From positions 1-54,635 of the forward strand of contig CALKCJ010000046.1 in the NCBI GenBank assembly GCA_938082375.1: a stretch of DNA of 54,635 nucleotides, written 5' to 3'. The translations under genes and the position numbers were made by a program. This document shows, in pieces, positions 1-54,635 of the stretch. How positions within the stretch are numbered: position 1 is the first letter of the stretch; every line of letters starts with the position of its first letter. The notes below the pieces were generated by a model, which worked only from the letters and a program-made list of their open reading frames with translations, was not told where the DNA came from and did not search any database. Source of the DNA: an uncultured Thermomicrobiaceae bacterium. GTDB taxonomy: Bacteria; Chloroflexota; Chloroflexia; Thermomicrobiales; Thermomicrobiaceae.

Positions 1-288
1 CGCTACCCAGGCACACGACCACGCAGTTCTTCCCGACGCCATCTCGCCAGCCTGTCGCTTCGGCTGGCTCCAGCGGTGCGGTCGGCAGCAATGCCTCGCG
101 TGTGCTTACCGCTAATATAGAAGGTTTGCAGATGGGTGGGAAGAATGGGATTCCCCTCCTTGCCGAGACCGCACGCTGTCCCAGGCTCGCGCAGAACCAG
201 TGGCTCTGTCATACTGCCCCTGAAACCGGCCGGTCAGCGCTGGGCCGGCCGAGGTGCGGTGAGAACCAGCCCTTGGAGGGAGAAGGTG
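1..288. other. Non-coding or unassigned left edge
   Basis: No convincing gene is visible before the M20 peptidase. The short frames here have no good ribosome binding site and no recognisable protein sequence. The last 15 bases hold the GGAGGG ribosome binding site (275-280) of the next gene. The rest is presumably intergenic, possibly with a promoter that I cannot define. Confidence 0.4.
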
Positions 289-1662
289 ATGATCGAGGCA
301 TGTGACCGCTACCTGGAGGGACACGAGCAGGAGCACCTGGAGGCGCTGTTCGATCTCCTGCGTATCCCCAGCGTCAGCGCCCTGCCGGAGCGCCAGGCAG
401 ACGTGCGCCGGGCGGCCGAATGGGTGGCCAACCGGCTCCGGGCGCTCGGTGTGCCACAGGTCGAACTGCTCGAGACCGAGCGCAACCCGGTCGTCTTCGG
501 CCACTGGCAGGTCGACGACCGCCAGCCAACGGCCCTCATCTACGGCCACTACGACGTGCAGCCGCCCGACCCGCTGGAGCTGTGGGAGACGCCGCCTTTC
601 GAGCCGGCGGTGCGCAACGGCCGGATCTACGCGCGCGGCGCCTCCGACGACAAGGGCAACCTCTTCGCCGCGCTCTGCGGGATCGAGGCTCTGGTGTGCA
701 CACAGGGCCGGCCGCCGATCAACCTCAAGTTCTTCTGCGAAGGCGAGGAGGAGATCGGCAGCCCCAGCCTCGGGCCAGTGATCCGCGCCAACCGCGAGAA
801 GCTGGCCTGTGACTTCGTGATCTCGGCCGACGGCGGGATGTACAGCCATGACCAACCCTCGGTCACGCTCTCCACTAAGGGGTTGTGCGCTTGCCAGGTC
901 AACGTCCGTACGGCAGCGACCGACCTCCACTCTGGGCAGTACGGTGCCGTCATCGCCAACGCGGTGCAGACACTGGTGCAGCTCGCAGCCACCTTCCACA
1001 CGCCTGAGGGGAAGGTGGCGGTGGCCGGCTTCTACGACAAGGTGCGCGAGCTCACGCCGGAGGAGCGGGCCGAAATCGCGGCCGTGCCGTTCGATGAGCG
1101 CGAGTATTTGAGCAGCGTCGGCGCACGGGCGCTCTGGGGTGAGCCCGGTTATAGCCCGCTGGAGCGGGCCTGGGCCCGGCCGACGCTCGACCTCAACGGC
1201 ATCTGGGGTGGCTTCCGGGGCGAGGGGGTCAAGACCGTTACGCCATGTGAAGCACATCTCAAGGTCACCTGCCGCCTAGTGCCCGAGCAGGAGCCGGATG
1301 AGATCCTGACGCTGATTGAGCAACATGTCGCCCGGCACACCCTGCCCTGGGCCGAGGTGACCGTCGAGCGCTTCCCCGGCTCGGCTCGCCCCTTCGCCAT
1401 CCGGCGGGATCATCCGGCGCTCCAAGCGGCGAGGGCGGTGCTGCGCGACCTGTACGGCAAGGAGCCGCTCGCTATCCGGCTCGGGGGGACGCTGCCGGTG
1501 GCCGAGATCTTCCAGCGTGAGCTGGGCGCTGACATGGTGTTCTTCGCCTGGGGGATGCCCGACTCGCGGGTGCACGCGCCGAACGAGTCGTACCGGCTAG
1601 CGGACTTCCGGACGATGGCCCGTGCCTATTGCCGCTACCTCTCAGCGCTCGCCCGCGCATGA
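289..1662 (+). CDS. M20 family metallopeptidase (dipeptidase)
   Basis: Predicted 457-residue zinc peptidase of the M20/ArgE/DapE/carnosinase group, which hydrolyses dipeptides or N-acyl amino acids in the cytoplasm. The metal ligands of the family are visible in order: the His of GHYDVQP, the Asp of ASDDKGN, the Glu pair in EGEEEIGS, the Asp in ISADGGM, and a C-terminal His in VHAPNES. The dimerisation (lid) domain lies between ADGGM and the C-terminal catalytic half. I chose the ATG at 289 because GGAGGG lies 8 bases upstream; the frame is open further back but that part looks non-coding. Length and motifs are those of a complete dipeptidase (M20 dipeptidase, cytosolic nonspecific dipeptidase-like). 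Substrate cannot be read from the sequence. It ends at a strong hairpin facing the convergent ferritin-like gene. Confidence 0.93.
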   Translation: MIEACDRYLEGHEQEHLEALFDLLRIPSVSALPERQADVRRAAEWVANRLRALGVPQVELLETERNPVVFGHWQVDDRQPTALIYGHYDVQPPDPLELWETPPFEPAVRNGRIYARGASDDKGNLFAALCGIEALVCTQGRPPINLKFFCEGEEEIGSPSLGPVIRANREKLACDFVISADGGMYSHDQPSVTLSTKGLCACQVNVRTAATDLHSGQYGAVIANAVQTLVQLAATFHTPEGKVAVAGFYDKVRELTPEERAEIAAVPFDEREYLSSVGARALWGEPGYSPLERAWARPTLDLNGIWGGFRGEGVKTVTPCEAHLKVTCRLVPEQEPDEILTLIEQHVARHTLPWAEVTVERFPGSARPFAIRRDHPALQAARAVLRDLYGKEPLAIRLGGTLPVAEIFQRELGADMVFFAWGMPDSRVHAPNESYRLADFRTMARAYCRYLSALARA

Positions 1663-1681
1663 ATTGGCGCCGCGTGCGAAG

Positions 1682-1712
1682 ACGGGGGAGAGCTATCGCT
1701 GCTCTCCCCCGT
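1682..1712. terminator. Perfect 12-bp hairpin between convergent genes
   Basis: The arms ACGGGGGAGAGC (1682-1693) and GCTCTCCCCCGT (1701-1712) are perfectly complementary around a 7-base loop. The hairpin lies between the M20 peptidase (plus) and the ferritin-like gene (minus), which converge here. It has no clear U-tract, so it is best seen as a bidirectional terminator or 3'-end stabilising hairpin. Confidence 0.65.
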
Positions 1713-1732
1713 GCCGCGCCCAAAGAGATCTG

Positions 1733-3100
1733 CTAGTACCCGCCTCTGTCCCTGGCAGCCAGCACCTGCGCGCCGATTCGCCCGAGCATGATGTCCCACC
1801 GCTCTGGCCACTCACCTGGGTGCCACTCGAAGCGTGCGCGCTCGAAGTACTGGACGGTGTACTCCCGGCCGTTGTCCGGGTTGCGCTCGCGGAACTCCTC
1901 GCTGATGGGATAACCGAAAATCGGCACGCCGCCGAACATCTGCCAGTAGCGCAGGAACCCGTGCGCCAGGTTATGTCCGCTCTGCGGGAAGGAGACACAC
2001 TCGACGTGATCAGGGACGTGGCGGCCATCCCAGGTATGCGCGCCCGGACAAGGGGCTGCGGTGCGGAAGGGAGGTTCATTCTCGCGCCCGATCGTCACTT
2101 CACGCCCCAGCAGTCCGAGCAGCACATCCCACCGGTCGGGCGCTGCGCCCGGATGCCACTCGAAGCGAGCCCGTTCGAAGTACTGGACAGTTCTCCCGTT
2201 CTCCACGAACTCCTCGGTCAGTGGATATCCGAAGATCGCCAGCCCGCCGAAGTGCTCCCAGAAGGCACGGAAGCCCGCGCACACGTTGTGGCCGGTCTCC
2301 GGGAAATAGAGGCAGCCCGGTTTCGGCTGCGCCGGTGCCGGCGCTGGAGCCGGCATACCTGGGGGCATGCAGTCGACCGTCGGCCCGCCCGGCACCGTCT
2401 CGATGACACCGGCTGTCCGGATCCTGCCTGGCCCCGGATAGGTGACGGCGGGACCGTCACCACCGATATAGCCCAGGTGCTGAAGCATTTCAGCCGCCTC
2501 ACCGACGCTGCGGAACAGCGCCTTCTCGAAGGCGACGTCGTTCGCGGGGCGCGTTCCGAGCGCGTAGTTGGCCAGTACCCGATGTTCGGCTTCAGTACCG
2601 GCGATCTGGAACGCCACCTTGACTAGCTCCGGCTGCTTGAGCTCGGCGAAACGCCGGGCTGCAGCGATGTAGGCCGCAATGAAGGCGCCCTCGAGCGCCA
2701 CAATCGTGCTGAAGAGCGCGTCGTAGCTCGAGAGGATGCTGGTATCCGGCACGGTGAAGGTCTGGGTCAGAGGCTGCGCGCCGGCCGAGAGAAGGTATTC
2801 CAGGTGGAACTGCTCGGTGGCGCGCGCAGCCTCCAGGATATCGATTACCGGGCCAGGGATCGACGGATCATAGCCGCCATTGCGGGCGCTCTCGATCGCT
2901 CCCCCGAGTAGCGTCACTGCCATCGACTCGGCTGTGGCCGCGATGTTCGCGATCTCGGCCACGGTCTCATCTTGAGCGAGGGCGACCCTCAGCAGGCCGA
3001 GCCGCGAGAGCATCAACCCGGCGCCGAGTGCCCCAACGCCCTTGAAGAGCGTCCGTCGCGACATGTTGGCCGTCGTCAACCGCTCCAGAGCCTTACTCAT
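1733..3100 (-). CDS. Tat-exported ferritin-like protein with two C-terminal FGYP repeats
   Basis: 455 residues. The N-terminus has a twin-arginine signal (SRRTLFKG near residues 14-21, hydrophobic stretch to about 42, ending ALA). Residues about 45-225 form a ferritin-like (Ferritin_2/DUF4439-like) four-helix domain with candidate di-metal ligands: E96 and H99 in EQFH, E137, and E170, E172 and H173 in EAEH. A Pro/Ala-rich linker (about 238-262) leads to two repeats of about 75 residues (about 264-333 and 369-443). Each runs FP-x-(T/S)-GHN, W, GG, IFGYP-(L/I)-(T/S)-EEF, VQYFERARFEWHPG and an LG-rich end. The start has AGGAGGAGA just upstream. The protein is probably folded with its metal in the cytoplasm, exported by Tat and held at the surface by the repeats; the surface role is inference. 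The repeats recall LGFP repeats in pattern but I cannot assign them to a named family. The paralogue at 3203-3856 lies just upstream. Confidence 0.85.
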   Translation of the reverse strand: MSKALERLTTANMSRRTLFKGVGALGAGLMLSRLGLLRVALAQDETVAEIANIAATAESMAVTLLGGAIESARNGGYDPSIPGPVIDILEAARATEQFHLEYLLSAGAQPLTQTFTVPDTSILSSYDALFSTIVALEGAFIAAYIAAARRFAELKQPELVKVAFQIAGTEAEHRVLANYALGTRPANDVAFEKALFRSVGEAAEMLQHLGYIGGDGPAVTYPGPGRIRTAGVIETVPGGPTVDCMPPGMPAPAPAPAQPKPGCLYFPETGHNVCAGFRAFWEHFGGLAIFGYPLTEEFVENGRTVQYFERARFEWHPGAAPDRWDVLLGLLGREVTIGRENEPPFRTAAPCPGAHTWDGRHVPDHVECVSFPQSGHNLAHGFLRYWQMFGGVPIFGYPISEEFRERNPDNGREYTVQYFERARFEWHPGEWPERWDIMLGRIGAQVLAARDRGGY

Positions 3101-3202
3101 CGGTTCTCCTCCTATCTCATCATTCGCTGCCGCAAATGCCGGCCGGACAAGACTGACGAGCGGGGAAGATCTTCCCAGCAGCTTCTGTTGCCACCGGCGT
3201 GT

Positions 3203-3856
3203 CTACGGTCGGAGCTGCGTCACCCCGCTGTCGTTGATCTCCCCTGGGCCTGGATAGGTGATCTCAGGGCCATCGCCACCGATGAAGCCCAGTTGGATCA
3301 AGGTCTCGGCAGCCGCGCCCACGCTGGTAAAGAGCGCGTTCTCGAAAGCCACATTGTTTGGCACGCCGCTGAGCACCCCGGCCGTAATGGCGTAGAAACG
3401 TAGGTGAGCGCGGTGCTCGGCCTCGACACCGCCGATCTGAAGAGCCAGCTTCACCAGGTCGAGTTGGCCGAGGATGGCAAACTCCTGTGCCGCAGCGAGA
3501 TAGGCCGCGATAAACGCCTCTTCGAGGTTGATCGCGGTCGTAAGCAGCACTCCGGTATCGGTCACGATCCGTGGATCCGGGATGGTGAAGGTCAGCGTCA
3601 AGGGCTTGGCGCCGGCACCGACCAGGACCTCGTAGTGGGCCTGCTCCGATGCGCGCGTAGCCTTCAGGAACTGGATCTGCTCGTCGTTCAGCGCGAGCTG
3701 GCCATCGAGCGCGCTCTGGATCGCGCCGCCGATAGCAGTGACCGCGAGCGCTTCAGCCGTCGCCGCGATGTCGATGATCTGCTGAACTGTCTCGCATTGT
3801 GCCGCCGCCTGGGCCAGCAAGCTCATTCGGCCCTGTATCGCGTTCAACTCGGCCAT
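3203..3856 (-). CDS. Ferritin-like domain protein without signal peptide
   Basis: 217 residues, a paralogue of the downstream Tat-exported ferritin-like protein. Both share IAATAE, the E-x-x-H pairs, and the ending GFIGGDGPEITYPGPG-type motif. Candidate metal ligands are E71 and H74 (EQAH), E112 or E113, and E145, E147 and H148 (EAEH). There is no signal sequence, no C-terminal repeats and no linker, so this copy should remain in the cytoplasm. The start at 3856 is supported by GGAGAGGAG just upstream; the frame extends further back without support. It lies about 100 bases ahead of the exported paralogue on the same strand, so the two are likely co-transcribed. They diverge from an ECF sigma factor operon across about 310 bases. 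Iron storage, redox protection or another di-metal function is possible. Confidence 0.82.
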   Translation of the reverse strand: MAELNAIQGRMSLLAQAAAQCETVQQIIDIAATAEALAVTAIGGAIQSALDGQLALNDEQIQFLKATRASEQAHYEVLVGAGAKPLTLTFTIPDPRIVTDTGVLLTTAINLEEAFIAAYLAAAQEFAILGQLDLVKLALQIGGVEAEHRAHLRFYAITAGVLSGVPNNVAFENALFTSVGAAAETLIQLGFIGGDGPEITYPGPGEINDSGVTQLRP

Positions 3857-4165
3857 CGGTCTCGTCTCCTCTCCGTCGTGTCTGTACGTGGACTGCAGTG
3901 TGGCGCCCCTCTCCATCGACACCCTCCCGCCACACTCCGACGCACACCTCCTCACCAACGCCTTCGCTGTACTCGCCAGGTCACCGCGGCCGCCTCATGA
4001 CCGGCTGCGACGGTGCATACGAGCCGCCTGGCTGCCTGGATCAATGGCGCGGTGCCTCGGACTCGCCGCCACAAACCCTGGTCGTGATAGACTAGCGATG
4101 AGATAGAGCGTTTTCGGCAAATCTCTTCGGCGCGCGATCACGTACGACCGGAAGACGGGCAGCCC
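3857..4165. other. Divergent intergenic region between ferritin-like genes and the ECF sigma operon
   Basis: About 310 bases without a gene. It must hold the promoters of both divergent units. A TAGACT hexamer at 4088-4093 could be a -10 box for the sigma operon, but no good -35 partner is seen. I could not find a convincing ECF-type promoter pair on either strand by eye. Confidence 0.4.
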
Positions 4166-4750
4166 GTGGACAGACGCGACGACCGCGAGCTGCTGCAAGC
4201 CATCGCACGGCAAGATGCGGACGCGCTCGTTGCGCTCTTCGACCGCTACAATCGGCTGGCCTTCGGACTGGCCTACCGGATTCTCGGTGACGCCTTCGTC
4301 GCCGAGGAAGTCGTGCAGGACGCGTTCATGAGCATCTGGCGCAATGCCGCCTCGTATAACCTATCCCGCGGGACCGTCCGCACCTGGCTTCTCAGCATCG
4401 TGCGTAACCGTGCGATCGATCAACTCCGCGGCAGGTTCGGCCGCAGCCAGAGCGATATCGATCTGGATACCGTGGCACCCATACTCGCCGCTCCCGATCT
4501 ATGGGACGACGTGCTGACTGAGATCCAGGCGGTAGACGTGCGAGCTGCGCTGAAGGGCTTGCCGGAGGAGCAGCGCGTGGCGATCGAGCTGGCCTACTTC
4601 GAAGGGTTGACCCACGCCGAGATTGCCGAGCGCCTAGGCATTCCACTGGGAACTGCCAAAAGCCGGCTGCGGCTCGGGTTGCAAAAGTTGCACGACCTGC
4701 TGGTCATGACTCAGGTGCGGAGTGAGAGCGGTGCCAGCGACGGTACCTGA
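4166..4750 (+). CDS. ECF-type RNA polymerase sigma factor (SigK-like)
   Basis: 194 residues with the two-domain layout of extracytoplasmic-function sigma factors. Region 2 (about 20-90) contains FDRYNRLAFGLAYRILGD, AEEVVQDAFMSIWR and WLLSIVRNRAIDQLR, the core-binding and -10 recognition helices. Region 4 (about 125-180) contains LPEEQRVAIELAYFEGLTHAEIAERLGIPLGTAKSRLRLGLQKL, a helix-turn-helix for -35 recognition. The start is a GTG with only a weak upstream GGAAG. The partner anti-sigma factor overlaps the 3' end, so the two are translationally coupled. Pairing with an RskA-domain anti-sigma is typical of the SigK group. Its regulon may include the divergent ferritin-like genes, but this rests on position only. 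Confidence 0.93.
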   Translation: MDRRDDRELLQAIARQDADALVALFDRYNRLAFGLAYRILGDAFVAEEVVQDAFMSIWRNAASYNLSRGTVRTWLLSIVRNRAIDQLRGRFGRSQSDIDLDTVAPILAAPDLWDDVLTEIQAVDVRAALKGLPEEQRVAIELAYFEGLTHAEIAERLGIPLGTAKSRLRLGLQKLHDLLVMTQVRSESGASDGT

Positions 4751-5465
4751 TCAGGATCACGCACACTATCGGGAACTGCTGGGGGCCTACGCGCTCGCGG
4801 CACTGCCGGCCGAAGAGCGCACTGCCTTGGAACGGCACCTGGCAACCTGCCCCACCTGCCGGCTGGAGCTGCGATCCCTTCTGGCGGCTGCGCGAGCCTT
4901 GCCGCTCAGTGTCGACGAGCGCATCCCCTCGCCATCGCTACGCGAGCGTATCCGAAGCGCTGCTTTGGAAGAGCGCGAGCGAGCCGCGCACGCCGCTGAA
5001 CCGGAATCACCTCCATCCACCTCGCGCATTGCCGTGCTACACGAGCGACGGTCACTGGTTCCCTGGCTCGCCGCCGCTGTGCTCTTGCTCTTTTCGGTGG
5101 CCATGCTCGTCTGGAACCTTCAGCTTCGGCAGGAAATCGAATCCATTGCCTTGAAACCAGCAGCCGCCCCACAGGCTCACGGGAAAGTGATCTACCTGCG
5201 CGAATGGAACATCGTGTTGATAACCGTCGAAGACCTTCCGCCGCTGCAGCCCGGTCAGGTCTACCAGGTCTGGCTGATCGAGGGTAATCAACCTGTCTCA
5301 GCCGGCGTGTTCACCCAACCCGATGGCCGATTCGCGGTGGCAGCCGACATCGCTGACTACTCGGCGATCGCGATTACAATCGAGCAGGGTCCGCTCGGTA
5401 GCCCAGCTCCGACGAGCGAGCCGATCGTCATGGCTGAACTCCCACGGCAGTCAGGGACGAGTTAG
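4731..5465 (+). CDS. RskA-type anti-sigma factor, zinc-binding
   Basis: About 244 residues. The N-terminal anti-sigma domain has the zinc motif H36-x3-C40-x2-C43 (HLATCPTC), which holds the cognate sigma factor. One membrane segment lies at about 108-129 (VPWLAAAVLLLFSVAMLVW). An extracytoplasmic RskA (anti-sigma-K) domain follows at about 150-240, with the family hallmark YQVWLIEG and a GVF-x-QPDGRF motif. I place the start at GTG 4731, 8 bases after GGAG, overlapping the sigma gene by 20 bases; GTG 4722 in the same frame is an alternative. Members of this family release the sigma factor after membrane proteolysis. The signal is unknown; the HtrA and SppA-like proteases elsewhere in the window are not evidently linked. 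Confidence 0.9.
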   Translation: MPATVPDQDHAHYRELLGAYALAALPAEERTALERHLATCPTCRLELRSLLAAARALPLSVDERIPSPSLRERIRSAALEERERAAHAAEPESPPSTSRIAVLHERRSLVPWLAAAVLLLFSVAMLVWNLQLRQEIESIALKPAAAPQAHGKVIYLREWNIVLITVEDLPPLQPGQVYQVWLIEGNQPVSAGVFTQPDGRFAVAADIADYSAIAITIEQGPLGSPAPTSEPIVMAELPRQSGTS

Positions 5466-5913
5466 AGAGTTCCCTGCTGACAAGTCGTTGATCGCCGTCT
5501 CCGGCACACCACTGTACTCGACCTCTCGATAGGCGCGAGCAGAAGGGACATTTGGACGAGGAAACGAATCCGAGAGGTCGAGCGGCCGAGCTATGCGGCC
5601 AGCGGGTCAAGCTTATCCCGTTCGCTGAGCCCCACCTGGAGGCGCTGCGACGCTGGCGCTCCGATCCAAAGGTGACGCGCTCCCCGATGTGAGCGTGCTG
5701 GAGCACCAGTAGCGGGCGCTCCAGATCGCGCACTGACCGCTCGAGCACGCTCGGAGAGCTCGAGGGGGCCAGGCCAACGGTAAGAGCGGCGAGGCCAGCT
5801 CGCTGCCCGAGGAGGCGCACGAGTCCGCCGGGTGGGATGCGATCCCGTTCGGCGGAGGTGAATAGGCCGAGGGTATCGGGGAAAGGCGCTGGATCGAACG
5901 TGTGGCCGGTCAT
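5428..5913 (-). pseudogene. Doubtful or frameshifted small reading frame with strong RBS
   Basis: An ATG at 5913 follows a near-perfect GGAGGTG ribosome binding site. The first 75 or so residues (beginning MTGHTFDPAPFPDTLGLF, including RDRIPPGGLVRLLGQRAGLAAL and DLERPLLVLQHAHIGERV) look like real protein. The tail of the same frame (rich in Ser, Arg and Cys) looks non-coding and runs to 5428. A second minus frame ending at 5591 gives a more natural ending with good codon choice (LQVGLSERDKLDPLAA). This suggests a frameshift near 5670-5690, or an unrecognised short protein. I do not recognise a family. The 5' end diverges from the dehydratase gene beginning at 5999. Confidence 0.35.
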
Positions 5914-5998
5914 CACCTCCAGGTGGTAGCCTGTGCGGCGAGGAGATCCACGCGCCCGGCGCTGCGTGGGTGTGGGCTCGGTGGGAATACGGCAGGCG

Positions 5999-6574
5999 AT
6001 GGCAGGCGAGCGGCCCCGGCGCATCCGAGCGCCGCTCGATCAGGAGACGATCGACACGCTGCGTGCCGGTGACCAGGTGCTGATCAGCGGCACGCTGCTG
6101 ACCGCCCGCGACGCGGCGCACCAGCGGCTGGTCGCAGCCTTGGAGCGCGGCGAGTCGCTTCCGATCGACCTCCGCGGGCAGGTGGTCTACTACGTCGGCC
6201 CGGCGCCACCCCGGCCCGGCATGGTGATCGGCCCAGCTGGGCCGACCACCAGCGGGCGAATGGATCCGTACACCCCGGCGCTGCTCGCTGCCGGCCTGCG
6301 CGGCATGATCGGCAAGGGCTACCGGAGCCCGGCCGTGCGCCAGGCGATCGTCGAGCACGGTGCGGTCTACTTCGGCGCGGTCGGCGGCTCCGGCGCGCTG
6401 CTTGCCCGGCACATCACCGCTGCCGAGGTCGTCGCCTACGAGGACCTCGGCCCGGAGGCGATCTACCGACTCACGGTGGTCGATTTCCCTGCGATCGTGA
6501 TCAACGACCGCTACGGCGGTGACCTCTACGAGAGTGCTCCCCTAGCCTACGCCGAGCCGGATGACCAGTCCTGA
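5999..6574 (+). CDS. Fumarase/tartrate dehydratase beta-subunit-type hydro-lyase domain
   Basis: About 191 residues matching the C-terminal (beta) domain of class I fumarate hydratase and L(+)-tartrate dehydratase. Family features are the IxxGTLLTARDAAHQRL stretch near the N-terminus, YYVGPAPP, GPAGPTTSGRMD, GMIGKGYR, AVYFGAVGGSGALLA and a VIVNDRYG-like ending. In two-subunit enzymes this part works with an alpha subunit that carries the [4Fe-4S] cluster. No alpha gene is visible just upstream or downstream, so it is either encoded elsewhere or the protein has another role. The ATG at 5999 fits the start of homology; the ribosome binding site is weak and the frame is open back to 5933. It converges with argF, 18 bases apart. 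Confidence 0.87.
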   Translation: MAGERPRRIRAPLDQETIDTLRAGDQVLISGTLLTARDAAHQRLVAALERGESLPIDLRGQVVYYVGPAPPRPGMVIGPAGPTTSGRMDPYTPALLAAGLRGMIGKGYRSPAVRQAIVEHGAVYFGAVGGSGALLARHITAAEVVAYEDLGPEAIYRLTVVDFPAIVINDRYGGDLYESAPLAYAEPDDQS

Positions 6575-6592
6575 GGCAGCCTGGCCGGACGT

Positions 6593-7558
6593 CTACTTCA
6601 GCACGCCCGGTCCGGCATCGCTGAGCAGCTCGACCAGGAGCGCCTTGTGCAGGTGCAGCCGGTTCTCCGCCTGATCGAAGATCACCGAGCGCGGGCCGTC
6701 GGCCACCTCGGCAGTCGCCTCCTGCCCCCGGTACATCGGCAGGCAGTGCATGAAGATCGCGTCCGGGCCGGCGGCTTCCATGATCTCCGGGGTCACCTGG
6801 TACGCCTGGAGTGCCTCCAGCGCCTCCGGGCTGAGCGTCTGCCCCATGCTCACCCAGACGTCGGTATAGACGACGTCCACACCCTGGACAGCCTGCCAGG
6901 GGTCGTGCAGCACGGTGACCGTCGCGCCGGTCTGCTGGGCGATCGCCTGGGCGCGAGCGATGATCCCCGGATCAGGCTGGCAGTGTGGCGGGCAGGCGAT
7001 ACGGACGTTGAGCCCAACCAAGGCACCAGAGAGCGCCAGCGAGTGCGCCATGTTGTTCGCACAGCCGAGGTAGGCTAGCGTCCGGCCAGCCCAGCCACCC
7101 AGGTGCTCCTTAATGGTAAGCATGTCGGCCAGGCCCTGGGTGGGGTGTGCCAGGTCAGACAATCCGTTGATGACTGGGACGGTCGCGTGCGCTGCCAGCT
7201 CTTCGACGTCCTGGTGCTTGTAGACCCGGGCCATGATCGCGTTCACGTAGCGCGACAGCACCCGAGCTGTGTCGGCGATGGTCTCGCCGCGGCCGAGCTG
7301 GAGATCGTTAGTCGAGAGATAGAGCGCGTGGCCGCCGAGTTGTGCCATGCCGGCCTCGAACGCGACGCGCGTCCGGGTCGAGGGCTTTTGGAAGATCATG
7401 GCCAGCGTTTTGCCGGGCAAGAGGTGATGCTGCGGCTTGCCGGCATAGTGGTCAGCTTTGAGCTGGGCGGCAAAGTCGATCAGCGCAGTGGCCTGCGCCG
7501 GGGTCAGATCGTCGTCGGTCAGGAGATGGAAGGTCTTGGTAATCGTCGGGACAACCAC
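6593..7558 (-). CDS. argF: Ornithine carbamoyltransferase
   Basis: 321 residues. It transfers the carbamoyl group from carbamoyl phosphate to ornithine, giving citrulline in arginine biosynthesis. The carbamoyl-phosphate site STRTR is in KPSTRTRVAFEAGM and the ornithine-side HCLP motif is in FMHCLPMYRG. Other family blocks include GHALYL and LQLGRGE near the N-terminal domain and VYTDVWVSMGQ. The GTG at 7558 is favoured because GGAGG lies 5-8 bases upstream; the frame extends to 7579 without support. No other arginine gene is adjacent. A good sigma-70-like promoter lies about 150 bases upstream, leaving a leader that contains an Arg-rich upstream frame (see 7519-7641). Confidence 0.96.
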   Translation of the reverse strand: MVVPTITKTFHLLTDDDLTPAQATALIDFAAQLKADHYAGKPQHHLLPGKTLAMIFQKPSTRTRVAFEAGMAQLGGHALYLSTNDLQLGRGETIADTARVLSRYVNAIMARVYKHQDVEELAAHATVPVINGLSDLAHPTQGLADMLTIKEHLGGWAGRTLAYLGCANNMAHSLALSGALVGLNVRIACPPHCQPDPGIIARAQAIAQQTGATVTVLHDPWQAVQGVDVVYTDVWVSMGQTLSPEALEALQAYQVTPEIMEAAGPDAIFMHCLPMYRGQEATAEVADGPRSVIFDQAENRLHLHKALLVELLSDAGPGVLK

Positions 7559-7641
7559 GGGAACCTCCTCCAGGCACACTCAGTCCAGCCGCACGCCGGT
7601 GCGAGAGAGACGCTGGACCTGCGCCTGAGCCGGAGTCCCAT
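7519..7641 (-). promoter_or_regulatory. Possible Arg-rich leader ORF overlapping the argF start
   Basis: Minus-strand ATG at 7641 follows GGAAAGGG with 9 bases spacing and opens a 40-codon frame that stops at 7519, inside argF. Nine of its codons are Arg, including four of codons 4-8. Translation would run over the argF ribosome binding site, in a different frame. This could be a translational control element sensing Arg-tRNA. GC-rich leaders make Arg codons by chance, so it is only a candidate. Confidence 0.25.
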
Positions 7642-7703
7642 TCGGCTTGTCCCTTTCCGATGACCGAGATGACCAATACGACCAGCGTCTTGCTGGCGAA
7701 GCT

Positions 7704-7732
7704 ATCATCGCACGGCATGCTTGCGGTGTCAA
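7704..7732 (-). promoter_or_regulatory. Sigma-70-like promoter for argF
   Basis: On the minus strand a perfect TTGACA -35 box (7727-7732) is followed after 17 bases by GATGAT (7704-7709), which matches 4 of 6 bases of the -10 consensus. Transcription would start near 7697, giving a leader of about 140 bases. Confidence 0.5.
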
Positions 7733-8078
7733 GCCCCAGCCCGCAGGCTCACTAGGCTGCGCGGGTCGCGGCGATGCGGATCGATCCGGGGAGAAAAGTC
7801 CCGGGCGCTGGCTTACGGCTAGGGGGAGGCTCCGGAGCCCTCCGACCTCCACCCACTGTCAGCGGGTGGTACTCTTTCCAGGCCAACGGCCTGCCGGTTC
7901 TGAGCTACCCCAGCCACCAGCGCCCGGGTCAACACTATTCTACCTCAATCACCAGGTGTATACAGAGCGATGTGGCCGGCAGACGGTGAGTGGTACCCGA
8001 GGCAGCTCGTCCAGGCCGTAGCGGGAGATGCGGCGACGTTTCCGCCGCGTGATCAGCGTTTCGCTCGTCTACTCGGGA

Positions 8079-8084
8079 TATACT
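8079..8084 (+). promoter_or_regulatory. Possible -10 box (TATACT) for the coiled-coil gene
   Basis: TATACT sits 28 bases before the ATG at 8113. No -35 hexamer at the standard distance is convincing, so this is a weak call. Confidence 0.3.
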
Positions 8085-8112
8085 GGATCTCGAACGAAGG
8101 TGAGGAGATCTC

Positions 8113-8895
8113 ATGACGTTTGGTCTGGAAGATTTTCAGGATCTCATCCGGCTCCTCAACGAGCACCCCGAGTGGCGTGCTGAGCTGCGCCGCCACGTGC
8201 TCACCGAAGAATTGCTCCAGCTACCGGATCTTGTTCGGCAACTCGCCGAGGCGCAGGTGCGTACTGAGCGTCGGTTCGAAAGCCTCGCTGCCCGCGTCGA
8301 TGAGTTAGTCGACGCTCAGGTACGCACGGAACAGCGCCTCGAACAGCTCACCGTTCGGGTCGACGAGCTCGCTCAAGCCCAGGTGCGTACCGAGCAGCGG
8401 CTGGAGCGACTCATCGCCCGGGTCGATGTGATCGAGCGTGACCTGGCGGATCTCCGCTCGGAGTTCCGCGGTTACCGACTGGAGTGGCGCTACATCCAGC
8501 GGGCGGCCGCGTACTTCGGCCCGCTGCTCCGCCGACTCCGGTTAGTCTGGCCGAGCGAGGCGGTCGACCAATACGACGACCGCCTGCCCCGCTGGGCGGC
8601 CGAGGAGCTCCTGCGCGCTGATCTACTGGTTACCGGCGTGCCGCGGTACCAGCCCGAGGCTGGCGAAGTCTGGCTGGTCGTCGAGGTCTCGGCGAGGGTC
8701 GACCGCGGCGACGTCGAGCGAGCCGTGCGCCGGGCAGAGGCGCTCCGGGCCGCTGGTCTCCGTGCCTTGCCGGCTGTCGCTAGCGAGCGGACGACACAGG
8801 GCGCCAAGACCGCTGTCCAGGAACAGACCGTCGTGTTGTTCAAGGACGGCGCGGTCGAGGGCTGGGAAGAAGCACTGCAGAAGTGGGCGAGCTGA
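8113..8895 (+). CDS. Coiled-coil protein with 21-residue repeats and PD-(D/E)XK-like C-terminal domain
   Basis: 260 residues. The N-terminal half is a predicted coiled coil containing three tandem copies of a 21-residue unit (AQVRTE-R-E-L-RVDEL type) at about residues 48-110, encoded by 63-base DNA repeats. The C-terminal half (about 125-260) resembles DUF3782/DUF4143-like restriction-endonuclease-fold proteins common in Chloroflexota and Cyanobacteria. It contains an ADLLV segment, then VWLVVEVSARVDRGDVERAVRRAEALR. The usual E-x-K catalytic pair appears as EVS, so nuclease activity is doubtful. The ATG follows GAAGGTGAGGAG. It stands alone between two intergenic regions. The family name is from memory and should be treated as tentative; function is unknown. 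Confidence 0.75.
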   Translation: MTFGLEDFQDLIRLLNEHPEWRAELRRHVLTEELLQLPDLVRQLAEAQVRTERRFESLAARVDELVDAQVRTEQRLEQLTVRVDELAQAQVRTEQRLERLIARVDVIERDLADLRSEFRGYRLEWRYIQRAAAYFGPLLRRLRLVWPSEAVDQYDDRLPRWAAEELLRADLLVTGVPRYQPEAGEVWLVVEVSARVDRGDVERAVRRAEALRAAGLRALPAVASERTTQGAKTAVQEQTVVLFKDGAVEGWEEALQKWAS

Positions 8896-9030
8896 GCGAG
8901 CGGCCTGCCGCGTCCTGACACCGGCACTCTCGGCTCGAGGCGAGACCTCGGCACGTCCGATACCCCCTCCCCCGTTCCGCTCCCCCGCGCTACACTGCTG
9001 CCAGGCAAGCGGGCGAAGGAGGATGTGACC

Positions 9031-9291
9031 GTGAAATACGCCGCGTTCATCCGGTACGGCAACCAGGAGAAGATCGCCGAAGTCCGGCCGACACACCGGC
9101 AGTACCTCTCCCAGCTGAAGGAAGCCGGAAAACTCTGGGCCTCCGGCCCGTTCACCGACGACAGCGGGGCATTGATCATCTACGAGACCGAGTCCGAGGC
9201 GGAAGCGCGCCAGCTCATCGAGCGGGATCCGTTTTACGAGGCTGGTGTCTTCCAGGAGATCCAGCTCAAGCCCTGGAACCAGGTATTTTGA
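9031..9291 (+). CDS. YciI family protein
   Basis: 86 residues with the ferredoxin-like fold sequence of the YciI/YCII family: RPTHRQYLSQLKEAGKLWASGPF, then SGALIIYE, EAEARQLIERDPFYEAGVF and EIQLKPW. The His of THRQYL and the Asp of RDPF are the residues usually conserved in the putative active site. I use GTG 9031 because AAGGAGG is 8 bases upstream; GTG 9025 would be too close. The gene is followed after 14 bases by an aldehyde dehydrogenase, so they are probably co-transcribed. YciI proteins are small cytoplasmic enzymes or accessory proteins whose role is rarely known. A TACACT box at 8991-8996 could be its -10. Confidence 0.88.
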   Translation: MKYAAFIRYGNQEKIAEVRPTHRQYLSQLKEAGKLWASGPFTDDSGALIIYETESEAEARQLIERDPFYEAGVFQEIQLKPWNQVF

Positions 9292-9305
9292 CAGGGAGGC
9301 GAATC

Positions 9306-10811
9306 ATGACAGTAGAGACCGGGGTCAAGGAATACCAGCTCCTGATCGATGGCCAGTTCGTCCCTGCCGCCTCTGGCGAGACGTTCGAGACGCTGAACCC
9401 GACCACGAACGAGGTAATCGGCCGGGTCGCCCGGGCGGGCAGAGAGGACGTAGATCGCGCCGTCCGGGCTGCCAGGCGCGCGTTCGACGAGGGGCCGTGG
9501 AGCCGGATGACGCCGAACGAGCGGGCCCGGCGGCTACGCCGGGTAGCCGAGATCCTGCGCGAGCGCCAGGAAGAGCTTGCCCGGCTGGAGACGCTCAACT
9601 GCGGCAAGATCATCGTCGAGTCGCGCATGGACGTGGCCAGCGCCGCCAACTGCTTCGAGTACTACGCTAACCTTGCGGGCCAGATCTGGGGTGAGACCAT
9701 CCCGATGAACGGTCCGCTGCTCGACTACACGGTGCGCGAGCCATACGGTGTCTGCGGCCAGATCATCCCTTGGAACTTCCCGATCCTGATGGCGGCCTGG
9801 AAGCTCGCTCCAGCGCTCGCTGCTGGGAACACGGTTGTCCTCAAACCGGCCAGCTACACCCCGATCACTGCCCTAGTGCTCGGCCAGATCTGCCTAGAGG
9901 CCGGTCTGCCGGAAGGCGTGGTCAACGTCCTCACCGGGCCGGGCAGCGAAGTCGGGGCGGCAATCTGCGAGCACCCGCTCGTCGATAAGATCGCCTTCAC
10001 CGGCGAGACCGAAACGGGGCGTCAGATCCTCCGGTTCAGCGCTGGCACTATCAAGAAGGTCTCTCTCGAGCTGGGAGGAAAATCACCCAACATCGTCTTC
10101 CCGGACGCCAACCTGGAGGAGGCGGTCAACGGTTCGCTCTTCGCTATCTTCAGCAACGCTGGCCAGCGTTGTACGGCGCGTACCCGGCTCTTCTTGCACG
10201 AGTCGATCCACGACCGGTTTATGGACGACTTCCTCGCCAAGGCAGCCAGGATTCGGATCGGGGATCCGCTGGACGACGCTACCCAGATGGGCCCGCTGGT
10301 CTCACGGCGCCAGTGCGAGCGCGTGCTCAGCTACGTCGAAAAGGCCAGGAGCGAGGGCGCCGAGCTGCGGCTGGGCGGCAAGCGGCCCGACAAGGCTGAC
10401 CTCCAGCGGGGGAACTTCGTCGAGCCGACCATCTTCGACCGGGTGCGTAACGATATGTCAGTCGCGCGCGAGGAGGTCTTCGGGCCGGTTCTCTCGGTGA
10501 TCCCGTTCCGCGACGAAGACGAGGTCGTCGCGCTGGCCAACGACACTATCTACGGCCTCGCCGCAACGATCTGGACGAGGGACATCAAGCGGGCGCACAA
10601 GCTCGCGGCGCGCATCCGGGCGGGGAACATCAGCATCAACTATCCCGTGGTCAACCCGCCGGAGGCACCGTTCGGCGGCTTCAAGCAGAGTGGCATCGGC
10701 CGCGAACTCAGCCGGCACGCGCTCGACCTGTACACGCAGGTCAAGAACGTCGTGGTCGGCCTCTCGGACGAGGTGTTCGACTGGTACGGCCGCTGGCCGG
10801 GCGGGCGCTAG
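9306..10811 (+). CDS. NAD(P)-dependent aldehyde dehydrogenase (betaine-aldehyde dehydrogenase-like)
   Basis: 501 residues, the normal length of the ALDH superfamily. It oxidises an aldehyde to the acid with NAD(P)+ in the cytoplasm. The key parts are present: IIPWNFPILMAAWKLAPALAAGNTVVLKPAS (coenzyme and oxyanion Asn), FTGETETGR, the catalytic Glu in LELGGKSPNIVF and the nucleophilic Cys in NAGQRCTA. The C-terminal end NPPEAPFGGFKQSGIGRE resembles the betaine-aldehyde and 5-carboxymethyl-2-hydroxymuconic semialdehyde dehydrogenase groups. The ATG follows GGGAGG. It lies just after a YciI gene and converges with the GH15 gene, 14 bases apart. Substrate cannot be decided. Confidence 0.94.
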   Translation: MTVETGVKEYQLLIDGQFVPAASGETFETLNPTTNEVIGRVARAGREDVDRAVRAARRAFDEGPWSRMTPNERARRLRRVAEILRERQEELARLETLNCGKIIVESRMDVASAANCFEYYANLAGQIWGETIPMNGPLLDYTVREPYGVCGQIIPWNFPILMAAWKLAPALAAGNTVVLKPASYTPITALVLGQICLEAGLPEGVVNVLTGPGSEVGAAICEHPLVDKIAFTGETETGRQILRFSAGTIKKVSLELGGKSPNIVFPDANLEEAVNGSLFAIFSNAGQRCTARTRLFLHESIHDRFMDDFLAKAARIRIGDPLDDATQMGPLVSRRQCERVLSYVEKARSEGAELRLGGKRPDKADLQRGNFVEPTIFDRVRNDMSVAREEVFGPVLSVIPFRDEDEVVALANDTIYGLAATIWTRDIKRAHKLAARIRAGNISINYPVVNPPEAPFGGFKQSGIGRELSRHALDLYTQVKNVVVGLSDEVFDWYGRWPGGR

Positions 10812-10825
10812 GCACGCGGGCGTGT

Positions 10826-12820
10826 TCAACCCAGAAGGGCGGCCCAACCGGAGCGCGCGAGCTGCTCTTCCTTGGCCAGGAAGTCGAGTACGGTCGAGAC
10901 GAAGGTGCCATGGCTCCAGCTCAGTGGGCTGACCGAGAGGGGCTCGCCGGTGTAGGGGTGCACCTGCTCGGCGAGCACCCCGCTCGGGAGCGCATGGTGC
11001 GCTACCCATTCGATCAGCTCGCGCGCCCGATCCAGGTGAGCCGGTGAGACCGCGCGGGCGATGTACCAGTCCGCCAGCCAGAGGGTGCAGACGAACCAGG
11101 GGTTGCCGGGCACATTCGCGACATCGCGGCTGACCTGGTAATAGTAGTCGTCCTCGTAGCGGGCGATCCCGCCCACCGGTGTCCGGCACCAGAGCCGCTG
11201 CTCCACTGCCTCCATCGTCTCGACCATCCGTCGGTCACCCGCAGGCACCAGCCCGAACTGAAACAGGCCGGCCAGGCTGGCATCAAGCGTCGTATCCCGG
11301 CGAACGCTCCCTTTCTCGTCCACCACCACCGTGCGGACGAAGCGCTCGAGCTCCGGGTCGTAGAAGGCCCGGAGCGCTGCCTGGCGGATCTCCTCGGCCG
11401 CTTGCACCCAGCCGCTCTCGAGCTCATCGTCACCGAAGATCTCTGCCAGTTGTGCCGCCGCCTGGAGCCCGGCCCACACCGCCGCCACGGTGAAGGCATG
11501 CACGCCGTGCCGCTCCTCCCAGAGATCGTATGAGGGCAACGGCAAGCCCGTGCGCGGATCACGGTACGACGCCAGGAAGCGGGCACACGGCACAACCATC
11601 GGCTGGTAGAGCAAGCGGATCAGCTCGATGTCGTGGTACCGCTGGTAGTGTTCCCACAGGGCGTACAGCACGAGCGCCGTCTCGTCTTCCTGGATTGGGA
11701 ACTGGAGCTCACCGCTCGGCGTCGACCAGGGATGCCAGCTCGAGCCAGCCGAGCCGTCCGGGTTGTACTTGTGCAAGAAGAAGCCGTAGTGCGTGACCAG
11801 CTCGTGGACGAAGAGGAAGAAGCGCTGGCTCAACTCGGGATACCCCGCCTTGTCGAGCGCCAGCGAGATCAACGCCCCATCGCGCGGCCACAGGTAGCTG
11901 TAGGTGTCCCGACCGAACTGCAGGATGTCGGAGTCGTTGGCGGCGAGGATCGCTCCGCCGCGGTCGATCTGGGTTCGAAGGATCAGCAAGCTCTGGCGCG
12001 TGAGTCGCTCGACAGCCGGAGACAGCGAGGCGAACCGCCGCGTCCGGTGGTTCGCCCAGTTCCTCCAGTAGTGGCGGACGCGGTTGAGGATGAACTGCGG
12101 CCTCGCACTCACGACGAGGTGATGCAGCTCGCGCACATCGGCGTGACGAAACCCGACCGTCATCCAGAAGTAGGCTACCGCCTCCTGGCCGGGCAGCAGC
12201 TCCAAGCTCAACCCTCCGATCGAGTCGACCGAGCCCTGGGCGATCACATTCCTGCTGAGCAGTCCGTCCTCGGCATCGCGCCAGGTACCCTCCCGGCCAC
12301 GGAAGGCTTTGTTACCGGTGGCGAAGGTATGGTAGCCCGGCTCCGGGCCAGCCCAACCGGAGAACCAGAAGTACCGCTTCCCCTTGTAGTGGACGATGGC
12401 ACGACCTTCCGGTTCATAGTACGCCGTCTCGCCGTCAGCGTAGCCCCAGAGGTAGCCATCGAAGTGGTTGAACAGCCATACCCGGCGCGGGCGGCCACCC
12501 AAATCGCTCACGGCCACTTGGCGAAGCCAGATATCGTGCTCGAGGTCGACGGCGTCGTTCAGTCTGAGCTGGATGCGCAGTTCCGGGTGGCGGAGTGTGA
12601 CGTCGCTGACCAAGGTGCTCTCCTCGTAGCGAAGGTCGCGCTCCCAGCCTGGCTCGTTCAGCCAGGCCAGGCGGCCATCGACCCAGAGGCCGAACCGGTT
12701 CAGACGCCCCTGAGTATGGTTCTCCTGACCCACGCGGGGGAAATACACATCACGCAGCGTGTAGGTGTGGTCGAAGTTGATGAGGAGCCTGCCGTTGCCG
12801 AGCGGTATGTCCCGAGGCAT
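10826..12820 (-). CDS. Glycoside hydrolase family 15 protein (glucoamylase/trehalase-like)
   Basis: 664 residues. An N-terminal beta-sandwich (about 1-260: GNGRLLINFDHTYTLRDVYFPRVGQEN) precedes an (alpha/alpha)6 barrel typical of prokaryotic GH15. The barrel has YLWPRDGALISLALDKAGY, QEDETALVLYALWEHY and SYDLWEERHGVHAFTVAAVWAGL; the Glu of LWEER is the expected general acid. At the C-terminal position where GH15 enzymes normally have the base Glu in a SHAE-type motif, this protein reads WSHGTFV. It has no signal peptide and should be cytoplasmic. Expected substrates are alpha-glucans, trehalose or similar alpha-glucosides. It follows a DUF2085 gene by about 60 bases on the same strand. Confidence 0.9.
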   Translation of the reverse strand: MPRDIPLGNGRLLINFDHTYTLRDVYFPRVGQENHTQGRLNRFGLWVDGRLAWLNEPGWERDLRYEESTLVSDVTLRHPELRIQLRLNDAVDLEHDIWLRQVAVSDLGGRPRRVWLFNHFDGYLWGYADGETAYYEPEGRAIVHYKGKRYFWFSGWAGPEPGYHTFATGNKAFRGREGTWRDAEDGLLSRNVIAQGSVDSIGGLSLELLPGQEAVAYFWMTVGFRHADVRELHHLVVSARPQFILNRVRHYWRNWANHRTRRFASLSPAVERLTRQSLLILRTQIDRGGAILAANDSDILQFGRDTYSYLWPRDGALISLALDKAGYPELSQRFFLFVHELVTHYGFFLHKYNPDGSAGSSWHPWSTPSGELQFPIQEDETALVLYALWEHYQRYHDIELIRLLYQPMVVPCARFLASYRDPRTGLPLPSYDLWEERHGVHAFTVAAVWAGLQAAAQLAEIFGDDELESGWVQAAEEIRQAALRAFYDPELERFVRTVVVDEKGSVRRDTTLDASLAGLFQFGLVPAGDRRMVETMEAVEQRLWCRTPVGGIARYEDDYYYQVSRDVANVPGNPWFVCTLWLADWYIARAVSPAHLDRARELIEWVAHHALPSGVLAEQVHPYTGEPLSVSPLSWSHGTFVSTVLDFLAKEEQLARSGWAALLG

Positions 12821-12881
12821 GTCACCGATCCGCCACTCTCACCATTCCATATCTGGACATCGTCGCCAGCCACTCACAGCA

Positions 12882-13706
12882 TTACGACAGCCCTGGAATG
12901 CCGGCCAGCCACTCGACGAGGAACCGCAGGAGGCTGGCCACAGCCATGAAAGCGCCGGCGAGCCCTAGCGCCGCGCTCGCCGGCCAGCCGAGCTCGACGG
13001 GAGACTCGATCTGTTGCTCGCGGCGGCGCAGGAGCTGGACAGCGGGCAGCGCCAGCAGGGCCAGCAGCGTCACTGCGGCCAGCACCAGGAAGAGCGCCAG
13101 CAGCCCATAGAGCGGCCGCCACCCGCTCATCGCCAACGCACCGAACGCGGTACTGAGCAGCGCCAGCGCGAGCAAGTCGCGCGGGCCGTCGAGTACCGAC
13201 CGGTGCGTTAGCGCCCCGGGGCGCCAGACGACGGCGTTCGCCGCCATCCACAGGACGACGCCGAGCAGCGTGCCCGTCCAAGCCCCGGTCACGAACCGAA
13301 GCCAGTTCCTCGGCTCATAGAGCGCCGGCAGCCTGAGGTCGTGGAGCAGCGAGTTGACGCCATCGACGCCGAGCGCCAACATCCCGGCTAGAAGGAGAGC
13401 CAGAGCGGGAAACGCCGGCAGGCCAGCTCGGCGTAGCCGGCCAGCGATCGCCAGATAGCCGGTCGTGAGCAGGAAGGCACTGTAGATCCCGGTCATGCGC
13501 GCATCGAAAGGAAGCCGGTTGCCCGCGAACCAGAACGAGTGACTCGGCCGCTGCGCGCAGAGCCCGTGGAGCACGGCCAACGACTTCTCTTCCAGCGGCC
13601 ACGGGAACGCCAGAAAGGCAGCGATGAAGAGGAACACCAGCACGGCGAAAGCCAGCGCGCCCGCCTTCTGCCCGCGCGCCGCCCTGTGCGATACGCTCGC
13701 CACCAT
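12882..13706 (-). CDS. DUF2085 polytopic membrane protein
   Basis: 274 residues with about seven hydrophobic segments. The stretch LHGLCAQRPSHSFWFAGNRLPFDARMTGIYSAFLLT matches the signature of DUF2085 membrane proteins, which have a C-x-Q-R-P near a loop and a later R-x-x-GIY. In many members the second part reads CARCTGIY; here the Cys residues are replaced (DARMTGIY), leaving only one Cys of the usual set. The ATG at 13706 has GAGGGAAGG upstream; the longer frame back to 14207 is antisense shadow. Function is unknown. It is probably transcribed with the GH15 gene downstream and diverges from the amidase gene. Confidence 0.8.
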   Translation of the reverse strand: MVASVSHRAARGQKAGALAFAVLVFLFIAAFLAFPWPLEEKSLAVLHGLCAQRPSHSFWFAGNRLPFDARMTGIYSAFLLTTGYLAIAGRLRRAGLPAFPALALLLAGMLALGVDGVNSLLHDLRLPALYEPRNWLRFVTGAWTGTLLGVVLWMAANAVVWRPGALTHRSVLDGPRDLLALALLSTAFGALAMSGWRPLYGLLALFLVLAAVTLLALLALPAVQLLRRREQQIESPVELGWPASAALGLAGAFMAVASLLRFLVEWLAGIPGLS

Positions 13707-13880
13707 ACTGGTCGTCCTTCCCTCAGCCTGTCCTAGGATGAGCATACACCAGCCCAGAGCGCCCACGAAGAGGCCACACTGGTTGTCCGTACAATTTGAT
13801 CGTACACTATCAGGCGAGTACGATTGCGTCCCGGGAACTGACATACCGGCGGGCCTCGGATGCTGGGAAGGGAAGGCACC

Positions 13881-15980
13881 GTGAGACGGCCGCGGATAAC
13901 GCGGCGAGCGTTTCTCCAGATCGCAGGCGGTCTGGCTCTGGCCACGCTCACCGAGATCCGCTTGCCGCACCCCGTCGCGCGCGCGATCACTCGGATAAGT
14001 TGGGTCGACCGCGGCATCTTCCCTGGCGCCGGCACCTATACCTCGCCCTCGGTCACAATTCCTCGCCCGTTTAATAGCATCGAAGTTGGCTGGCGCGCCT
14101 TCGTTCCGGCTGGCGGCAGCTTGACGATCGCTGTGCGTACCAGCGTCGATGGCCAGCACTGGAGCGACTGGGTCGCGCTTGCTCCCGATCCCCACGTCGC
14201 TCCGCAACCGCCAGATGCCTGGGTCTATGCCACCCCGGTACTGGTGGCCCCGAGTACCGCATTGCAGTACCGTGTCCAGCTCGAGCCGGGGATCGATGGC
14301 TCACCCGTCAGGCTGGAAGCAGTCGAACTCGGCTGCGTCGATACGCGAGGTCATGACGTGCGACTCCTCGCCCAGACGCCGCTGATCGACGGATGGATCA
14401 TCCCGCGTGCCGGTTGGGGAGCCGACGAGTCACTTCGATTCGACGAGAGCGGCAAGGAGATTTGGCCACCTCGCTACGCGCCAGTGGAGAAGGTCATCAT
14501 TCATCACACGGTCACCCAGAACAACCCGCCCGACCCTGCGGCCACGGTGCGAGCCATTTACGCCTACCATGCGATCACCCAAGGCTGGGGGGATATCGGC
14601 TACAACTTCCTGGTCGACTGGCAGGGGAACGTCTATGAGGGGCGCTACGGCGGGCCCAACGTCGTCGGCGCGCACACCGCCGGCTACAATACCGCAACCA
14701 TGGGCGTCGCCGTGCTCGGTAACTTCACGTCGGAGGCACCACCCGAGGCGGCCATCGAGTCCTTGGTGCGCCTCATCCGCGAGCGGACACCCCAGGTCGA
14801 TCCTGGCGGGATTTCCTACTTTCGCGACTTGGTCGACGTCCCGAATATCGGCGGGCACCGCGACTATAACCTCACTGAATGCCCCGGCGATCATCTCTAT
14901 GAAGTCATCCCGGACATCCGTGGTCGTCTCAAGGGTACCGGGCCGGTCGTCTTCAGGAGCAGGCCACGTCCGGGTCGCCCTCGGGGTGAGCTCGTCTCAG
15001 TGACTTTCACGCCGACCGAACTGTATGCCGGAACCCTCGTGCGTGTCGACTTCACGGTGCGCAATACTGGCGAGGTCGACCTCCTCACCCAGGGCCCACC
15101 CCCCGGCTTTACCTACGAAGAGAGCCAGAGTTTCGACAGCGCCGGCTTTCCCAAGGTCGAGGGATGCTTCCGCGTCGGCGTCGACTTTGAGGGAAACACG
15201 GGTATCCCGAACCCGTTCCGCTGGGGGCTGCCCGACCGACTTCCTCCTGGCCAGGAGACGACAGTCACCGGCTTCATCCGCCTACGCAGCACCCGCCAGT
15301 GGCGCTTTACCGCGAGCCTGGTGCAGGAGTTCGTGCGCTACCAGCAGCAAGGCGTCTTCGCGCAGGACGTGGTGACGCTCCCCGCCCCGACCAGCCCGGC
15401 TTCGCCCAGCAGCGATCCCGACATGGTCTACTTCTCGGAAACCCAGCACAACGTGCCACGCATCTTTTTTGCGTACTGGCAGGCGAACGGCGGGCTGGAG
15501 CGGTTCGGCTATCCGCTCACCGAGCCCTTCCCGGAGCTCTCCGCCACCGATGGCCACACCTATCTCACCCAGTACTTCGAGCGTGCGCGCTTCGAGCACC
15601 ACCCGGAGTTCGCCGGAACGCCGTTCGAGGTGCTGCTCGGGCTGCTTGGCTCAGAGCGGACAGCCGAACGGCAGCAGGAGCCTCCCTTTCTGCCGGTTCC
15701 ACCACCCTCTGAACCGGGCGTTGACTACTTCCCCCAGACGGGACACACGCTACGCGGCTTGTTCCGGCAGTACTGGTGGCAAAATGGCGGTTTGCCGATT
15801 TTCGGCTTCCCGATCAGTGAGCAGTTCGAGGAGCCGAGCAAGACGGACGGGCACGTCTACGTGGTGCAGTATTTCGAGCGTAACCGCTTCGAGTGGCACC
15901 CCGAACTCGCCGGTACCCGCTACGAAGTGCTGCTCGGTCACCTCGCTCGCGAGATCCTCATCGATCGCGGCTGGCTCTGA
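13881..15980 (+). CDS. Tat-exported N-acetylmuramoyl-L-alanine amidase (PGRP) with two FGYP repeats
   Basis: 699 residues. It opens with a twin-arginine signal (ITRRAFLQIAGG, to about residue 35). Residues about 36-165 form a beta-rich exposed domain. Residues about 172-350 form a peptidoglycan-recognition/amidase_2 domain with candidate zinc ligands H208, H326 and C334 and catalytic Tyr Y241, so it should cleave the lactyl-peptide bond of peptidoglycan. Residues about 370-500 resemble an Ig-like domain. The end carries two repeats (about 517-590 and 616-690) with GHN/GHT, YW, NGG, FGYP or FGFP, QYFER-RFE-HPE and VLLG. The same repeats close the ferritin-like protein at 1733-3100. GTG 13881 is chosen because GGAAGGGAAGG is just upstream and it gives a clean Tat signal. 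It is likely a cell-wall hydrolase held at the surface. Confidence 0.9.
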   Translation: MRRPRITRRAFLQIAGGLALATLTEIRLPHPVARAITRISWVDRGIFPGAGTYTSPSVTIPRPFNSIEVGWRAFVPAGGSLTIAVRTSVDGQHWSDWVALAPDPHVAPQPPDAWVYATPVLVAPSTALQYRVQLEPGIDGSPVRLEAVELGCVDTRGHDVRLLAQTPLIDGWIIPRAGWGADESLRFDESGKEIWPPRYAPVEKVIIHHTVTQNNPPDPAATVRAIYAYHAITQGWGDIGYNFLVDWQGNVYEGRYGGPNVVGAHTAGYNTATMGVAVLGNFTSEAPPEAAIESLVRLIRERTPQVDPGGISYFRDLVDVPNIGGHRDYNLTECPGDHLYEVIPDIRGRLKGTGPVVFRSRPRPGRPRGELVSVTFTPTELYAGTLVRVDFTVRNTGEVDLLTQGPPPGFTYEESQSFDSAGFPKVEGCFRVGVDFEGNTGIPNPFRWGLPDRLPPGQETTVTGFIRLRSTRQWRFTASLVQEFVRYQQQGVFAQDVVTLPAPTSPASPSSDPDMVYFSETQHNVPRIFFAYWQANGGLERFGYPLTEPFPELSATDGHTYLTQYFERARFEHHPEFAGTPFEVLLGLLGSERTAERQQEPPFLPVPPPSEPGVDYFPQTGHTLRGLFRQYWWQNGGLPIFGFPISEQFEEPSKTDGHVYVVQYFERNRFEWHPELAGTRYEVLLGHLAREILIDRGWL

Positions 15981-16255
15981 TCTGGCCGCACTGACCGACG
16001 GATAAGCCAGCCCCGACGCCAGTGGCCCCCTTCACTGCATTCACTGCAGACTTCCGCGGGCCCTGCTCTGGCTCCTACTCTCGACCTCGCACGTAGTGTA
16101 TATTCTGTCCATCGCGGAGCTGGACTCTTCGGGTCGAGCGGCGCTCGTACTGGGAGACATCTGTTAGCTGCGAGCGCGCGACCCGGGTACAATGCAGCGC
16201 ACGACCCCTGTGCTCGGCAGACAGCTGCAGATCCTCGGCGGTGGCGGGCAGACCG
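15981..16255. other. Intergenic region upstream of the MoxR/VWA operon
   Basis: About 275 bases. Two AT-richer boxes stand out: TATATT at 16099-16104 and TACAAT near 16188-16193, either of which could be the -10 of the operon promoter. No -35 at a standard distance is strong. A TTCACTGCA direct duplication (TTCACTGCATTCACTGCA) lies at about 16032-16049. No gene is seen. Confidence 0.35.
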
Positions 16256-17827
16256 ATGAGGACGGTACACCGCGAGCCTCACGACCTTCATGTAGCCGTT
16301 CGCAAGATGCGCTGGCGGCTCGGTACCGAGTTATTGCTGCGCCTCCTGCTCTACGCCGTCGGCGCCGGGCTGCTGGTCGCCTCGCTCACCCGCTCGCTCG
16401 CTGTCGCCTTCGCGCTGGGCATCCCCGGTGCTGTGGTACTGGGCACACTGCTCCTCCCGCCACTGGCCGCACTCGTGGTCGCCCTGCTGTGCTGGCCTTC
16501 GGCGATCCAGACCGCGCGGTCGGTCGATCGCCTCTTCGGCCTGCGCGAGCGCCTCGCGACCGCGGTCGAGCTGACGGAGCACCCTGAAGCGTTGCGTCGA
16601 GCTCGTCTCGCCTGGCTCCAGGTACGGGACGCCGCACAGGCCGCCGCGGAGGTGAGCCAGCGCTGGCCGCCACTGGTCGACCGGATCCGCCGCGAGCTCA
16701 TCGTTGCCGCCACCTTCGTCTTCCTGGCAACCGTGCTCCTCGCGCTCCCGCACCTCGGACTGAGCAAGCTGGGCCAGGTACTGCCGTGGGGAGGCCCCGC
16801 CCAGCCGGTGCTTACCGAGAACGGGTTGGTCGCGCCCGATATCGACACACTCGAGCAGCCGGTGAGCGCGCTGCCGGAGAGCCGGATCGACGAGCTGCGC
16901 GCTGCCGACCCAGCGGCAGCGCAGGCGACGGAGCAGATCGCGGTCCAGCGCCGTGCACTCAGCCGGCTGGCGCAGGCCCTCGGCGAGGTCTCCGTCGGGC
17001 AGGCGGCGGCGCAGGCGATCCAGCAGGGCGACTACCAGACCGCCGCCTCCGAGCTCGCCCAGCTGGCCGAGAACCTCGACCAGCTCTCGCCGGAAGCCAA
17101 GCAGCGGCTCGCCGCCGCGCTCGCCCAGGCGGCGCAAGACCCGAGCAGCCAGGGTTCCCGGCTGGCCGAGCTGGAGCAACGGGTGGCCGAGGCGCTCGTG
17201 GGAGCCCAGTACGACGCGCAGCGCCGCGCGCTCGAGGAGCTCGCCCAGGAACTTGCCCGCATGGTCCCGTCAGCCACCAGCCCGGGAGGCGATCCACCTG
17301 ATGAGCTGTTCGAGGACTACCTGGTGTCGGGCGGAACCGACAGCAGCGGCACCGCGGGAAGCGCCGAGGGCGCTTCTGGTGCTGGTGGCGAACGCTGGCA
17401 GGACGGTCGAGCCACCGCTGGCGGTACCGAAGGGGGAAGTGGAACGGGCAGCGCGGGCCAGACGGCGGAGCCTCCCAGCCTCACAAGCGGAACCGTCGAG
17501 CCGAGCCAGCCAGCTGGCACCCAGGCCAGCGGGGGTGGCGAGCGGCCAGTGATGAACCTCGATCAGGCAGCGCCGAGGCTGGAGGTCAGCGGCACGCCGG
17601 TCGAAGTCCCGGCCCAGCTCACCCTCGGGAGCAGTGACCCACTTCCGGCCGGAGGACGTGCCCGGCCGGCGGTGTCGGTCACGAGCCCGGTAGACGTAGC
17701 GCCGGGCGCGAGCAGCGACGCACCTGCACTGAAGCCGCTCGCGCCCGAGCAGAACCTCGTTCCTGGCGACCGTCAGGGGCTGATCCGAGAGTATTTCAAC
17801 GGAGAAGGACGCGAGAGCTCGCCATGA
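16256..17827 (+). CDS. Membrane protein heading the MoxR/VWA operon (DUF4175-like)
   Basis: 523 residues. Membrane segments lie at about 24-43, 49-80 and 147-166. Between them is SVDRLFGLRERLATAVEL, a motif seen in DUF4175-like and related proteins encoded beside MoxR genes. Residues about 200-345 are helical, Gln/Ala-rich and probably coiled coil. The rest (about 350-500) is Gly/Ser/Thr-rich and disordered, ending in a short DRQGLIREYFNG motif. The ATG at 16256 is one of several close starts and its ribosome binding site is weak. The stop overlaps the MoxR start (ATGA), so the genes are coupled. The likely role is a membrane or periplasmic component working with the ATPase and VWA proteins. 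The family label is tentative. Confidence 0.75.
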   Translation: MRTVHREPHDLHVAVRKMRWRLGTELLLRLLLYAVGAGLLVASLTRSLAVAFALGIPGAVVLGTLLLPPLAALVVALLCWPSAIQTARSVDRLFGLRERLATAVELTEHPEALRRARLAWLQVRDAAQAAAEVSQRWPPLVDRIRRELIVAATFVFLATVLLALPHLGLSKLGQVLPWGGPAQPVLTENGLVAPDIDTLEQPVSALPESRIDELRAADPAAAQATEQIAVQRRALSRLAQALGEVSVGQAAAQAIQQGDYQTAASELAQLAENLDQLSPEAKQRLAAALAQAAQDPSSQGSRLAELEQRVAEALVGAQYDAQRRALEELAQELARMVPSATSPGGDPPDELFEDYLVSGGTDSSGTAGSAEGASGAGGERWQDGRATAGGTEGGSGTGSAGQTAEPPSLTSGTVEPSQPAGTQASGGGERPVMNLDQAAPRLEVSGTPVEVPAQLTLGSSDPLPAGGRARPAVSVTSPVDVAPGASSDAPALKPLAPEQNLVPGDRQGLIREYFNGEGRESSP

Positions 17828-18822
17828 TCCATCAACCGCGCACACAAGCCGAGGTCGACCGTCTGCGTGAGACCGTGCTCGCACTCGAGCACCAGGTCGC
17901 ACACGTCATCGTCGGCCAGCACGAGGTCGTGCGGGGGGTAACGATTGCCCTGCTCGCTGGCGGTCACGTGCTGCTCGAAGGCCTCCCGGGGCTCGGCAAG
18001 ACGATGCTGGTTCGAAGCTTCGCGCAGGCGCTTCGTCTCCGTGACAGCCGCATCCAGTTCACCCCCGACCTGATGCCGGCTGACGTCACCGGTACGAATG
18101 TGCTCGTCGAGCGCGAAGACGGGCGTCGGATGTTCGAGTTTCAGCCGGGGCCTATCTTCGCAAATCTCGTGCTGGCCGACGAGATCAACCGTGCCACACC
18201 GAAGACCCAGGCGGCGTTGCTTGAGGCGATGCAAGAAGGTCGGGTCACCGTCGGTGGCAACAGTCACCAGCTTCCACGACCGTTCTTCGTGCTCGCCACC
18301 CAGAACCCGATCGAGCTGGAGGGCACCTATCCTCTCCCCGAGGCGGAGCTGGATCGCTTCTTCTTCAAGCTCCAGGTCGGCTTCCCCTCACGGCAGGAGC
18401 TGGTCGAGATCGTGCAGCGCACCACCGGCCCCGATGGCCACCGCCCACAGCCGATCGCCGACGCGCAGGTCATCCTGGGGCTGCAGGAACTGGTGCGGGA
18501 AGTGCCAGCGGCCAGCCATGTCGTCGACTACGCCGCGCGGATCGTGCTGGCCACGCATCCTGACCTGCCGGCTGCTCCCGAAGCGACCCGACGCTTTATC
18601 CGGCTCGGGGCGAGCCCGCGGGCGGCGCAGGCTCTCGTGCTCGCCGGTAAGATCCATGCGCTCCTGGCTGGCCGCTTCAACGTATCGTACGAGGACGTGC
18701 GCCGCGTGGCTGTCCCAGCGCTTCGCCACCGGCTCATCCTCACCTACGAGGCGCAGGTGAACGGTGTCACGGCCGATGCGGTCATCCGCCAGATCCTGGC
18801 GCGCGTGACCGAAGAGGCGTGA
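17824..18822 (+). CDS. MoxR family AAA+ ATPase
   Basis: 332 residues. It has Walker A GLPGLGKTM (about residue 56), Walker B VLADEINRATPKTQAALLEAM, and the MoxR marks VTGTNVLVE, FEFQPGPIFANLVL, ATQNPIELEGTYPLPEAELDRF. MoxR ATPases act as cytoplasmic chaperones that use VWA partner proteins to insert cofactors or assemble complexes. It is the second gene of a five-gene operon with a membrane protein, DUF58, BatA-like and VWA proteins. The start overlaps the previous stop by 4 bases. All catalytic motifs appear intact, so it should be active. The client of this complex cannot be predicted from the window. Confidence 0.95.
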   Translation: MIHQPRTQAEVDRLRETVLALEHQVAHVIVGQHEVVRGVTIALLAGGHVLLEGLPGLGKTMLVRSFAQALRLRDSRIQFTPDLMPADVTGTNVLVEREDGRRMFEFQPGPIFANLVLADEINRATPKTQAALLEAMQEGRVTVGGNSHQLPRPFFVLATQNPIELEGTYPLPEAELDRFFFKLQVGFPSRQELVEIVQRTTGPDGHRPQPIADAQVILGLQELVREVPAASHVVDYAARIVLATHPDLPAAPEATRRFIRLGASPRAAQALVLAGKIHALLAGRFNVSYEDVRRVAVPALRHRLILTYEAQVNGVTADAVIRQILARVTEEA

Positions 18823-18876
18823 TCGGCAGCGCGCGGCCGGCCTACGCCTTGCCGCACAGCGAAACGGAGCCGACCG

Positions 18877-19851
18877 GTGCGAACTCCTTTCTCCCTTGTA
18901 GCGAGAGGCAGAGCGACCGTCGCCCGTCTGTGGGCTCGACCGCCGGCCGACCGCCCCACCGTCCACCTCAGCGGGCACCCGTGGCACCGGTTCGACCGGC
19001 TCGCGCTGGTAGGCCGCCGACCTGCCTCGGCCGGCCCGGGTGGCGAGCACCGTAGCCGGCTGCGCACCCCGGCGATCGACTTCTGCGATCATCGCGCCTA
19101 CCAGATCGGCGATGACCCGCGGTGGATCGACTGGAACGTCTACGGTCGCCTTGGTACCCTGCAGGTGAAGGTCACCGAGGCAGAAGAACGGCTCCACCTC
19201 TTCCTGGTGCTCGACTGCTCGGCCTCGATGGACTGGGGCGAGCCGAGCAAGCTCGGGCGCGCGGTCGAGGTGGTCGCTGGTCTCGCCTACATTGGCTTGC
19301 GGCAAGCAGCAGTGGTGCGCATCCTCCGCCTGGGGGAGCAGCTCCACGCGCTCGGCCCGGTTACCGGCCGTACCCGCTTCCCCGAGGTGCTCCGCTTCCT
19401 CGCCTCGACCGCACCGGGTGGCTGCGTGGCCCTGACCGAGGAACTCGCCCGGCTCCCAGCCACGCTCCCGCGCGGCGCACACCCGATCCAGCCACTCGTC
19501 ATCCTCGTCTCTGACCTGCTGGTCGCCGAACCAAGCGAGCTCGGCCGTGCCTTCGATGCCTTGCTCAGTGGAGGGGCCGACCTGGCGGTGATCCATCTGC
19601 TGAGCCTGCAGGAAGAGGCACCTGACCCGCTCGGCGAAGTCGAGCTGGTCGACGCGGAGACCGGCGAGATTCTCGATATCGGCCTAAACCTGGAGACAGT
19701 CGAGGCCTACCGAGACCGGCTGTCGGCCTGGCTCGGGGAGATCGAGCGCCTGTGTGCCCAGCGCGACCTCCGCTACGCGCGCGTGCGCACGGATCGGCCG
19801 CTCGACTCCCTTCTGATCGAGGACTTGCGGCATGTGCAGCTCGTGAGGTGA
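18877..19851 (+). CDS. DUF58 domain protein with VWA fold
   Basis: 324 residues. The DUF58 signature is seen at about residues 70-90 (RAYQIGDDPRWIDWNVYGRLG), followed by a VWA-type segment with metal-binding DCSASMDW at about 114-121. DUF58 proteins sit next to MoxR ATPases and are thought to be their adaptor or substrate-binding partners. The first 60 residues look less conserved, so the true start could lie downstream of GTG 18877, but the whole frame has good codon use. It is separated from moxR by 54 bases and from the next gene by 3. No membrane segment is obvious, unlike many DUF58 proteins, so it may be cytoplasmic. Confidence 0.9.
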   Translation: MRTPFSLVARGRATVARLWARPPADRPTVHLSGHPWHRFDRLALVGRRPASAGPGGEHRSRLRTPAIDFCDHRAYQIGDDPRWIDWNVYGRLGTLQVKVTEAEERLHLFLVLDCSASMDWGEPSKLGRAVEVVAGLAYIGLRQAAVVRILRLGEQLHALGPVTGRTRFPEVLRFLASTAPGGCVALTEELARLPATLPRGAHPIQPLVILVSDLLVAEPSELGRAFDALLSGGADLAVIHLLSLQEEAPDPLGEVELVDAETGEILDIGLNLETVEAYRDRLSAWLGEIERLCAQRDLRYARVRTDRPLDSLLIEDLRHVQLVR

Positions 19852-19854
19852 GCT

Positions 19855-21717
19855 GTGCTGTTCCTCGCCCCCCTGGCGCTCGCGCTCGCCTTCGTCCTGC
19901 CGGTCTCCATCTTCCTGTTGCACCTGCTGCGCGGCGGCCGGTGGCGGGTGCGCGTGTCGGCCACCTTCCTTTGGGCTGGTCTGGCCCCGAGCGTCGCAGG
20001 CCACGCGCGCCGGCGGCTTCCTCGTCTGACCCTACTCGTCCTGCTCCAGCTCGGCGCAGCCGCACTGAGCGGCCTCGTGCTGGCCCGCCCGGCGACACCG
20101 CTCGACGAGCCAGTGCAGCACGTCGTGCTGGTGCTCGATGCTTCCGCCAGCATGCAGGCAACCGATGTACGACCGAGCCGATTCGAGGCGGCACGGACGC
20201 GCGCGCTCGACGCCTTGTCGCACCTGCGGCCAGAGGATAAGGTCAGCCTGGTGCGTGCTGGGCCGAGCGCGACCCTGCTCGCCAGCGGCTCACCCGACGA
20301 GGTGCGCGAGACCTTGTACCGAGTCCAAGCCGGTGACGGTTCCGGCGCGCTCCGCGAAGCGATCGCGCTGGCCTCTCAGCTGGCTGCCCATACCCCCGGC
20401 CTGCTCGAGCGGATTCTTGTCTTCACCGATGGCGCCTTTCCGCCGCTCGAGCCGATCGGAGCGCTCGCTGCCCCTGTTGAGTTCGTGCCTATCGAGGCCA
20501 GCCCTGACCCCGGTAACCAGGCGATCGTCAACGTCCAGATGCGCGCTCAACCCTCGTTTCCTGACCGCCGCGTGGTGTACATCGAACTGGCCAACCTGGG
20601 CGCCAAGCCAGCGATGCTCCCCGTAGGGCTGCTCGACGCCGCGACCGGGCGCGAGTTCGCCCGGCCAGTTGTCGAGCTGCCGGCGAACAGCACTGGTCGC
20701 CTGCTGGTCGAGCTGCCGACCGAGCTATCGCGTCTTTCCGTCGTACTCGAACGCTCCCAGCACGACGCACTCCCCCTGGACGACCGGGTCGAGGTCGATA
20801 CCCCGCTTCTGGGCACCCGGTCGCTGCGCGTGCTCCTCGTCTCGCCCACGCCCACGGCGCTCCAGCAGGCACTCGAGGCCATCCCGACTGTCCAGCTAGC
20901 GGTCGTCGCGCCCGACGCCTACCCGGTTGCTGGCTCGGGCGCCGAACTCACGGTCTTCGACAGCTTTGTGCCCAGTGAGCTCCCGCGGAGTCCTTCACTG
21001 CTCGTCAACCCCCCTGTAGGCAACCGTCTTCTCCCTGTCCTCGGCACGTTCACTGCCGCTCGCCTGACGCTAGCTGAGACCGGACACCCGCTGCTCCGCG
21101 GCGTCGACCTGGCAGCCCTCAGCGGCACCTCCGCCAAGCGCCTGGCCCGTGTGCCCTGGGCGCGTCCCGTGGTGGCGACCGTTGACGGGCCGCTGATCCT
21201 GGAGGGCCACCACCGTGGTTTCCCTGTGGTCGTCTTCGCGTTCGACCCCGCGTCGTCGGGGCTGGACAAGTCGCTCGCCTTCCCGCTACTGGTCAGCAAC
21301 GCCGTGGCACAGCTCAGCGCCCACCGCTCGGGGTTGGCGGTCTCGCCCGGCGAGCCGGTGGAACTGCCCGCCCCGAGCGGAGCGCGCGCCCTCCTGGTCC
21401 GCCCAGATGGTCGCCGGCAGCGCCTCGAACCGGCTGGTGGCCGGCTCTGGATCCGCGAGACCGAGCGAGTCGGCCGCTACCTCGTGCTCGATGAGGCGAA
21501 CGAGCAGGTAGTCCTCGCTTCGTTCTCCGTGAACCTGTTCGATCGCGCCGAGTCGGACATCCGTCCACGAGGCGATCTAGCCCCGCTCCCAGCGACTCTC
21601 CCGGCGGTCGCCGACCCTGCGGGCGAGCTGTCGGTACGGGAGTGGTGGCGACTGCTGACCGCGGCTCTGCTCGTGGTACTCGGGATCGAGTGGCTGGTGT
21701 TCGCGCGTCGCGGTTGA
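19855..21717 (+). CDS. BatA-like membrane protein with VWA domain
   Basis: 620 residues. It begins with the BatA N-terminal membrane module: a segment at 1-24 (LFLAPLALALAFVLPVSIFLLHLL), a short RGGRWRVRVSATFLW loop and a second segment at about 58-80. A VWA domain follows with the metal-dependent adhesion site DASAS at about 94-98. The middle part is beta-rich and probably outside the membrane, and a last segment lies at about 597-616 (LTAALLVVLGIEWLVFARR). The GTG start has GAGGTGAG directly upstream, 3 bases after the DUF58 stop. It fits as the membrane receptor of the MoxR complex. Confidence 0.9.
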   Translation: MLFLAPLALALAFVLPVSIFLLHLLRGGRWRVRVSATFLWAGLAPSVAGHARRRLPRLTLLVLLQLGAAALSGLVLARPATPLDEPVQHVVLVLDASASMQATDVRPSRFEAARTRALDALSHLRPEDKVSLVRAGPSATLLASGSPDEVRETLYRVQAGDGSGALREAIALASQLAAHTPGLLERILVFTDGAFPPLEPIGALAAPVEFVPIEASPDPGNQAIVNVQMRAQPSFPDRRVVYIELANLGAKPAMLPVGLLDAATGREFARPVVELPANSTGRLLVELPTELSRLSVVLERSQHDALPLDDRVEVDTPLLGTRSLRVLLVSPTPTALQQALEAIPTVQLAVVAPDAYPVAGSGAELTVFDSFVPSELPRSPSLLVNPPVGNRLLPVLGTFTAARLTLAETGHPLLRGVDLAALSGTSAKRLARVPWARPVVATVDGPLILEGHHRGFPVVVFAFDPASSGLDKSLAFPLLVSNAVAQLSAHRSGLAVSPGEPVELPAPSGARALLVRPDGRRQRLEPAGGRLWIRETERVGRYLVLDEANEQVVLASFSVNLFDRAESDIRPRGDLAPLPATLPAVADPAGELSVREWWRLLTAALLVVLGIEWLVFARRG

Positions 21718-21767
21718 CGCGCCCAGCCCGCGCCAGCGGCCGAGGGGAAAGCCGAGATCGGTGACGC

Positions 21768-24446
21768 ATGGACAGATTCACAACACTCCAGTTCGACGAC
21801 CCGCTGCTGCTCTTGGCGCTCCCGCCGGTGCTGGCGGCAGTACTTACCCTGGCCCGCAAGCGGCTACGGGCCATGCCGGCCGTCCAGCGCCGAGCGACAC
21901 TCGCGCTCCGCTCGCTGATCGTCACGCTGCTGATCCTCGCGCTCGCCGGCCCGTCGCTCACCCATCTCAGGCCGATCCGCAACGTTGTGTTCGCGATCGA
22001 CGTGTCGGACAGCGTCAGCCCCCAGCAGCAGGCTTGGGCGTGGGCGTGGGTCAGCCAGGCCGCTGCTGCGCTGGGTTCGGACAGCCGGTCGACGGTCGTC
22101 GAGTTCGGGCAGTGGGCGCAGCTCGCGGCGCCGGGAGGGACGTCACCGGCGGGTCGCGAAACGGACATCGAGCGAGCCATTCTGCTGGCGCGCAGCGTGC
22201 TGGGCTGGCGCGAGTCGAGCGCTGGCGAGATCGTGCTGCTGACCGACGGCTGGGAGACGACGGGGAACGCTGTCCGGGCGGCCTGGCGGGTGGTACCGGA
22301 CGGCGTCGCGATCTCCTACGTACCTCTCAGCCTGGCGGGCCTGCCGCCGGAAGTGACTATCGCGGCGCTAGAGGCACCGGTGTTTGCTCGCGCTGGCGAC
22401 CTGCTCGACATCGCGGTCGTCCTGCACAGTACTGGGCGAATCCCTGCTGTCCTGCGCGTCTCACTCGATGGGCAGGTCACGGCCGAACAGCAGGTAATGC
22501 TCCAAGCCGGCATCAACCGCGTCCAGGCCACGCTCTGGCTGCCCGCTCCCGGGTTTCACGATATCGTCGCCGAGGTTCTGCCCGCGCACGATACCCGTAC
22601 CGACAATAACCGGCTGGCCGTCCCCAGTGTGGCCAAGGAGCCGGGGCGGGTACTCGTGCTCGAGCACGAGCCGGGCCAGGCTGCGCACCTGGTCGAGATC
22701 CTACGAGCGGATGGCCTCAACGTGCAGGTGCAGCCCTCGGGCGAGATCCCGCCGATGACCGAGCCACTGGCCGGCTTTGATGCCGCCGTGCTGGTCGACA
22801 CGCCGGCCACCAACCTCACACTCGACCAGCAGAAGACGCTCCAACTCTTCGTACGTGACTTGGGGCGCGGCCTGGTCGTCGTCGGCGGGCCGCGTAGCTA
22901 CGGCCCTGGTGGCTACGAGGGCTCAGTGCTCGATACTATACTACCGGTCTCGAGCCGGCCGCCGGAGCGGCCTGAGCGCAGCAGCGTGGCCCTCTTCCTC
23001 GTGCTCGACAAGTCTGGCAGTATGGCCTCCGCCTGGTCGAACGAGGCGTCGAAGCTGGCAATGGCTCGCGAGGCTGCCATCCAGGCCGTCGGGCTGCTCC
23101 AGCGTGGTGACGTGATCGGGATCATCGCCTTCGACTCAGAGTACCAGTGGATCGTACCGACGACGCGCATCGAGAGCGCCGACGACATCGCGGCGATCCA
23201 GCAGCGGATCAGCGCCCTCGAGAGCGGCGGTGGTACCTCGATCCTGCCACCGCTCCAGGCTGCCTACGAGGCTGCCGCCCGGGTCGACGCGCGCTTGAAG
23301 CACATCGTGCTCCTCACCGACGGGCAGTCGGGCGATCGCGGCTATGAGGCTCTGCTCCGGCGGATGGAACCGGAGGAAATCACGCTCTCGACCGTCGCCA
23401 TCGGTTCCGATGCGGATACCGAGCTGCTGGCCCGGCTGGCTGAGCTCGGCGGTGGGCGCTACCACTTCACCGAGCGCAGTACCCAAGTACCTCGGATCGC
23501 CACTCAGGAGACTTCGATCCTGATCCGCAGCGCCGTCGTCGAGAGCGAGGTCGCGCCTCAGCCGGCAGCCCCCAGCCCGCTGCTGCGCACGCTGCGCGGC
23601 GAGTTGCCGCTGCTCGACGGCTACGTCGCAACGACTCCCCGCCAGCGGGCGGTCACCGCGCTCCAGACGGCCGAGGGCGATCCCCTGCTCGCGCACTGGC
23701 AGTATGGCCTCGGGCGCGTCATCGCCTGGATGTCAGACGTATCGCCGAGCGGCTGGTCGAGCCGGTGGCTCGATCCCTCGTGGGCCGAGGCGGCGCTGTT
23801 CTGGCCACAGCTCGTGCGTTGGTCGATGCCGGCACCGACCCGCGCGGACTTCCTCGTCACTGCCAGGCCTGAGCCTGGTGGACACCGCGTGCTGTTGCGC
23901 GTGGAGAGCCTGCGGGAAGATGGCACCTTCGCCAACGGACTGGACACTCGCGCGACGATCGCCTTACCTGACGAGGGCGCACGCGAGGTCGTCTTGCCCC
24001 AGCGGGCACCCGGAGTCTATGAGCAGACACTCGCCGTCGAGCGGCCAGGGAGCTACCGGGTGCTCTTTCGCCAGCGGCAAGGCGATCACGTCGTCAAGGA
24101 AGAACTGGCTGCCTTCGGCATCGCGTCACCCGGGCTGGAGGGGCGGACAGCGGGTGCCAACACCACCCTGCTGCGCCAGCTCGCCGAGAGTACTGGCGGC
24201 CGCGAGCTGCGCCGGCCCACCGAACTCACCGCCAGTCCGGTCGTTGCCCGGCTGGAGGAGCGGCTGGCGCTGTGGCCCTGGCTCGTCGCGGCGGCGGCAT
24301 CGCTTTTCCCGCTCGACGTCGCCGCGCGGCGTCTGAGCTGGCCGGCACGACGACCGAAGTCCGGGACATACAGCGCACCACTCGTCGCGGGAAGCCAGCC
24401 GGCGCGCGAGCGCGAGACTGCGAGGGGCGGGCGCGACGGGGCGTGA
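21768..24446 (+). CDS. Large membrane VWA protein with two MIDAS-like sites
   Basis: 892 residues, last gene of the MoxR/VWA operon. Membrane segments at about 10-30 and 44-63 are followed by a VWA-like domain with DVSDS at 78-82. A region with glutamine-amidotransferase-like character (AVLVDTPATNLTL, RGLVVVGGPRSYGPGGYEGS) precedes a second VWA domain with MIDAS DKSGS near residue 413. A C-terminal segment near 833-853 may cross the membrane. Such proteins (batch with DUF1355-type sequence) act with MoxR ATPases at the membrane. The ATG at 21768 begins about 50 bases after the previous stop. The tail after 853 is Arg-rich and presumably cytoplasmic. Confidence 0.88.
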   Translation: MDRFTTLQFDDPLLLLALPPVLAAVLTLARKRLRAMPAVQRRATLALRSLIVTLLILALAGPSLTHLRPIRNVVFAIDVSDSVSPQQQAWAWAWVSQAAAALGSDSRSTVVEFGQWAQLAAPGGTSPAGRETDIERAILLARSVLGWRESSAGEIVLLTDGWETTGNAVRAAWRVVPDGVAISYVPLSLAGLPPEVTIAALEAPVFARAGDLLDIAVVLHSTGRIPAVLRVSLDGQVTAEQQVMLQAGINRVQATLWLPAPGFHDIVAEVLPAHDTRTDNNRLAVPSVAKEPGRVLVLEHEPGQAAHLVEILRADGLNVQVQPSGEIPPMTEPLAGFDAAVLVDTPATNLTLDQQKTLQLFVRDLGRGLVVVGGPRSYGPGGYEGSVLDTILPVSSRPPERPERSSVALFLVLDKSGSMASAWSNEASKLAMAREAAIQAVGLLQRGDVIGIIAFDSEYQWIVPTTRIESADDIAAIQQRISALESGGGTSILPPLQAAYEAAARVDARLKHIVLLTDGQSGDRGYEALLRRMEPEEITLSTVAIGSDADTELLARLAELGGGRYHFTERSTQVPRIATQETSILIRSAVVESEVAPQPAAPSPLLRTLRGELPLLDGYVATTPRQRAVTALQTAEGDPLLAHWQYGLGRVIAWMSDVSPSGWSSRWLDPSWAEAALFWPQLVRWSMPAPTRADFLVTARPEPGGHRVLLRVESLREDGTFANGLDTRATIALPDEGAREVVLPQRAPGVYEQTLAVERPGSYRVLFRQRQGDHVVKEELAAFGIASPGLEGRTAGANTTLLRQLAESTGGRELRRPTELTASPVVARLEERLALWPWLVAAAASLFPLDVAARRLSWPARRPKSGTYSAPLVAGSQPARERETARGGRDGA

Positions 24447-24475
24447 CCGCCAGCTCGTTAATCACTACCCCGCAA

Positions 24476-24527
24476 GCACCCCAGCCCCGCTCCTTCCCTT
24501 GAGAGGAGAGTCCGTCGAGAGGGGTGC
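24476..24527. terminator. Imperfect hairpin between convergent genes
   Basis: Arms GCACCCC (24476-24482) and GGGGTGC (24521-24527) surround an inner CTCC/GGAG pair. It lies between the end of the VWA operon and the convergent small membrane protein gene. It resembles a worn copy of the palindromes at 35829-35890 and 43359-43418. A role in termination is only suggested by position. Confidence 0.35.
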
Positions 24528-24581
24528 GGTGAGAGCCCGTGTCCGTCGTGCGCCCGGTGCGCGTGTGGCCTGGAGCGTGGG

Positions 24582-24992
24582 TCACGCGGGGCTGGCGAGC
24601 TGCTGGCGGAAGAGCGAGCGTGTGACCTGGCTCAAGTACGGGAATTCAACCTGTCCGGCTGAGTACGTCTTGTAGGCGTAGTAGAGCCCCAGCGCAAGTG
24701 GCAGGAAATACCCCACCCACAGGATGCATCCCAAGGGTGGCACCACTGCCGTGAGCACGATCGTCACACAGGTGTAGAGAATGAAGAAGATGACCGCAAC
24801 CCCGCCGAAGACGAGCCCTTGGAAAGCGTGAATCCGGTTAAAGGCGCTGTTCTTCATCTCGGTGACGAGGACGACGATCGGCACGATAAACCAGAAGATG
24901 TATCCGAGTGCCGAGATCAGCTTATCGTTGTCGGTCGCCGGTTGTATCCCGGCAAAGCTCTCTTGCGGGCCTGTCATTCCCTGGCTGCTCAT
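24582..24992 (-). CDS. Small DUF4870/Tic20-like membrane protein
   Basis: 136 residues with three to four membrane segments: LISALGYIFWFIVPIVVLVTE, a second and third in LVFGGVAVIFFILYTCVTIVLTAVVPPL, and CILWVGYFLPLALGLYYAYKTY. The pattern D-K-L-I-S-A-L-x-Y, then F-x-R-x-H-A-x-Q-G-L-V, is that of the DUF4870 (chloroplast import component Tic20-like) family. The ATG at 24992 follows GGAGGGATCACC, so the longer upstream frame is rejected. It is a single gene by strand, with radC 130 bases upstream. Function is unknown. Confidence 0.85.
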   Translation of the reverse strand: MSSQGMTGPQESFAGIQPATDNDKLISALGYIFWFIVPIVVLVTEMKNSAFNRIHAFQGLVFGGVAVIFFILYTCVTIVLTAVVPPLGCILWVGYFLPLALGLYYAYKTYSAGQVEFPYLSQVTRSLFRQQLASPA

Positions 24993-25124
24993 GGTGATCC
25001 CTCCAGGCCTATTCAGTGATATGTCCACTGCACCGACCGAACCTGCGCCCTCTCGACGCGGCTCGTTGAACGCTGCTCTCCTCCTCTCCAAGTCGAGCCG
25101 GGTACTCTGCACACCCGCGGCCGC

Positions 25125-25901
25125 TCAGCGCGATCCGTTCCCCGAAAAGCCCAGACCGAGGCGCCGCAGCGAACGGAAATCTCCCTGCCCGATAACGAGG
25201 TGGTCGAGCACCTCGATGCCTAACAGCTCCCCGGCCTGCACCACGCTCGCAGTGAGGGTGATATCTGCCCGTGAGGGCGTGGGGTCGCCCGAGGGGTGGT
25301 TGTGCAGCAGCATGATTGCGGGCGCATTGTGGCGGATCGCGTCCTTGAACACCTCGGCCACGCGCACCTGGGCGCCGCTGACATTCCCCTGAGAGACGGT
25401 GACCGTGCGGAGCACCCGGTTCTTGGCGTCGAGCAAGAGCACCCGGAGGTGTTCCTGCTCCAGGGTCGCCATATTCGCCCCGGCCACGGCGTAGGCGTCC
25501 TCCGGTGTCCGGATGACGGGACGTTCCTCAGGTTGGGCCAGAGTCAGCCGCCGCCCCAGCTCCAGGGCAGCCTTCAGCTTCGCCGCCTTGGCCTCGCCCA
25601 GCCCGTGGGCCCGGCGCAGCGTCTCCAGGTCGACCCGGGCCAGTCCGGCCAGCCCACTGTGCTCCACCAGCAGCCGCTGCGCCAGCTCGAGCACCGATTC
25701 ACCCCTGGTGCCGGTGTTGAGGACGACGGCTAGTAGCTCGGCGTTCGTGAGCGCACCGGCGCCATACCGCAGCAGGCGTTCGCGCGGCCGCTCGTCGGGT
25801 GGCAACTCCTTGACGGTGAGATGGTAGCGGTTTCGGCCCTCGACCACGCGCTGCACACAACCTCCAGGCTCGCGAAGAAGACGCCGCAGTATCGCCTGCA
25901 C
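25125..25901 (-). CDS. radC: RadC family protein (JAB/MPN metalloprotease fold)
   Basis: 258 residues. The N-terminal helix-hairpin-helix-like part has KELPPDERPRERLLRYGAGALTNAELLAVVL, and the C-terminal JAB domain has the zinc signature LLHNHPSGDPTPSRADI with an upstream catalytic Glu in the MATLEQEHLRVLLLD block. RadC is often linked to DNA repair by name, although its real function is not settled. GTG 25901 has AGGGGA upstream; GTG 25856 or 25847 are possible since homology starts near residue 31. It precedes a small membrane protein gene on the same strand. Confidence 0.92.
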   Translation of the reverse strand: MQAILRRLLREPGGCVQRVVEGRNRYHLTVKELPPDERPRERLLRYGAGALTNAELLAVVLNTGTRGESVLELAQRLLVEHSGLAGLARVDLETLRRAHGLGEAKAAKLKAALELGRRLTLAQPEERPVIRTPEDAYAVAGANMATLEQEHLRVLLLDAKNRVLRTVTVSQGNVSGAQVRVAEVFKDAIRHNAPAIMLLHNHPSGDPTPSRADITLTASVVQAGELLGIEVLDHLVIGQGDFRSLRRLGLGFSGNGSR

Positions 25902-26077
25902 GTCATTCCCCTGTCAAGGCCCGTTCGTACTGTGGCGCGTTTGTCTCTCTGTCAATTTCTTTGTGCGGTGCCGAAGCGAGGTCGGCTTCCCTCTCCTGGT
26001 GGCCGTGACCCGTGACCGAGCCTTTCGGTGCAGCAGGCGCCCTAACCACCGGAGAGGAGGCTGGCCTGAAAGGCTGA

Positions 26078-26950
26078 CTACTCGCCACTCGCTGGTGACG
26101 AGCCTCTCGCCCCGACCTGGTCACGCCGCTCGCGCAGGCGGAGCGCAAGCCGGTAGGCGGCCTGGCGGCTTACGCCGGTGAGGCGAGCTACTTCCCGCGC
26201 CGCCGCGCTCGCGGTCAACCCGGCCGCGAGCTGCTCCTCCAGCAGCGCCAGCAGATCCGCCTCACTCGCTCGCTGCTCGACCGGCTTCGGTGCGCCGACG
26301 ACCAGGACAAACTCCCCGCGCGGTGTCTCGGCCTGGTAGCGCCTGCGCGCCTCGCCGACCGTCAGGCGTGCGACTTCCTCGTGCAGCTTGGTCAGCTCGC
26401 GGCAGATCGCCAGCGGCCGGTCCCCCAGCGTCGCCTCGAGCTCGCGCAACGTCTCGACGAGCCGGTGCGGGGCCTCGTAGAGCACCAGCGGGAACGGCAG
26501 CCCGGCCAGCGACTCCAATCGCCGGCGCCGCTCGCTGGCCCGGCGCGGCAGAAAGCCCAGGAACAAGAAGCCGTCCTCCACCAGCCCGGAGACGGCCACC
26601 GCCGCGGTGACCGCCGAAGGCCCAGGCACCGGGACGATCCTGAAGCCTCGCGCAGCCGCCTCCCGTACCAGCACCAGTCCGGGATCGCTGATGCCGGGCA
26701 TGCCGGCGTCTGAAATCACCGCCACGTCGTGCTGCTCGAGCGTCTCCATCAGCTCGGCCACCCGGCCGGGCGGGCTGTGCTCGTGGAAACTCACCAGCCG
26801 TGTCTCGATGCCGTAATGGTTGAGGAGCTTGCGCGCATGCCGGGTATCCTCGGCGGCGATCAGCGGCACCTCGCGCAGCGTGCGCAGCGCTCGCAAGGTG
26901 ATATCCTCCAGGTTGCCGATCGGCGTGGCGACCAGGTACAGCGTGCCCAT
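26078..26950 (-). CDS. rsmI: 16S rRNA (cytidine(1402)-2'-O)-methyltransferase
   Basis: 290 residues of the tetrapyrrole-methylase superfamily. The N-terminus GTLYLVATPIGNLEDITLRALRTL is diagnostic of RsmI, followed by AEDTRHARKLLNHYGI, SFHEHSPPGR, VISDAGMPGISDPG and VPGPSAVTAAVAVSGL. It 2'-O-methylates C1402 in the ribosomal P-site region with S-adenosylmethionine. The C-terminal tail (about 235-275) holds a helix-turn-helix-like segment (LTASAAAREVARLTGVSRQAAYRLAL), as is usual in this family. ATG 26950 is used because homology begins there. It diverges from dnaX, whose promoter overlaps the upstream region. Confidence 0.95.
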   Translation of the reverse strand: MGTLYLVATPIGNLEDITLRALRTLREVPLIAAEDTRHARKLLNHYGIETRLVSFHEHSPPGRVAELMETLEQHDVAVISDAGMPGISDPGLVLVREAAARGFRIVPVPGPSAVTAAVAVSGLVEDGFLFLGFLPRRASERRRRLESLAGLPFPLVLYEAPHRLVETLRELEATLGDRPLAICRELTKLHEEVARLTVGEARRRYQAETPRGEFVLVVGAPKPVEQRASEADLLALLEEQLAAGLTASAAAREVARLTGVSRQAAYRLALRLRERRDQVGARGSSPASGE

Positions 26951-26962
26951 CGCATCCCGCCG

Positions 26963-26990
26963 TTGCCGTTCAGGCAAAGCCGGTTATACT
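26963..26990 (+). promoter_or_regulatory. Sigma-70-like promoter for dnaX
   Basis: TTGCCG (26963-26968) and TATACT (26985-26990) are 16 bases apart. The start would fall near 26997, giving a leader of about 45 bases before the dnaX ATG. It lies in the space between divergent rsmI and dnaX. Confidence 0.5.
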
Positions 26991-27041
26991 TCACACCATG
27001 TACGGACAACGACTGTCTTCCCACGTCTGGGAGACCGGGGG

Positions 27042-28886
<1,845 letters not shown>

Positions 28887-28903
28887 CGGACGGGGAGAAA
28901 CCC

Positions 28904-30271
28904 ATGAGCGAGCGGCGCTTCCCTGATGGGTTCCTCTGGGGCACGGCGACGGCCGCTTACCAGATCGAGGGCGCCGTCAACGAGGACGGCCGCGGCCCCT
29001 CGATCTGGGATACCTTCAGCCATACGCCGGGCAAGACGCTCGAGGGTCACACCGGCGACGTGGCCTGCGACCACTACCACCGCTGGCCGGAGGACGTCCG
29101 CCTGATGCAGCAGTTGGGCACGCCGGCCTATCGCTTCTCCATTGCCTGGCCGCGCCTCTTCCCCCAGGGCACCGGGCCGGCCAACCAGCGCGGACTGGAC
29201 TTCTACGACCGGCTGGTCGACGCGCTGCTCCAGGCTGGGATCACCCCGTTCGTCACCCTCTACCACTGGGATCTCCCCCAGGCACTGCAGGACCAGGGCG
29301 GCTGGGCCGCGCGGGAGACGGTCGAGTCCTTCGCCGCCTACGCTGACGTCGTCGCGCGGCGGCTGGGCGATCGCGTCGAGCACTGGATCACGCACAACGA
29401 GCCCTGGGTCGTCGCCGTGCTCGGGCACTACCTCGGCGTCCACGCTCCTGGCCTTCAGGATGCCCGCGTCGCGCTCCAGGTGAGCCACCATCTTCTGCTT
29501 TCGCACGGTCGTGCGGTCTCGGCCATCCGGGCCGCTTCGCCTGATGCACAGATCGGCATCACGCTCAACCTCTCGCCGGTACACCCGACGAGCAACTCCG
29601 AGGAAGATCGACTCGCCGCTCAGCGCTACGACGGCTTCTTGAACCGCTGGTTCCTCGACCCCGTCTTCGGCCGCGGCTACCCTCAGGACCTGCTGGAAGC
29701 GTACGGCGAGCTGGTGCCCACGGTCGAGCCGCGAGACCTGGACGCGATCGCCGTGCCGATCGATTTCCTCGGGGTGAACTACTATACGCCCGCCTTCGTC
29801 CGGCACGATCCCTCGGAAGGCAGCCTGCTCAACCTCGCGTTGCTCTCTCGTGAGGAACTTCACGCGGCCGGCTACGAGACTACCGAGATGGGCTGGGCCA
29901 TCGTGCCCAACGGGCTCTACGAACTCCTCACCCGTCTCCAACGCGACTACGCGCCGTCGACGATCTACATCACCGAGAACGGTGCTGCCTTCGCCGACCG
30001 GCTCGTGGGCGGGGAGGTACGCGATCCGAGGCGGATCGCTTTCTTGCGTGACCACTTCGCGGCCGCTCACCGCGCACTCCAGGAGGGCGTGCCGCTCCGC
30101 GGCTACTTCGTCTGGTCACTGATGGACAACTTCGAGTGGGCACACGGCTACAGCAAGCGCTTCGGCCTGATCTACATCGACGACGAGACGCTGGAGCGGA
30201 TCCCGAAGGAGAGCTACGCCTGGTACGCTGAGGTGATCCGGGCCAACGGGCTCGTCGAGCCCGGACGGTAG
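28904..30271 (+). CDS. Family 1 glycoside hydrolase (beta-glucosidase)
   Basis: 455 residues, the usual GH1 length. The N-terminus [19 protein letters not shown] is the GH1 signature. The acid/base Glu is in [14 protein letters not shown] and the nucleophile Glu in [10 protein letters not shown]. The end [23 protein letters not shown] is also typical. It hydrolyses beta-glucosides, beta-galactosides or similar, probably in the cytoplasm as there is no signal sequence. It follows dnaX by 17 bases with a GGGGAG site upstream, so it may be read through from dnaX, though the functions are unrelated. Metagenome-style thermophile GH1 enzymes look like this; the exact sugar preference cannot be read. 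Confidence 0.96.
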
Positions 30272-30331
30272 CGCGTGCTACACTCCGTATCGGTTCGCCG
30301 CGGCCGCGGAGTGAACCGGGGGAGGCAGCTG

Positions 30332-30625
30332 ATGCAGCTCAGCCGAGACGTCGTCGACCACGTGGCGATGTTGGCCCGGCTCGGGCTGACCGAGGAGGAG
30401 CGCGAGCGGATGCGCGAGCAGCTCTCCTCGATCCTCGAGCACGTCGGTCTGATCCAGGAGCTCGACACCGAGGCCATCCCGCCGACCGCGCAGGTCATCG
30501 CGCTGCAGAACGTCTGGCGCGAGGACGAGGTCCGCCCCTCGTTGCCGGTCGAGGAGGTGCTCAAGAACGCGCCCGACGCCGAGGACAACATGTTCAAGGT
30601 CAACGCCGTGCTCGAGCAGTCGTGA
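30332..30625 (+). CDS. gatC: Asp-tRNA(Asn)/Glu-tRNA(Gln) amidotransferase subunit C
   Basis: 97 residues with the GatC pattern: [46 protein letters not shown], then [30 protein letters not shown]. GatC stabilises GatA in the heterotrimer that amidates misacylated Glu-tRNA(Gln) or Asp-tRNA(Asn). ATG 30332 follows GGGGGAGG, so the upstream part of the frame is not used. The stop overlaps or nearly touches gatA. TACACT at 30279-30284 could be the promoter -10. gatB is not in the window. Confidence 0.96.
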
Positions 30626-30639
30626 CGGGAGAGCGACCG

Positions 30640-32139
30640 GTGAGCGAAGACCTGACCCGGCTGACGGTGACCGAGGCGCGCGCTCGCCTGGATCGACGGG
30701 AGGTCAGCGCCGTCGAGCTGCTGCAGGCACACCTGGAGCGCATCCGCCAGGTCGAGCCGCAAATCCACGCCTTCATCACGGTGACTGAAGAGATCGCTCA
30801 GACCCAGGCGGAGGAGGCCGACCAGCGTATCGCTCGCGGCGATGCCGCCCCGCTGACCGGCATCCCGGTCGCGCTCAAGGACGTGCTCTGCACGGTGGAC
30901 GCACCAACCACTGCTGGCTCGCGCATCCTGGAGGGCTTCCGCTCTCCGTACGATGCCACCGTCGTCCGTAAGCTGCGCCAGCAGGGCGCGGTCTTCGTCG
31001 GCAAAGCCAACACCGACGAGTTCGCGATGGGCTCCTCGACCGAGAACTCGGCCTACGGGCCGACGCGCAACCCCTGGGATCTCGACCGGGTACCCGGGGG
31101 ATCGAGCGGCGGCTCGGCTGCCGCAGTGGCAGCCAGCGAGGCGATGGTCTCGCTCGGGTCGGACACCGGCGGCTCCATTCGGCAGCCGGCCGGCTTCTGC
31201 GGGGTGGTCGGCCTCAAGCCGACCTACGGTCGGGTCTCGCGCTACGGCCTGGTCGCCTTCGCCAGCAGCCTCGACCAGATCGGGCCTTTCGGCCGAACGG
31301 TCGAGGACGTCGCGATCGTGCTGGAGGCGATTGCTGGGCACGACGCCTACGACTCAACCTCGGTCGATACCCCGGTGCCCGACTACCGGGCAGCGCTCAC
31401 GGGCGATATCCGTGGGCTGCGAGTCGGCGTGGCCACGGAGTACCAGGTGCCGGGGATGGATCCAGAGGTGGAGCGCGTCGTCGATGAGGCGATCGCCGAG
31501 CTCCAGCGGCTGGGTGCCGAGATTGTCCCCGTCTCGCTCCCGCACACGAAGTATGCGCTCGCGACGTACTACATCATCGCTCCGTCGGAGGCCAGCGCCA
31601 ACCTCGCCCGCTACGACGGCGTCAAGTACGGCCTCAACCTGCCGGGGGAGACGCTCCTCGAGAGCTACCTGCAGACCCGCGGCCGCGGCTTTGGGCCGGA
31701 AGTCAAGCGGCGCATCATGCTCGGCACCTACGCGCTCAGCGCCGGGTACTACGACGCGTACTACGTCAAAGCGCAAAAGGTGCGCACGCTGATCAAGCGC
31801 GACTTCGACCAGGCGTTCGAGCGAGTCGACGTTATCGCCGCGCCGACGTCGCCCACGGTCGCCTTCCGCTTCGGCGAGCGCACAGCCGACCCGATCCAGA
31901 TGTACCTCTCGGACGTTTTCACGATTCCTGCCAATATGGCAGGGCTACCGGGCATCGCCGTCCCCTGTGGCTTCGCCCAGGGGCTACCCGTCAGCCTCCA
32001 GTTCATGGGCCGGCCCTTCGACGAGGCGACGCTGCTCCGGGTCGCCCATGCCTACGAGCAGGCGACCCCCTGGCACCGGGCAGTGCCGCCACTGGTCGAA
32101 GCGCTGACGGCGAGGGCGCCGTCCGGCGAGGCAGAGTGA
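30640..32139 (+). CDS. gatA: Asp-tRNA(Asn)/Glu-tRNA(Gln) amidotransferase subunit A
   Basis: 499 residues of the amidase signature family. The catalytic Ser-cisSer-Lys triad is represented by the Lys in [12 protein letters not shown] and the Ser residues in [13 protein letters not shown] and [12 protein letters not shown]. It releases ammonia from glutamine for the GatB transamidase. Start GTG 30640 is preferred to GTG 30622 because GGGAGAG lies 6 bases upstream. It follows gatC directly and is followed one base later by a DivIC-like gene. Length and motifs are complete. Confidence 0.97.
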
Positions 32140-32140
32140 G

Positions 32141-32551
32141 ATGGCCGGCGAGCGATCCCGGGTGGCTACCAACCTTCGTGGCCAGCTCCTGGTGCTCCTG
32201 GCCTTCGGGATCACGCTGTACTTCGTGGTGGCGTTCGGCCAGCAGGCGTGGAAGGCCCGCCAGCTCGAGGCTCAGGTCGCCGAGCGACGCCAGGCGCTGG
32301 CCGCGCTGCAGCGCGAGCATGACCGGTTGGCTGCTGAGCTCGAGCGCTACGTCGCCGACAACTACCAGGCGTATGTCGAACAGACCGCCCGGCGCGAGCT
32401 CAACCTCGCCTATCCCGGTGAGACAGTTGGCATTGTGCGCTGGCGTGCTGCCCCGACTCCGACACCCAGTTCGCCGCCGCCGATGCATCAGCCCGCGCCT
32501 CGACCGAACTGGCGCCGCTGGCTCGATGTGCTCCACGTGCCGCAGCCGTGA
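32141..32551 (+). CDS. DivIC/FtsL-like septum formation protein
   Basis: 136 residues. One membrane segment at about 14-32 (GQLLVLLAFGITLYFVVAF) is followed by a coiled coil (about 35-78: QQAWKARQLEAQVAERRQALAALQREHDRLAAEL) and a short conserved end (YVADNYQAYVEQTARRELNLAYPGETVGIVRW). This is the architecture of the septum formation initiator family, which works with FtsL/FtsB in division. The last 30 residues are Pro-rich and variable. It starts right after gatA and is convergent with the NarL-like regulator gene. The family is clear; the specific name DivIC or FtsB is not. Confidence 0.85.
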   Translation: MAGERSRVATNLRGQLLVLLAFGITLYFVVAFGQQAWKARQLEAQVAERRQALAALQREHDRLAAELERYVADNYQAYVEQTARRELNLAYPGETVGIVRWRAAPTPTPSSPPPMHQPAPRPNWRRWLDVLHVPQP

Positions 32552-32604
32552 GCGGGCCGCGGCACAGCGCATGTCCGACTGTTCCGCCAGCTCAGCGTCG
32601 TGAT

Positions 32605-33390
32605 CTAGCTCATCTCGAGCAGGGCACTCGGGTCAGTGCCGAGGCTGCTCTCCGCAATTGCCGGAACGTACTCGGGTTCGGAATCTGGTAACAGGCCATG
32701 CATCAGCGCGTAGATCGCCGCCTGGGTGCGATCCTTCACGCCGAGCTTCTCGAACAGGAGCGAGAGCCGGTTCTTGACGGTACTTTCGGCGAGCCGAAGC
32801 GCCTCTGCGATCTCCTTGTTGCTCAACCCGCTGGCGACCAGACGCAGGAGTTGGATTTCTCGTAGCGTCAAGCTGGCAGGCGGCACGCCTTTCTGGAGGG
32901 TGCTCAAGCGACGGAACTCGCGGAGGAGGATACCGGTCAGGGCCGGACTGATCACCGCTCCCCCGCTCGCGACCTGGCGAATAGCCGATACCACCTGGTC
33001 GGCCGGTGTGTCCTTCACCAGGAACCCATCGGCGCCAGCGCGCACCGCGCTGAGAAAGGTGTCCCGGTCGCCGGACAAAGATAGCACGATGATCCGCACG
33101 CCTGGACAGGTCAGCTTGATCCGGTGGATGGTGGCCGCTATCTCCATTCCGGGTAGTGCCGCATCGACCAGCGCCACGTCCGGCCGGCGCAGCTCGACCA
33201 GCGACGTCAGATGAAACGCGTCGCCGGTCTCGCCCAGCACGCGAATCCCCTGCTCCGCCTCGAGATAGTGCCGGAGAGCTTGTCGGAAAAGCAGGTGCTG
33301 ATCGGCAAGAACTAGTGTGATCGAAGCGAGGCCGTCCCGTTCTCGGCGCGTTGGACTAGACGAATCCATAAATGCACGCGAGTGAATCAT
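32605..33390 (-). CDS. NarL/LuxR-type response regulator
   Basis: 261 or so residues. A receiver domain (about 25-140) has acceptor Asp D76 in DVALVDAALPGM, the Thr/Ser block IIVLSLSGD and Lys in GFLVKDTP. One of the usual N-terminal acidic pair is replaced (LADQHLLFRQ). The C-terminal LuxR helix-turn-helix is LTLREIQLLRLVASGLSNKEIAEALRLAESTVKNRLSLLFEKLGVKDRTQAAIYA. It should be a cytoplasmic DNA-binding regulator activated by phosphorylation. ATG 33390 follows GAGGGGGACG. No histidine kinase is next to it, so it is an orphan here. It diverges from an ECF sigma gene across about 230 bases. Confidence 0.93.
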   Translation of the reverse strand: MIHSRAFMDSSSPTRRERDGLASITLVLADQHLLFRQALRHYLEAEQGIRVLGETGDAFHLTSLVELRRPDVALVDAALPGMEIAATIHRIKLTCPGVRIIVLSLSGDRDTFLSAVRAGADGFLVKDTPADQVVSAIRQVASGGAVISPALTGILLREFRRLSTLQKGVPPASLTLREIQLLRLVASGLSNKEIAEALRLAESTVKNRLSLLFEKLGVKDRTQAAIYALMHGLLPDSEPEYVPAIAESSLGTDPSALLEMS

Positions 33391-33618
33391 CGCGGCGTCC
33401 CCCTCGAGGTGCTGCTCTTCGCGCAGGACAGTAAAGCTTCAGAGAATCGCCTAATAATTCCTCCCATTCAACGGAACGAGAATCCAACCCCGCCGGTTGC
33501 GCGCTCCCGCTTACTCGGTTTACGGACGAACCGGACTGCGTGATAATAGCCAGAAAGTCCTGCTCGACCTCTAACCTGTCAGCTGCACGAGTATCATCCA
33601 TCCAGGGGGACAAACCTG

Positions 33619-34266
33619 GTGGGCGAATACGTCGAACGACCAGACGATGCTTTGGTGCACGCGGTACGCTCCGGCGAAGTGACCGCGTTCAACGTGCTGG
33701 TCGAGCGCTACCAGCGCACCGTCTATACCGTCGCTCTCCGTTTGCTCCGCGACCGGTTCCTGGCTGAGGATATCACACAGGAAGCGTTTCTGCGTGCCTA
33801 CACCGCGCTCGACAGCTACCGGGGCGGCAGCTTCCGCGCTTGGCTCCTGCGCATCGCCCACAACCGCGCGCTCGACACACTCCGCTCGCTCCAGCGCCGG
33901 CCGGCGTCGCCCCTCGAGCTCGCCGGCACCGACGCCCACGCGGAGTGGTCGGGCGTGCCCGCGCCTGTGAGTCCAGTGGAGCACGCCGCCCGCATTGAGC
34001 TTCGGCGACGGATCGAAGCCGCCCTGGCCACTCTCCCGGAGGATCAGCGTGCCGCGGTGATCCTCTTCGACATCGAAGGGTTGTCCTATGAGGAAATCGC
34101 CACCGTCACCGGGGTGTCGCTCGGCACGGTCAAGTCGCGCCTGAGCCGCGGGCGCGCCCGCCTCCGCGCGATGCTGGCTGCCGACGAGACCTCGCGGGAA
34201 CTCCTGGAAGGTTTCCTGCGTCAAGCTAATGACGGGCCAAGTGAGCGCTCGTCCGGATCCGAGTAG
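33619..34266 (+). CDS. ECF-type RNA polymerase sigma factor
   Basis: 215 residues. Region 2 has FNVLVERYQRTVYTVALRLLRDRFLAEDITQEAFLRAY and FRAWLLRIAHNRALDTLR; region 4 has LPEDQRAAVILFDIEGLSYEEIATVTGVSLGTVKSRLSRGRARLRAML. The linker between them (about 100-130) is longer than in the first sigma factor in this window. It is followed 39 bases later by a gene for a zinc-type anti-sigma factor, then a SIMPL protein. GTG 33619 has an AGGGGGAC site upstream. The pair likely responds to an envelope or redox signal; the actual signal is unknown. The sequence is clearly distinct from the SigK-like one at 4166. Confidence 0.93.
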   Translation: MGEYVERPDDALVHAVRSGEVTAFNVLVERYQRTVYTVALRLLRDRFLAEDITQEAFLRAYTALDSYRGGSFRAWLLRIAHNRALDTLRSLQRRPASPLELAGTDAHAEWSGVPAPVSPVEHAARIELRRRIEAALATLPEDQRAAVILFDIEGLSYEEIATVTGVSLGTVKSRLSRGRARLRAMLAADETSRELLEGFLRQANDGPSERSSGSE

Positions 34267-34305
34267 CGGCGACATGTCAGCGGGGAGCGACAGGCGACGA
34301 GGGGC

Positions 34306-35022
34306 ATGCGGCTTACAGCGGACGGCCACCCGAGCGACGAACTGCTCTCGGCCTATCTGGCCGAGGCCATCGACGACCCGGCGGTAGAGGCCGCCGTATC
34401 GGCGCACCTAGCCGCCTGCGCAGCCTGCCGGGAGCAAGTCGCGCAGTTACAGATCATCACTGCGCTGCTGGCCGAACTGCCTGCCCCCAGCCTGCCACGC
34501 TCGTTCGCGCTCACGCGAGAGGAGCTGGAGCGGCTGCGGCCTCGGCCGTGGTACCTGCGGTACCAGCCAGTGTTTCGCTGGGCCTCTGCTGTCGCTACGG
34601 TGCTGCTGGTCGCCCTCCTCGGCCTCGACCTGTTGACCGCTGGACCGGCAGCCCGCGAGGGTTCAGGCCCGGCGGTCAATCGCCAGGCTCTACCGGAGCC
34701 AACGGCCGCCACGCCGGTGGCAGCCCTAAGCGCCCCGACCGAGCCGATAGCCGGAGCTGGGGGGCCCGAGGGATTACCTCGGGAACTCCTGCCGGCAGGA
34801 AAGGAGGTGCCTACAGAGTCGAGCGGGGTGATGGCGGCGCCTGCGGAGCCGACGATGTCGACCCCAGCACCAAGCCCCACACCCAGTCCCGAGCTGGGCA
34901 CAGCGATGCCGTCCCCTCTGCGCCTGGCGGCAGCGGTAGTCAGCATGGTGCTTGCGATGACGCTGGTGCTCGGCTTCCTACTGCCACGCCTCGCGAAGCG
35001 ACGCGTTTCAAGACTGCCTTGA
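34306..35022 (+). CDS. Zinc-type anti-sigma factor with two membrane segments
   Basis: 238 residues. A ZAS motif H34-x3-C38-x2-C41 (HLAACAAC) marks the sigma-binding domain. Membrane segments lie at about 91-110 (RWASAVATVLLVALLGLDLL) and 206-227 (LRLAAAVVSMVLAMTLVLGFLL), with a Pro/Thr/Ala-rich linker of about 95 residues between and a KRRVSR end. If the zinc domain is inside, the linker is outside and the end returns to the cytoplasm. No folded sensor domain is visible outside. It is expected to hold the sigma factor encoded just upstream. The GGCGACGAGGGGC site precedes ATG 34306. Confidence 0.87.
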   Translation: MRLTADGHPSDELLSAYLAEAIDDPAVEAAVSAHLAACAACREQVAQLQIITALLAELPAPSLPRSFALTREELERLRPRPWYLRYQPVFRWASAVATVLLVALLGLDLLTAGPAAREGSGPAVNRQALPEPTAATPVAALSAPTEPIAGAGGPEGLPRELLPAGKEVPTESSGVMAAPAEPTMSTPAPSPTPSPELGTAMPSPLRLAAAVVSMVLAMTLVLGFLLPRLAKRRVSRLP

Positions 35023-35080
35023 GGGTACGTGTACCCGATATCGGGTTCGAAGTGGTCTCGTAGAACTGAGGAGAGGTAAA

Positions 35081-35821
35081 ATGCGTGGTCTACAGCGTCT
35101 GGTTCTCGCATCCGTGTTCATCGCCATGCTGGCCCTCGCCGGTGCGATGGTCGCCGTCTTCGGCGGGGCAGGCGGAACCCCAAGTCCAGGAGCCGCTGCG
35201 GCCGAACCTTCTGCCAACCGGGTCATTAGCGTCAGCGGCGAGGGGCACGTCTTCATCAGACCAGATCTTGCCAGTGTGACGCTGGGTGTCGAGCTCAGCA
35301 AGCCAGACATCACGACCGCTCAGCAGGAGGCGAGCCAACGGATGGCGGCCGTGCTGGCCGCGTTGAAGGCGCGTGGAATCCCGGAAGAGAAGGTCAAGAC
35401 CGTCAGCTACAGCATCTGGGTGGAGCGCAACTACGAGCAGCCTGACCAGCCCATCACCGGCTATCGAGTCTTCCACCTGGTGGAAGCGCAGGTTCAGCCG
35501 GTGGATCGGGTCGGGGAGATCATCGAAGCCGCGGTAGCGGCCGGAGCTAACTCGATCTCTGGTATCAGCTTCACGGTGGCCGATCCGAGCACCGTCATCC
35601 GGCAGGCCCGCGAGCTGGCGATGCGTGATGCGCGGGATAGGGCCAGCCACCTCGCGCAGCTCGCGGGGGTCACCCTGGGAGCACCGATCCGTATCACCGA
35701 GGGTGGCGCGTTCCCGCCGCCAGTGCCGGTCGAGGCCCGAGCTGGTGCTGGCGCCGGGCCGGTGCCGCCGGGCGAGACGCTGGTCAGCGTCGTCGTCACG
35801 ATCGATTACGCGATCCAGTGA
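35081..35821 (+). CDS. Exported SIMPL-domain (DUF541) protein
   Basis: 246 residues. The N-terminal segment (about 6-28, LVLASVFIAMLALAGAMVAVFGG) is a signal peptide or anchor. The SIMPL domain follows with RVISVSGEGHVFIRPDLASVTLGVE at its start, VKTVSYSIWVERNY, ITGYRVFHLVEAQV and AAVAAGANSISGISF, ending in VSVVVTIDYAIQ. Proteins of this family lie outside the cytoplasmic membrane and have been linked to oxidative stress and outer structures, with no enzymatic role shown. The gene is third in the ECF sigma/anti-sigma unit and may be a target of it. GAGGAGAGG precedes the ATG. It ends at a palindrome facing the HtrA gene. Confidence 0.92.
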   Translation: MRGLQRLVLASVFIAMLALAGAMVAVFGGAGGTPSPGAAAAEPSANRVISVSGEGHVFIRPDLASVTLGVELSKPDITTAQQEASQRMAAVLAALKARGIPEEKVKTVSYSIWVERNYEQPDQPITGYRVFHLVEAQVQPVDRVGEIIEAAVAAGANSISGISFTVADPSTVIRQARELAMRDARDRASHLAQLAGVTLGAPIRITEGGAFPPPVPVEARAGAGAGPVPPGETLVSVVVTIDYAIQ

Positions 35822-35828
35822 CCATCAT

Positions 35829-35890
35829 CTCACCCGCCTCAGCCTCTTGCGCCCCTCTCCCGAAACATCGGGAGAGGGGCAGGGGGTGAG
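35829..35890. terminator. Palindromic element between convergent genes
   Basis: Inner arms GCCCCTCTCCCG (35851-35862) and CGGGAGAGGGGC (35869-35880) pair perfectly around a 6-base loop. Outer arms CTCACCC (35829-35835) and GGGTGAG (35884-35890) also pair. It fills most of the space between the SIMPL gene and the convergent HtrA gene. It looks like a dispersed intergenic palindrome that could act as a two-way terminator. Confidence 0.65.
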
Positions 35891-35897
35891 GAAGGAT

Positions 35898-37106
35898 TCA
35901 CAGGTCGGTTGGCCGCTCGCTGAGCTGTGCCCGCAGAGTCAACGTCTCACCGGTCGATGGCCGGAAAACCTCGAGCGTGACAGTGTCTCCAGGTCGGTAG
36001 CGGAACAGCTCATTGACCAGTGGGTGGTCGCCGTCGAGCGCCTGCCCGTTCAGCGAGGTGATGATGTCGCCATTGCGAACCCCGGCCCGGTCGGCCGGTG
36101 AGCCGGGCTCGACGGAGGTCACCAGCACGCCGTGGTCAACCGGCAGATCGCCAGCCACCGCCTGGCGGGGCGTGATCGGCTCATAGGTGATACCGAGGTA
36201 CGGGCGGATGACTCGCCCATGCTGGATAAGCTGCTCGGCGATGACCCGCACGGTGTTGCTTGGAATAGCGAACCCCAGGCCTTCGATCGGCAGGAAGCCT
36301 GCCTGTCGCACGACGGCGGTGTTCACGCCCACCACCTCGCCACGGAGGTTGAGCAACGGGCCACCGGAGTTGCCCGGGTTGATCGAAGCATCGTGCTGGA
36401 TCAGGTTCTCCAGGTTGAAGCCGTCCGGCGTCTCGAGCTGTCTCCCGAGCCCGCTGACAATGCCCTCGGTCACCGTGTTCGTGAAGTCGCCCAGTGTGCT
36501 GCCGATCGCGATCACTCGGTCACCAGGCCTGAGGGCGTCGGAGTCGCCGAGCGGTAGCGTGGCCGGTACCGGCCTGTCGACCTTGATGACGGCCAGGTCA
36601 CTGAACCGGTCGGCACCGACCAAGCGCGCTGGCGCCTTGGAGCCGTCGGAGAAGAGCACCTCGATCTCCTGTGCCCCTTCGACGACGTGGTTGTTGGTGA
36701 TAATGTGCCCTTGCTCGTCGATGACGAAACCAGTGCCGGTGCCCGCTGGCTCGCTCTCGTCGCCGAACAGCCCGCCAGGCCCCAGCGCCTGGCGATTGAC
36801 GACCGTGACAACAGCCGGGTTGACCCGCTCCACGATGTCGGCAACTGAGACCCCCTCCTCGACAGCGGCCACGGCCGGCGCGGGCGTGGCGGTCGGAGCC
36901 GGGGGCACAATGACTGCGGGAGTCGGCGAGACAGCATTGACCGCCACCGGGACACTCTCGGTCGGCTCCGGCATCACGACGAACGTCGACCGCGGCGCTA
37001 CCAGGAAGGCGGCCACCGCGCCAGCGATCCCGCCAGCAATGGTCCCGAAGCTCAGCGCCAGCAGTGCCACGAGGACGACCACGCCGAGACTGTATCCGCG
37101 CTTCAT
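35898..37106 (-). CDS. HtrA/DegP-like trypsin-fold serine protease with PDZ domain
   Basis: 402 residues. An N-terminal anchor (about 6-36) is followed by a Pro/Ala/Thr linker. The protease domain has His in ITNNHVVEG, Asp in FSDLAVIKVD and Ser in INPGNSGGPL, the full triad. A C-terminal PDZ domain runs from about 305 to 395 (YLGITYEPI, DHGVLVTSVEPGSPADRAGVRNGDIITSLNGQ). It acts outside the membrane as a protease and chaperone in protein quality control. ATG 37106 has GGATGGGG upstream; GTG 37112 in frame is possible. It sits convergent with the SIMPL gene and divergent from the rhodanese-like gene. Confidence 0.95.
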   Translation of the reverse strand: MKRGYSLGVVVLVALLALSFGTIAGGIAGAVAAFLVAPRSTFVVMPEPTESVPVAVNAVSPTPAVIVPPAPTATPAPAVAAVEEGVSVADIVERVNPAVVTVVNRQALGPGGLFGDESEPAGTGTGFVIDEQGHIITNNHVVEGAQEIEVLFSDGSKAPARLVGADRFSDLAVIKVDRPVPATLPLGDSDALRPGDRVIAIGSTLGDFTNTVTEGIVSGLGRQLETPDGFNLENLIQHDASINPGNSGGPLLNLRGEVVGVNTAVVRQAGFLPIEGLGFAIPSNTVRVIAEQLIQHGRVIRPYLGITYEPITPRQAVAGDLPVDHGVLVTSVEPGSPADRAGVRNGDIITSLNGQALDGDHPLVNELFRYRPGDTVTLEVFRPSTGETLTLRAQLSERPTDL

Positions 37107-37200
37107 CGTCACCCCATCCTGTCATGCATCTGGCCGCAACGCTGCTGCACCGGCGGCTGGCGCAACGTAAGCTTGCCCCAGAAGGAGGCCTGGCGGCACT

Positions 37201-38130
37201 GTGGCCCTGGCGACACGCTGGCGAACGACGCTCCTTGCCCTGGCGCTGGCCCTGGCTGGTTGCGGGGCGCCCGCCCCGGCCTCCGGCAGCGTGGCTCCTC
37301 CGGAGGCCTACCCGGGCGGCGAGCTGCTGGTCTCGGTCAAGTGGCTGTCGCAGCACCTCGACGACCCGAGCCTGCGCCTGCTCGATGCCAGCCCGCTCCA
37401 CGAGTACCAGGCCGGGCACATCCCCGGCGCGACTCACGTCTGGTGGCAGGACACGATCGAGGTGCACAACGAGACCTATGGGATGCTCGTCGGCGAGCCT
37501 GGTCGGGCTGAGTTTATCCGCCGGGCGGGGATCACGCCGCAGAGCCGGGTCGTAGTCTACGACGGCGCCGGCAACCGCTACGCTGCCAGGGTCGTCTGGA
37601 CGCTGCACGCGCTCGGCTTTCGGCAGGTACAGGTGCTCCAGGGTGGCCGACAGGCCTGGCAGGCCGCCGGCCTACCGCTGACCCGCCAGCTCCCGCCAGC
37701 GCCAGCTCCCGGCACGCTGGCACAGCAGCTCGACTACAGCGTCTTGATCGGTGTCGACGACGTGCTGGCCTCGCTCGGCGACCCGGCCGTCGTGATCGTC
37801 GATAACCGCACCCCGCAGGAGCAGCGAGCGACCTGGAACGGCCGCCTGCGCCCGGGCAAGATTCCGGGGGCGGCGATCATTCCCTGGACGGCCCTGACCG
37901 AGCGCGGCCCCGTGCCGGCCTATCGCGACCCAGCGACGCTCAGCGAGCTGTTCGCGAGCCAGGGCGTGACGCCGGACAAGACTGTCATCGTCTACGGCCT
38001 TCATGGCCCGGGAGCTGCGCAGACCTATCTGGCGCTCAAGCTGCTCGGCTATCCTTCAGTGCGGGTGTACGACGGCTCGTGGGCCGAGTGGGGCGCCCGA
38101 GCCGATCTGCCGCTGGAGGCACTACCGTGA
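37201..38130 (+). CDS. Rhodanese-fold lipoprotein lacking catalytic cysteines
   Basis: 309 residues. A lipoprotein signal ends in LAGC with the lipid Cys at about residue 21. Two rhodanese (sulfurtransferase) domains follow, about 40-160 and 175-305. The catalytic loops that normally read C-R-x-G-x-R are here VVYDGAGNRYA in the first domain and VIVYGLHGPGAAQT in the second, so neither has the Cys. The only Cys in the whole protein is the lipobox. The fold-level motifs are kept: HIPGATH, GRQAW, GKIPGA and YDGSWAEWG. It therefore cannot act by the usual persulfide mechanism and may bind a ligand or partner at the membrane surface. It overlaps the next gene by 4 bases. GTG 37201 is the most likely start (GGAGG 12 bases upstream). 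Confidence 0.88.
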   Translation: MALATRWRTTLLALALALAGCGAPAPASGSVAPPEAYPGGELLVSVKWLSQHLDDPSLRLLDASPLHEYQAGHIPGATHVWWQDTIEVHNETYGMLVGEPGRAEFIRRAGITPQSRVVVYDGAGNRYAARVVWTLHALGFRQVQVLQGGRQAWQAAGLPLTRQLPPAPAPGTLAQQLDYSVLIGVDDVLASLGDPAVVIVDNRTPQEQRATWNGRLRPGKIPGAAIIPWTALTERGPVPAYRDPATLSELFASQGVTPDKTVIVYGLHGPGAAQTYLALKLLGYPSVRVYDGSWAEWGARADLPLEALP

Positions 38131-38609
38131 GGGAGTATGGATCGATCGGTGGGGACTGCTTGGAGGCGGTGATCGAGGATCCGGCCGGCAGCACGATGCG
38201 ACACACACTCGACCATGCGACCGGCACCTGGACCACCCACCAGCACCCGCAGGCGCGCCGTCCCTGGCCGGCTGCCTATGGACATCTGCCGGGCACATAC
38301 AACCCGACCGATGGCGACGAGCTCGACGTCATCGTCCTGGCCAATGTGCCACTGCGGACCGGGCAACGGGTCCGGGTGAGGCCGATCGGGGTGTTGGTGC
38401 GACCCGACGGCGACCATAAGATCCTGGCAGTCCGCTGCGGCGATCCGCGGTACGGCGCCCTCGTCGATCTCCTCGAGGCGCCAGCGGAAGATTTGCAGGC
38501 GATCGAGGACTGGTTCGCCGAGTGGGACATCGTGCTGGGATGGGAAAACGCGGAGGCAGCCTGGCAAATGATTCGATTCGCGACCGACGCGAGAGACGAG
38601 CCACGATGA
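38127..38609 (+). CDS. Divergent inorganic pyrophosphatase-like protein
   Basis: 160 residues. The family motif DGDELDV (pattern D-x-D-[PE]-x-D) is present in PWPAAYGHLPGTYNPTDGDELDVIVL, and so is a DHKILAV block similar to the second metal motif. By hand comparison with bacterial soluble PPase, several active residues look changed: the K-x-E of the N-terminal strand reads RHT, the substrate Arg reads Gln, one of the later Asp ligands is missing, and the HYK motif near the C-terminus reads WFAEW. It may be a binding or modified enzyme rather than a true PPase. GTG 38127 overlaps the rhodanese stop and has TGGAGG 8 bases ahead. The stop overlaps the galE-like start (ATGA). Confidence 0.8.
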   Translation: MREYGSIGGDCLEAVIEDPAGSTMRHTLDHATGTWTTHQHPQARRPWPAAYGHLPGTYNPTDGDELDVIVLANVPLRTGQRVRVRPIGVLVRPDGDHKILAVRCGDPRYGALVDLLEAPAEDLQAIEDWFAEWDIVLGWENAEAAWQMIRFATDARDEPR

Positions 38610-39601
38610 GCGAGCGCAAGCTGCTGCGCGTGCTGGTCACTGGAGGAGCCGGCTATATCGGATCGTTCACTGTGCGTGCCTTGCAGGAGGCCGGGCACGA
38701 GGTGGTCGTGTTCGACAACCTTCGCTACGGCCACCGCGCTGCTGTGCGCTGCCCGCTCATCGTCGGCGAACTGGCCGACCGCGACGCAGTCTTTTCCGCC
38801 TTCGCCGAGGGGCGGTTCGACGCCGTCTTCCACCTGGCGGCCTATACGTCGGTGCGCGAGTCGGTCGAGAACCCGGCCAGGTACGTCCGCCACAACATCG
38901 GTGGGGCGATCAACCTGCTCGATGCCTGCCTGGCTCACGAGGTGCCCTGGGTCGTGTACTCCTCGACCTCCGAGGTCTACGGCGAGGCCCGCTACCTGCC
39001 GCTCGATGAAGAGCACCCGACTGAGCCGGCTAACCCCTACGGCGCCTCCAAGTTGGCGGTGGAGGAGTTTCTACGCTGGTACGACCACGCCTATGGCCTG
39101 CGCTCGATCAGCCTGCGCTACTTCAATGCCGCTGGCGCCGCGCTCGACGGCTCACTGGGCGAGGATCACCGGCCCGAAGAGCACCTCATCCCCAATGCCA
39201 TCCGCGGCGCGCTTGGGCTCCAACCGTTCCAGCTCACCTCACCACGGGTGGACACGCCCGACGGCACCACGATCCGCGACTACGTGCACGTCCTCGACCT
39301 GGCCGAGGCGCACCTGCTGGCCCTCGAGGCCCTGCGCCGCGGCCACCCGACCGACATGATCAACCTGGGGAGCGGCGTCGGCTACTCGACCCGGCAGGTG
39401 ATCGAGCTGGTGCAGCAGATCACCGGCGTCGCGTTCCCGATCGAGCCCGGCGAGCCACGGCCGGGCGAGCCGCCGGTCAAGTACGCCTCCTACGCCAAGG
39501 CCGAGCGGGTGCTGGGTTGGCGGCCCCGCTATGGGCTAGAGGAGATCATCCGCAGCGCAGTACGCTGGCACCAGCAGTTCCCGTACGGCTACCCGGAGTG
39601 A
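38606..39601 (+). CDS. galE: NAD-dependent epimerase (UDP-glucose 4-epimerase, GalE-like)
   Basis: 331 residues of the extended short-chain dehydrogenase family. The NAD site is VTGGAGYIGS near the N-terminus, followed by FDNLRYGHR. The catalytic Ser and Y-x3-K are in VYSSTSEVYG and NPYGASK. RYFNAAGA, IRDYVHVLDLAEAH and the C-terminal YASYAKAERVLGWRPRY are typical of GalE, which interconverts UDP-glucose and UDP-galactose for surface sugars. It overlaps the pyrophosphatase-like gene and may form one transcription unit with it and the rhodanese-like gene. Related UDP-sugar epimerases cannot be excluded. Confidence 0.88.
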   Translation: MSERKLLRVLVTGGAGYIGSFTVRALQEAGHEVVVFDNLRYGHRAAVRCPLIVGELADRDAVFSAFAEGRFDAVFHLAAYTSVRESVENPARYVRHNIGGAINLLDACLAHEVPWVVYSSTSEVYGEARYLPLDEEHPTEPANPYGASKLAVEEFLRWYDHAYGLRSISLRYFNAAGAALDGSLGEDHRPEEHLIPNAIRGALGLQPFQLTSPRVDTPDGTTIRDYVHVLDLAEAHLLALEALRRGHPTDMINLGSGVGYSTRQVIELVQQITGVAFPIEPGEPRPGEPPVKYASYAKAERVLGWRPRYGLEEIIRSAVRWHQQFPYGYPE

Positions 39602-39615
39602 GCCAGTCTGCCCCC

Positions 39616-42600
39616 ATGAGCGTCCGGCTGAAGCGACTCTACCTCCACGGGTTCAAGAGTTTCGCCGGTGCGGTCGAGCTCTGCTTCGACCGCGGCGTCA
39701 CCGCCATCGTCGGACCGAACGGCTCAGGGAAGTCCAACATCGCCGACGCGATCCGCTGGGTGATCGGGGAACAGAGCTACGGAAGCCTGCGCGGCCGGCA
39801 AGCGGCCGACGTGATTTTCGCCGGTGGGCCCGGTCGTGCCCCGATGGGCATGGCAGAAGTCAGCCTCACGTTGGAGCAAGAGGGAGAGCGACTCGGGCTG
39901 CCCTTCGCTGAGGTTACCGTGACTCGCCGGCTTTTCCGCGACGGTGAGAGCCACTACCTGATCAACGGGAAGCGGGTACGGCTGCGCGACGTGCTCCAGC
40001 TCGCCGCCTCGCTGGGGCCGGACTACAGCGTGGTCAGCCAGGGGCTGGTCGACGCCGTCCTCAGCCAGCGGCCGGTTGATCGCCGCGGACTGTTCGAGCA
40101 GGCGGCCGGCATCGCCGGCCTGCGGCTGCGCCAGGCCGAAGCCGCTGCCAACTTGGCTCAGGCCGAGGCAAACGCCGCTCGCCTAGAGGATCTCCTGCGC
40201 GAGCTCGAGCCACGCTTGCATGCGCTGGAGCGGGCCGCTCACCAGGCCGAGGTCGCCATCCGCGTGCGGGACGAGCTCCGCCAGACCTTATCCCAGCTCT
40301 ACGCCCGGCGGAGCCGTGAGATCGTGGCCCGGATCGAGGCAGCGGCCGAAGCTGAGTTCATCGCGATGGTCGCGGCGTCGGAGGCGCGCGTCGCAATGGA
40401 GCATGCCGCGCACGCACTGGCGGCCGTCGAGGCAGAGACGTTGGCACTCCGTCGGCGAGTACAAGAGCTGGAGCGGGAGCGCCAGACCCGGCGTTCCGCT
40501 CTCCAGGTGACGCTCCACCACATTGAGCTGGCCACCACGCGAGCGTCGTCATCTCGCCAGCGGCTGGCCGACCTGGGACGACGCCTCGCCGAACTGGGCA
40601 GGGAGGAAGCGACCCTCGGGCAGGAGCGAGAAGCGATTGAGGCCGAGCGCTCCTCGCTCGCGGAGCGCTTGCGGGAACTCGACCACAAGCTGGCGGAACT
40701 GGAAGCCGAGGCTCGCACGGTGGAAGCCCGGCGTGCTGAGGCCCGTGCCGCACTCCGCGAGTGCGAGGAGGCGGAGCGTCGAATCCAGCGGGAACTGGCG
40801 CGCTGGGAAGCCGAGCGGAGCCAGCAGGAACAGGCCCGCGCCGGGTTACTCGCAGAGCGGGAGCACCTCGCGCGCATCCATGCAGAGCGGGAGGCGCGCC
40901 GCCGCGAGCTGGCTGCTCGAACGAGCCACCTCGAGCAGGTGGGCACGGCTCTCGGCGCACGCCTCCTCGACGCTCGACAGGCGCTGGCGACGGCAGAACA
41001 CGACGTCGCGGCAAGCCAGGCGGAGCTGGCCCAGGCAGCCGCGGCACTCTCCGAACTCGAACGCGAGTTGACAGCGACGCTCGTCCGGCTGGACGCACTG
41101 GAGCGGCTAGCGGACTCCGGTGGCATGGCGGGCGCGGTACGCGCTGTGCTGGAGGCTGCCCGCGCAGGCACGCTGAGCGGCGTGGTCGGCACACTCGGTA
41201 GCCTGATCGAGGTTCCGCCCGAGCTGGAAGTCGCCATCGAGGTCGCCCTAGGAGGCCATCTCCAGGACGTGGTAGTCGAGCGCTGGGCCGATGCCGAGGC
41301 GGCCATCGCGTATCTGAAGCGCACCCGGTCGGGCCGGGCCACCTTCCAGCCGCTCGATACGGTACGCGCCGGTGGCCCACAGCAGGTGCCGCTCGGCGGG
41401 CTGGGAACCGAGGTCATCGGAGTCGCGACTGAGCTGGTGCGCTGCGAGCCCCGCGTCGAGCCAGTCGTTCGCAGCGTACTCGGCCGTGTCCTGATCGTGC
41501 GCGACTTGCCGACCGCGCGGGCGATGCTCGATCGGCTGCCACCTGGCTGGACGATCGTCACCCGGCACGGGGAGATCACCCGACCCTCGGGCGCGGTCAC
41601 TGGCGGCTTTCGCGGTCGCGAGCGCGGGCTGCTGGCCCGGGAGCGAGAGCTCCGCGAGCTCCGCCGACGTCGCGGGCGGCTGGGCGCCGAGGTCGAGCGC
41701 GCACGCCAAAAGGTTCAGCAGCTGGATGCGACGCATGCCGAGCGGCTGACTCGGCGGCGTGAGAGCGAAGCAGAGCTGGCGCGGCTGGAAGCCGAAGAGC
41801 GCGAACGCCGGCTCGAACTTGAGCTGCAGCGCCAGCGGTTCGCCGAACTCGAGCAGGAGGCCACGCGCGACCGAGAGCGTGTCGTGGAGCTCGAGCGCCA
41901 GCTCCAGGCGACCGAGCAACGGCTGCAGGCGATCACCGCGGGGCGCGGCCGTGTGGAGGCCGAACGCCAGCGGCTCATCGCGACTCGCGCCGCCTGGCAA
42001 CGCGAGCTCGAGACGATCGCGGCCGAACTCGAGTCCGGGCGTCATCAGGTTGCTCGCGCGGATCGAGCGGCGGTGCGGCGGCAACTCGAGGTAGCCGAGC
42101 AGCGGCTCGCCAGGCTCGAACAGCAGGCCCAGCGGCTGGCCGAGGGGCGCGAAGTCTTGGCCCGTCAGCGTCTCGAGACCGAGCAGGAGCTTGCCCGGCT
42201 GGTCGAAGAACGGCAGGCGCGGCAGGAAGACCTGCAGCGACAGCGCGCGGAGCTGGGGGAGATCGAGCGAGAGCACGCTATGGCAACGGAGCAGCTCCAG
42301 GAACGCCTGGAGCGGGAGCGCGCGCAGCGGGATGCCTTGACCGCGCTGGAGCAACGGCTACGGGAGGCTGAGCGTGCGCTCGATCGCTGCCGGATCGAGC
42401 GAGGCCGTGCCGAGGACGAGCGGACGCTCCTGCTGGAGCGAGCCTCCTGGGATCTCGCTATCGAGGATCCGGAGAGCCTGCTGGGGCGGCTCGCGGCGAT
42501 TGAGCTCGATCCTGAGGTCCCTGTGGATGAGCTTGAGCGACGGGTCGCGCACCTGCGTGAGCAGTGGCAGCGGCTGGGCCGCTACGGCGAGGAATCAGTC

Positions 42601-43164
42601 GAGCAGTACCAGCAGGAGAAGGAACGGTACGAGCGGCTCAGCCGAGAACTGGAGGACGTGCGAGCCGCCTCTCGGCAACTCCGTGAGACGCTGGAGCATC
42701 TCGAACGCGAGATGCGGGTGAGCTTCAATCGCACTGTGCAAGGCGTCGACCGGGCTTTCCGCCAGATGTTCAGCGAGCTCTTCGGAGGTGGCCGAGGACG
42801 TCTCATCGGCCCGAATGGCGCGGGCCACGAAGAGGGAATCGAAATCGTAGCCCAGCCGCCGGGGAAACGCCTGCAGAGCTTGCATCTGCTCTCCGGCGGG
42901 GAGCGGGCGCTCACTGCGGTCGCCCTGCTCTTCGCCATCCTCAGTGTCCGGCCGGTGCCCTTCTGTGTGCTCGACGAGGTCGACGCTGCCCTCGACGACG
43001 CCAATGTGGTTCGTTTCCGCGACATGCTGCGCGCGCTGTCGGAGCGCACCCAGTTCGTGGTGATCACACACAACCGGGCAACGATCGAGGGGGCTGCGGT
43101 CCTCTATGGTGTCACCATGGGGGAAGACGGCGCGTCGCACATTCTCTCGCTGCGCCTGTCCTGA
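39616..43164 (+). CDS. smc: Chromosome segregation protein SMC
   Basis: 1182 residues, the usual length. The N-terminal ATPase half has FKSFAG and Walker [16 protein letters not shown]. Two long coiled coils (about 170-500 and 680-1010) flank a hinge at about 510-665 with the expected Gly-rich turns ([21 protein letters not shown]). The C-terminal half has the signature [18 protein letters not shown] and Walker [17 protein letters not shown]. It organises and condenses the chromosome with ScpA and ScpB, not found here. ATG 39616 lies 14 bases after galE. The gene ends in a repeat-rich intergenic space facing rsmG. Confidence 0.97.
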
Positions 43165-43464
43165 CCCCCCTGGCTGGTCTGATTACCGAGCGCGTGTGGC
43201 TCTCCGTCATCGAAGGATCGATAAGTTGTGCCCCTCACCTGCCGCGCCGGTCTCCCCGCGCCGATGAGCGCGGGGCAGACTTGCGCTCATCGGCACTCCC
43301 TTCCCCCGCCGGTGACTTCCCTTTCCCTGATCCCTCTCCCGATGAGCGGGGTTGCGGCCCTCACCCCCTTTCCCCTCTCCCGATGAGCGGGAGAGGGGTG
43401 GCGAAGCCGGGGTGAGGGAGGAAAAGGATGCCCGAAGGGCAAGGTGACGGCCTGGCGGGTTGCT
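43165..43464. repeat. Cluster of palindromic repeats between smc and rsmG
   Basis: Exactly 300 bases without a gene, between convergent smc and rsmG. Four copies of CCGATGAGCG-like sequence occur: 43261-43270, about 43338-43348 and about 43380-43390 on the plus strand and one inverted near 43283-43293. The first forms a CCCCGCG/CGCGGGG hairpin (43254-43275). The third forms CCCCTCTCCCG/CGGGAGAGGGG (43372-43398) with outer CCTCACCCC/GGGGTGAGG arms. These are related to the palindrome at 35829-35890. The short open frame through them has no protein features. The repeats could be transcription barriers or small mobile remnants. Confidence 0.6.
43359..43418. terminator. Strong nested palindrome downstream of smc
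   Basis: Perfect 11-bp inner stem (43372-43382 with 43388-43398, loop ATGAG) nested inside CCTCACCCC (from 43359) and GGGGTGAGG (about 43409-43417). It is nearly the same arrangement as the element at 35829-35890 and sits again between convergent genes. Confidence 0.6.
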
Positions 43465-44184
43465 CTACAGCGGGCGCTTGGCTGGCATGCCGGGTCGACG
43501 CGGGTACTGCTCCGGCACTGGCCGCTCCAGTCTCACGACAACGATCGTCGTGCCGCGCAACGCCTCGAGCGGTACCGGCTCGACCGCGACCACTCGCGCC
43601 CCGAGAATCTCCAGTGCGCGTCTGGCTCCGGCCAGTTCGCCGTCCACCTCAGACCCCTTAGGGAAGATGCCCCACCCCCCAGGCCGGCAGAAGGGGAGAC
43701 AGAGCTCGAGGAGCGCCGGCAGTGGGGCGACCGCCCGCGCGGTCGCGACGTCGAACGCGCCGCGGTAGCGGGGATCGTGCGCCAGCGTCTCAGCCCGGGC
43801 GTGGACTACGCTGACGCCCGAGAGGTCGAGCGCGCGCAGCGCAGCTTCCAGGAACGTGACCTTCTTGCCGGTAGCTTCCACCAGCGTGACCTCGAGCCAG
43901 GGTAGGGCGAGCTTCAGCGGGATGCCCGGGATGCCAGCACCAGTGCCGATATCGACCAGCCGGCACGTGTCGCTCGCGCCTGCGCAGGCCTGGCGCACAT
44001 AGGGCGCCAGGGCCAGCGAGTCGGCAAACAGCCGGACTTGCAGCTCCTCCCAGTCGGTGACGGCGGTGAGGTTGACGCGCCGGTTCCACTCGAGGATGAG
44101 CTGGCCATAGCGGGCGAAGCCAGCGAGCTGGGACGAGTCGAGCGGCTCACCGAGCTGCCCGGCGAGCCGCTGGAGGAGCTCCAT
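43465..44184 (-). CDS. rsmG: 16S rRNA (guanine(527)-N7)-methyltransferase
   Basis: 239 residues. The Rossmann-fold methyltransferase motif is LVDIGTGAGIPGIPLKLALP; the N-terminal FARYGQLILEWNRRVNLTAVTDWEELQVRLFADSLAL is characteristic of RsmG (GidB). The later VEATGKKVTFLEAALRALDL, VHARAETL and DVATARAVAPLPALLELCLP blocks agree. It methylates G527 of 16S rRNA with S-adenosylmethionine. ATG 44184 follows GAGGGACAAC and lies 20 bases after dxs, so it is likely the last gene of the dxs unit. Confidence 0.95.
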   Translation of the reverse strand: MELLQRLAGQLGEPLDSSQLAGFARYGQLILEWNRRVNLTAVTDWEELQVRLFADSLALAPYVRQACAGASDTCRLVDIGTGAGIPGIPLKLALPWLEVTLVEATGKKVTFLEAALRALDLSGVSVVHARAETLAHDPRYRGAFDVATARAVAPLPALLELCLPFCRPGGWGIFPKGSEVDGELAGARRALEILGARVVAVEPVPLEALRGTTIVVVRLERPVPEQYPRRPGMPAKRPL

Positions 44185-44204
44185 GTTGTCCCTCGACCGG
44201 CTGG

Positions 44205-46085
44205 TCACCTGATCTGCGGCGCGATCCCGCGGTGCTGCCGAACCAGCGCGAGAGCACGGCGCGCGATGCTTTCGGCGTCGATCCCGGCCTGCTTGCGCAG
44301 TGAGGCCTGCGAGGCATGGTCGAAGAAACGGTCAGGGAGACCAAGGCAGGCGACCGGTATCCTCAAGCTCTCGCGGGCCAAGAGCTCGAGCACGGCGCTG
44401 CCGAAGCCACCGGCGACCTGTGCGTCCTCGACGGTCACCACCAGCCCGGTTCGCTGCGCGGCCTCGAGGATCAACGCCTCGTCGAGCGGCTTGACGAAGC
44501 GGGCGTTGATCACGGTGGCCCGCACGCCTGACTCGGCGAGGATCTCGGCGGCCCGTTGCGCAGGCAGCACGGTCGCGCCGATACCGATGATCGTCAGCTC
44601 GTCGCCCTCCACCAGCAGCTCGCCCTTGCCGATGGGGAGCGGGTGCGGGTCGCCCAGCAGCGGGACGCCGACGCCGGAGCCACGCGGGTAGCGCAGTGCA
44701 ATCGGCCCGCCCTCGTAGTCGATAGCGGTCTTCAGCATGTGGCGCAGCTCGTCCTCGTCTTTCGGCGCCATGATCACCATGTTCGGGATGCAGCGCAGAT
44801 AAGCGAAGTCGAAGACGCCGTGGTGGGTGCGGCCGTCTTCGCCGACCAGGCCGGCGCGATCCAGCGCGAAGACCACCGGCAGCTTCTGGATGCAGACGTC
44901 GTGGATCACCTGGTCATAGGCTCGCTGGAGGAAGGTCGAGTAGATGGCGGCCACCGGGCGCAGCCCCTGGGTCGCCAGCCCGGCGGCGAAGGTGACGGCA
45001 TGCTGTTCGGCGATGCCGACGTCGAAGAAGCGGTCGGGGTGCGCTTTCGCGAAAGGCAAAAGGCCGGTACCGTCCGGCATGGCGGCCGTGATCGCAACGA
45101 TGCGCTCGTCCTGATGGGCCAGCTGCGTCAACGTCTCACCGAAAACATCCTGGTACTTCGGCGGCGACGGCGGCGCCCCAGGCACCTTGATCGACGCGCT
45201 GTGGTGCTTGAACGGGTCGTCTTCGGCCGGTTGGTAACCCTTCCCCTTGACGGTGATGGCGTGTACGAAGACCGGCCCCTTGATCTTCTTGACGAGCTGG
45301 AAGGTCTCGATCAGCTCGCGGAGGTTGTGCCCGTCGACCGGGCCGAAGTAGGTGAAGCCGAGTTCCTCCCAAATCATCGTCTGGTAGACGATCTCCTTGA
45401 GGCCGTCGAGGAACCGGTGGCTCAGCTCCAGCCAGAGGTCTCCCTGCGGGAGGCGCCGCAGCAGGCGCTCGATTTCGGCCTTGGCCTGGGTATAGCGCGT
45501 GTCGGTGCGGATCCGGCTCAGGTACTTCGCCAGTGCCCCGACGTTCGGCGCGATCGACATCTCATTGTCGTTGAGCACGACGATCAGCGGTACCTGAAGG
45601 CTACCGGCATTGTTGAGCGCCTCATAGGCCATGCCGCCGGTTAGCGCGCCGTCACCGATCACGGCCACAGTGTGAAACCGCTCTCCCTTGAGCTGGCCGG
45701 CCACCGCCATGCCGAGCGCCGCCGAGATCGAGGTGCTCGCGTGCCCAGCTCCGAACTGGTCATGCTCGCTCTCCTCGCGCTGGAGAAAGCCGCTCAGCCC
45801 GCCTTCCTGCCGGATCGTGTGAAAGCGAGTACGCCGTCCGGTGACCAGCTTGTGCGGGTAGGCCTGGTGGCCTACATCCCAGACGATCTTATCCCGGGGC
45901 GAATTGAACACGTAGTGGAGAGCGAGCGTCAGCTCGACCGTGCCGAGGTTCGGCGCGAAATGCCCCCCCGTCTTACCCGCGACCACCTCGATGATCGTCT
46001 TGCGGATCTCCTGCGCCAGTTGCTCGAGTTCGGGGATCGTTAGCTTCTTCAAGTCTTCCGGGCTATCGATCTGCTCCAGATACAT
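44205..46085 (-). CDS. dxs: 1-deoxy-D-xylulose-5-phosphate synthase
   Basis: 626 residues. It joins pyruvate and glyceraldehyde 3-phosphate with thiamine diphosphate as first step of the MEP isoprenoid pathway. Family features: [16 protein letters not shown] and the His nearby, [14 protein letters not shown], the ThDP/Mg motif [30 protein letters not shown], the central [15 protein letters not shown] and [21 protein letters not shown] 46085 follows GGAGGAACC. The gene is 85 bases downstream of the sensor kinase and 20 upstream of rsmG on the same strand. Confidence 0.97.
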
Positions 46086-46170
46086 GGTTCCTCCTCATGG
46101 GCTGCCCGCTCTCCCCGAGAGGGCGGTGGCGCGAGGCTGGCGCTGATCCTAGCAGCGGTATCGGATTGCG

Positions 46171-47619
46171 TCAAATGTGGGTACCCTGCTGGTGAGGCTC
46201 GCTGGCGGCCGGGAGGTCGATGACGAAGGTCGTCCCCTGCCCCGGCTGGCTCTCCACTGCGATCGTCCCACCGTGAGCCGCCACGATCTCGCGCGCGATT
46301 GCGAGACCCAGCCCGAAGCCACTAGGTCGCTGAGTCTCGCCCTCTGTCGGCTCGACACGGTAGAAGCGCTCGAACAGGCGCGGCAGCGCCTCCGGCGGGA
46401 TGCCCGGCCCATTGTCGCTCACCCGGATGCGGACAAACGGCGTGCGATCGGAACCGGTCAGTGCCGGCTGGGCCGTGATGTGCACGCGGGTGCCCGGTCC
46501 GCCGTGCTGGAGCGCGTTGGCGACAAGGTTGTCGATCGCCTGCTCCAGCAACTCCGGGTCGGCCCGAGCGAAAAGATCAGGCACAATGGTCGCGCTCAGC
46601 TCGACTCCCCGAGCTTCGGCCGCGAGGCGATGGCGCTCGCTGATGCGCTCTACCAGATCCTGGAGCCGGACAGGCTGACGTGCCGGTCGGCGCACGCCAC
46701 TCTCCAGGCGGGAGAGCTGGAGAAGCTGGCTGAGCAGGCGGTCGGCACGCTCGCTCTCCTCGGCGATGGTCGCCAGTGCCTGCTCGCGCTGGCGGGTGTC
46801 CTCGATCACGCCCTCGCGGAGTGCCAGCGCGTAGCCTTGGATCACCGTCAGCGGCGTACGCAGCTCGTGCGCCACGTTGGCCAGCAGGCGCCGCTGGCTC
46901 TCCAGAAGAGTGCGCAGGCTCGCGGCCATGGTGTTGAAGCTGCGCACGAGCCGGCCGAGTTCGTCGCGGCCTTCGCCGGGGATCGCCTGCTCGAGGTTAC
47001 CAGTAGCCATGGCATCGGCGGCCTGGGTCAGTCGTGTGATCGGGCCGGCCAACGAGCGGCTGACAAGCCAGGTCACCGCCAGCGCGACCAGCAGCCCCAA
47101 CCCGGTCGCTGCCGCCAGGGGCAGAAGCAACCCGCGGCCGACTGGCGCACGGCGCGCAGGAGCCAGCAGTGCGAGCACGGTACCGTCGGAGCGCGGTATT
47201 GACGCCACCACCAGCCTTTGCCGCTCGACTACGCCAGCGTCGAGCGGCTCGATCCGGCGGCCGCCCACTCGCCTAGCAGCCTGCCGGATAGCTGCGTCGA
47301 CCACCGGCGAGAGGGGCTGGCCCGGTGCCGAGTCGGCAACGACGTTGCCCATTCGGTCGACGATGAGGATGCGCGTGCCCAACCGCTCGGCCTGTCGCGC
47401 GAGAAAGCCCTCGAGTGCGGCGGGGCGTGCCGGTGCCTGCTCGAGGAGTACCTCGGTACCCACCGCCAGTATGAGTGCGAAGCCCTGCAGCCGCTGGCTC
47501 TCCAGGCGCTCCTGGAACCGCCTGATCGGCACCGCCGCGAGGAGGGCCGTGGTCAATACCATCAATAGCGCCACGAGGACGAACCCGGCGAAGATGCGCC
47601 ATCGCACGCTGGTGAACAC
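46171..47619 (-). CDS. Membrane sensor histidine kinase with HAMP domain
   Basis: 482 residues. Two membrane segments (about 8-30 and 165-190) enclose a periplasmic sensor of about 130 residues (LERLESQ... to RRAPVGRG). A HAMP linker (about 185-240: SRSLAGPITRLTQAADAMATGNL) is followed by the dimerisation box LLANVAHELRTPLTVIQGY with the phospho-accepting His and ATPase motifs EQAIDNLVANALQHGG, VSDNGPGIPPEALPRLFERFYR and GFGLGLAIAREIVAAHGG. It is the partner of the OmpR-type regulator encoded just upstream. GTG 47619 follows GAGGAGTG. A direct repeat lies in the gap upstream (see 47678-47696). Confidence 0.95.
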   Translation of the reverse strand: MFTSVRWRIFAGFVLVALLMVLTTALLAAVPIRRFQERLESQRLQGFALILAVGTEVLLEQAPARPAALEGFLARQAERLGTRILIVDRMGNVVADSAPGQPLSPVVDAAIRQAARRVGGRRIEPLDAGVVERQRLVVASIPRSDGTVLALLAPARRAPVGRGLLLPLAAATGLGLLVALAVTWLVSRSLAGPITRLTQAADAMATGNLEQAIPGEGRDELGRLVRSFNTMAASLRTLLESQRRLLANVAHELRTPLTVIQGYALALREGVIEDTRQREQALATIAEESERADRLLSQLLQLSRLESGVRRPARQPVRLQDLVERISERHRLAAEARGVELSATIVPDLFARADPELLEQAIDNLVANALQHGGPGTRVHITAQPALTGSDRTPFVRIRVSDNGPGIPPEALPRLFERFYRVEPTEGETQRPSGFGLGLAIAREIVAAHGGTIAVESQPGQGTTFVIDLPAASEPHQQGTHI

Positions 47620-47648
47620 GCGGCACTCCTCTTCCTGGGGTTATTGCG

Positions 47649-47696
47649 ACCATATCGGGCTCGAGATGATGCCCGCACCTCGTAATCGCCTCGTAA
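47649..47696 (-). promoter_or_regulatory. Direct-repeat operator and possible promoter for the sensor kinase gene
   Basis: CCTCGTAA occurs twice, at 47678-47685 and 47689-47696, with an exact 11-base period. Read on the minus strand it is TTACGAGG-N3-TTACGAGG, the spacing typical of OmpR/PhoB-type tandem sites. A TATGGT box (47649-47654, minus) follows toward the kinase start, about 30 bases from GTG 47619. It lies in the 116-base gap between the regulator and kinase genes, so it may be a site for that regulator. Confidence 0.5.
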
Positions 47697-47735
47697 ACGG
47701 CGCACCGCTCCACATGCCGGTGAGTGCGGCGGACC

Positions 47736-48413
47736 CTACCAGCGCTGCTCGACGAGCCGGTAGCCGAAGCCGCGCACGCCCTCGATGGCCACGCTCGCCC
47801 CGGCGAGCTTGTGCCGCAGCCGGTTGACGTGCACGTCAACCGTGCGCGTCTCCGGCTCGTCCTCCCAGCCCCAGACCTGTGCCAGCAGCCGCTCGCGGGT
47901 GAAGACAATGCCCGGCCGCGCGGCGAGGGTTGCCAGCAGGTCGAACTCTCGTGGCCGCAGGGGGACAGGGTAGTCACCGACCGTCACTGTCCGCTCGTCG
48001 AGCCGAATACGCAGGTTGCCGACCGCCAGCTCGCGCACCAGCAAGGACGGCCCGGCCGAGCGGCGCAGCGCGGCACGTACTCTAGCCAGCAGCTCCCGGG
48101 GTTTGAACGGCTTGGTCACGTAGTCGTCGGCCCCCAGGTCGAGCCCCTCGATCACATCGCGCTCGTCGTCGAGCGCGGTCAGCATGATGATCGGGGTGGC
48201 GTGGCGCGTCCGGATGGCACGGCAGACGTCGCGCCCGTGCGTGCCTGGGAGCATCAAGTCGAGGATGACGAGGTCAGGTTGCTCCTGGCTGAACAGGCGC
48301 AGCCCCTCGCGTCCGTCCGGCGCGGTGATCACCTCGTGGCCTTCCCGTGCCAGGAAGATGCGGAGCAACTCGGCGATGCGTTGGTCGTCCTCGATGACCA
48401 GGATGCGTGCCAT
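47736..48413 (-). CDS. OmpR-family response regulator
   Basis: 225 residues. Receiver domain 1-120 has acidic pair IEDDQ, phospho-acceptor Asp in LVILDLMLPG, TALDDE and Lys in YVTKPF. The winged-helix domain (about 130-225) has PREFDLLATLAARPGIVFTRERLLAQVWGWEDEPETRTVDVHVNRLRHKL, the standard OmpR/PhoB end. ATG 48413 lies 8 bases after the stop of the membrane protein gene upstream, so it is probably transcribed with the two GT-C-like genes. Its kinase follows after 116 bases. The system probably senses envelope conditions. Confidence 0.96.
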   Translation of the reverse strand: MARILVIEDDQRIAELLRIFLAREGHEVITAPDGREGLRLFSQEQPDLVILDLMLPGTHGRDVCRAIRTRHATPIIMLTALDDERDVIEGLDLGADDYVTKPFKPRELLARVRAALRRSAGPSLLVRELAVGNLRIRLDERTVTVGDYPVPLRPREFDLLATLAARPGIVFTRERLLAQVWGWEDEPETRTVDVHVNRLRHKLAGASVAIEGVRGFGYRLVEQRW

Positions 48414-48421
48414 GGCCGTGC

Positions 48422-50296
48422 TCAGGGTATCGCAGGGCCGTACAGCCGCTCGGCGAGATCGGCGCGCAGCCCGAGCGCAAACGGCTCCGGTGGTGGCGGC
48501 TCCGCCACTTGCCGGTCGATCAGGTAGGCCAGGTAGCGTCTGACCGTCCAGGGGTCGATAGGCGCGGTGAGGACAGCCCGCCAGTCTGGGTCAGCAAGAG
48601 CTCGGGGCAGACCGGAGCGCAGCGGATACGTCCGGAAGACGATGTCCGGGAAGCTGGCGGTCAACGCGGGCTCCAGATCGGCTGGGGCGATGATGACGTC
48701 CGGTGCTGGCTCGAGCGGCATGGCGCCGGCCAGCCGGACGAGCTGGACGTTCGGGAAGTCGCGGAAGTACCAGCGGAAGGGCTGCTCCAGCGCTGGGTCG
48801 ATGGCGATGACCAGCCCGTGCCCGCCGGTCGGATCCCGGACGTCGGCCTGGAACGTGGTCACGTCTCGGCTGAGCCGGATGATCCGCTCCGCCAGGAGAC
48901 GGACGCCCGGCGAGGTTGCTCCGGCCGTCAGAAGCTCGCCGGGGCGGGCGGTATTGGTCATGTTCAGCAGCAGGCTGCTCCGCAGCCCGAGCGCCAGCAG
49001 CAGGGTGAGCGGGATGGTGAGAAAGAGCGTCTCCGGGCGGGCAGCCTGGCGCCAGAGCCAGGCGGTGAGCGCGGCCAGCCCGAGGATGATGAGGAGCAGT
49101 ACCAGGAGTCCAGCCAGCCAGGCGACCGCCTGCCCACCCGGCCCGCCGAGTAACCGGCCGAGTAGGCTGAGCAGGGCCAGCAGCAGGGCGGCCGCCGCTC
49201 CGGTGACACCGAGATCCCAAGGAGAGCGGGCCACTCGCCAGTCGATGGCTGCGAGCGCAGTGTGGAGCCCTACCCCGCCGAGCACCGCCAGGGGGAGCGC
49301 CAGTAGCCCATCGAGCGCCGGCCCCTTGCCGCCAAGGAGCAGCGCGGCGAGCAGCGCCAGTCCCGTCCAGGCCGCAAGCAACGCCAGCGGCTGCGGCAGC
49401 GGCGCTCCGCTCCGGATGCGCAGCCCGAGGGCGCCCGCCAGCGCGGCGAGCGCAAGGAGCGTGGCTGGCAGCTCGTCGGTCGCCAGCAGTACCAGCGGCA
49501 GCGGCCAGGACTCCAGCGGCGCCGCGAGGTACTGGCGCGCGAGAATGGACAGGCTGCCTTCGAGGAAGCCGAACACGCCGCCGGGACGGCTCAGCAGCGC
49601 CGTCGAGGCGAGGAGCGCGGTTCCCAACATGCCGCCGAGGAGCGACCAGCCGTGCCTCAGCAGCGCCGGCCCACGTCGCCAGAGCCCCCAGAGCGCGAGC
49701 GCGATCAGCACGAGCCAGCCGAGCGGGTGGGCCAGCGGCAGCAACCCCGCCGTAATCCCGAGCGCGACGGCCGGGCCGACACCCGGCCCCTCGTCGAAGC
49801 GCGCGGCTGCAGCCAGCGTGGCGACGACGGCGAGCAGCAGCAGCGATCCGCCGTCGAGCCGCGTCGAGAGGGCAGTCAGTGCCGGTGAGAGAGCAACGAG
49901 GAGCCCGGCGGCCAGCGCGGTGCCGGGGCCGAGCCAGGCCCGCAGCCGGGCGACCAGGAGCAGCGTGAGCAGCCCGGCCAGCAGCGGCACCAGCCGGATC
50001 ACGCCGTCACCGGCGCCGAACAGGAAGAGCGCCAGCGCGGCGGCCAGAACTGGCAGCGGCTGGGCCTGGCCGGCGCTCGAGAGCGCGTCGCCGCGTACCA
50101 GAGCCAGACCGTCGCTGGCGAGCTGGGCTTCGACGGGTGACAGCGGGTAGTTCGTCAGCCCGACCAGCCTGACGAGCAGCGCCAGGCCAAAGAGTCCGCT
50201 CCAAAGGACCGCCTCGCGGTCGATCCGCGTCAGGTCGATCCGCCGGTCCAGAACAGTAGGCTCAGCTTGCCCGCGTGTCGGACTCGCTTGGGTCAC
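48422..50296 (-). CDS. Polytopic GT-C-type glycosyltransferase-like membrane protein
   Basis: 624 residues with 10 or more hydrophobic segments. The first outer loop reads LTNYPLSPVEAQLASDGLALVRGD, resembling the acidic GT-C motif of lipid-linked sugar transferases (E kept; the usual Asp partner is absent). The C-terminal part (about 500-610) is soluble and mixed alpha/beta, ending PFALGLRADLAERLYGPAIP. No catalytic activity can be shown. I place the start at GTG 50296, 7 bases after GAGGAG, giving a 35-base overlap with the upstream gene. Codon use is uniform with neighbours. It pairs with the Agl23-like protein encoded upstream and may work with it on surface glycans. Confidence 0.8.
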   Translation of the reverse strand: MTQASPTRGQAEPTVLDRRIDLTRIDREAVLWSGLFGLALLVRLVGLTNYPLSPVEAQLASDGLALVRGDALSSAGQAQPLPVLAAALALFLFGAGDGVIRLVPLLAGLLTLLLVARLRAWLGPGTALAAGLLVALSPALTALSTRLDGGSLLLLAVVATLAAAARFDEGPGVGPAVALGITAGLLPLAHPLGWLVLIALALWGLWRRGPALLRHGWSLLGGMLGTALLASTALLSRPGGVFGFLEGSLSILARQYLAAPLESWPLPLVLLATDELPATLLALAALAGALGLRIRSGAPLPQPLALLAAWTGLALLAALLLGGKGPALDGLLALPLAVLGGVGLHTALAAIDWRVARSPWDLGVTGAAAALLLALLSLLGRLLGGPGGQAVAWLAGLLVLLLIILGLAALTAWLWRQAARPETLFLTIPLTLLLALGLRSSLLLNMTNTARPGELLTAGATSPGVRLLAERIIRLSRDVTTFQADVRDPTGGHGLVIAIDPALEQPFRWYFRDFPNVQLVRLAGAMPLEPAPDVIIAPADLEPALTASFPDIVFRTYPLRSGLPRALADPDWRAVLTAPIDPWTVRRYLAYLIDRQVAEPPPPEPFALGLRADLAERLYGPAIP

Positions 50297-52814
50297 CCGC
50301 GTGCTCCTCATCGTGCGGAGCGGCTGCCGAGGCGACGTCGTGCGCCGCGGCGGAGCCGCCGTAGCGGAGGTCGTTGATGTAGGGTACGAGGTCGTTCCGG
50401 ATGTAGACCCGGAAGCGGTACGAGCCGATGGTTGCCGGCAGCTCCCGGAAGGCGACCAGCCGGAAGAGCTTTGCTTGCTGCTCCGGGCGCTGGAGCGAGG
50501 CGATGCTCGACCAGACACTGCGCAGCACATCTGCGGCTGAGTAGGGAGGCGGCTGGTCGGTCTGGTAGTTCTGGCGCGCCTCGTTCTTCAGCTCGGGGGC
50601 GATGGCGAAACGCCGGTAGGTCTCGTCTTCTGGGAACCACCAGCGCATCGGGTACTCCACGAAGGTGTAGCGACCCTCGAGTGCTCTGGCCACATCTGGC
50701 GGCATATTGCCGAGGTATTCCAGCGAGTAGAGGATGACCGGTGGAGGGGGATCGGGCAGCTCGCGGAGCGTGGTTCCGAAGTAGCGGCGGTTGGTGAACT
50801 CCCGCAGGTACCAGTTCATCGGCCACTGTGTGCCGGAGTCGTACCAGACTTCCAGGCCCATCCCGCCGGTCAACTCGTGGGACAGCGCTTCCAGATCGCG
50901 CGTCAGTTGGACGACCTGGGGCGAGGTCTGGACGTAGATCAGCATGTCGCGCGGCACGTCGCCCTCGCGATAGGTCAGCCGCCAGCCGGCGTGGATCTGG
51001 AGCAGCGCTAGCCCCAGGCTCAGGGCGGCGCTCATCGTCAGCAGGTGTGGCCGATAACGGCGCTCGGCCGCGACCGTCGCGGCGATCACTGCCAGGACGA
51101 GGAGGGGAAGCCAGAGCCAGCGCCAGTGCCCAGCGATCTCCGGCCGGATCGTGCGGACGAGCTGGGGGAAGCGGCTCGTGGTTACCTGGACGAACGGCCC
51201 GGCGCTCCCCCAGGCCAGCAGCAGGAACCAGGCGGCCGCCAGCGCGAGGCTAGCGAGCCCGAGGCAGACCGAAAGGCGGCGCTGCCACTCGTCCCAGCTC
51301 GCCCAGGTGCGTTCGAGCCGCTCGGCGCCGCTGCCAAGCAGCGACGCGGCCAAGAGGGTCAGCGGCAACGTGATGTGCACGATAAGCCAGGGCATCTTCT
51401 CGCCGGCCCAGGAGAGCACAGCCAGCATCACCGCTCCCCAGTAGACCAGCAGGGCCCGGGTGTACCAGCGCCCGTCGAGCTCCTGGCTTCGAACCAGGGC
51501 GCGCAACCCCTGGCCGGCGACGACGCCGATGCCGACCGGGAACAGCAGCGCAGCCAGGTACTCGTACTGCGGCACCAGGAGGAGGTAGTAGAACCAGGGC
51601 TGTTCGCCGCGCTGCACGCCGTGTTGCCCTAGCCAGTAGCCGAGCGCACCAACTGTGCCGCTGGCCAGCCCCCCGAGGTTGGTGAAGAGGCTGGTGTAGA
51701 GCAGCGCGAAGAGCGCCAGCCCGAGCCCAGCAGCGAGTGTTAGCCCGGTGCGGTCGGCCAGCGCGTCGGCCAGGGCGCGGGCGGTCGTCCCCGGTGGTGC
51801 GAGGCCGAGAAGGCCGTCGATCCAGCCCCGCTCGGGGTCGCGGCTGCGGTCGAGCAGCCAGAGGGAGCCGATGAGGGTGAGCAGGGCGATCCCGAGCGCG
51901 CCGACGACGAGCGGGTGCTGGACGAGCGCGAGGAGGTACGACAAGACGGCACCGCGCGTCGGGTTCTGCCAGGGTATCTCGGGGAGCGGTGCTACCCCCA
52001 GGCGCGTAAGTCCTGCCGCGAGAAATCCCAGGGCGATCAGCCCAGCGCCGAGGATCAGGAGCAGGGCCGGGGCCACCCGGTAGGCGACGGCAGCGGCGAC
52101 GAAGGTGGCCAGGATGAACACCGTGACGAAGGTCACCTCGTGGGTGGTCAGCATGAAGCCGAGCGTGACGCCGCCAGTGACGAGCCAGCGCTGCGCTGGC
52201 CGCTCGACATAACGCAGAAAGGCGATGAAGAGCAGGCAGGTGCCGGCGAGGGCGAAGATGTCGTGCCGGATGAAGCGACTGAAGTAGAGGATGGAGGGCG
52301 AGACCAGCAAGAGGAACGAAGCGCACAGGGCGCCCCAGCGGCCGAGCAGGCGCTCGCCCCGCAAAAGCGCTGGCAGCAGCACGAGCGCAACGCCGAAGGC
52401 AGCGGCGGGTACTCGGGTCACGTAGTCGGTGGCGCCGAAGAGCAGGTAGGCCAGGGCGTCGAGATGGAAGAGCGCCGGGCCGTGCATCAGGGGGTGGTGA
52501 ATATACCCCTCGCCTTCCGCGTAGATCCAGGAGTAGTACGCGTGGAGCGACTCGTCGTGGTGGAGCGCCCGTGAACCGAGATCCCAGAAGCGGGAGAGCA
52601 GCGCTGCCAGGGCAAGCGCGGCGTAGAGCAGGATCTCGAGCGATGGCTGGAACGCTCGCGCACCTACCCCCTTACCGGGCGAGGGCGGGGCGGAGGTCGC
52701 CGCGACAGCGCGTGGTGTGGTACCCCGCCCGTTCGGGGCGGCATCCTCGCCAGGTACAGATCGTCTCGCCCATCGCCTCGTCGACACGGAAGCTCGCCCT
52801 CGTGCCTGCCGCAT
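50262..52814 (-). CDS. TIGR03663/Agl23-like polytopic membrane protein
   Basis: 850 residues. After a Pro/Arg-rich cytoplasmic N-terminus of about 60 residues come about a dozen membrane segments. The first outer loop carries SRALHHDESLHAYYSWIYAEGEGYIHHPLMHGPALFH, the hallmark of the TIGR03663 family (flippase-activity-associated protein Agl23-like), with the DE pair typical of GT-C glycosyltransferases. RFIRHDIFALAGTCLLF and TTHEVTFVTVFI follow. The C-terminal part (about 640-850) is soluble and outside. Members of this family are linked to N-glycosylation or surface polysaccharide systems, mostly by context. ATG 52814 has no strong ribosome binding site, so a later start near residue 50 is possible. 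The end overlaps the next gene. Confidence 0.87.
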   Translation of the reverse strand: MRQARGRASVSTRRWARRSVPGEDAAPNGRGTTPRAVAATSAPPSPGKGVGARAFQPSLEILLYAALALAALLSRFWDLGSRALHHDESLHAYYSWIYAEGEGYIHHPLMHGPALFHLDALAYLLFGATDYVTRVPAAAFGVALVLLPALLRGERLLGRWGALCASFLLLVSPSILYFSRFIRHDIFALAGTCLLFIAFLRYVERPAQRWLVTGGVTLGFMLTTHEVTFVTVFILATFVAAAVAYRVAPALLLILGAGLIALGFLAAGLTRLGVAPLPEIPWQNPTRGAVLSYLLALVQHPLVVGALGIALLTLIGSLWLLDRSRDPERGWIDGLLGLAPPGTTARALADALADRTGLTLAAGLGLALFALLYTSLFTNLGGLASGTVGALGYWLGQHGVQRGEQPWFYYLLLVPQYEYLAALLFPVGIGVVAGQGLRALVRSQELDGRWYTRALLVYWGAVMLAVLSWAGEKMPWLIVHITLPLTLLAASLLGSGAERLERTWASWDEWQRRLSVCLGLASLALAAAWFLLLAWGSAGPFVQVTTSRFPQLVRTIRPEIAGHWRWLWLPLLVLAVIAATVAAERRYRPHLLTMSAALSLGLALLQIHAGWRLTYREGDVPRDMLIYVQTSPQVVQLTRDLEALSHELTGGMGLEVWYDSGTQWPMNWYLREFTNRRYFGTTLRELPDPPPPVILYSLEYLGNMPPDVARALEGRYTFVEYPMRWWFPEDETYRRFAIAPELKNEARQNYQTDQPPPYSAADVLRSVWSSIASLQRPEQQAKLFRLVAFRELPATIGSYRFRVYIRNDLVPYINDLRYGGSAAAHDVASAAAPHDEEHAGDPSESDTRAS

Positions 52815-52960
52815 CGCCCGCTACGTCTCGTCCTCGACCTGTCACGCGAACGGCGGAGTGCGTGTGCCTCAGTCGCCGATTCTACCACCCGTCCGGCCCA
52901 CGTCTTGGACTTCGTGGTAGGCTCTGTGGGGGTCAGCTCGGTACTGCCGGAGGGCCAGTC
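52815..52960. other. Divergent intergenic region
   Basis: About 145 bases between the Agl23-like gene (minus) and the PPDK regulatory gene (plus). It should hold both promoters. I see no clear box pair on either strand. Confidence 0.3.
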
Positions 52961-53827
52961 ATGACCGGCTCGCTTCAGGCTCCTGACACGCGGTGTACGA
53001 TCTTCATCGTCTCCGATGGCATTGGCACTACTGCGCAAGCGGCGGTCGAGGCCGCGCTCGTCCAGTTTCCCGGCGTGGAGTTCGACGTCCGCCGCTACCC
53101 GGGTGTGCGCACACGCGGGCAGGTGGTAGAGATTGTCGAGGAGGCATCTCGCGTCGACGGGATCATCGTGCATACCATCGTGATCGTCGAGGTGCGGCGG
53201 CTGCTCCTGCGCGAGTGCCGGCAACGGCTGATCGACCACGTCGACTTGCTCGGCCCACTCCTGGGGCAGATCTCGCAGAAGATCGGGGTGCGGCCGCTGC
53301 TGCGGCCCGGTGTGGCGCGCGGGATCGACGCGGAGTACTTCCACCGGGTCGACGCTATCCAGTATGCTGTGCGCCACGACGACGGGCAGGAGCTAGACAC
53401 GCTCGACCAGGCGGACATCGTGCTGGTGGGTGTCTCACGGACGTCGAAGACGCCGCTGAGCGTCTACCTCTCGATGTCGGGCTGGAAAGTGGCGAACGTG
53501 CCGATTGTGCTCGGTGTGCCACCGCCGCGACAGCTGGAAGAGATCGACCAGAGCAAGATCGTCGGCCTGGTCATCGATAAGGACGAGCTGGTGCGCATCC
53601 GGCAGCACCGGCTGCAAGCGCTCGGTGCCTCGCTCGACGGCGAGTACGCGGATCCAGAGAAGGTGGCCGAGGAGCTCGCGTACTTCCGGCGGATCGCCCG
53701 GCGGGGGCGCCCCTGGCCGCTGGTCAACATCACCGGCAAGTCGATCGAGGAGACAGCCAAGGAGGTCATCTCGGTCATCCAGCGTGAGCGCTTCCGCAGC
53801 CATGCCAGTGAGGCGGCACCGAGGTGA
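52961..53827 (+). CDS. Pyruvate, phosphate dikinase regulatory protein (PPSR/PDRP family)
   Basis: 288 residues. The DUF299 family fold is shown by IFIVSDGIGTTAQ near the N-terminus, RYPGVRTRGQV, DHVDLLGPLL, EYFHRVDAIQYAVRHDDGQ, the nucleotide motif VGVSRTSKTPLSVYLS and the ending WPLVNITGKSIEETAKEVI. Such proteins are bifunctional ADP-dependent kinases and Pi-dependent pyrophosphorylases that switch PPDK or PEP synthase off and on in the cytoplasm. Neither target enzyme is in the window. ATG 52961 follows CCGGAGGG. The next gene, sppA, is on the same strand after about 150 bases. Confidence 0.95.
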   Translation: MTGSLQAPDTRCTIFIVSDGIGTTAQAAVEAALVQFPGVEFDVRRYPGVRTRGQVVEIVEEASRVDGIIVHTIVIVEVRRLLLRECRQRLIDHVDLLGPLLGQISQKIGVRPLLRPGVARGIDAEYFHRVDAIQYAVRHDDGQELDTLDQADIVLVGVSRTSKTPLSVYLSMSGWKVANVPIVLGVPPPRQLEEIDQSKIVGLVIDKDELVRIRQHRLQALGASLDGEYADPEKVAEELAYFRRIARRGRPWPLVNITGKSIEETAKEVISVIQRERFRSHASEAAPR

Positions 53828-53974
53828 GCGGTGCCGACGCAGCGGCACGCGGCTCGCCTTCATCGGAAGGCAGTTGTGTCCGGGTGGCTGGTGGTCGACC
53901 GAGCAGGTGTCAGGCGAGCTTATCTTTGAGTAGAATGAGGGCCGGGTCGGCGACGAGCGTGAGGAGCGCTGGGC

Positions 53975-54635
53975 GTGCGGGGTCGCACCTGGGGATTCGT
54001 GATAGCCGGGATTTTGCTCAGCTTGGTCGGCTGTGTGGTCGGTGGGAGCTTAGTGCTGATCCTGCTCGCGGGTGACTTCTTCGGCGAGGAGGCGCATGTC
54101 GCCGAGGTGCCGGTCTACGGCCAGATCGTGATGCGCGGACAGGGCGGGCTGTTCACCGGCTCGGTCGCCAGCGCTGAGGACATCGTCGAGCAGCTCGAGC
54201 GGGCGCGAAAGAACCCCGACGCGAAAGCAGTCTTGCTCCGCGTCGACAGCCCAGGCGGCAGCGTGAACGCCTCGCGGGAGATCTGGCTGGCGGTCAAGCG
54301 AGTGCAGCAAGCGGGCAAGCCGGTGGTCGTGCTGTTTGAGGAGACCGCGGCCTCGGGTGGCTACTTCATCAGCGCGCCGGCCGACTACATCGTGGCGATG
54401 CCGGATACGATCACCGGCAGCATCGGCGTTATCGCCGTGATCCCGAACCTGGCCGAGCTGTACGACAAGCTGGGCATCGACTACACGGTGATCAAGAGCG
54501 GGCCGTACAAGGACATGCTGTCGCCTAACCGGCCGCTGACCGAGGACGAGCGCCGGTTGGTGGAGCAGATCATCGCCGAGGTGTACCAGGAGTTCGTCTC
54601 GGTGGTGGCCGAGGGGCGGGGGATGCCGGAAGAGG
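53975..54635 (+). CDS. sppA: Signal peptide peptidase SppA (5' part, cut by window end)
   Basis: The frame opens at GTG 53975 after GAGGAGCG and stays open to the window end, 220 codons without a stop. An N-terminal membrane segment at about 8-34 is followed by VPVYGQIVMRGQ, VLLRVDSPGGSVNASREIW, VVVLFEETAASGGYFISAPADYIVAMPDTITGSIGVI and IDYTVIKSGPYKDMLSPNRPLT. These are the S49 peptidase blocks, with catalytic Ser in the ASGGYF motif and Lys in the IKSGPYKD motif. It degrades leftover signal peptides in the membrane. TAGAAT at 53931-53936 may be a -10. The 3' end is beyond the window. Confidence 0.93.
   Translation, partial: MRGRTWGFVIAGILLSLVGCVVGGSLVLILLAGDFFGEEAHVAEVPVYGQIVMRGQGGLFTGSVASAEDIVEQLERARKNPDAKAVLLRVDSPGGSVNASREIWLAVKRVQQAGKPVVVLFEETAASGGYFISAPADYIVAMPDTITGSIGVIAVIPNLAELYDKLGIDYTVIKSGPYKDMLSPNRPLTEDERRLVEQIIAEVYQEFVSVVAEGRGMPEE

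Follow-up and report, generated by a model that had tools for sequence, protein, structure and literature searches.

The window, the whole stretch of 54,635 nucleotides analysed here, encodes a predicted lipoprotein of two rhodanese domains in which the catalytic cysteine of the tandem sulfurtransferases is replaced by glycine. The protein belongs to a single Cys-free clade maintained by purifying selection, and its sequence gives good support for regarding it as a catalytically dead enzyme, probably a former sulfur enzyme that now serves for binding or sensing. The preferred reading is that of a dead, membrane-tethered extracytoplasmic binding subunit that would serve as an accessory of the neighbouring ECF sigma locus, and a probability of slightly under 0.4 is assigned to it. 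A binding part is considered the best reading because the absence of Cys is combined with a rebuilt and conserved cleft motif, an export leader, and a stress regulator as neighbour. The rhodanese fold and non-catalytic rhodanese domains are already known, although the non-catalytic domains listed in the literature search are eukaryotic; in the titles and abstract openings of the open-licence literature, no description of the clade or of its sigma context was found. With a single loss of Cys, continued selection, an export leader, and in most cases an envelope-stress sigma locus next to it, the clade offers a clean, testable case of a bacterial enzyme converted to binding or sensing, and an annotation of its proteins as "sulfurtransferase" would mislead regarding their function.

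Gene, fold, and predicted membrane anchor

37183–37188, + strand: AGGAGG, ribosome-binding-like, 12 nt upstream of the GTG of the pseudo-rhodanese gene
37201–38130, + strand: lipoprotein tandem pseudo-rhodanese, 309 amino acids, GTG start, TGA stop
37234–37263, + strand: hydrophobic core of the signal peptide and lipobox LAGC (residues 18–21) of the pseudo-rhodanese

The AGGAGG before the gene is also present in three congeners, as observed in the upstream alignment. The single Cys of the 309-residue translation is C21 (37261–37263), located in LALALAGC, and is thus the lipobox residue that the initial annotation had taken as lipid-modified. Matches over cut-off to PF01790 (LGT, prolipoprotein transferase) and PF01252 (LspA, signal peptidase II) were obtained in the host genome, which renders the predicted lipidation plausible. 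Among the 34 members of the clade, a lipobox script with a preset hydropathy threshold flagged 10, the window protein not being one of these, and inspection of the N-termini by eye revealed a lipobox-like Cys after a hydrophobic run in 25 members, several of which start with a twin-arginine-like sequence (TRRxFL or SRRALL). In the nine members in which no lipobox-like Cys was seen by eye, L026, L027, L028, L165, and L167 carry a strong hydrophobic segment in its place, and the N-termini of L158, L159, L162, and L163 are ambiguous, being assigned to neither class. Since a lipobox-like Cys or a hydrophobic segment occurs in most members, export seems to have been retained across the clade, though the type of anchor varies.

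Two stretches of the Rhodanese family (PF00581; E 9.8e-37, 125.9 bits against a gathering score of 22.2) were detected in the window protein using Pfam, which together with the fold matches place it in the rhodanese superfamily, and the initial observation of two rhodanese domains behind a lipobox was confirmed. The closest solved structures are those of the tandem sulfurtransferases 1uar (E 5.7e-42), 1urh, and 1e0c. The AlphaFold2 model of the window protein, built from a 28-row alignment, has a mean pLDDT of 90.4 and a pTM of 0.86, and matches 1e0c with a Z of 34.5 and an rmsd of 1.9 over 263 aligned residues and 1uar with a Z of 33.9 and an rmsd of 2.1 over 267 aligned residues; the modelled fold is that of the tandem thiosulfate sulfurtransferases. 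Rhodanese is the only Pfam family over cut-off in the window protein, a MucB/RseB domain being absent, and the NCBIfam equivalog for 3-mercaptopyruvate sulfurtransferase (NF008557) is not reached (142.8 bits, cut-off 250). The nearest named loci, from a Thermomicrobiaceae bacterium (91% identical) and Thermalbibacter longus (85%), place the window close to Thermomicrobiaceae.

The protein resembles the tandem thiosulfate/3-mercaptopyruvate sulfurtransferases (1uar of Thermus, 1e0c of Azotobacter, and SseA, 1urh) in its two domains, 30–35% identity, the same fold, and the motifs VDxR, GHIPGA, and YDGSWAEW-type, whereas the Gly at its catalytic position and the lipobox of its export leader set it apart. 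Two proteins from other Chloroflexota (L182 and L185) likewise combine a lipobox-like leader with a tandem rhodanese, so that in this phylum a leader of this kind can also precede a rhodanese with Cys; however, their loops contain Cys (YCQTGTRATH and YCQTGMRAAN), they fall outside the clade in the tree, and the sigma factor, anti-sigma factor, SIMPL, and HtrA queries remained unmatched in the 16.0 and 9.7 kb around them.

Active-site loops, cleft residues, and origin of the clade

37417–37482, + strand: HIPGA region and clade-specific motif H79-x-W81-W82-Q83-D84...Y93-G94, residues 73–94
37549–37590, + strand: domain 1 loop VVVYDGAGNRYAAR, residues 117–130, Cys-free
37987–38028, + strand: domain 2 active-site loop IVYGLHGPGAAQTY (the loop is also given as VIVYGLHGPGAAQTY), residues 263–276

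Residues were compared between the 34 clade members and 93 other (canonical) tandem rhodaneses, from which L034 was omitted because its open reading frame ends at the catalytic codon, a TGA. Both loops of the window protein lack Cys, as had been noticed from the sequence. In the domain 2 loop, YGLHGPG, the position of the catalytic Cys is occupied by G266, and hence the window protein lacks the residue expected of an active sulfurtransferase. Residue 266 is Gly in 30 clade members, Ala in two, and Ser in two, and Cys in none of the 34, whereas 91 of the 93 canonical relatives carry Cys there (one Asp, one Ser); the absence of Cys at this residue is not a matter of chance. By contrast, residue 121, the domain 1 site, is Asp in 82, Gly in 10, and Ser in one of the 93 canonical proteins, and Cys in none. 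Because the canonical tandem enzymes are Cys-free at this site as well, only the loss in domain 2 is unusual, and an N-terminal loop counted as a second catalytic loss was rejected. The term "double pseudo-rhodanese" accordingly holds for domain 2, with its change of Cys to Gly, but not for domain 1.

Changes extend to the surrounding cleft. Asp63 and His74 of the 3-mercaptopyruvate sulfurtransferase (3MST) triad were mapped onto the clade alignment by spacing. At residues 83, 94, and 268, the window protein has Gln, Gly, and His, respectively, where 63 of the 93 canonical proteins have Asp, 64 have His, and 66 have Ser, these counts representing a mercaptopyruvate-type majority among them; the Ser-His-Asp triad of 3MST, as mapped by alignment spacing and not by structure, is not found in the window protein. 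In human 3MST, this triad is described as arranged around Cys248, and Ser250 touches an inhibitor. Within the clade, residue 268 is His in 17 members, Phe in 10, and others in the rest, whereas the motif at residues 79–94 is nearly constant: H79 in 34 of 34, W81 in 30, W82 in 33, Q83 in 31, D84 in 33, Y93 in 32, and G94 in 33. In the comparison of 34 with 93 proteins, the H-x-WWQD motif is private to the Cys-free clade, and HxWWQD...YG stands where mercaptopyruvate-type relatives carry FxDxD...PH.

A search for homologues with the same Cys-free loops, as had been proposed, yielded at least 34 members among the matches listed, one per genome, in 34 of the 61 genomes searched of the order to which the host belongs; more divergent or weaker members could be missed in this count, and two contig-edge fragments (G013 and G032) are excluded from it. 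The Cys-free set is monophyletic in maximum-likelihood trees of 89 proteins (including 55 of the 93 canonical rows) and 62 proteins (21 of the 34 members and 41 others), at 100/100 and in 100% of 200 bootstrap trees. These trees point to a single loss of the catalytic Cys, in an ancestor that already belonged to the order. The clade is under purifying selection, with low dN/dS values of 0.069–0.103 (YN00) and 0.147–0.204 (NG86) in the 7 of 15 clade pairs that were computable, the rest being probably saturated. It had been reasoned that homologues nearly always carrying Cys would point to a sequencing error or recent loss; this pattern exists outside the clade (91 of 93) but not inside it (0 of 34). 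With no Cys in any member, low dN/dS, and no internal stop in the matches of all 34 members, a sequencing error or a recent loss in a decaying gene can be set aside with near certainty, and the original view that the gene is not decaying proved sound.

All 115 further rhodanese rows of the order in the match list were read, and they comprise 109 with Cys, five with an in-frame TGA, and one with Ser at the catalytic position, with neither Gly nor Ala among them. The host genome itself retains two Cys-bearing tandem paralogues, L169 (YCRIGERSS) and L170 (YCQGGVRAA). Among 400 genomes drawn from across the phylum, with scoring of the five best candidates in each, no further clade member was found among the matches listed; the 19 new loci read consist of 17 with Cys (L182 and L185 among them), one with Asp (L191, YDGSG), and one with TGA (L187). 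Asp at the catalytic Cys (YDGSGVGAAK) was observed in L047 (match 2917–3738) and L191 of other Chloroflexota, which group together near the mercaptopyruvate type, indicative of a second, separate Cys loss. Ser occupies the catalytic position in L044 (YSRIGERAS) and L315 (YSGNGERSA).

Gene neighbourhood and proposed role

33619–34266, + strand: ECF-type sigma factor (Sigma70_r2, Sigma70_r4_2)
34306–35022, + strand: probable anti-sigma factor (zf-HC2 region, 20.7 bits, just below the cut-off of 22.2)
35081–35821, + strand: SIMPL (DUF541) protein with an N-terminal hydrophobic segment
35898–37112, − strand: HtrA-like protease (Trypsin_2 and PDZ) with an N-terminal hydrophobic segment, divergent from the pseudo-rhodanese
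38127–38609, + strand: inorganic pyrophosphatase-like protein, its GTG start overlapping the stop of the pseudo-rhodanese (GTGA)

In the window, the genes for the ECF sigma factor, anti-sigma factor, SIMPL, HtrA (on the opposite strand), pseudo-rhodanese, and pyrophosphatase follow one another in this order. A SIMPL gene is located at most 2.71 kb from the pseudo-rhodanese in 24 of the 34 genomes, against approximately 0.16 expected by chance, and is absent within 5 kb in the other 10, some of whose contigs are short. Of the order's 115 remaining rhodanese rows in the match list, SIMPL was found within 5 kb of one, a gene with a Cys loop on contig 83 of G033, where the SIMPL match is weak and the sigma factor was unmatched in the vicinity. 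Three further rows, in genus g2, stand 5.2–5.5 kb from SIMPL because they are located just past the pseudo-rhodanese; in this genus (L112, L113, and L114), a Cys-bearing tandem rhodanese (YCQGAVRAA) was observed approximately 2.6 kb downstream of the pseudo-rhodanese. Using tblastn, the sigma factor was matched near the pseudo-rhodanese in 17 of 34 genomes, with one weaker match (G006), and HtrA also in 17 of 34, with one weak match (G007), the window being included in both counts and G002, G003, G011, G015, G016, and G018 being examined with 1.5 kb of flank or less. One or another of the ECF sigma, anti-sigma, SIMPL, or HtrA genes was matched near the gene across families f1, f2, and f3, and the locus queries were unmatched beside 11 canonical control rhodanese loci (4.4–15 kb each) and five control loci of the phylum. 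The neighbourhood is conserved but not obligatory: no gene of the locus was matched in the 6.7, 16, and 16 kb examined in G023, G024, and G027, respectively, and in G024 and G025 the sigma/anti-sigma/SIMPL locus is located on a different contig from the pseudo-rhodanese. A tandem pair of SIMPL genes was observed in G001 (L111, 10458–11901) and also in G003. The pyrophosphatase gene adjoins the pseudo-rhodanese in 16 of 17 members of family f1 and is found beside the G013 fragment, and it was unmatched beside the pseudo-rhodanese in the loci examined of other families.

The reverse relation was examined at 16 SIMPL loci selected from genomes of the order with a good SIMPL match and no listed pseudo-rhodanese. 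A sigma factor was found within 5 kb at 14 of them and a pseudo-rhodanese in the stretch fetched at none, and the sigma/SIMPL pair is thus conserved independently of the pseudo-rhodanese (L206–L208, L210–L214, and L216–L221, each in a genome of its own). As this locus exists without the gene, the pseudo-rhodanese is an accessory at most and not a core component.

Sensing or binding of a small molecule or protein, as suggested in the initial annotation, is compatible with these sequence features, and the neighbourhood would give this idea a direction, toward the ECF sigma/anti-sigma/SIMPL/HtrA locus; overall, that interpretation is partly supported. In the preferred reading, a tandem sulfurtransferase would have been exported and lipid-tethered on the outer face of the membrane, or held by a transmembrane segment in some relatives, and after the single loss of the catalytic Cys the protein would have been retained as a dead binding protein without turnover. 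The remodelled cleft, formed by WWQD...YG and the GLHG loop, may capture a peptide or a small ligand of the stressed envelope, and whether the cleft is occupied or empty may affect how readily the anti-sigma factor or the protease reaches its partner. The anti-sigma candidate has two hydrophobic segments, near residues 89–113 and 203–230, and because membrane-type hydrophobic segments occur in the anti-sigma factor, SIMPL, and HtrA alike, each of them could meet a surface lipoprotein; the link to the sigma factor is suggested by gene context. A more specific proposal, considered unlikely, is that a single recruitment made the tandem rhodanese fold the extracytoplasmic sensor for the ECF sigma factor, with the dead inter-domain cleft reading a ligand or exposed peptide and controlling anti-sigma release or HtrA proteolysis. 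If true, this would represent a new class of sensor in the signalling of sigma factors, and the non-catalytic rhodanese domains in chloroplasts and endosomes would have a bacterial counterpart.

Known systems provide partial parallels. RseB is an extracytoplasmic modulator of an anti-sigma factor; by comparison, the modulator proposed here from gene context would have a rhodanese fold. In Mycobacterium tuberculosis, sigE and rseA-htrA-tatB are reported to constitute an ECF sigma/anti-sigma pair with HtrA nearby, an arrangement to which that of the window is similar. TROL is described as a thylakoid membrane protein with a presumed signalling function, whose inactive rhodanese domain is located in the lumen and hence, as predicted for the window protein, across the membrane; however, it is a plant protein that docks FNR and is unrelated to sigma factors. 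The rhodanese domain of TBC1D23 has been reported to lack sulfurtransferase and phosphatase activity and to form part of a binding platform, but the protein is eukaryotic and its Cys is retained. The rhodanese domain of USP8, which has been termed non-catalytic, is similar in this respect and likewise eukaryotic.

The gene context could also reflect a role in envelope quality control with no sigma signalling, the protein acting on the divergent HtrA as adaptor or regulator, or else pairing with SIMPL. HtrA is nearby in the 17 genomes mentioned, with the weak match in G007, and in G006, G010, G015, G025, G030, and G059 it is near while SIMPL is not within 5 kb, the contigs of G015 and G059 being just 3.7 and 4.4 kb long. 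However, SIMPL is close and HtrA is unmatched in the stretch examined in 13 genomes (G005, G008, G011, G014, G016, G018, G022, G031, G034, G050, G053, G055, and G056; judged on approximately 1.5 kb of flank in G011, G016, and G018), so that HtrA is not a constant partner, and this role appears doubtful. Improbable to a similar degree is a lipoprotein that binds a small molecule, such as a quinone, a sulfur compound, or an anion, in a role unrelated to the neighbouring regulators: the conserved cleft motif unlike that of canonical enzymes would suit it, and the altered loop of the inactive TROL rhodanese is reported as a possible site for plastoquinone, but the linkage to SIMPL (24 of 34 genomes, compared with 1 of the remaining 115 rhodanese rows in the list) would be left unexplained.

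The conserved context may alternatively be inherited gene order only, with the protein acting otherwise at the envelope. Since all members come from one order, their shared synteny is non-independent evidence, and sigma, SIMPL, and HtrA genes occur without the pseudo-rhodanese; nevertheless, the link holds between approximately 40% identical proteins of families f1, f2, and f3, whereas GalE and SMC, also neighbours in the window, were matched beside the pseudo-rhodanese in f1 loci only, and this explanation appears rather unlikely. Persistence as an enzyme, through another nucleophile or new chemistry on the conserved H79, D84, and Y93, is very improbable given that the domain 2 loop contains no constant nucleophile at residues 266 and 268.

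The sequences preceding the pseudo-rhodanese gene were aligned for four congeners, and those preceding the sigma gene for two. The conserved upstream block CGTAAGCTTGCC has five matches in the window at up to two mismatches, against 3.68 expected, and a common ECF-type promoter for the sigma factor, HtrA, and pseudo-rhodanese was rejected because this recurrence is at chance level. Within 33500–33620 of the window, the blocks AGTCCTGCTCGA and GTATCATCCAT before the sigma gene are common to G001 and may be part of the sigma promoter region.

In-frame TGA codons in related rhodaneses

In five tandem rhodaneses of family f2 of the order (L238, L271, L277, L290, and L293) and, outside the order, in L034 (Dehalococcoidia UBA1151) and L187 (G209), an in-frame TGA occupies precisely the codon of the catalytic Cys. 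The reading frame continues past the TGA with QGGIRAAHG or similar, as in VVPY*QGGIRAAHG. A SelB match over cut-off was obtained in all six G genomes with TGA rhodaneses, and tRNA-Sec was over cut-off in four of the six, G021 and G028 being below. These proteins are probably selenocysteine enzymes, and accounting for them in this way, the tandem rhodaneses of the order would carry Cys, probably selenocysteine, or Gly at one and the same site. SelB and tRNA-Sec were both matched in the window's own genome.
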